25,523 nt of DNA from a virus, in the IMG/VR virus record IMGVR_UViG_3300005096_000128, positions 1-25,523 of that record; one strand, 5' to 3'. The notes beneath the pieces are model-generated. The model had not been told where the DNA came from and did not search any database. It saw only the letters and a program-made list of their open reading frames with translations. The translations under genes were made by a program, and so were the position numbers. Shown one piece after another: positions 1-25,523 of this stretch. Each line of letters opens with the position of its first letter. Positions within the stretch are counted from its first letter, which is position 1.

Positions 1-42
1 TTGTGTTCTTGTAATACCTACAACTCTTAAGTTCTCCTCATT

Positions 43-86
43 AGGGTACATACTATTAGTATGTGAGGGTACATACTGTGGGTAAT
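43..86 (+). repeat. Two direct copies of AGGGTACATACT, inverted copy at the right end
   Basis: AGGGTACATACT occurs at 43-54 and 66-77. The second copy extends to a 21-base element (66-86) that recurs inverted at 25477-25497 with a single mismatch. Between the two left copies, ACATACTA (48-55) and TAGTATGT (57-64) form a perfect 8-bp inverted repeat around T56. Repeated plus inverted copies in non-coding DNA at both ends suggest a protein-binding site such as an origin iteron, terminus or operator. The function is inferred, not shown. Confidence 0.6.
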
Positions 87-184
87 ATCCTCACTTATAG
101 TGTATCCTCTCCTCATCATTCATAGGTACATCCAGAAAGTATTACACCATCCCATCCTATTCATTCCTCATCATCATAGGAAAG

Positions 185-285
185 AAGGAGAGAGGGTATG
201 TTTATACTATGGGGGTGAGGAGAGAGGGATAGGGGGGGTAATATATTATTATTATGGGGGAGGGAAAGGGAGAGAGGAGAGGGGG
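185..285 (+). repeat. Polypurine tract with seven G-runs
   Basis: The plus strand is almost entirely purine apart from a short AT interruption near 239-255. It contains G-runs at 211-215, 226-228, 232-238, 256-260, 262-264, 268-270 and 281-285. The last four have spacings compatible with a G-quadruplex. The minus-strand transcript would be pyrimidine-rich here, which suits archaeal-type termination downstream of the operon ending at 313. A role in packaging or replication is possible but unsupported. Confidence 0.5.
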
Positions 286-297
286 TTCCTCTCTCCC
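268..297 (-). terminator. Hairpin terminator of the minus-strand operon
   Basis: GGGAGAGAGGA (268-278) and TCCTCTCTCCC (287-297) form a perfect 11-bp stem with an 8-base loop. The hairpin begins about 16 bases beyond the stop codon of the last minus-strand gene. In the transcript it is followed by a pyrimidine-rich stretch. Position and structure fit a transcription terminator. Archaeal termination depends more on T-rich tracts than on hairpins, so the mechanism is uncertain. Confidence 0.5.
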
Positions 298-312
298 GGG
301 GTGGGCACGGCT

Positions 313-588
313 CTACTCGCCGAGCAGCTTCCTCATGTTCCTGAGGAACTGCTCGGCTTCTTCCCTTTCTTTGTTCAGCTCTTCGAGCTGACGCTGTCTC
401 CTGTCGAGCTCCCGGTTGAACCACTCCTGGAGCTCGTCTATCTTCCTGTTCGCCTCCTCAATCTCCACACCTACCTGGTCGAGGAAGGTTATCGTCTCGT
501 CCAGGTAGATTCTGAGACCGGCTTTTATATCGGCTATTCTCTTTATGCCGGTCTTTTTCAGGACACCTATCCCGGGTATTTTCAGCAC
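313..588 (-). CDS. Small coiled-coil protein
   Basis: A 91-residue protein, last gene of the leftward operon. The N-terminus (about 1-25) contains an IPGIGVLKKTGIKRIADI segment resembling a helix-hairpin-helix-like Gly turn. Residues about 30-90 are a long amphipathic, highly charged helix rich in Glu, Arg, Lys and Leu, typical of a coiled coil. The GTG start at 588 follows GGAGGTGA by four bases, and that site lies against the stop codon of the 51-residue gene upstream, suggesting translational coupling. There is no signal peptide or membrane segment. It could be a DNA-binding or oligomerising accessory protein. The family is not recognised and the function is unknown. Confidence 0.8.
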   Translation of the reverse strand: MLKIPGIGVLKKTGIKRIADIKAGLRIYLDETITFLDQVGVEIEEANRKIDELQEWFNRELDRRQRQLEELNKEREEAEQFLRNMRKLLGE

Positions 589-600
589 CTTCTCACCTCC

Positions 601-756
601 TTAGACTATTGCACCGTCAAATACGGTGAGCTTAACATCAACCCTCATTCTTAGATTCTCGCAGATACTGTGCCTGTCCATGCACGCCTTCGTGCAGCTC
701 CCGGAGTCCTCTGCGGTGCAGTAAAAGAGCACCTGAGTATTGGTCGGAAAGTCCAT
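601..756 (-). CDS. 51-residue cysteine-containing small protein
   Basis: A small gene read directly from the minus strand. It encodes 51 residues from ATG (756-754) to TAA (603-601). The ATG shares one base with the stop codon of the preceding gene (TAATG), and a GGAGGTG ribosome-binding site lies eight bases upstream, inside that gene's end. Four cysteines at 13, 21, 25 and 32 (C-x7-C-x3-C-x6-C) could bind a metal. The C-terminal half is hydrophobic and beta-like. Its stop immediately precedes the ribosome-binding site of the coiled-coil gene. No family is recognised. Tight coupling and lack of space for anything else make it a credible gene. Confidence 0.7.
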   Translation of the reverse strand: MDFPTNTQVLFYCTAEDSGSCTKACMDRHSICENLRMRVDVKLTVFDGAIV

Positions 757-1259
757 TAGTCAAGCACCTCCACATCCTTCGGGTATATCTCGTAGTCGGA
801 GCCTATCAGGAACCTGTGGAGCGGGTGGGCAACACACCCGAACTCCCTAATCCTGACCTTCCTCTCCTCAATCCACCACGCTTCGTCGGGGAACAGGGAC
901 AGCACGAAGGGATAGGGCTTTCCGTCCTCCTTCAGGAGCCTCGCATGATAGACCACTTCGTAAACATCGTCTAAGTACCTGAACTGGTTAATGTGCTCCC
1001 ACCTGATGGGGAATATCAGGAAGAGTCTCCACAGCACCTCATTCTTGATGGTGTGCGGGTACCCTGAGTTGTCCCTCCATGCGACTATGTTCCAGGAGCG
1101 GTTAGCCTTCCTCCTCTTCCCGTCCCAGCACTTCATTCTCGCCATGTACACCTCCCCGACGGTTCCCACGATACCGTCCGGGTACTGCTCCTTCAGCTTC
1201 CGGGCATACCTCTCCCCCCGCTTAGCCGAGAAGAGAGTCTCCAGCTCCACGAATCCCAT
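756..1259 (-). CDS. Uncharacterised early protein, 167 residues
   Basis: The ATG at 1259 directly abuts the stop of the upstream gene and has GGAGGTGA seven bases before it. The protein is soluble, basic in the first half (a GKRRKANRSW segment near 47-56) and rich in aromatic residues, especially Trp and Tyr. The second half contains beta-like segments. There is no clear motif, signal or membrane segment. The Arg/Lys/Trp-rich patch would suit nucleic acid contact, but this is only a suggestion. It sits between two small early genes in a stop-start coupled series. I do not recognise the family. Confidence 0.8.
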   Translation of the reverse strand: MGFVELETLFSAKRGERYARKLKEQYPDGIVGTVGEVYMARMKCWDGKRRKANRSWNIVAWRDNSGYPHTIKNEVLWRLFLIFPIRWEHINQFRYLDDVYEVVYHARLLKEDGKPYPFVLSLFPDEAWWIEERKVRIREFGCVAHPLHRFLIGSDYEIYPKDVEVLD

Positions 1260-1553
1260 TCAATCCTCACCTCCCTTAATCATGCTCCCATCGGGGTAAA
1301 CTCTCATATACTCCCCGAAGTCCGTAGCCCTGAACAGCGGTCTAAAGTTTATCCTCTTAATCAGCACCTCCAGCAGGTCTTTGACCTGCTTCCCGGTCAG
1401 GGCAACCCTGGCATTCAGCTCCGGGTTACCCGAGTCCCTCACCGCAAAGACCACGCCTTCCCTGCCGTTTTCTGCCCCGGCAACGAAGGCGACCACTTCC
1501 AGCACCTTCATTCCATTCTCACAGCTCACGTACTCCCTTATCACCTTACTCAT
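1260..1553 (-). CDS. Uncharacterised small early protein, 97 residues
   Basis: The preferred start is ATG 1553, which overlaps the upstream stop (ATGAGTAA). A TTG ten codons earlier (1583) is possible but its extra residues come from sequence already coding for the upstream gene. The protein reads as a small alpha/beta domain: strands around VLEVVAFVAG and VVFAVRDSG, then a helix (about GKQVKDLLEVLIKRINF). This strand-strand-helix pattern resembles compact transcription-regulator or ssDNA-binding folds, but no family can be named. The stop is adjacent to the next gene's ATG. Function unknown. Confidence 0.75.
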   Translation of the reverse strand: MSKVIREYVSCENGMKVLEVVAFVAGAENGREGVVFAVRDSGNPELNARVALTGKQVKDLLEVLIKRINFRPLFRATDFGEYMRVYPDGSMIKGGED

Positions 1554-1944
1554 CTCTCCACACTCCTGGCAGCTGCTTGACAATCCACTTCCTCAGCCTG
1601 TACATCATCTTCGCCAGCCTCACCCTCTCTGGATGCTTCCTCCTGTACTCCCTCTTCCTCTCCACCACGGCGTCCCTGTTCCTCCTGTACCACTCTTTGC
1701 TCCACTCCCTCACCTTCTCCTTCTTGCACTTCGGGCAGTAGTTGGCATGCTTGTAGCTTATCTTCCTGTACCTCCGCTTTACCGGGAACCTCCTCCCGCA
1801 CAGCGTACAGCTCGCCATTTTCAGGAAGATGTCCCAGTCGGGGTACTTCTGCTGGAGGGCATGGAGCTGCTGGTAGAGCTGCGGGGTACCGAGCATCTCC
1901 CGGTACCCGTCCCTGGTAGGGAAGCAGTCTATGGTCAGGCTCAC
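1546..1944 (-). CDS. Zinc-ribbon basic protein, 132 residues
   Basis: The start chosen is GTG 1944, which overlaps the TGA stop of the adenosyltransferase gene; GTG 1947 is equivalent. Longer readings to 2094 only duplicate the adenosyltransferase coding DNA in another frame. Residues 46-73 carry a four-cysteine knuckle pair, CTLC (46-49) and CPKC (70-73). They are followed by a long, very basic helix (about 74-120) with two related segments, WYRRNRDAVVERKREY and then RRKHPERVR. This arrangement, two CxxC knuckles then repeated basic helices, is common in phage zinc-finger or HNH-associated DNA-binding proteins. No HNH catalytic motif is seen, so a DNA-binding role is the safest inference. 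Confidence 0.8.
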   Translation of the reverse strand: MSLTIDCFPTRDGYREMLGTPQLYQQLHALQQKYPDWDIFLKMASCTLCGRRFPVKRRYRKISYKHANYCPKCKKEKVREWSKEWYRRNRDAVVERKREYRRKHPERVRLAKMMYRLRKWIVKQLPGVWRDE

Positions 1945-2630
1945 CACTCCACCCCCAGCCTCGCTGGTACCCCCTGCCTGAAGGGGTGCTTTACCTCCAC
2001 CATCAGGGTGATGTAGTCCGCCAGGTCGTAGAGCCACGCCGGTATTCCCCTGGTGGGCACTCCGAACTCGGAGATTGGCACGAAGTTCCCACACCCGGCG
2101 AAGCCAATCTCCTTCTGCTTCTCCTCATTACACAGCAGGGTATCGACCATGTACCGGTACCGGGACTTACATATCTTGCACCCGAACAGCCTCCCGGTGA
2201 GGTACCACTCCTTCTCCGGTGCCATTCTCACAATGTCCTCAATCTCCCTCCGGGAGATGTGCCCGAAGCTGTACGCCACCAGCACCTCGTCCAGCACTAT
2301 GGAGTCATAGTACTCCACCCTCTCCCTGAGCTTCTTTATGGCGGAGAGGACTCTCCTCCTGAGAAGCTTTTTGTCCTGCATGCACTCCCCGCACTGGGAG
2401 CACCTCTGCTCCCTCCGCATCTCCGGGTTGAGGCACTTAGTCCCGTACTGGATTATATCCACCCTGGCGGAGGGGTGCTTCTCGAAGAAGAACTTATAGT
2501 CCCCGGCATTCCGGTCATTCTTGTAGAACTGGATTATCAGCCCCCGACCGTCATGCCCGAGGGCTCTAATCAGATGCCCTATGCTGCTGGTGGTCTTGCC
2601 GGCTCCATCACCTGTCAATACGTGAATCAC
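1941..2630 (-). CDS. CobA/CobO-type corrinoid adenosyltransferase with two cysteine clusters
   Basis: A 229-residue relative of the CobO/BtuR/CobA enzymes, which transfer adenosyl from ATP to reduced corrinoid cobalt to make adenosylcobalamin. Recognisable family features in order: the P-loop TGDGAGKTT (6-14, the usual GKGKTT having Ala for the first Lys), RALGHDGRGLIIQFYK (22-37), the SIVLDEVLVAYSFGHI segment (110-125), LTGR (144-147), and the C-terminal LADYITLMVEVKHPF and GVPARLGVEW segments. Two features are unusual: Cys 66, 77, 80, 83, and Cys 151, 154, 167, 180 in an insertion after LTGR. These could bind Zn or an iron-sulfur cluster. Start GTG 2630 overlaps the preceding stop (TAGTG) and follows GGAGGAAGGA. 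The adenosylcobalamin-dependent reductase in the same operon is the obvious consumer. Confidence 0.88.
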   Translation of the reverse strand: MIHVLTGDGAGKTTSSIGHLIRALGHDGRGLIIQFYKNDRNAGDYKFFFEKHPSARVDIIQYGTKCLNPEMRREQRCSQCGECMQDKKLLRRRVLSAIKKLRERVEYYDSIVLDEVLVAYSFGHISRREIEDIVRMAPEKEWYLTGRLFGCKICKSRYRYMVDTLLCNEEKQKEIGFAGCGNFVPISEFGVPTRGIPAWLYDLADYITLMVEVKHPFRQGVPARLGVEW

Positions 2631-2788
2631 TATTCCTTCCTCCGGAAGGCTTTAAGAATCTCCTCATCCCCGGGACTCATATCCTGACACTTCCTCCGAA
2701 CTCTCTCCAGGGCATCACGGTACCCTGCTTTGTAGCCCACCTCGAAAGCCTGGAATACCAGCTCCTCCAGAGCACTCCCGAACATCAT
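2630..2788 (-). CDS. 52-residue helical small protein
   Basis: A small gene read from the sequence: tandem ATG codons at 2788 and 2785, stop TAG (2632-2630) sharing one base with the GTG of the adenosyltransferase gene. The GGGGGTGA site just upstream serves as ribosome-binding site. The product is short, helical and charged (EELVFQAFEVGYKAGYRDAL, then a basic Arg-rich helix), with one Cys. The FEVGYKAGYRDALE pattern is common in small phage accessory proteins that dimerise, but no function can be given. Stop-start coupling on its downstream side supports reality. Confidence 0.65.
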   Translation of the reverse strand: MMFGSALEELVFQAFEVGYKAGYRDALERVRRKCQDMSPGDEEILKAFRRKE

Positions 2789-2801
2789 CACTCACCCCCT
2801 C

Positions 2802-3152
2802 TCATCTACCGTCCCTATCATTGTAGGGACACCTGTAAGGTATGACCTTCCTATCACCTCTGTTTACCTCGTCGATGAGAGTGCACGGTGGTTTGCATAC
2901 CTGGCATCTGGCATATCTGTGGTGAATGCTCCACACCATCGCCAGGTAGTGTCCCGCCTTCAGTAAGTCCTTCTCGTCCATAGTGGTGGGATACCGGCTG
3001 ACGTACTTCAGCACGTTACCCAGGGCAAAGCTCACCAGGTCGAGCTTACTGTGTATCAGGTCTATGGTCTCCACGCCACCCCTCGCATATTTGTCCACCT
3101 TTGTCTCCTCAATCCACTCCTTCAGCCTGTCCACGTACTTCTCCTCATTCAC
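2802..3152 (-). CDS. DUF3310-like protein with C-terminal cysteine cluster
   Basis: Start GTG 3152 has GGAGGTG six bases upstream. A GTG at 3161 would overlap that site and is less likely. In the 116-residue product, residues 26-70 match the pattern of DUF3310-type phage proteins: an IDLI helix, a GN-x2-KY motif (45-50), Arg 53 and the DLLKAGHYL helix (62-70). These are small helical proteins of nucleotide metabolism or regulation found next to phage nucleotide kinases; the biochemical role is unresolved. The C-terminal extension has Cys 83, 86, 90 and 108, a likely metal site not typical of the family. Eight bases overlap with the upstream MazG-like gene. Confidence 0.65.
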   Translation of the reverse strand: MNEEKYVDRLKEWIEETKVDKYARGGVETIDLIHSKLDLVSFALGNVLKYVSRYPTTMDEKDLLKAGHYLAMVWSIHHRYARCQVCKPPCTLIDEVNRGDRKVIPYRCPYNDRDGR

Positions 3153-3468
3153 GTCCAGCACCTCCCATAAAGTCCGTTATTTTCCCGTTTTTCAGCAGCT
3201 CCCGTTTTTTCCGCTCCTCCAGGTGGATTATCGTCCCAACATCAGCCACTCCAAGCCCGCACAGGACACCCACACCCTCCATGCAGAAGGCAGTCCTCAC
3301 CAGCTCCCGCTTCACATCCCCGACGTAGGCTCTCCCCTCCCTGTACTCCAGGAGAGTGGTGGAGAGCCTCATGAGCTGTTCCACGGTGTCTATCAGGACT
3401 TTATCCTTGCCGAATCGCTTCAGGTACTTCTCGTGTAGCCCCCTCCTCAGCTCATAGCCCTTCAGCAC
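3145..3468 (-). CDS. MazG-like helical protein, possibly inactive
   Basis: The start chosen is GTG 3468, six bases after GGAGGG. ATG 3486 lacks a site at normal spacing and would overlap the 34-residue gene. The 107-residue product resembles short phage MazG-like nucleoside triphosphate pyrophosphohydrolases: a helix with VEQLMRLSTTLLEYREGRA, then a second helix (ELVRTAFCMEGVGVLCG) where the family has E-E-I-A-D-x-x-I-M-L-E-Q-L. The acidic metal ligands of the usual EExxE and ExxD motifs are largely replaced (EQxxR, ELVRT), so it may be catalytically dead or regulatory. The similarity is in pattern only, so the call is tentative. Nucleotide-pool context (reductase operon) fits. Confidence 0.5.
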   Translation of the reverse strand: MLKGYELRRGLHEKYLKRFGKDKVLIDTVEQLMRLSTTLLEYREGRAYVGDVKRELVRTAFCMEGVGVLCGLGVADVGTIIHLEERKKRELLKNGKITDFMGGAGRE

Positions 3469-3469
3469 T

Positions 3470-3574
3470 TCAATCCCTCCTATCATCCTTAGAACTATTC
3501 ACCTCTCTCGCCCTCTTACCCCAGTAGTCGAGAGCGTCCAACAACGACTCACACCAATAGCTGAACTCTGCCAC
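3470..3574 (-). CDS. 34-residue small protein
   Basis: A short frame filling the only gap between two coupled genes. GTG 3574 has GAGGTGG five bases upstream at the end of the zinc-ribbon gene (stop 3578-3576). Its TGA (3472-3470) lies one base before the GTG of the MazG-like gene. An in-frame GTG at 3583 is an alternative. The product starts AEFSYWCESLLDALDYWGK and is helical with aromatic residues and a charged tail. Its placement, ribosome-binding site and absence of other coding potential support it. The length makes chance occurrence possible. Confidence 0.45.
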   Translation of the reverse strand: MAEFSYWCESLLDALDYWGKRAREVNSSKDDRRD

Positions 3575-3575
3575 C

Positions 3576-3788
3576 TCAGCCACCTCTCTCTGTCCCGAAG
3601 AAGTCCTCGTAGCTGAAGGCAAGCTCTATCCATTTGCCCTGCTTCATGAAGCACTTGTTGCACCTCTCACATCCATAGACGGTCATACCTCTGGCGTAAT
3701 GCTCTCTTGCCATTGCGCTACCGCATTCTGGGCATCCTCGCCTGCTACCAGAATGCCTCTCATTTATGAAATATGCTACCTCTCGCAA
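3576..3788 (-). CDS. Small zinc-ribbon protein, 70 residues
   Basis: The TTG start at 3788 is supported by GGAGGTGA about six bases upstream. Cysteines at 19, 22, 40, 43 and 46 form CPEC and CERCNKC knuckles separated by 17 residues with a Gly-Met-Thr-Val-Tyr strand, a classical zinc-ribbon arrangement. The C-terminus is acidic and aromatic. Such ribbons in virus early regions commonly act in transcription or as nucleic-acid-binding adaptors; the partner here is unknown. It follows an 87-base AT-rich gap and may head its own transcript within the minus-strand unit. Confidence 0.75.
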   Translation of the reverse strand: MREVAYFINERHSGSRRGCPECGSAMAREHYARGMTVYGCERCNKCFMKQGKWIELAFSYEDFFGTERGG

Positions 3789-3875
3789 GACTTCTCACCT
3801 CCACTAATGGTCAGATATGGGTAACATCAAAAACTTTGTTATTTGGTGGCATATTACATTTCTCAGTCCCGGAAG
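3789..3875 (-). promoter_or_regulatory. AT-rich gap, possible internal promoter
   Basis: This 87-base gap is markedly more AT-rich than the genes around it, in an operon whose other junctions overlap or nearly touch. On the minus strand, GAGAAATGTAATAT (about 3847-3834) looks like an archaeal BRE followed by a loose TATA element. It lies about 45 bases before the TTG of the zinc-ribbon gene. It may initiate a second transcript covering 3788 to 313. No transcription start can be proven from sequence. Confidence 0.35.
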
Positions 3876-4094
3876 CTATTGAGTTTTAGAGCCGGAATCT
3901 TCCTCTACTATGTTAATCACAAGCTCCAGCGCATCCCTTGCATCCACCAGGTAGGTGAATAAGTCCTGGACTGTCTCTGCATGCTCCTTCAGCTCCGGAG
4001 AGTACTTATTCAGGACTTCGAGCTCGTCAATCAGAATCTTTACGTCCTTCCTCACACTGTCCACTTCCTCAACCCACTTCTCCAGTATCTTCAC
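3876..4094 (-). CDS. Small acidic helical protein, 72 residues
   Basis: Start GTG 4094 follows GGAGGTGG by five bases. An in-frame GTG at 4103 would overlap that site. The product is acidic and entirely helical: KILEKWVEEVDSVRKDVKIL, then a second helix of similar length containing TVQDLFTYLVDARDALELVI, ending in a polar tail. This suggests a helical hairpin or coiled-coil dimer. It lies immediately downstream of the reductase gene (12 bases), so it is likely co-translated with it. A role as a regulator or stabiliser of the reductase is conceivable but unsupported. Family not recognised. Confidence 0.7.
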   Translation of the reverse strand: MKILEKWVEEVDSVRKDVKILIDELEVLNKYSPELKEHAETVQDLFTYLVDARDALELVINIVEEDSGSKTQ

Positions 4095-4106
4095 CTCTAC
4101 CACCTC

Positions 4107-5972
4107 CTAAAGTGTACACGACTCCGCATCCTCACACTTCCTGACCGGCTGCCCCTCCCGGCTGCCGTCCCTGTACACCGTTATCCCCTTACAGCCCCAG
4201 TCCCACGCCTTCACGAATATCTCCTCCACATCCCTCTCTGTGGCGTGGCTGGGAAGGTTCACCGTCTTACTGACACCATTCTGGATGTACTCCTGCCAGG
4301 CAGCCAGCACCCTGAGGTGCTGCATAGGGCTTATATCGTGGGTGGTCTCCAGCAGCTCCTCGTCAACCACCTTCTTTAACGGGTGCTCCCACCTGAACCT
4401 TTTCCCCAGGATGTGGAACTCCTGAGAGTAGGCGAAGTTGGGCTCAATACCCGAACTCACCCCCGCTATTCTGCTGAGCGTCCCGGTAGGTGCGATGGAG
4501 GTAACGGTGGCATTCCTGACCCTGAGCTCAAAGTCAGTATCCCAGAGGGAATCCTCCCAGGCGGGAAAGACACCCCTCTCCTCCGCCAGCCTTTCACTCT
4601 CCCACACCGCAACGTCATTGAGGACACTGCCAACATAGTCAATCACCCCGAACACGTCCTTACTGGAGTACTTTACCCCCATCAGGAGGAGCATATCGTG
4701 GAATCCCATCACTCCGAGCCCAATCCTGCGGGTAGCCAGCGTGGCGACCTTTATCTGGGGCAGCGGGAACTTATTCACGGAAATTACGTTATCGAGGAAC
4801 CGCACCGCAACGCTTATGGTGTACTTAAACTTATCGTAGTCGAGCTCGCCCCACTCGTCCACCATGTTGGCGAGGTTTATCGAGCCCAGGTTGCACGACT
4901 CATAAGGGTGCATCGGCACCTCCGAGCAGTTGTGCACCGCAATCCCGTTAATGAATGCCCAGGGCTGCTCCTCGGTCATCTTGAAGTCGTACACGGGCTT
5001 ATACCCGGCGTCCTCAATCTTTACGACCTCTCTCGGTGTGGTCGGAGTAACTACTCGCTCACCAAGACAATCCTTAGCCGGCTTGAACCCCTCGGTCGTC
5101 ATCACCTGGTGCTCCGGGGTGAGCTCCAGAGTCATGCCGTTGCTCAGAACCAGCCTGATGCACCTCTTCACCCCGGTAAACCAGCTCCTCTCCCAGTCCT
5201 CAATCCTCACCAGCCCGTCAGGGGTGAGGACAAGGGAGCCCTCTGCTATACAAGGATTCGTCGCCCTTATATCCCCCCAGTGAGGCAGGACGTTATCCCT
5301 GTTTATCGAGTCGTAGAACAACAGTCCCGGCTCACCGTTTTTCCACGCCTGGTGCACTATCAGCTCTAAGTCCTCCCTGCTACTGGGACTCTCCATATCT
5401 TCGTCAGAAATCATCACGCTGATGTTAAAGTTCTGGAGCTCCTTCCCGTCATCCTTAGCCGTTACGAACTTCCTGAGCTCGGGGTGGGGGAAGTCCAGGA
5501 TACCCATGTTCGCCCCACGGCGCTTTCCACCCTGCTTTATAACGTCAGTGGCTGCGTTAAAGACCTTCATAAAGGAGACGACTCCGGATGCGACGCCGTT
5601 GGTGCTCCTCACAGGCGAGCCCTCGGGACGAAGGGGTGAGAAGTTAAAGCCCGTCCCCCCACCACTCTTGTGAATGAGAGCCATATGCTTTAACGTGGTG
5701 AAAATCCCCTCCATGCTGTCTCTAATTGGGAGGACGAAGCATGCAGAGAGCTGCCCCAGTGGAGTACCGGCATTCATGAGTGTTGGGGAGTTGGGCAGGA
5801 AGTCGAGGTTGTACATCAGCTCAAAGAACCTCTTAGCCCACTCAGTCCTGTTTCCGGGCTTCTCCGCCCCGGCAACAGCCTTCGCCACCCGGGCACACAG
5901 CTTCTCCCAGTCCTCACCCGGGAGGTAGTACCTCTCCCTTAGAATATCCTCGGCTACCGGACTCAACCTCAT
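4107..5972 (-). CDS. nrdJ: Class II (adenosylcobalamin-dependent) ribonucleotide reductase, intein-containing
   Basis: Converts ribonucleotides to deoxyribonucleotides. Start ATG 5972 has GGTGAT close upstream and lies downstream of an AT-rich promoter-like stretch; a GTG at 6047 would read through that stretch and has its GGAGGT touching the start. The 621-residue precursor shows, in order: PNSPTLMNAG, SACFVLP (Cys 78), the HKSGGGTGFNFS loop, KQGGKRRGANMG, NFNISV, catalytic Asn 239-Pro-|-Cys 349-Ser-Glu 351, PYESCNLGSINL (Cys 360), APTGTLS (494-500), and C-terminal Cys 613 and 619, the likely reducible pair. A 108-residue intein separates Pro 240 from Cys 349, so the enzyme (513 residues, short for the class) is inactive until splicing. 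There is no ATP-cone. Adenosylcobalamin can be supplied by the adenosyltransferase of the same operon. Confidence 0.95.
   Translation of the reverse strand: MRLSPVAEDILRERYYLPGEDWEKLCARVAKAVAGAEKPGNRTEWAKRFFELMYNLDFLPNSPTLMNAGTPLGQLSACFVLPIRDSMEGIFTTLKHMALIHKSGGGTGFNFSPLRPEGSPVRSTNGVASGVVSFMKVFNAATDVIKQGGKRRGANMGILDFPHPELRKFVTAKDDGKELQNFNISVMISDEDMESPSSREDLELIVHQAWKNGEPGLLFYDSINRDNVLPHWGDIRATNPCIAEGSLVLTPDGLVRIEDWERSWFTGVKRCIRLVLSNGMTLELTPEHQVMTTEGFKPAKDCLGERVVTPTTPREVVKIEDAGYKPVYDFKMTEEQPWAFINGIAVHNCSEVPMHPYESCNLGSINLANMVDEWGELDYDKFKYTISVAVRFLDNVISVNKFPLPQIKVATLATRRIGLGVMGFHDMLLLMGVKYSSKDVFGVIDYVGSVLNDVAVWESERLAEERGVFPAWEDSLWDTDFELRVRNATVTSIAPTGTLSRIAGVSSGIEPNFAYSQEFHILGKRFRWEHPLKKVVDEELLETTHDISPMQHLRVLAAWQEYIQNGVSKTVNLPSHATERDVEEIFVKAWDWGCKGITVYRDGSREGQPVRKCEDAESCTL
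4929..5252 (-). other. Mini-intein (108 residues) within the reductase
   Basis: The in-frame insertion begins with Cys 1 (codon 5252-5250) and ends with His-Asn (codon 4931-4929), followed by the reductase's catalytic Cys as the +1 nucleophile. Block A is CIAEGSLVLTPDG. Block B is GMTLELTPEHQV, with Thr 45 and His 48. Block F begins VYDF (Asp 89) and the end is INGIAVHN with penultimate His 107. The usual block F His two residues before Phe is Trp (PWAF). There is no room for a homing endonuclease, DOD or HNH. The commonly described mini-inteins are about 130-150 residues, so this is unusually compact. The junction motif NP|C is a known insertion point in reductases. Confidence 0.92.
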
Positions 5973-6095
5973 AACATCACCTGCCCCTACTCCGCACCTT
6001 ATCGTCAACAAAATTTGCTGTAATAGGTATTTAGTGATTGATGGCACACCTCCGGAGGTAATAGTGTTGTTGCGGTGGGTGGGTGGGTTATTCTA
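5973..6095. promoter_or_regulatory. Divergent control region between the two transcription units
   Basis: This is the only place where genes diverge, so it should hold promoters for both the reductase operon (left) and the late operon (right). About 6008-6045 is AT-rich (AAAATTTG, TAATAGGTATTTAGTG) and could supply TATA elements for both directions, though none is a perfect match. It is followed by the 12-base palindrome ACCTCCGGAGGT (6048-6059), which presents a GGAGGT on each strand. A G/T-rich run (6073-6090) precedes the terminase ATG. Operator function of the palindrome is inference. Confidence 0.6.
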
Positions 6096-6096
6096 A
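6064..6096 (+). other. Possible 10-residue leader peptide before the terminase gene
   Basis: GGAGGT (6054-6059) is followed four bases later by GTG (6064), opening a ten-codon frame, MLLRWVGGLF. Its stop TAA (6094-6096) overlaps the terminase ATG (6096-6098) as TAATG. In-frame TTG codons at 6067 and 6070 are alternative starts. The overlap is the same kind of coupling seen at other junctions in the window, and it explains how a ribosome recruited at a distant GGAGGT could reach the ATG. The frame is very short, so chance is possible. Confidence 0.35.
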
Positions 6097-7814
6097 TGCC
6101 TCACAAGAAGCGCATCAGAAAGAAGAGAAAGACAGGACACATCAGGTGGAGCCCTTTTACAGAGGAAGGCAGGAAGAACATCCAGGAGCTCCAGAAGATG
6201 GTGCTCTCCGGTCTCACAGATGAGGAGATTGGGGAGCGCCTTGGCTTAAATGCCCGCTACGTATCTCAGCTCAGAACTCGCCTGAAAAAGAAGTACGGGA
6301 TTGACCTCAGGAAGAGAAAAGAGAAGATAAAAATCCCGCCGAGTGCCAGGAAGGAGCTCCGCAGGGGAGTTAAGACCAAGCTCGACGAAGATTTGGGCAC
6401 CCGTACCAAGAAGCTCTTCGGTGGCAGGAAGGTAGAAGTTCCTGGAATCCTCCAGCTTTCAGACGAAGAGCTCTTCTACCTCAGGGAGCACCCGGAGGAG
6501 TTCGCCCGCAGGTGCATAATCTGGAATGGAAAGAGGCTGGAGCTGGACGACTACCAGATAGCCTGGATTAAAGACCCTGCGAAGTTCAAGATAGCCAATA
6601 AGTCCCGCAGAGTAGGCTTATCCTTTGCAACTGCTTTTATGGCATTCCACAGGGCAATTTTCTACCCCGGGAGCGTGGAGCTCTTCGTATCCATCAAGGA
6701 GGACAGGGCTAAAGAGCTCATGGACTACGTTTACGCCTTTGCCGGGAGCAACCCGGAGCTCTTTGACGGAATTTTCGTGGAGAAGCAGAGGCTGTACTGC
6801 TCTCTGACCAACGGCTCCAGAATCTACTCTCTCTCCAACTCCCCGTCGGGTGTGAGGGGAATCCCTCAGTTCAAAGACGTTGACGTGTACATAGATGAGT
6901 TCGCCCACTTTAAGAGCGGTCAGGATGAGCGCCTCTACCAGGCTCTCATAGCGTCCGTGAGTCTCGGAGGTACCATGAGCATCTGGTCAACCCCCTTCGG
7001 CAAGCGGGGGCTCTTCTATAAGATTTGGCAGGAGAGCGACCCCAACCACGATAAGTACAACGGATATTCGAGACACGAAATACCCTGGTGGAAGTGCCCG
7101 AGAATTGATAAAAACACAATCGAAGCAATAAAAAGAGCTGTTGACCCGATTACTTTCCGCCAAGAATTCTGCTGCGAATTCGTATCTTCAGGAGAAGAGC
7201 TTTTCACAGAAGATATTATATTAGACGCCCAGGAGGACGGAATACTAATAGACGAACCTTATTCGACCAATCCCTTTTACATAGGTGTAGATTTTGCTCA
7301 GAAGCACGACTCTACTGCAATAGTTGTGGTGGAATATGCCGACGACGCATATATAGTCCGCCATATAGAAGAGGTGAAGGGCAGAGGCATAGAGTTCATA
7401 ATCCCCCGCATCGAATCTCTGAACTCCAAATTTCGCCCCACTGGTATTTATTGTGATGAGACGGGCATGGGTATCCCCCTTGTCAGGGAGCTCTCCAACC
7501 GTCTCGGCTCGGTGGTGCAGGGTATAACCTTCACGAACCAGAAGAAGGACGCCCTGATAATGAACCTGTGGCACCTCTTTAACGACGGGAAGATAAAAAT
7601 CCCACCCCACGAGGAGCTTAAGAACCAGCTCCTGCGGATGGAGCGCCAGGAGACTCCGACCGGAGCTCCGAAGTACACCGGAAAGGTGGAAGGTAAGAAA
7701 GATGACCTGGTATGGGCTCTTGCACTCGCCTGCCACTCAGATAACCGTCGCTGGAGTGGTGTTATATCTTTCGGAGATGTTGACGTGCTGGACGGGCTCA
7801 TAGATTTTGCGTAG
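6096..7814 (+). CDS. terL: Terminase large subunit with N-terminal helix-turn-helix
   Basis: The DNA-packaging motor, 572 residues from ATG 6096 (GTG 6075 would add seven). Residues 1-20 are highly basic and about 30-68 form a helix-turn-helix (LTDEEIGERLGLNARYVSQLRTRLKKKYG). The ATPase part has a deviant Walker A, KSRRVGLS (169-176), of the type seen in Mu-like terminases, Walker B VYIDEFA (264-270) and a coupling motif SIWSTP (295-300). The RNase H-like nuclease has acidic residues in GVDFA (Asp 399), YCDETG (Asp 454) and KKDDLVWA (Asp 536/537). No separate small terminase is seen nearby, so the fused DNA-binding domain may recognise the packaging site. The stop lies close upstream of the portal start. 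First gene of the late unit. Confidence 0.93.
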   Translation: MPHKKRIRKKRKTGHIRWSPFTEEGRKNIQELQKMVLSGLTDEEIGERLGLNARYVSQLRTRLKKKYGIDLRKRKEKIKIPPSARKELRRGVKTKLDEDLGTRTKKLFGGRKVEVPGILQLSDEELFYLREHPEEFARRCIIWNGKRLELDDYQIAWIKDPAKFKIANKSRRVGLSFATAFMAFHRAIFYPGSVELFVSIKEDRAKELMDYVYAFAGSNPELFDGIFVEKQRLYCSLTNGSRIYSLSNSPSGVRGIPQFKDVDVYIDEFAHFKSGQDERLYQALIASVSLGGTMSIWSTPFGKRGLFYKIWQESDPNHDKYNGYSRHEIPWWKCPRIDKNTIEAIKRAVDPITFRQEFCCEFVSSGEELFTEDIILDAQEDGILIDEPYSTNPFYIGVDFAQKHDSTAIVVVEYADDAYIVRHIEEVKGRGIEFIIPRIESLNSKFRPTGIYCDETGMGIPLVRELSNRLGSVVQGITFTNQKKDALIMNLWHLFNDGKIKIPPHEELKNQLLRMERQETPTGAPKYTGKVEGKKDDLVWALALACHSDNRRWSGVISFGDVDVLDGLIDFA

Positions 7815-7824
7815 GAGGGGTTTT

Positions 7825-9231
7825 TTGCAGTTAGTTATCCTTGCCTCTCAGGAGGAGACGACTCAGAAGCGCAGGACGTACCTCAGCAGAGCCCCTATTG
7901 TAGGGTTCTGGGAGGATGGTAGGGTAACAAGAGACCTCCACGAGCTCCTGGAGCTCTACAAACAAGACCCTATGGCTCAGAGGGCAATTGACACCAAGGC
8001 GAAAGACCTCTTCGAGGCTGGTTTTGAGATTGTGGGGCTCGAAGAGGAGGAGAGCAACGTAATAGACGAGCTGAAGCGTCTCCTCCGTCGTGTCAGATTT
8101 AAGGAGAAGGCGTCCGCCTGGGCTCGGGACGCTATGGTCTATGGCAACGGCTACCTGGAGATTATCTACGCTGGCGACACCGCTGCCCCCGAGCAGCCTC
8201 CCAACGGGACGGATATTGCGGACGTGGTGCTTGTATCCCCACGGCAGATGATTATCGTCGAGGACAACGACCCCGAGAGCCCGGAGTACGGAAAAATCGT
8301 GGGCTACCTCTCCATCCCCCCGATGGGTGGGAGGCAGTTCCCCGAGCGCCTGATTATCGACAAATCCGAGGTCGAGATGTACCAGGGACGCCTGATTCAC
8401 CCCGACCGCATCCTTCACCTTAAGTTCAACTCCCTCTCCGACTCTCACCTCGGAATGAGCCTTCTGGAGCCCGCCTACCACGTCCTGAAGTCCAAAATAG
8501 ATGCTGACAAGGTGCTTGGCACGATAATGGTGAGGTTCGCCAAGCCCATCCTCGATATTGAGATAGAAAACGGCACAGTAGAGGAAATTAAGAAAGCAGG
8601 GCAGTATGCAGCCCTCATGAATAAGCACGTTAATGAAGTCTCCTTTATCGCCCACGACGACAAGCTGAAGCTGGATATTAAGGGTGCCCAGGGGAAGGCT
8701 ATCCCTCCACGGGACTACATGGACTACCTGGTGGAGCAGCTCGCCGTGTGCTTCGGGATACCCAAGACCCTCATAGTGGGAGCAGAGCAAGGCAGCATCT
8801 CGGGCTCCGACCTGAACCTGGTATCCTACTTCCAGTCCCTCGAAAAAGACCAGCAGACCGTCCTCACACCTCTCATCCTGGAGCTCTTCAGGAGGTACTG
8901 GCGGGTTAAGTACGGTAAAGACCTCCCAGAGGATATAGATATACGCTGGAACCGCCTGTATTCCGACGAGCTCGCATCCGAGAAGTTCAAGACCCTCGGT
9001 ACCCAGAACCTCATAGCAGCCTACAACGCAGGACTTCTCCCCAGGGAGGGTGCGAGGAAGAAGCTGTGTGAGATGTATGATATTAAGTACGAGGACGACG
9101 AGGAGGCTTATCAGAAAGGTGGAAAGGGCACCCCTCCCCCCCCGAAAGCTCCTGAAAAGCCCGAAAACCCCGAGCAGCAGGTAAATCCCTTCGGAGGTAA
9201 GGAAGATGGAAAAGATAACCCTGAACAGTAA
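7825..9231 (+). CDS. Portal protein
   Basis: Forms the dodecameric ring at the head vertex through which DNA passes. The TTG start at 7825 follows GGAGGGG by four T residues; an upstream TTG at 7807 would overlap the terminase stop. The 468 residues show portal features: the ARDAMVYGNGYLEI segment (about 101-114), a beta-rich wing region with VLVSPRQMIIVE, a long helical stretch with AKPILDIEIENGT, and the clip/crown region PRDYMDYLVEQLAVCFGIPKTLIVG followed by SGSDLNLVSYFQSLEKDQQTV. The C-terminus is Pro/Lys-rich and disordered. Its end overlaps the protease start by 26 bases. Order TerL-portal-protease-capsid is canonical. Confidence 0.92.
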   Translation: MQLVILASQEETTQKRRTYLSRAPIVGFWEDGRVTRDLHELLELYKQDPMAQRAIDTKAKDLFEAGFEIVGLEEEESNVIDELKRLLRRVRFKEKASAWARDAMVYGNGYLEIIYAGDTAAPEQPPNGTDIADVVLVSPRQMIIVEDNDPESPEYGKIVGYLSIPPMGGRQFPERLIIDKSEVEMYQGRLIHPDRILHLKFNSLSDSHLGMSLLEPAYHVLKSKIDADKVLGTIMVRFAKPILDIEIENGTVEEIKKAGQYAALMNKHVNEVSFIAHDDKLKLDIKGAQGKAIPPRDYMDYLVEQLAVCFGIPKTLIVGAEQGSISGSDLNLVSYFQSLEKDQQTVLTPLILELFRRYWRVKYGKDLPEDIDIRWNRLYSDELASEKFKTLGTQNLIAAYNAGLLPREGARKKLCEMYDIKYEDDEEAYQKGGKGTPPPPKAPEKPENPEQQVNPFGGKEDGKDNPEQ

Positions 9232-10597
9232 GCCCAATACGATTGAGATGGAGAATGGGCTTCTGAGGATTACAGGCGTCCTCCTCGCCCCGGGTAAGTG
9301 GAACCGGAGGCGCTACCTTAAGGAGGAGGTCGCCAGTGCGAAAATCCCCGACGTAACGAAGAAGCCGGTGAAGCTCACCAAGAACCACGGTGAGAGCATA
9401 GAGGATGACATCGGTGTGTTTACCAAAATTTACCACAGTGATAAAGGTATAGAGTACGAGGCGTACATAGATGATAGGGACACCATTCGAAGAATCACCA
9501 ACAGGATGGAGACCCTTAAGAAGCTCGGACTCCCGGTCGAGAATGCCTTCGAGATAAGCTCCGAGATTTACGCTGACGTGAAGTACGACTCGAAGCTCGG
9601 TGAGACTATCATGAGGAACATCCGCCTGAAGCGGGCATCACTGGTGCTGGACGGCGCATGCTCACCTCCCAACTGCACCGTCAACCCCGAGGTGAACTCC
9701 GAGAAGGTGGAGAATGCGACGAAGTGTGAGCAGCAGTACATGACGCCCGACCAGCAGCGCTTTAAGAAGGGCTGGGAGGGCTGCATGGAGGCAATGAGAG
9801 TGTGCAGGGGCTTCGACAAGAAGAGGGCCACTGCGATGTGCAACTATATCTTCTGGCGGAGGAACAAAGACGAGGACTTCGACGTGATAAAACTCCTCGA
9901 AGAGATTAAGAATGCCGAAGATATAGACGCTTACATCGAGAAGCTGAGGCAGGAGTACCTGGAGTACTTTGCGGAGCAGATAGCCGAAGTGCTGGAAAAA
10001 TACCCCTGGGAGCAGTGCATCAGAGACCAGATGAAGAGGTATGGTGATGAGGAAATCGCCAGAAAGGTGTGTGCAAAAATCAGGTGGGAGAGTAAAGGTA
10101 AAAGGAAGAACAAAATACTCGAAGAGGTGGTGAAGATGGACAAGGAAAAGGTTGACGAGCTCTTTGCCGACTTCATCAGGGAGAAGCTCGGCATGCAGGA
10201 GCCGGAGGAGCTTGACGATAATACCTCCGAGACAGTCGTGAACAGTGAGGAGAGCCAGGAAGCTCCGGTCGAGGAGACGAAGGAGGAGCTTACAGAGAGT
10301 AAGGAGGAGGTAACCGAGAAGGAGGACAGCGACGACGTGGAGAAGCTCAGAGAGGAGCTCAGAGAGTATAAGCTCGCCCTTGTGGAGGAGATTCTGGAGT
10401 GCGAGTGCCTTAAGGGTGCCGTTACGAAGGAGGAGCTGATGGAGGACTGGAGCATCAAGCAGCTCAAGGCGCTGGCGTCCATAACGAAGAACTTCCGCAG
10501 GAAAATTCTGGAGAGCACGGCGAGGCGCACGACTTTTGCTCCTTCTGAGGGCAAGGTTGAGAACTCTGTGTCTTTTGACGACATCTTTAAGATATAA
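9206..10597 (+). CDS. Fused prohead protease and scaffold protein
   Basis: 463 residues; ATG 9206 is preceded by GGAGGTAAGGAAG. Residues about 15-160 look like a capsid maturation protease: a GVLLAPGKWNRRRYL strand-loop, KNHGES (His 61), FEISSEIY (Ser 118/119), then RASLVLDGACSPPNCTV; His and Ser are the probable catalytic pair. Residues 190-217 and 268-294 are two copies of a short motif, W-E-x-C followed 18-19 residues later by C-x-x-I-x-W, related to small Cys motifs of phage head proteins. From about 305 the chain is an acidic coiled coil (Glu-rich 330-395), typical of scaffold or delta-domain, ending in a basic helix near the C-terminus. Capsid protein directly follows and lacks its own scaffold segment, which supports the fusion. 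Confidence 0.75.
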   Translation: MEKITLNSKPNTIEMENGLLRITGVLLAPGKWNRRRYLKEEVASAKIPDVTKKPVKLTKNHGESIEDDIGVFTKIYHSDKGIEYEAYIDDRDTIRRITNRMETLKKLGLPVENAFEISSEIYADVKYDSKLGETIMRNIRLKRASLVLDGACSPPNCTVNPEVNSEKVENATKCEQQYMTPDQQRFKKGWEGCMEAMRVCRGFDKKRATAMCNYIFWRRNKDEDFDVIKLLEEIKNAEDIDAYIEKLRQEYLEYFAEQIAEVLEKYPWEQCIRDQMKRYGDEEIARKVCAKIRWESKGKRKNKILEEVVKMDKEKVDELFADFIREKLGMQEPEELDDNTSETVVNSEESQEAPVEETKEELTESKEEVTEKEDSDDVEKLREELREYKLALVEEILECECLKGAVTKEELMEDWSIKQLKALASITKNFRRKILESTARRTTFAPSEGKVENSVSFDDIFKI

Positions 10598-10610
10598 GAG
10601 GTGGTGAAAA

Positions 10611-11507
10611 ATGCCCATAACTACGACCGTAATCAACACCGGTATAATGAACCGCCAGCAGGCGGAGGCTTTTGTGAGGCTCGCCCAGGAGCCCACCGTC
10701 CTGCTGAAGGAGGTTCGCACGAAGGTTGTGAACCACCCCAAGGGTCAGATTGACAAGATAGCGGTGGGTGAGCGCCTGCTCCGCAAGGTTGGAGAGGCTG
10801 CGACTCCCCCGGCAGAGGTTGACCCCACCTTCTCCAAGGTGGACTACGACACCGTTAAGGTGATGCTGAGGTACAGCCTCACACGTGAGGCTATCGAGGA
10901 CAACATAGAGAGGCAGGGACTGGTGAACACCGTTACCACGATGTTCGCCAGGCAGTTCGGTATTGACCTGGAGACACTGGGCTGCGTTGGCGACTCCACG
11001 AGCGCCGATGCCTTCGTGAGCATAGATGACGGCTGGGTGAAGATAGCCCAGAACAGCGCAGCCGTCAACACCTTCGACAACGCCGGCAACGGCATCAGGA
11101 AGGAGGTGTTCAGCGGTCTCATAAAGGCTCTGCCCAATAAGTACCGCACCATGCCCGGGCTTAGCTGGATAATGAGCCCCAACACCTACGAGGACTACAA
11201 GGACTACCTCACCAACAGGGCTACACCCGCCGGCGACCAGATACTGGTGGGCAGCTCCCCGGACGACTTCTCCGTCCGTCCCAGGGGTATCCCCGTCATA
11301 ACACCGCCCGCCTTCCCGGACACCGAGGTGTGGCTCACCTTCCCGAAGAACCTCATCTTCGTGGTTCAGAGGGATATAACGGTGAGGAGCACACAGGTGT
11401 CTGACGATGTGCTCGACCTCGACCTGTACGCCAAGTGGAACATGACCGCCAGAGTGGACTTCGTTATCGAAGAGCCCTCTGCCATAGCCAGGGTTGTGAA
11501 CCTGTAA
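10611..11507 (+). CDS. Major capsid protein, HK97-like fold
   Basis: 298 residues with an ideal GAGGTGGTG site before ATG 10611. Position after portal and protease/scaffold, length and sequence pattern identify it: an N-terminal arm, VNHPKGQIDKIAVGERLLRK, a helix-rich P-domain (LTREAIEDNIERQGLVNTVTTMFARQFGIDLE), a segment naming substrate-like loops (PGLSWIMSPNTYEDYKDYL), then beta strands with RGIPVITPPAFPDTEVWLTFPKNLIFVVQRDI and a C-terminal strand RVDFVIEEPSAIARVVNL. The chain lacks an N-terminal delta domain, so folding probably relies on the scaffold fused to the protease upstream. A T-rich tract follows the gene. Confidence 0.9.
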   Translation: MPITTTVINTGIMNRQQAEAFVRLAQEPTVLLKEVRTKVVNHPKGQIDKIAVGERLLRKVGEAATPPAEVDPTFSKVDYDTVKVMLRYSLTREAIEDNIERQGLVNTVTTMFARQFGIDLETLGCVGDSTSADAFVSIDDGWVKIAQNSAAVNTFDNAGNGIRKEVFSGLIKALPNKYRTMPGLSWIMSPNTYEDYKDYLTNRATPAGDQILVGSSPDDFSVRPRGIPVITPPAFPDTEVWLTFPKNLIFVVQRDITVRSTQVSDDVLDLDLYAKWNMTARVDFVIEEPSAIARVVNL

Positions 11508-11516
11508 ACCCCCTAA

Positions 11517-11531
11517 CCTTTTAATTTTTTC
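11517..11531 (+). terminator. T-rich tract after the capsid gene
   Basis: CCTTTTAATTTTTTC lies ten bases after the capsid stop, the longest T-rich run in this part of the late unit. In archaea, oligo-T on the coding strand is sufficient for termination, so this could trim or attenuate transcription after the highly expressed head genes. A ribosome-binding site for the next gene follows at once, so readthrough must also occur. Confidence 0.35.
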
Positions 11532-11544
11532 AGAGGTGGTGTAA

Positions 11545-11871
11545 ATGGCAACGATAAAGGTGAACTTTGGCGAGGGTGGAGCCAACGTCGCCCCGAAGGG
11601 TGCTCAGGGCAGTCCCGACCTCGCTACGGCTCTCAGGGACATCGCAGATGACCTCGCCATGCTTAAGGCTGCTGTTGACCAGCTCATAGCTGACCACGGT
11701 GGCACAGTAGCTCTGGTGAATGAGCTTAAGGCTGACTTTAACGCAGTCCTCGCCAAGCTTGACCTTGACGCTGGTGTCTCCGACACTGACTACGCTGCAC
11801 TCCACAGTACGACAACTGCTGATGCTACCAACACAGCAACCACAACGGCTATCAAGACCGTGAAGGGTTAA
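11545..11871 (+). CDS. Small head-associated protein
   Basis: 108 residues following the capsid gene, ATG with AGAGGTGGTG upstream. An N-terminal strand (TIKVNFGEGG) is followed by two long helices (ALRDIADDLAMLKAAVDQLIADH and VNELKADFNAVLAKLDLD), the phrase GVSDTDYAALHS and a Thr-rich tail. Proteins with the same composition, an Ala/Asp helical hairpin and a TDYA motif, commonly lie just downstream of capsid genes in tailed phages and are usually structural or decoration proteins. Exact role unknown. Confidence 0.75.
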   Translation: MATIKVNFGEGGANVAPKGAQGSPDLATALRDIADDLAMLKAAVDQLIADHGGTVALVNELKADFNAVLAKLDLDAGVSDTDYAALHSTTTADATNTATTTAIKTVKG

Positions 11872-11891
11872 ATCCCTGAGAGGTGGTTGGG

Positions 11892-12545
11892 ATGGGCAAG
11901 GAGAAGATGAAGGTAAAGGAGAAGTGGACTATCAGGAAGTACAGTGATTACGACGCCTTCCTGCGTGATGAGCCCTACGACGTAGCCACGATTGAGGGCA
12001 ACCTCGCCCTTAACGTAGGCATCGAGGAGATGTGGAAGCTCATCACCGGCGATACCACGGCGGTCAACTACGGCAATGCCAACGCCCAGCTCGGCGTGGG
12101 TGATAACGCAGCTCCTGCCTGGGCTGCGAGCACCGCTTACAACGTCGGGGACAGGGTAGAGCCTACGACCGCCAACGGCTTCGTTTATGAGTGTACAACT
12201 GCCGGTACGAGCGATACAGTGGAGCCCACCTGGCCAACAACCGAAGGTGCGACCGTTACTGATGGGACGGTCGTGTGGACAGCCCACTCCAAGACGGAGG
12301 ATGCTGCCCAGACGGGACTGGTGGGTGCCAACAGGACTTACGTCGCCGTGGATGCCGGCTACCCGGTGATAGCCACTCCCAAGTGCACCTGGCAGGCTAC
12401 CTTTGACGGTACGACCGCCAACCATGCCTGGCAGGAGTTCGCTATCAGCAACGGCAGCATAAACCTCAACAGGAAGGTGAGCGACCAGGGCAGTAAGACC
12501 GCCGGGCAAGTGTGGACTCTCACACTCGAAATAACCATGCAATGA
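11892..12545 (+). CDS. Minor virion protein with inserted carbohydrate-binding-like module
   Basis: Start ATG 11892 has GAGGTGGT upstream; GTG 11883 would overlap that site. The 217-residue chain splits into two halves of one phage structural protein: residues 1-72 ending NANAQLGVGDN, and 134-217 from KTEDAAQTGL with the DAGYPVI phrase. In relatives the LGVGD and QTGL segments are close together. Between them here is a module (about 76-133) with WAASTAYNVGDRV, NGFVYECTTAG and PTWPTTEGATVTDGTVVWTA, the pattern of CBM5/12-like beta modules found on phage virion proteins. The module is likely displayed on the head surface and may bind polysaccharide. Assignment by pattern only. Confidence 0.75.
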   Translation: MGKEKMKVKEKWTIRKYSDYDAFLRDEPYDVATIEGNLALNVGIEEMWKLITGDTTAVNYGNANAQLGVGDNAAPAWAASTAYNVGDRVEPTTANGFVYECTTAGTSDTVEPTWPTTEGATVTDGTVVWTAHSKTEDAAQTGLVGANRTYVAVDAGYPVIATPKCTWQATFDGTTANHAWQEFAISNGSINLNRKVSDQGSKTAGQVWTLTLEITMQ

Positions 12546-12557
12546 TGAGGTGAGGGT

Positions 12558-13205
12558 GTGGCGGAGTACATAGACGGGCAGATTCTATTTGCCAACGATA
12601 TAAACTCCATCACCCGGTCTTTGAGGAAGGTTCACGTAATCCGGGGATGGGAGGTTACCGAGTCCGCCACACCTGACCTCAACACCAACGTAGCCCCGGG
12701 CTCGGGCTACATAAACGGGACGGTCGTGGAGACGACCACCACGACCACACTCGCCCACACTCCCGATACCGTCAACCCGAAGAAAGACCTGATAATCTGG
12801 AACAGTGCGACCGGGGCTCTCGAAGTCGTCGCCGGCACTCCTGCCGAGGTAGCCCCCGCAGGAGAGACCGACCCCCGGAAGATGACCTCCCCGGCACCTC
12901 CTGCACCCCCTAACGCTGATGATATAATCATAGCAGAGGTGTACGTCCCCGCCAACGCAACCGCAATAACGAATGCCGAAATTTTCGATAAGCGGAATTT
13001 CGGGGTTGCTTACGTCAAAATGGCGGACATAGACCCTGCTATTTTGAATGCAGCCAACGGACTGGTGCAGCTTGACTCGGGTGCCCTTGTACCTCTTGCA
13101 CAAATCCCTAACACACTCACCGGGAAGGATGCAGATACTGTTGACACTCTTCACGCACAGGATTTGATTAAAAGGGCATATGTTATGAGCATGGTGGTGG
13201 GTTAA
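12558..13205 (+). CDS. Fibre-like virion protein
   Basis: 215 residues, GTG start at 12558 after GAGGTGAG. An N-terminal helix (FANDINSITRSLRKVHVIRGW) precedes beta-rich sequence with a Thr run, a Pro/Ala-rich linker (about 98-118) and strands IIAEVYVPANATAI. The C-terminal part reads NGLVQLDSGALVPLAQIPNTLTGKDADTVDTLHA, a phrase widely seen in trimeric tail or neck fibres, where the AQIP and GKDAD/DTLHA segments form short beta prism turns. It is the first gene of a run of fibre/spike-type genes up to 16941. It may act as a fibre shaft or an attachment base for the proteins that follow. Confidence 0.75.
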   Translation: MAEYIDGQILFANDINSITRSLRKVHVIRGWEVTESATPDLNTNVAPGSGYINGTVVETTTTTTLAHTPDTVNPKKDLIIWNSATGALEVVAGTPAEVAPAGETDPRKMTSPAPPAPPNADDIIIAEVYVPANATAITNAEIFDKRNFGVAYVKMADIDPAILNAANGLVQLDSGALVPLAQIPNTLTGKDADTVDTLHAQDLIKRAYVMSMVVG

Positions 13206-13661
13206 ATGGCTTACGTAACCTCTCTTATAAAGGACATCCCGACATCCGTTACACTGAGTGCTGCCAGCAGAACTATGGAAATCCCCTCCACAACAGTAAC
13301 TGTAAATAAATCGTATTATTTTAGGGGGGCACATTTTGCATACTGGTATGAGGCACAAAACACACTTACGGCATCTTATGGAACCTGGGCACGCTTTGAC
13401 GTTTATTACCCTGCATATGATACTAACGGTCTCCTCCCACGCCAGTATAACGCCGTCTCAGGCTATGAAATAAATATTGGGGCTGGTTCTACAACGTACG
13501 CCGGACGGGATAGAGGGACACTTCTCCTTAGTGCCCCCACTCTCCTCGAAAATGGCGACTCGATACAAATTATTGGATATTTTTGGACAGATATAGATGG
13601 TCTTGAATATACTGTTAACACTCACTATGCATGGTATATCGGGGAGTTCTTAGAGGTGTAG
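13206..13661 (+). CDS. Uncharacterised beta-rich protein, probable receptor-binding or fibre tip
   Basis: 151 residues; ATG adjoins the preceding stop, and GGTGGG is just upstream. The chain is rich in Tyr, Thr and Ser and reads as antiparallel strands (TVTVNKSYYFRGAHFAYWY, ASYGTWARFDVYYPAYD, LEYTVNTHYAWYIGEFLEV), like a jelly-roll or fibre head. There is no signal peptide or catalytic motif. The DNA is clearly more AT-rich and uses TTT/TAT/ATT codons more than flanking genes, suggesting recent acquisition or rapid evolution. Directly downstream of the fibre gene, so a fibre tip or chaperone-like cap is plausible. Family unknown. Confidence 0.75.
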   Translation: MAYVTSLIKDIPTSVTLSAASRTMEIPSTTVTVNKSYYFRGAHFAYWYEAQNTLTASYGTWARFDVYYPAYDTNGLLPRQYNAVSGYEINIGAGSTTYAGRDRGTLLLSAPTLLENGDSIQIIGYFWTDIDGLEYTVNTHYAWYIGEFLEV

Positions 13662-13663
13662 CT

Positions 13664-13906
13664 ATGAAGGTTCTAATTATCCGGAAACCCAATAAAATTA
13701 TTAAAATCCCGGCAGATACGGTCAAAGGATTATGCAGGTATCCTCAGGCAGAGCTCGAACAGGTGGGTATAACGAAATGTGATAGGTTGCCTGAGCTGAA
13801 TTTATCGAGGAGGGTGCGTGGGAGGGATAAAATTTCCAACCTAATGGAGAAAGGATATACCGAAGAGGAGGCTATTGAGCTCCTCCTTAAGGCAGGTGAG
13901 CTTTAA
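13664..13906 (+). CDS. Small uncharacterised protein in the fibre region
   Basis: 80 residues from ATG 13664, with GAGGTGTAG just before it (the TAG is the stop of the previous gene). An earlier start at 13631 would overlap the upstream gene. The chain has an N-terminal strand (KVLIIRKPNKIIKIP), a proline and cysteine containing middle, and a C-terminal helix-turn-helix-like part, MEKGYTEEEAIELLLKAGEL. In phages a small protein with such a C-terminal helical hairpin often follows fibre genes, either as chaperone or linker. Function not determined. Confidence 0.65.
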   Translation: MKVLIIRKPNKIIKIPADTVKGLCRYPQAELEQVGITKCDRLPELNLSRRVRGRDKISNLMEKGYTEEEAIELLLKAGEL

Positions 13907-14215
13907 ATGTTAACAGAGAATGAAAAACAAATCCTCACAGGTAAGAAACAGCCTGACGACATATCTGAGAGAGCAGTATTGAGGGCAGTCCAGAGCAAAG
14001 CAGGCAACGTTAATCTCGCCCTTCTTTACGATATTGTAACCTACCTCCTTCAGATACGCAGATTAAGAATAAAAATCAACAGGATTAATAATGCTATCAC
14101 CAACGAACCCCTTGATGATAAGACCAAAGCTCTGTTATCCGAGAAGGTTGTAAATCTAAAGAGTAAGAGGGATAAACTGCTGAAGGAGGTAGAGGGCTGG
14201 CTCAGTACTTTGTAG
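13907..14215 (+). CDS. Small helical coiled-coil protein in the fibre region
   Basis: 102 residues. The ATG touches the previous stop, and GGTGAG is a few bases upstream. The whole chain is helical and strongly charged, with a Leu/Ile heptad-like pattern (VNLALLYDIVTYLLQIRRLRIKINRINNAI, then LLSEKVVNLKSKRDKLLKEVEGWL). This suggests an oligomerising coiled coil such as a fibre chaperone or connector. The last 19 bases overlap the next gene, whose ribosome-binding site (14185-14190) is inside this gene. Family not recognised. Confidence 0.7.
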   Translation: MLTENEKQILTGKKQPDDISERAVLRAVQSKAGNVNLALLYDIVTYLLQIRRLRIKINRINNAITNEPLDDKTKALLSEKVVNLKSKRDKLLKEVEGWLSTL

Positions 14216-15555
14216 ATAACACGGCAGTAACCGCTGCTCTCACTGGTACCCTTACTTTTACCAACGGTAGCACTACCGTAACAGGTAGTGGAACCCTTTT
14301 CACCACGGAGCTCGCAGTAGGAGACTACATAAAATCTGACGATGCGACAAATGGGACAGAGTGGTATAAGGTAACTGGCATCACGGATGATTTGACACTC
14401 ACAATTGACCACGCCTTCCAGCAGGCCACACATTCCTCGACCGCATCTAAGAACAGCAACGACGGGCTGAGCCCCACGACGGCGTTTGCATCACCCCGGC
14501 AATTTCTTGAATTGACGCTTTCGCCCGGTGATATTTGTTACCTCCGCCGCGGGCAAACCTGGGTAATCACTGTTGATTTAGGTGCTGCAAGTGATGGTGC
14601 TCTTAACAATCCTATCATCATGATGGGTGATGATGGAACTGGCTGGGCTGGAGAGGTGAGTAATGCCCGCCCCATTGTTGATATGAGTACAGTCGCCGGC
14701 ATCACGCTTTTCATGAATTATGACTATTATTGGGAGTTTAGAGATATTACATTCAAATCTGATGCAATAGATGGCGTAATCAAAAGTATGAGCCTTGGCA
14801 AGCTTATTGATGTTGATTTACTTTCGCCGAACCGGAGTTTCCGCCATGAGGCAACTTTCGTGGAGGAGTTGCATTTTATTCGGGTTACGTGTGACGCAGA
14901 CGTTTACCTCCAGCGTGGGGGTGTGCTAAAAGTATGGGATTCCAACATAGCCGAAATAAACATGTTCGGCGGCGGGGGATTGTATCTCGAAAATTGCACC
15001 ATAACTACCCTCACCCTGGGCACGGGAATCGTTTGTCGGGGTAAAAATAATAACATCACAACAATTAATATAAATGCTGTTGACGCAGTTTACCACAGTG
15101 AGGACGACCAGCAGGTTGTGGGAGCCAATAAGAGCTACTACTACATGGGCACTCTCGAAAAAGATACGACGACGGTGAGGACAGGCAGCAACTCCAGTAT
15201 AAAGGCGACACCCAACAGCAACGTAGGGGACTTCGCCCGTCTCCCTCTCTTCGAGTATCCCATATATCTCCCTGCATCTCAAAAAACCCTGACGGTCTAT
15301 ATGCTCGGATTTGGGTGGACGACTTTCCCCACATCTTCGGAGCTGTGGATAGAGGTGGAGTACCTCGACTCTTCCACCGGGACTTCGAGGAGCACTGTTA
15401 AGAGTACGGCAACCCTCACGAACAACACCGATTGGACTCCATTCTCGGTTACGGTTACTCCCGGTCAGGCAGGCGTAGCGTATCTCAGGGGCTACCTCAC
15501 TAAGTACGAGCTCAACAGCGGAGTTTATGTTGACCCCGAGCCAGTTATCTCATAG
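14197..15555 (+). CDS. Beta-helix tail spike-like protein with CTG start
   Basis: The frame is open from just after an in-frame TAA (14173-14175). The first ATG, GTG or TTG (TTG 14392) would cut off 65 well-ordered residues. CTG 14197 lies six bases after GGAGGT (14185-14190), and the product starts AQYFVDNTA, typical of spike N-termini. Of 452 residues, about 15-70 form a small beta module (TGTLTFTNGSTTVTGSGTLF ... VGDYI ... WYKVTGI). About 75-310 show short repeated strands with Asn and Gly turns (NDGLSPTTAFASPRQFL, then LYLENCTITTLTLG, NNNITTINI), a right-handed beta-helix pattern as in pectin-lyase-like spikes. The C-terminal about 130 residues resemble a beta-sandwich carbohydrate-binding domain. 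Likely virion depolymerase or receptor-binding spike. The first half is AT-rich. Confidence 0.8.
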   Translation: MAQYFVDNTAVTAALTGTLTFTNGSTTVTGSGTLFTTELAVGDYIKSDDATNGTEWYKVTGITDDLTLTIDHAFQQATHSSTASKNSNDGLSPTTAFASPRQFLELTLSPGDICYLRRGQTWVITVDLGAASDGALNNPIIMMGDDGTGWAGEVSNARPIVDMSTVAGITLFMNYDYYWEFRDITFKSDAIDGVIKSMSLGKLIDVDLLSPNRSFRHEATFVEELHFIRVTCDADVYLQRGGVLKVWDSNIAEINMFGGGGLYLENCTITTLTLGTGIVCRGKNNNITTININAVDAVYHSEDDQQVVGANKSYYYMGTLEKDTTTVRTGSNSSIKATPNSNVGDFARLPLFEYPIYLPASQKTLTVYMLGFGWTTFPTSSELWIEVEYLDSSTGTSRSTVKSTATLTNNTDWTPFSVTVTPGQAGVAYLRGYLTKYELNSGVYVDPEPVIS

Positions 15556-15567
15556 GAGGTGAGATAA

Positions 15568-16941
15568 CTGGCGGTCATCTGGTCTTACGGGCTGCCCAGA
15601 ATCGAGGGCAAGCTCTGGTCTTACGGTCGTCCTTACTATGTAATCTACTACACATACGTTAGTCCCGGGGCTACGATTGTCCTCGGTCAGTACGCACTGG
15701 GCTCTCTGGGCTACTTCCTGGTAACCGTATCAGAGAATATTACTCTGACGGATACTCTCTCCAACCAGGTCACCGCAACCGTCGCAGATACCGTCCAGGT
15801 TACTGACTCCGCCACCCTTTCTGTAATCGTAAACGTTGCCGATTTGGTATCGGCAGCGGAGTCCCCCAGTATCACGTCCTCCACAACAGTCCAGGACGTA
15901 ATCAACCTCTCCGAGACGCCCCTCCTTAACGTTAACATCACCGCCCAGGACGGAATCGTCCTGACTGACTCCATCCTTAACGACGTAGCCCTCATAGTCG
16001 GAGAGGTGGTGTCCCTCTCCGATACGACCTCGATAAAGGCGGACGTATCGGTCGCAGATGCAGCGTCCCTCCTCGACACCTTTAGCGTGAAGGCGGAGGT
16101 GCCCGTATCCGACGCCTTCACGATTACGGAGGTCGTAACGTCCTTCTGGCTGGAGGGGCAGGTTTACGTCTATGAGACGTTTACCACTTCCGACAGCCTC
16201 ACCACCTCGGCTGAGGTACCCGTCCAGGACACCGTAACCGCATCGGACGTAATCTCCCACATAGCCGTCTCACTGAAGGTGGCGGACGCCACCACCCTGA
16301 TTGACTCTCTGCTGACCGAGGCGGGGCTCTCGGTCGTGGACGCCGTGAGCCTCGCCGATGGTGTTGCGCAGGTTTACAGTACCGTTGACCTTCAGGACTC
16401 GGTTGCCGTCCAGGACGCACTGACGGAGCTCAGAGCTAAGAGCTCGGTAGAGGACGTGTTGAGCCTCACAGAGAACCTCACCTTCGCCACCAGCCTGAAG
16501 GTGGGTGAGAACCTCTACCTAGTAGATGCGGTTGCGGAGATAGCCCGCAAAATCTACATCCGCCTGGTGTTTCTTGCAGAGAAGAAGTACGAGTTCTCCC
16601 TCCCGGAGAAGCTCTACACCATCGCAGGCGACCAAAATAAGAAGTACAGTATATTTACTGAGGAGGATAATGATATGTTTTACGTCGGAGAGACTTTTAA
16701 GTACAAGGTTCAGATTAAGGACAAGGTATCGGGTGTGCTCTCCGACCCCGATAGCGTCAAGATAACCGCCTACCTTAACGGAGTCAAGAAGATTGATGAC
16801 CAGCCGATGCTGAAGGAGAGCACCGGGGTGTACTACTACGAGATACCCCTCGACGCACCCGGGAACTGGGTAATCAAGATAACGGCGACCGCCGGGAACA
16901 TCGTCCAGATTGAGAAGGACACCCTGTATGTGAGGGAGTGA
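15568..16941 (+). CDS. Repeat-rich tail fibre protein with Ig-like C-terminus and CTG start
   Basis: An in-frame TAA (15565-15567) directly precedes CTG 15568, GGAGGTGA (15555-15562) is five bases upstream, and no ATG, GTG or TTG occurs in frame before TTG 15844. CTG is therefore the only plausible start. The 457-residue product starts with AVIWSYGLPRIEGKLWSYGRP, typical of phage fibre N-termini. About 50-330 consist of some fifteen tandem repeats of 18-20 residues with consensus V-x-D-x-V-x-L-x-D-x-L, a beta-repeat shaft. The C-terminal about 90 residues (FYVGETFKYKVQIKD ... GVYYYEIPLDAPGNWVIKITATAG) are an Ig-like domain. Probably a long fibre reaching towards the host surface. Confidence 0.8.
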   Translation: MAVIWSYGLPRIEGKLWSYGRPYYVIYYTYVSPGATIVLGQYALGSLGYFLVTVSENITLTDTLSNQVTATVADTVQVTDSATLSVIVNVADLVSAAESPSITSSTTVQDVINLSETPLLNVNITAQDGIVLTDSILNDVALIVGEVVSLSDTTSIKADVSVADAASLLDTFSVKAEVPVSDAFTITEVVTSFWLEGQVYVYETFTTSDSLTTSAEVPVQDTVTASDVISHIAVSLKVADATTLIDSLLTEAGLSVVDAVSLADGVAQVYSTVDLQDSVAVQDALTELRAKSSVEDVLSLTENLTFATSLKVGENLYLVDAVAEIARKIYIRLVFLAEKKYEFSLPEKLYTIAGDQNKKYSIFTEEDNDMFYVGETFKYKVQIKDKVSGVLSDPDSVKITAYLNGVKKIDDQPMLKESTGVYYYEIPLDAPGNWVIKITATAGNIVQIEKDTLYVRE

Positions 16942-16942
16942 G

Positions 16943-17617
16943 ATGCCACTGATTAGCGAGAGAGAGGTGGGGAAGAGGCTCGGGATTACCTTCTCCGACA
17001 CCACGACACCCCCGGCAGATGTGGTCAGAGATATTATCGACGAGGCTACGGAGGAAGCTATGGACTACATCACCGCCAACCACGTCGAGGAGAGGGTTGA
17101 CAACTACGTCCCTCCCTGGATTCGCAGCCCGGGGACAATTGGATACAACGACGGTGTGAACAGGGTCTTTTACCTCCGCAACCTCCCGGTAGCTGACTAC
17201 GATGCTGATGGACAGCTTACAGATGACGTCCTCATAACTATCTATGATGTGGACAGCGACACCTGGGACTACTCCTACACCGTTACCTCCATCGACGGAA
17301 TGACGGGCAGGATAGAGCTCTCTGCTGCACCCCCCAAAAATGCCCACGTCTATGCAACCTACCACTCCTACGCCACGGGCAACGTCCCGCCGAGGAGGCT
17401 CCTGTCCGAGCTCACCTTCGTGATTACGGCGGAGAAAATCTGGCGCAACGCAAAGTTCGACCTTCTTGACGAATTAATTGAGTCTTATTCTGTTGATGGT
17501 GTAAATATCAATAAACCCAAGTCCTCTATCATCAAGGAGGCGGTTAAAGATTATAAACAGGAAAGGGAAAGGATTTTGCGGATGCTGCTGCGAGGAGGTG
17601 GGATACTTTATGGGTGA
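16943..17617 (+). CDS. Head-tail connector (adaptor) protein
   Basis: 224 residues starting ATG 16943, after GAGGGAGTG. An N-terminal helical part (ISEREVGKRLGITFSDTT ... DVVRDIIDEATEEAMDYI) and a C-terminal long helix (IIKEAVKDYKQERERILRMLL) flank a beta-rich middle with YDVDSDTWDYSYTVTSIDG and ATYHSYA. Helices at both ends flanking an inserted beta domain suit an adaptor that plugs below the portal (HK97 gp6/SPP1 gp15 type). The placement, first of a connector-terminator series before the tail tube gene, supports this. The domain insertion is larger than in short adaptors. Confidence 0.65.
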   Translation: MPLISEREVGKRLGITFSDTTTPPADVVRDIIDEATEEAMDYITANHVEERVDNYVPPWIRSPGTIGYNDGVNRVFYLRNLPVADYDADGQLTDDVLITIYDVDSDTWDYSYTVTSIDGMTGRIELSAAPPKNAHVYATYHSYATGNVPPRRLLSELTFVITAEKIWRNAKFDLLDELIESYSVDGVNINKPKSSIIKEAVKDYKQERERILRMLLRGGGILYG

Positions 17618-17804
17618 GTACGTTACTCAGGAGCAGTGTAATGAGAGAATGGCGAGAGTCTATTCCCGGATGGACACGGTCATAGAGGGATTTATAGAGG
17701 TCAAGAATGATATAAAGTGGATAAAGCGGATTCTGGCGGTCATTGCGGTGCTGGCAGCCAAGTACATGTTCGGTGTTGACATATCCGGAGCCCTGGGGGT
17801 ATGA
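17610..17804 (+). CDS. Small single-span membrane protein
   Basis: 64 residues from ATG 17610, with GGAGGTGG eight bases upstream; GTG 17598 would overlap the site. The N-terminal about 42 residues are a charged amphipathic helix (CNERMARVYSRMDTVIEGFIEVKNDIKWIKR). One hydrophobic span follows (ILAVIAVLAAKYMFGV), then a short tail. The arrangement, coiled N-terminus then WIKR and one membrane helix, resembles XhlA-like or holin-type phage proteins. It is oddly placed inside the head-tail connector cluster. It could be a membrane anchor or lysis/egress factor, with no catalytic or pore motif to confirm it. It shares four bases with the next gene (ATGA). Confidence 0.65.
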   Translation: MGEYVTQEQCNERMARVYSRMDTVIEGFIEVKNDIKWIKRILAVIAVLAAKYMFGVDISGALGV

Positions 17805-18157
17805 GCTTCTCATTCATTCAAAAGGATGTAAAGAGAGTGCTTAACGAAATTGGTAGGGATGTTATATTACGGAAGGTAGTCAAGACGTTAGACCAGTACG
17901 GTAATACCACCGCCGTGTCCACCACCGATAAGACCATAAAGGGGTGGATTCACCCGGTAACCTACTCCGACCAGGCTCTCCTCCAGGAGGGGTGGATAGC
18001 CGGGAGCGAGGCGGTGGGGCTCTTCCTGGATACCTCAATAGAAGCTCACGACCGGATAGTTGATGGGGACAGGACTTATGAGGTCGTTGACGTCCTCTCA
18101 AAGACCAGGATTAAGGACGTTGTCCCCTTCACGAGGGTGAGGCTCAGGCAAATATGA
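17801..18157 (+). CDS. Head closure/stopper protein
   Basis: 118 residues with the ATG overlapping the previous stop (ATGA). Beta-rich small barrel sequence: RDVILRKVVKTLDQYGNTTAV, IKGWIHPV, RIVDGDRTYEVVDVL, VVPFTRVRLRQI. This matches the shape of phage head-closure proteins (SPP1 gp16 or HK97 gp7-like), about 110-120 residues, with the DGDRTYEVVDVL and RVRLRQI segments typical of the family. It lies after the adaptor and before the gp10-like gene, as expected for the neck order. Overlaps the next gene by four bases. The specific fold match is by pattern. Confidence 0.72.
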   Translation: MSFSFIQKDVKRVLNEIGRDVILRKVVKTLDQYGNTTAVSTTDKTIKGWIHPVTYSDQALLQEGWIAGSEAVGLFLDTSIEAHDRIVDGDRTYEVVDVLSKTRIKDVVPFTRVRLRQI

Positions 18158-18666
18158 TGGGTGTTGATGGGATAATCGAGGTGATGGAGGACTTCACAGA
18201 GTCCCTCGGGGGCGATATAAGCAAAACCCTTCAGGATAGTGCAGAGATAGTCCTACAGGAAATCAAGAAGCAGATGCATGAGAGTGATATCTGGACTGGG
18301 CAGTTCCTGAAGCAGCTCAAAGTCGAGAAGGTGAATGACTTCGAGTACAGGGTGTACAGCGACGTGTTCTACGCCCACCTGGTGGAGTTCGGGCACAGGG
18401 TGGAGCGGTTCTTTCCCCTGTCTTATCCTGGTGGACAGCTCACCCGCCTCGGGGAGTGGGCTATGGACAAGCTGGGGTTCGTCCCCACCGGGAGGCTGAA
18501 CAGGAAGGGTTACATGATTTTCGTTGACGAGACCGGTGAGAGGATAACGGGACTGGAGTTCAGAATGAGGGGGAAGAAGGTATTCCGGAGGGCAGTCCTC
18601 GCTGCCGAGCGGAAGGTGCCCCGGGGGGTAAAGCTGGAGTTCATAACGAAGTACGGAGGTTACTGA
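18154..18666 (+). CDS. HK97 gp10-like tail completion protein
   Basis: 170 residues with the first ATG overlapping the previous stop (ATGATG; the second ATG is also possible). The segment SDVFYAHLVEFGHRV (near residues 68-82) carries the Y-A-x-x-V-E-F-G signature of HK97 gp10-like neck proteins, preceded by a helical region (DISKTLQDSAEIVLQEIKKQM) and a WTGQFLKQLKVEK strand. The C-terminus has a basic, beta-helix mixed extension with FRMRGKKVFRRAVLAAERK. The family acts at the head-tail joint. The length is somewhat above the usual about 120-150. Confidence 0.78.
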   Translation: MMGVDGIIEVMEDFTESLGGDISKTLQDSAEIVLQEIKKQMHESDIWTGQFLKQLKVEKVNDFEYRVYSDVFYAHLVEFGHRVERFFPLSYPGGQLTRLGEWAMDKLGFVPTGRLNRKGYMIFVDETGERITGLEFRMRGKKVFRRAVLAAERKVPRGVKLEFITKYGGY

Positions 18667-18667
18667 T

Positions 18668-19114
18668 ATGCCGGAGCCCCACGAGGTAATCGCTGCCTAC
18701 CTTCAGTCGAAGCTCACTGATTACAACACCGGCAGGAGCACCTCACAGTGGATTTACACCCGCCACCCCGAGGTATTCGAGATGAAGGAGTTCCCCATCG
18801 TGGTGGTCTCTCCGGTCGGGGAAGTCTCGGAGGTTGCCGGGGTGGGGGTGGACGACACCTGGGACACGGTTCAGATTGAGATAAGTGTCATCACGAGGCG
18901 GGACGTGTTCGTCTCCGGGATGGAGAATGAGAAGCTGGTGAACACGATATGCAGAGATATAAAGAAGGTGCTGCGGACTGGCTGGAAAAACGATATTCAG
19001 GGCTTCTACAACTTTACCGTAGTCAACAATACTCCTGTTCCCTATGACGAGGCGAATATGCTCTATAAGAGGGTTATGACTGTTCAGTTTAATCTTATAA
19101 ATGCAGGAGAGTGA
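18668..19114 (+). CDS. Tail terminator protein
   Basis: 148 residues, ATG 18668 with GGAGGT seven bases upstream. The pattern is alpha/beta: an N-terminal helix (HEVIAAYLQSKLTD), strands FPIVVVSPVGEV and DTVQIEISVITRRD, a helix ENEKLVNTICRDIKKVL and final strands including KRVMTVQFNLINAG. This beta-alpha-beta order with an EISVI-type strand is typical of tail terminators (gpU/TrP-like), which cap the tail tube and join it to the neck. Its position between the gp10-like gene and tail tube gene fits. The identification rests on order and pattern. Confidence 0.75.
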   Translation: MPEPHEVIAAYLQSKLTDYNTGRSTSQWIYTRHPEVFEMKEFPIVVVSPVGEVSEVAGVGVDDTWDTVQIEISVITRRDVFVSGMENEKLVNTICRDIKKVLRTGWKNDIQGFYNFTVVNNTPVPYDEANMLYKRVMTVQFNLINAGE

Positions 19115-19120
19115 TAAGAG

Positions 19121-20098
19121 ATGTTTGTGGGTAAGAAGAGCAGGCTGAGCTATGCGGTTGAGAGCTCTTACGGTACTGAGGCAACCCCTGACCGCTGGTT
19201 GGGGATAGTTACCCGGGTGGAGGACGGCGGAAATAAGAATGACCTCATCATGATTAAGGGTGTGGACTCCGACACCCTCAATGTAGATGCCTACCTCAGG
19301 GCTGTGATGAGGAGAAGCATAGATATTACCCTGCTCCTCCAGCACGGTGCCCCCCTCGCCTGGGTGTGGGGGCAGGACTCCGTGGTGGACAACCTGGACG
19401 GCACCTTCACCCACACCCTCACCGAGGCTGACCTGAAGAGCTGCACGATTGAGGTTGCCGAGCGGGACTACTCCGGCGACCACGTGGAGAGGTATCTGGG
19501 GTGCAAGCCCAACACATTCCGGGTGGAGTGGAATGCTGGCAACCCGGTAACCCACACCATAAATGTTATCGCCCAGGACACCACACACCCTGATGCGGTT
19601 ACTCCGTACAACACGACCAACGACGCCTTTAAGAAGTACACCGCCTACGACATCGCCCCCCTTCAGTCAAAGCAGGTTGACGTAACCATTAACGGTGTTG
19701 ACCTCTCGACCACAATATCCGGGAGCATAGAGCTCGACCACGGGCTGGTGGCTGAGCCAGTGTGCGACTCTGCCCTGGGTGATAAGATAGCGGAGCCCTA
19801 CCCCACGAAGAGGGAGTTCACGGTTACTGTGAGAGGGTATGTGCCCACTGACGTTTACTATGATTCCATCCTGGGGATGGACACCGGGGACAGGCTCACA
19901 GGCGTAACCGAGATAAAGATGAGCAGGAGTGCCACTGACTACGTAAAGTACGTAATCAGCAACCCGATAGTGGAGAGCATATCCAAGCCCATAGATGTTG
20001 ATGCGGAAAGGACTGAGTTCACCATCGTCCTGAAGCCCACCAACGTTACCGTGGAGATTATGGACACAATAGGCGTTAACTACCTCACAGGCGTCTAA
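19121..20098 (+). CDS. Major tail tube protein
   Basis: 325 residues from ATG 19121, within a GGAGAG-containing context. N-terminal KKSRLSYAVESSYGTEATPD resembles the start of siphovirus tail tube proteins (x-YAxExxYGT). Several beta stretches follow (SIDITLLLQHGAPL, TVDVTINGVDLSTTISGSIELD, EFTVTVRGYVP, VKYVISNPIVESI, TEFTIVLKPTNVTVEI), matching a large beta-barrel. Cysteine content is low. No contractile sheath is encoded, so this is probably the sole tube component, stacked in hexamers around the tape measure. It directly precedes the chaperone gene, a conserved order. Confidence 0.8.
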   Translation: MFVGKKSRLSYAVESSYGTEATPDRWLGIVTRVEDGGNKNDLIMIKGVDSDTLNVDAYLRAVMRRSIDITLLLQHGAPLAWVWGQDSVVDNLDGTFTHTLTEADLKSCTIEVAERDYSGDHVERYLGCKPNTFRVEWNAGNPVTHTINVIAQDTTHPDAVTPYNTTNDAFKKYTAYDIAPLQSKQVDVTINGVDLSTTISGSIELDHGLVAEPVCDSALGDKIAEPYPTKREFTVTVRGYVPTDVYYDSILGMDTGDRLTGVTEIKMSRSATDYVKYVISNPIVESISKPIDVDAERTEFTIVLKPTNVTVEIMDTIGVNYLTGV

Positions 20099-20119
20099 AT
20101 AACCAAGGGAGGGAGCTAA

Positions 20120-20464
20120 ATGGGAAAGTACTTCAAGGAAGAGAGCGATATTGTTGAGAAGGAAGTATTTGGGGATACCTGGAAGTTCAGGGTGCTGAGC
20201 TCCGGGAAGCTGGCACGCCTGACGGCGAAGTTCTACGACAGCTATACCGGAGAAGTGGACTCCGTGGGATACGTGGAGGCACTCCTGAAGGAGTGCCTTG
20301 TGGAGGTGCCCGAGGACTTCAAGAAGGAGTTCGAGAAGGTAAGGGGCAGGAAGTGGAAGGGTACTATCAAAGACATCCAGGACATGCCCGCCCCACTTTA
20401 CACGAAGCTCGGGCAGATTGTGAATGAGATTCACTCCCTGGAGGTCGAGGAAAAAAACTCCTGA
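20120..20464 (+). CDS. Tail assembly chaperone, G-type product
   Basis: 114 residues from ATG 20120 after GGGAGGGAG. The N-terminal segment (FGDTWKFRVLSSGKLARLTAKF) and following helices (DSVGYVEALLKECLVEVPEDFKKEFEKVRGRKW) are typical of the shorter product of tail assembly chaperone pairs, located between tail tube and tape-measure genes. The chain ends EEKNS just after the slippery heptamer A AAA AAC (20452-20458). Translation reading on in frame zero stops at TGA 20462-20464; a fraction should shift to frame -1 and make the longer product. It probably binds nascent tape measure and helps tail tube assembly. Confidence 0.85.
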   Translation: MGKYFKEESDIVEKEVFGDTWKFRVLSSGKLARLTAKFYDSYTGEVDSVGYVEALLKECLVEVPEDFKKEFEKVRGRKWKGTIKDIQDMPAPLYTKLGQIVNEIHSLEVEEKNS

Positions 20465-20661
20465 GGGGGGCTGTCAGGACTGGTAGCTCCGAGAATCCCT
20501 GGATAATGTACCGCTATAAGCGGTTCATTCTCTGCTACCTTTTGAACCTGACGCCCCGGGAAGTGGACGAGATGCCGGCTCCCCTGGTGGAGGAGCTGTG
20601 GGTCATGCTGAATGAGCAGAAGCTGAAGGAGAGTGAGGTAATAAGGGATGCCACAGGGTAA
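20458..20661 (+). CDS. T-part of the tail chaperone, made by -1 frameshift
   Basis: Frame -1 relative to the G-type gene is open from the heptamer to TAA 20659-20661, adding 67 residues (LLRGAVRTGSSENPWIMYRY, then KRFILCYLLNLTPREVDEM, ending IRDATG) for a predicted 180-residue fusion. The RYKRFILCYLLNLTPREVDEMPAP segment is the usual T-part pattern. No good independent start or ribosome-binding site precedes it, and it overlaps the tape-measure start by 14 bases. Two candidate stimulatory hairpins lie just downstream of the slip site: 20459-20479, and 20467-20490 (GGGGCT with AGCTCC, one wobble, eight bases from the heptamer). Frameshifting is inferred from sequence. Confidence 0.85.
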   Translation, partial: LLRGAVRTGSSENPWIMYRYKRFILCYLLNLTPREVDEMPAPLVEELWVMLNEQKLKESEVIRDATG

Positions 20662-21784
20662 GGACACCTATGTGCTGGTGAGTCTCAAAGAGTTCGTGAA
20701 CCTCACCAGAAAGGCTCAGCAGGCGGTGGAGCAAAGCTCAAAGAGCATGCAGAGGCACTCGAAGAGCACGAAGAACAGCTTCGACGAGCTCTTCGAGAGC
20801 GTGAGGGTGGGCACAGACAGGTTCAGGCTCCTCGCCCTTATCGGTATGGGTACCCTCGCCATGCTCTTCATGAATACGCCGATTATGCAGGCTGGCTTTG
20901 AGATGATAAAGGCATCCCTGACCATGCTCTTTATCACCATGCAGGACTATGTGCTGCCGATGCTGAAAGCCTTTGCAGACTTCATAAAGCAGATTAACGA
21001 CGAGCTGAAGCGTGATGAGGGGCTCCGGGAGCTGGTCGCCATTCTCACCGCCGTGGGTGTGGGGTTCGCAGTCCTCTCCGCCCTCGCAGTCCCAGTCCTG
21101 CTGATGGTAAAGACTCTTAACGGCTTTATATTGATGCTCTCAAAGGGACTCAGGAGCCTGGGTAAGAGGATTCTCGCTATCCGTCAGCTCGGGCTCGGCG
21201 TGGTGCTCAGAGGGTGGGCTCGACTCCTCGGCAGGATAGCCCTACCTCTGACCATCGTCATGGGGTTGATGGATAACTGGAAGGAGATTCTGGTTGACGT
21301 TAAGAACTTTATATCCGCCACCACCGTCGTGGCGGAGGGCTTCAAGAAGGTTATTATCGGTCTCGCCACCCTGAACTTCTCCCTGATAGGGCAGGGGCTC
21401 AGCATGATGTTCAAGGGCTTCATGTACCAGTTCAAGTACTTCGTTGACTTCCTGGTTGACCTGGTGGAGGGTATCCTGAAGGGCTTCGACGATATCCTGG
21501 GGCTCTTCGGGGTGAAGATGAACCTCGCGGGCACGTGGGAGAAGTTTTTCAGGCAGTTCGGGATTGGTACGACGGTCGGGGATGCGATAATCACGCCCCG
21601 GGGTGAGGTAATCAGGACGAGCCCTGGAGACTGGATAATTGCCACGAAGAATCCGGGGCTCGGGACGGCTATCACGGTGAGCTTCGAGGGTGCGAACATA
21701 TACCTTTCTGATGCCTTCGACCTGGAGGACTTAGCAGATGGGATAGCCTCCAGGATTAACGACAGGCTCAATCTGACAAGATGA
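20648..21784 (+). CDS. Tape measure protein
   Basis: 378 residues, ATG 20648 with GAGGTAATA upstream, overlapping the T-part. Long helical chain with charged helical N-terminus (about 1-60), hydrophobic spans at about 61-80 (LLALIGMGTLAMLFMNTPI) and 128-157, a basic middle, and a C-terminal beta piece GDAIITPRGEVIRTSPGDWIIATKNPG (311-337) typical of tape measure C-termini. The protein sets tail length. With the commonly used about 0.15 nm per residue this suggests a tail near 55 nm, a short siphovirus tail. The size is small for the family, where 600-1500 residues are usual. Hydrophobic spans may insert into the host membrane on injection. Confidence 0.85.
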   Translation: MPQGKDTYVLVSLKEFVNLTRKAQQAVEQSSKSMQRHSKSTKNSFDELFESVRVGTDRFRLLALIGMGTLAMLFMNTPIMQAGFEMIKASLTMLFITMQDYVLPMLKAFADFIKQINDELKRDEGLRELVAILTAVGVGFAVLSALAVPVLLMVKTLNGFILMLSKGLRSLGKRILAIRQLGLGVVLRGWARLLGRIALPLTIVMGLMDNWKEILVDVKNFISATTVVAEGFKKVIIGLATLNFSLIGQGLSMMFKGFMYQFKYFVDFLVDLVEGILKGFDDILGLFGVKMNLAGTWEKFFRQFGIGTTVGDAIITPRGEVIRTSPGDWIIATKNPGLGTAITVSFEGANIYLSDAFDLEDLADGIASRINDRLNLTR

Positions 21785-21796
21785 GGGAGGTGGAGC

Positions 21797-22576
21797 ATGG
21801 CTGAGTGGGTGATTGGTTACCCGGACGGACTGGACACTGCTGCGACTGAGCAGGACGGGATGAAGCTGTACAACCCCGCATTCGCCAGCTCCGCCTCCCT
21901 CGCTCCCTCCCCACCCAAAAAGAGCTACTTCTCGGTGTCCTCGGTAACGTTTAACAGCACCACCGGGAACACTGAGATAGTGGGCTCCGGTGTGAGCTGG
22001 GGAGTGGACGACTTCGCCAACGGGACGGTCGTAATCAGGAGCTGGGAGAGTGGCGGAGTAGGGATTGGCTGGAGAGTTGCCTCCAACGATGCAACCACGC
22101 TGTACGTCAGCGGGGACGTATCAGGGCAGATAGCAGTGGGGGACTGGATGGAAGTTCAGAATGGCGCCTCTTCCGTGAAGTTCAGCACAGATTTAGCCCA
22201 GTACAACCCCATCCGGAAGGAGCTGAAGCGGGGCTTCCAGGACAAGGACTTCGCCATGCCGTACTTCGACGCCGGCATAGTCGTCCCGATGGGTTATAGT
22301 AGAGACGAGCTCTCCTTCATTGTACATATCCGCCCCACGGGCACCATGACCGCCCAGCAGGTTCTCGACCAGCTAAGCACTCAGCTCCTGAAGCGTCTCG
22401 ACTATACGGGCATGAATGCATTCGTCAGCAGGAACAACGTGGCTCCTCAGATTATTGATATGGGTGGGGAGCAGGTGGTGGCGTACATTAAGGCGATTCA
22501 GCCCGTCTATGACCCTAAAAGCCTCGGGAAAGTGATTGAGCTAAAAGTCCAGGCGTTTATCGTCCACAACAGATGA
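21797..22576 (+). CDS. Distal tail-like baseplate protein with inserted beta module
   Basis: 259 residues, ATG 21797 after GGGAGGTGG. Lies between tape measure and tail hub, the slot of distal tail proteins. N-terminal residues about 1-40 (MAEWVIGYPDG ... KLYNPAFASSASLAPSPPK), then a beta module about 45-125 (VTFNSTTGNTEIVGSGVSWG ... WRVASNDATTLYVSGD ... VGDWMEVQNG) that echoes the N-terminal module of the beta-helix protein at 14197. The C-terminal about 130 residues have KELKRGFQDKDFAMPYFDAGIVVPMGYSRDELSFIVHI and end with VIELKVQAFIVHNR, a fold core like distal tail proteins. The module insertion is unusual. Assigned by context and pattern. Confidence 0.65.
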   Translation: MAEWVIGYPDGLDTAATEQDGMKLYNPAFASSASLAPSPPKKSYFSVSSVTFNSTTGNTEIVGSGVSWGVDDFANGTVVIRSWESGGVGIGWRVASNDATTLYVSGDVSGQIAVGDWMEVQNGASSVKFSTDLAQYNPIRKELKRGFQDKDFAMPYFDAGIVVPMGYSRDELSFIVHIRPTGTMTAQQVLDQLSTQLLKRLDYTGMNAFVSRNNVAPQIIDMGGEQVVAYIKAIQPVYDPKSLGKVIELKVQAFIVHNR

Positions 22577-22587
22577 GGGGGGAGTGA

Positions 22588-24699
22588 ATGTACCGGGTTT
22601 ACCACAACGGTGTGCTGATACCCAACGTTGCGAGCGTAAAGGTTAAAGCCTACCACAGCAGCATATCTGAGTTCGAGGTAATCGTTGCGAACCCGGACGC
22701 CTCCTGGAGGAGCACCCTTTCCGTGGAGAATGGGTGTGGATATAAAGACCAGTTCAGGATTGAGATATTCCGGGGCTCCGAGAATGTGCTCGGGGCTAAC
22801 CGTGGCTTCTTTTTGCTTAACGTCGAGAAGAAGGGCAGGAACCTGAAGCTAACGGGGCTGTCCTACGAAGTCCTCCTCCTGAATGAGAAGGCTCTTCCTG
22901 AGAAAAACTTCGAAAAGGTAAACTGGACGGATACTCAGATTATTGATGCCCTGATAGCTGATTTTAGCACCACAATTGCCTCCACGTCCCACGGTGGGAC
23001 TGCCGTAACAATCCCTTCATTCAGGGCTGAGAATCAGTCAATAGCGGACAGGCTGGACGCTATCCGCAAAATCACCGGCAGGGAGTGGTACGTGGAGCGC
23101 CAGGCTGCCAATACTTTCGTACTGGTTACGGATAACCCCATCACCTGGGGCACGTCTTACACCACCCCCAACCCCAACACCCTGAAGCTCTACGAGGACA
23201 TAGGGCTGTCCTCCCACCTGAGCGGGGTCAGGGACGTGGTGAATGAGGTCACCGTGGTGGGGACGGGGGACGGGAAGGATAACCAGGTCAGGATTACGAT
23301 GCCCAATGAAAGGGGCTGCACCGGGGAGAATGATACGGTCAACAGGACGTGTAACCCTCCCGTTGCCGGGTGCACCGGGGTTGCGGGGAACTACCTGTGC
23401 AACCACCCCAACGCAGTCTCCTCCCAGGCTAAGTTTGGCAGGGTAACCTCCGAGCCATACGTGGACAGGAGCATAAGCACTGTCGAGGAGGCGATAGAGG
23501 TTGGTAAAAAGCTCCTCGACGAGCGCTGTGGCTACGATGCCAACACCGGGGCTTTCAGCGGGTGGGAGAGGATTACTCCGAAGGTCAGGTACGTCCCCAC
23601 GGTCTATAAGACCGGGGAGTGGATTAAGGTAGTGGACAACAACACCGGTGTGGAGCGGATTGGCAGGGTTCAGGAGGTTTACTACTCCTTCTCGGGGAGA
23701 GGGGAGAGTGTACGCTTCAACATCGTTAACGGGGAGATTGACTCCCTCATCAAGGTGAAGCGGGACACCCTCTCCGGGAATACCTCGGGGATTGGGGCTA
23801 CCAACATCTATGCGGTGAGCCATGCAGGGAACTCGGGGAGGAATGCTGCGGGGACTCTCATTCCTTTAAAGATGGTGTTCAGAATCCCCGACGACGTGAA
23901 GAGAGTTAACAGGGTGCTCCTCACATGGGATGTGTCGCCCTTCAGGATTTATACTGACCAGCTCCCGACGTACACCAACCCCACCCTGACGGGCTCCGTG
24001 AACAGCGGTGGACAGCACAACGTCCTCGCCCACAACAACCCCCAGGACAACTCGGGACTGAACAGCATAGGCACCACCTGGACTGATATAACTTCCGTCT
24101 CTCTCAGCTTCGGTACTCAGCAGGATGTGCTCATCAGCGTTGCGATATACAACGCCACCGGGAGTGAAGCCACAGTCCATATCCGTGGGAGGCTGGTTAC
24201 CTCTTCCGGCGTCGTTATCTACTACCCGGTTAACGATAGTGCAGATACCGGGCAGTACGTCAGAAAGATAGCGATTGACACCTACGGACTCTTCCAGATA
24301 AGGATTCCCGCATCTGACGTTTACAATATCTCGGGAGGGACTCTCTACATCCAGGGCTACTGTGAGGAGGGCACCTTCCCCCTGTACTATCAGGTGAACT
24401 GCACGGAGTACGGAGTTCACGGGCATGACGACTCCTTCGCCCTGAGCGGTGGTGGAGGGGGTGCCAACGCAGGTGTGGACGAGATTACAGAAACCTATGA
24501 CCATGTTCACATCCGGGTAAATGGTGTGGACGTAGAGACGGCAGGTGCTCTGAGCAGCACCGACTACGACATATCTGCCCATATCACCAGCTCCGGCTGG
24601 CACACCATAGAGATATGGGTTGAGGACGCAGGGAATGCCGTACAGAATGCCTGGATAAATGCAGGAGCGTATATAAAATGCTACGTGGAGTCCAAATAG
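22588..24699 (+). CDS. Tail hub/baseplate protein (Tal-like) with C-terminal receptor-binding region
   Basis: 703 residues, ATG 22588 after GGGGGGAGTGA. Residues 1-100 (MYRVYHNGVLIPNVASVKVKAY ... SEFEVIVANPD ... DQFRIEIFRG ... FFLLNVEKKGRNLKLTGLSYEVLL) and 215-390 (VNEVTVVGTGDG ... SISTVEEAIEVGKKLLDE ... GEWIKVVD ... FNIVNGEID) match the hub domains of gp27/Tal-like proteins. A Cys-rich insertion at 244-271 (Cys 244, 255, 262, 271) may be disulfide-bonded or metal-binding. From about 400 a Gly/Ser linker leads to beta-sandwich domains, with a Gly-rich segment at about 625 (SGGGGGANAG) and a final HVHIRVNGVDVETAGALSSTD region, likely the receptor-binding part. The 3' end overlaps the next gene by 22 bases. 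Confidence 0.78.
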   Translation: MYRVYHNGVLIPNVASVKVKAYHSSISEFEVIVANPDASWRSTLSVENGCGYKDQFRIEIFRGSENVLGANRGFFLLNVEKKGRNLKLTGLSYEVLLLNEKALPEKNFEKVNWTDTQIIDALIADFSTTIASTSHGGTAVTIPSFRAENQSIADRLDAIRKITGREWYVERQAANTFVLVTDNPITWGTSYTTPNPNTLKLYEDIGLSSHLSGVRDVVNEVTVVGTGDGKDNQVRITMPNERGCTGENDTVNRTCNPPVAGCTGVAGNYLCNHPNAVSSQAKFGRVTSEPYVDRSISTVEEAIEVGKKLLDERCGYDANTGAFSGWERITPKVRYVPTVYKTGEWIKVVDNNTGVERIGRVQEVYYSFSGRGESVRFNIVNGEIDSLIKVKRDTLSGNTSGIGATNIYAVSHAGNSGRNAAGTLIPLKMVFRIPDDVKRVNRVLLTWDVSPFRIYTDQLPTYTNPTLTGSVNSGGQHNVLAHNNPQDNSGLNSIGTTWTDITSVSLSFGTQQDVLISVAIYNATGSEATVHIRGRLVTSSGVVIYYPVNDSADTGQYVRKIAIDTYGLFQIRIPASDVYNISGGTLYIQGYCEEGTFPLYYQVNCTEYGVHGHDDSFALSGGGGGANAGVDEITETYDHVHIRVNGVDVETAGALSSTDYDISAHITSSGWHTIEIWVEDAGNAVQNAWINAGAYIKCYVESK

Positions 24700-25298
24700 G
24701 GTTGGTGGTGCTGATGGTAGTCGCAGGTAATGTAGCTGGCGGGCTGTTTAACCTTTCGGGATATTCCCCCGGGGACAGGTATCCCATCGGGAAGGTTTAC
24801 AGCTCTGAGAGCGGGGAGAAGATAAAGTACGGGATACTCACGAACAGAACAAAGGAGTACGACCTGAGAGACCTCATCCTCAGAGGAAAGGTGGTGGAGT
24901 ACTTCGATGGTGAGAAAACTATCGAGTACCTTGTCCCAACTCAGGTTCTGGACAAGCAGGGCAACGTAATCATGGATACCAGGGAGATAGAAGGGTACCA
25001 CAGCTTCCCCGATTTGATTCGGGAGGCGAGAGAGAGGCATAAATCTCAGAAAATCAGAGAGGAGATACGCAGAGAGGTCGAGCAGCAGGTGCAGCCACAG
25101 AGTGTTAACACATCCGTTAACACCACACCTGTGAACAATATTTCACAGGACATCCTCACGAAGCTCGAAGAGGTAAACACAACCGTTAACAACCTCAGCC
25201 AGCAGGTACAGGAGCACGAGCGCAGAATCTCCTGGCTGGAGCAGATGGTCAGGAAGATTCTGGACTGGATTAAGAGGACTTTCGGGACTGTCCTCTAA
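24678..25298 (+). CDS. Secreted or membrane-anchored sequon-rich coiled-coil protein
   Basis: 206 residues; ATG 24678 gives a complete signal-like N-terminus (Arg 3, hydrophobic 5-17, VAGNVAGG), whereas ATG 24714 would remove most of it. A globular part (about 25-110) is followed by a charged helix rich in Arg/Glu/Lys (about 112-135), a Gln/Val/Asn linker, and a C-terminal coiled coil (about 157-200). Seven N-x-S/T sequons are seen (Asn 25, 56, 144, 148, 154, 167, 172), five within 144-172. Sequons suggest exposure to an archaeal N-glycosylation system or the cell exterior. The gene overlaps the hub by 22 bases. Possible virion spike, egress or exclusion factor; no known family. Confidence 0.7.
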   Translation: MLRGVQIGLVVLMVVAGNVAGGLFNLSGYSPGDRYPIGKVYSSESGEKIKYGILTNRTKEYDLRDLILRGKVVEYFDGEKTIEYLVPTQVLDKQGNVIMDTREIEGYHSFPDLIREARERHKSQKIREEIRREVEQQVQPQSVNTSVNTTPVNNISQDILTKLEEVNTTVNNLSQQVQEHERRISWLEQMVRKILDWIKRTFGTVL

Positions 25299-25320
25299 TA
25301 CTGGAAATTTCCATAAGTAT

Positions 25321-25352
25321 AGCAACTGTTGCTTATAATAAGCAACTCTTGC
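25321..25352 (+). terminator. Repeat pair and hairpin after the late operon
   Basis: AGCAACTGTTGC (25321-25332) and AGCAACTCTTGC (25341-25352) differ at one base. GTTGCTTA (25328-25335) and TAAGCAAC (25339-25346) form an 8-bp stem with a three-base loop about 30 bases after the last late gene, followed by a T-rich stretch. Transcription end of the late unit is a reasonable reading. The alternative is a protein-binding repeat. Confidence 0.45.
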
Positions 25353-25391
25353 ATTACTCTATTTTCATTCAGTCAAAGGCAACCGAATAAG

Positions 25392-25414
25392 AAAAAAATA
25401 TATTATATTTTTTT
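25392..25414. repeat. AT-only perfect palindrome, 11-bp arms
   Basis: AAAAAAATATA (25392-25402) and TATATTTTTTT (25404-25414) are exact reverse complements around T25403. It is the most AT-rich spot in the window. It could be a DNA-unwinding element, a bidirectional T-tract terminator or a protein-binding site near the inverted 21-base element. It is the strongest candidate origin-type structure seen here, but no iteron array surrounds it. Confidence 0.5.
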
Positions 25415-25476
25415 AACAGTTAACCAGTACTCGATAACTACCAAGACCCAGTTACTATCTTGATACATTCCAAGCC

Positions 25477-25497
25477 ATTACCTACAGTATGTACCCT
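25477..25497 (-). repeat. Inverted copy of the left-end 21-base element
   Basis: Reverse complement of 66-86 with one mismatch (20 of 21 bases). It contains the AGGGTACATACT core on the minus strand. The left copy lies 65 bases from the left end, this one 26 bases from the right end. It could be a subterminal inverted repeat, or flank a circular junction. Confidence 0.6.
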
Positions 25498-25523
25498 AAC
25501 ACTAAAAGTATTACCCTCCCACC

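Follow-up and report, generated by a model that had tools for sequence, protein, structure and literature searches.

A putative 108-residue mini-intein at the catalytic cysteine of a viral class II ribonucleotide reductase

Described mini-inteins and the viral reductase gene

A described reductase mini-intein at the same bond as the insert reported here is that of Mth RIR1, which comprises 134 residues, lies after Pro and before Cys of the reductase and is likewise devoid of the His of block F. In the Mth RIR1 mini-intein the A-to-B strand pair is retained. The smallest natural mini-inteins have been given as 134 residues (PMC4031507), and gp41-1, with 125 residues, has been named the smallest intein (PMC12245125). 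The literature that could be searched yielded no natural intein of about 108 residues, which does not prove that none exists.

The window, i.e. the whole stretch of DNA that was analysed, is a virus record of 25,523 bases, in which tailed-virus genes for terminase, portal and capsid were found, all on the plus strand (Table 1). The reductase gene lies on the minus strand and adjoins the terminase frame. It occupies an open frame from 4107 to 6047, in which the ATG at 5972, preceded by an AGGTGAT ribosome site, is the likely start; the precursor computed from this frame has 621 residues, and 513 once spliced. The NrdJ_Z profile TIGR02504 matched with an E-value of 6.4e-169 and a score of 563 bits, its cut-off being 400, and the protein could be aligned with the B12-dependent structure 1XJK of T. 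maritima. The B12-dependent profile, the catalytic N-P-C-x-E motif and the partner Cys residues assign the enzyme to the class II NrdJ family; the extein was intact and its best matches were class II enzymes.

Several neighbouring frames were also recorded. An ATP:corrinoid adenosyltransferase (CobA/BtuR; 1941-2630, minus; Pfam E 1e-33) that has additional Cys pairs is encoded close to the B12-dependent reductase gene and may let the virus produce the cofactor that its reductase needs. It gave no tblastn match among 50,697 phage records and one weak partial match only in a scan of IMG/VR. A DUF3310/nucleotide-kinase-associated protein (2802-3161, minus) belongs to the same gene block, and a small basic Cys-rich protein (CTLCGRRF...CPKCKKEK; 1546-2094, minus) had no family match. 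The translation of a tail-region protein (15844-16941, plus) suggests a build of repeated units, in which V-x-D and D-S/T elements recur. Pattern scans of IMG/VR with the capsid and terminase proteins yielded no relatives, and by these scans the virus looks isolated.

Table 1. Positions of the reductase gene, its insert and the virus genes in the window
Feature	Position	Strand	Basis
Terminase	about 6075-7814 (also given as 6099-7814)	+	
Portal	7807-9231	+	
Capsid	10611-11507	+	
Class II ribonucleotide reductase gene	4107-5972	-	TIGR02504 profile and 1XJK alignment
N-extein	5253-5972	-	frame, homologue and 1XJK alignment
Putative 108-residue mini-intein, Cys1 to Asn108	4929-5252	-	frame, profiles, homologues, predicted fold
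Cys1, first nucleophile of block A, after Asn-Pro of the N-extein	5250-5252	-	invariant in 37-sequence alignment
Site of the missing A-to-B strand pair (motif N2), residues 19-22 DWER	5187-5198	-	alignment and Thr-B position
Block B, T45-P-E-H48	5109-5120	-	translation, alignment
Block F Asp89 (F:4), within VYD	4986-4988	-	translation, alignment
Pro97-Trp98, where block F usually has its His	4959-4964	-	alignment; spacing of gp41-1 (PMC12245125)
Block G, His107-Asn108	4929-4934	-	translation, alignment
Cys+1, nucleophile of the C-extein and thiyl-radical Cys in reductase catalysis	4926-4928	-	aligned to NPCGE of 1XJK
C-extein, with the SCNLGSI Cys and the C-terminal Cys pair	4110-4928	-	frame and 1XJK alignment

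The insert, its junctions and its predicted fold

Translation of the minus strand from 5252 to 4929 gave exactly 108 residues (CIAEGSLVLT...GIAVHN), flanked in a single open frame by GDIRATNP before and CSEVPMHPYESC after. The preliminary description had read this segment as an intein of very small size, lacking an endonuclease and placed immediately in front of the catalytic Cys. The elements on which it relied, namely Cys1, TPEH, VYD and a terminal His-Asn followed by the catalytic Cys, were all present in the translation; motifs, profiles and intein-less homologues agreed with such an element, for which we infer splicing. The class 1 set was kept throughout (Cys1, Thr and His of block B, His107-Asn108 and Cys+1), and the distance of 41 residues from His48 to Asp89, with no endonuclease motif, is that of a mini-intein. 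Profile searches likewise recovered an intein: TIGR01445 scored 24.5 bits, exactly its cut-off, and Pfam Intein_splicing gave an E-value of 5.7e-6 with 26.7 bits, which is under the gathering score of 35.8, so that automatic annotation would miss the 108-residue intein. Third-position GC was alike in intein (0.76) and extein (0.74).

The exact junctions had been left to alignment with intein-less class II homologues. Such an alignment placed them unambiguously, as NPCGE ran uninterrupted across the same bond in 56 of the 91 relatives found by protein search, while in most of the others Asn-Pro and Cys were separated by an insert. Scanning viral contigs for the pattern His-Asn/Cys-Gly-Glu-Gln-Pro contributed a further 50 contigs. 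Besides the window, 72 loci, many of them redundant, had an intein of 123-410 residues at exactly the same NP/C bond; this count leaves out L103, whose apparent 106-residue insert was a parsing artefact, its NPC falling inside a truncated longer intein. The uninterrupted homologues and the 72 allelic inteins make the junctions firm and mark the site as a common intein site. An ordinary reductase domain is ruled out, since the intein-less homologues read through the site. Inteins usually favour conserved catalytic motifs, and the occupancy of the NP/C bond across many lineages fits this habit; judged by the sequences compared, the site is an ordinary, widely occupied one and the intein family is already known.

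The scans made here found no near kin of the intein. Among the matches listed for about 594 genomes taken from the L013 and L080 phyla there was no insert of 108-residue size, these matches being partial intein matches in long open frames, plus L013 itself; a VHNC-EVP pattern scan for near kin returned only larger, more distant inteins. A phage DNA polymerase (L097, 4001-4363) harbours a mini-intein of about 120 residues that has the same start, CIAEGSLVLT, as the intein of the window.

AlphaFold2, carried out on an alignment of 37 inteins of the NP/C site, predicted a complete HINT fold (pLDDT 97.9, pTM 0.88, all residues at 90 or above), a structural model having been suggested as a check; as alignment-based prediction tolerates deletions, this high pLDDT is no proof that 108 residues fold. 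The best Foldseek matches of the predicted fold were all splicing domains, led by Mtu RecA (2in8, TM(query) 0.92, rmsd 1.5 Å), with gp41-1 (6riz) at 0.88. In a single-sequence run, i.e. without relatives, pLDDT reached only 35.7, and because the prediction collapses in this way the claim of a HINT fold leans on the family.

Size, relatives and block F

What is new is the size of 108 residues. The next shortest inteins at the site were L139, with 123 residues on a 470 kb contig, and L102, L113 and L133, with 125. In the L139 intein (466-834) block B reads TPDQ, Gln replacing the conserved His. The Thr of block B stands at position 45 in the 108-residue intein, at 49 in L117 and at about 57 or more elsewhere, a comparison that covers the loci with a reliably readable block B, L117 being read from its sequence. 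The A-to-B spacing was the shortest among all loci. The canonical HINT strand pair (motif N2) was not found; in this segment gp41-1 exceeds the 108-residue intein by about 15 residues, and the Mtu RecA mini-intein does so by 24. As read from the alignment, the saving in size exceeds the loss of an endonuclease and falls mostly in the A-to-B stretch, the expected place of the N2 strand pair. The earlier view of a notably compact intein without endonuclease therefore stood as to compactness (108 residues vs 123 in the next shortest), but loss of the endonuclease alone does not account for it.

A tree of the splicing parts placed the 108-residue intein together with L003 and L117, at a local support of 0.80. 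L117 is a 313-residue intein with an endonuclease, and L003 also keeps one. Since L117 is already short between A and B and still has its endonuclease, the A-to-B shortening probably came first and the endonuclease loss second, as far as a short alignment can tell. The series L003 (Thr-B 57), L117 (49) and the window (45), with the endonuclease lost only in the last, would then represent a natural path of miniaturisation. The allelic inteins (L117, L003, L139, L102, L013 and others) share the bond, the nucleophiles and the HINT splicing part, and the nearest show about 33-43% identity in aligned columns; they differ in length (123 to 410 residues), in their longer A-to-B spacing and, in most, in an endonuclease of LAGLIDADG- or HNH-like type.

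In block F, Asp89 (F:4) was kept and the His was absent, with Pro97 and then Trp98 in this region. If gp41-1 (His114...Asn125; PMC12245125) sets the distance between this His and the terminal Asn, the substitute is Pro97 and Trp98 is the next residue; the absence of the His had thus been recognized correctly in the preliminary description, but not its replacement by Trp. Trp also follows the His position in L102, L104, L138 and L139, L135 has the same Pro-Trp, and one allele group carries Asn at the His position (INAFDANG). Absence of this His is, by these sequences, common at the NP/C site. The Asp and His positions of block F have been described as less conserved (PMC4031507).

Putative splicing and comparison with known inteins

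Taken together, sequence and predicted fold indicate that the insert very probably functions as a cis-splicing mini-intein of class 1 and represents one allele at the reductase NP/C site. Cys1 would take up the N-extein as a thioester, aided by Thr45 and His48, and the reductase Cys+1 would attack this thioester to give a branched intermediate. Asn108 would then cyclise with the aid of His107, the usual block F His being absent, and the exteins would be joined as ...ATNP-CSEVP..., restoring the catalytic N-P-C-x-E motif and freeing the 108-residue intein. Such a spliced product and free intein would follow from established splicing chemistry. The intein probably derives from viral inteins of the L117/L003 type that carried an endonuclease and had already lost most of the A-to-B strand pair; subsequent loss of the endonuclease would have left about the smallest HINT domain able to carry all splicing residues. 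The missing strand pair, the absent block F His and an extra block F residue could jointly weaken splicing.

That the insert is instead a decaying intein, in which the A-to-B deletion destroyed splicing and left a dead viral reductase, would be consistent with the shortest spacing of all loci, the lack of the block F His and the failure of the single-sequence fold. This is quite improbable, however, as blocks A, B and G retain all their nucleophiles and assisting residues, the open frame and the catalytic Cys residues of the reductase have been kept, L117 retains a long endonuclease at nearly the same A-to-B spacing, and the Pro-Trp of block F is common to L135. It is extremely unlikely that faulty assembly or sequencing of this metagenomic contig produced the short A-to-B segment and that the real intein is longer. 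Only a single record is available and the scans found no second copy, but the loss is a multiple of three that leaves the frame intact, the residues on either side align well, and L117 separately has nearly the same shortening.

With the intein lying between Asn-Pro and the radical Cys, no activity is expected of the precursor; it may be soundly inferred that the unspliced enzyme, which cannot have an intact N-P-C-x-E, would not work, as had been proposed before. The proposal went on to a possible temporal or redox switch. In the corresponding rival reading, splicing conditional on temperature, redox state or infection stage would control the viral reductase. The expected inactivity of the precursor and, in principle, the redox sensitivity of Cys1 and Cys+1 speak for such a switch, but the inactivity applies to every allele at the NP/C site and is therefore no sign of one. 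Known disulfide-trapped precursors use a Cys in the N-extein near the junction, and the N-extein near this junction (GDIRATNP) has none. The same bond is shared by the 72 loci, serving many lineages as an ordinary homing site, and neither a regulatory nor a conditional-splicing feature was found in the sequence. Control of this kind appears very doubtful, and the reading was dropped for want of a supporting feature. An unlikely extension of the preferred reading is that the insert is the smallest natural cis-splicing intein known, that it splices without the A-to-B strand pair and that marginal stability slows or conditions splicing, thereby gating the viral reductase.

If the mini-intein splices, the natural size record would fall from about 125 to 108 residues, the HINT fold would prove able to do without a part regarded as standard, and a smaller splicing element would be directly useful in protein engineering. 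Little new would be learned on regulation, as the insertion site is common.

Among known inteins, the Mth RIR1 mini-intein is 26 residues longer. The splicing domain of Mtu RecA (2in8, 3igd; 139 residues), from which the endonuclease was removed by engineering, is the nearest fold in the PDB; its surplus of 31 residues includes 24 in the A-to-B stretch. The compact viral-type HINT splicing domain of gp41-1 is likewise similar (TM 0.88), but differs in its Ser+1 extein, in S-x-x-H as block B and in the presence of the block F His114. With its residues at His63, Asp107, His114 and Asn125 (PMC12245125), against His48, Asp89, Pro97 and Asn108 in the 108-residue intein, gp41-1 is longer by 17 residues, 15 of which precede the block B His; the 108-residue intein has three fewer from this His to the Asp and one more after the Asp.
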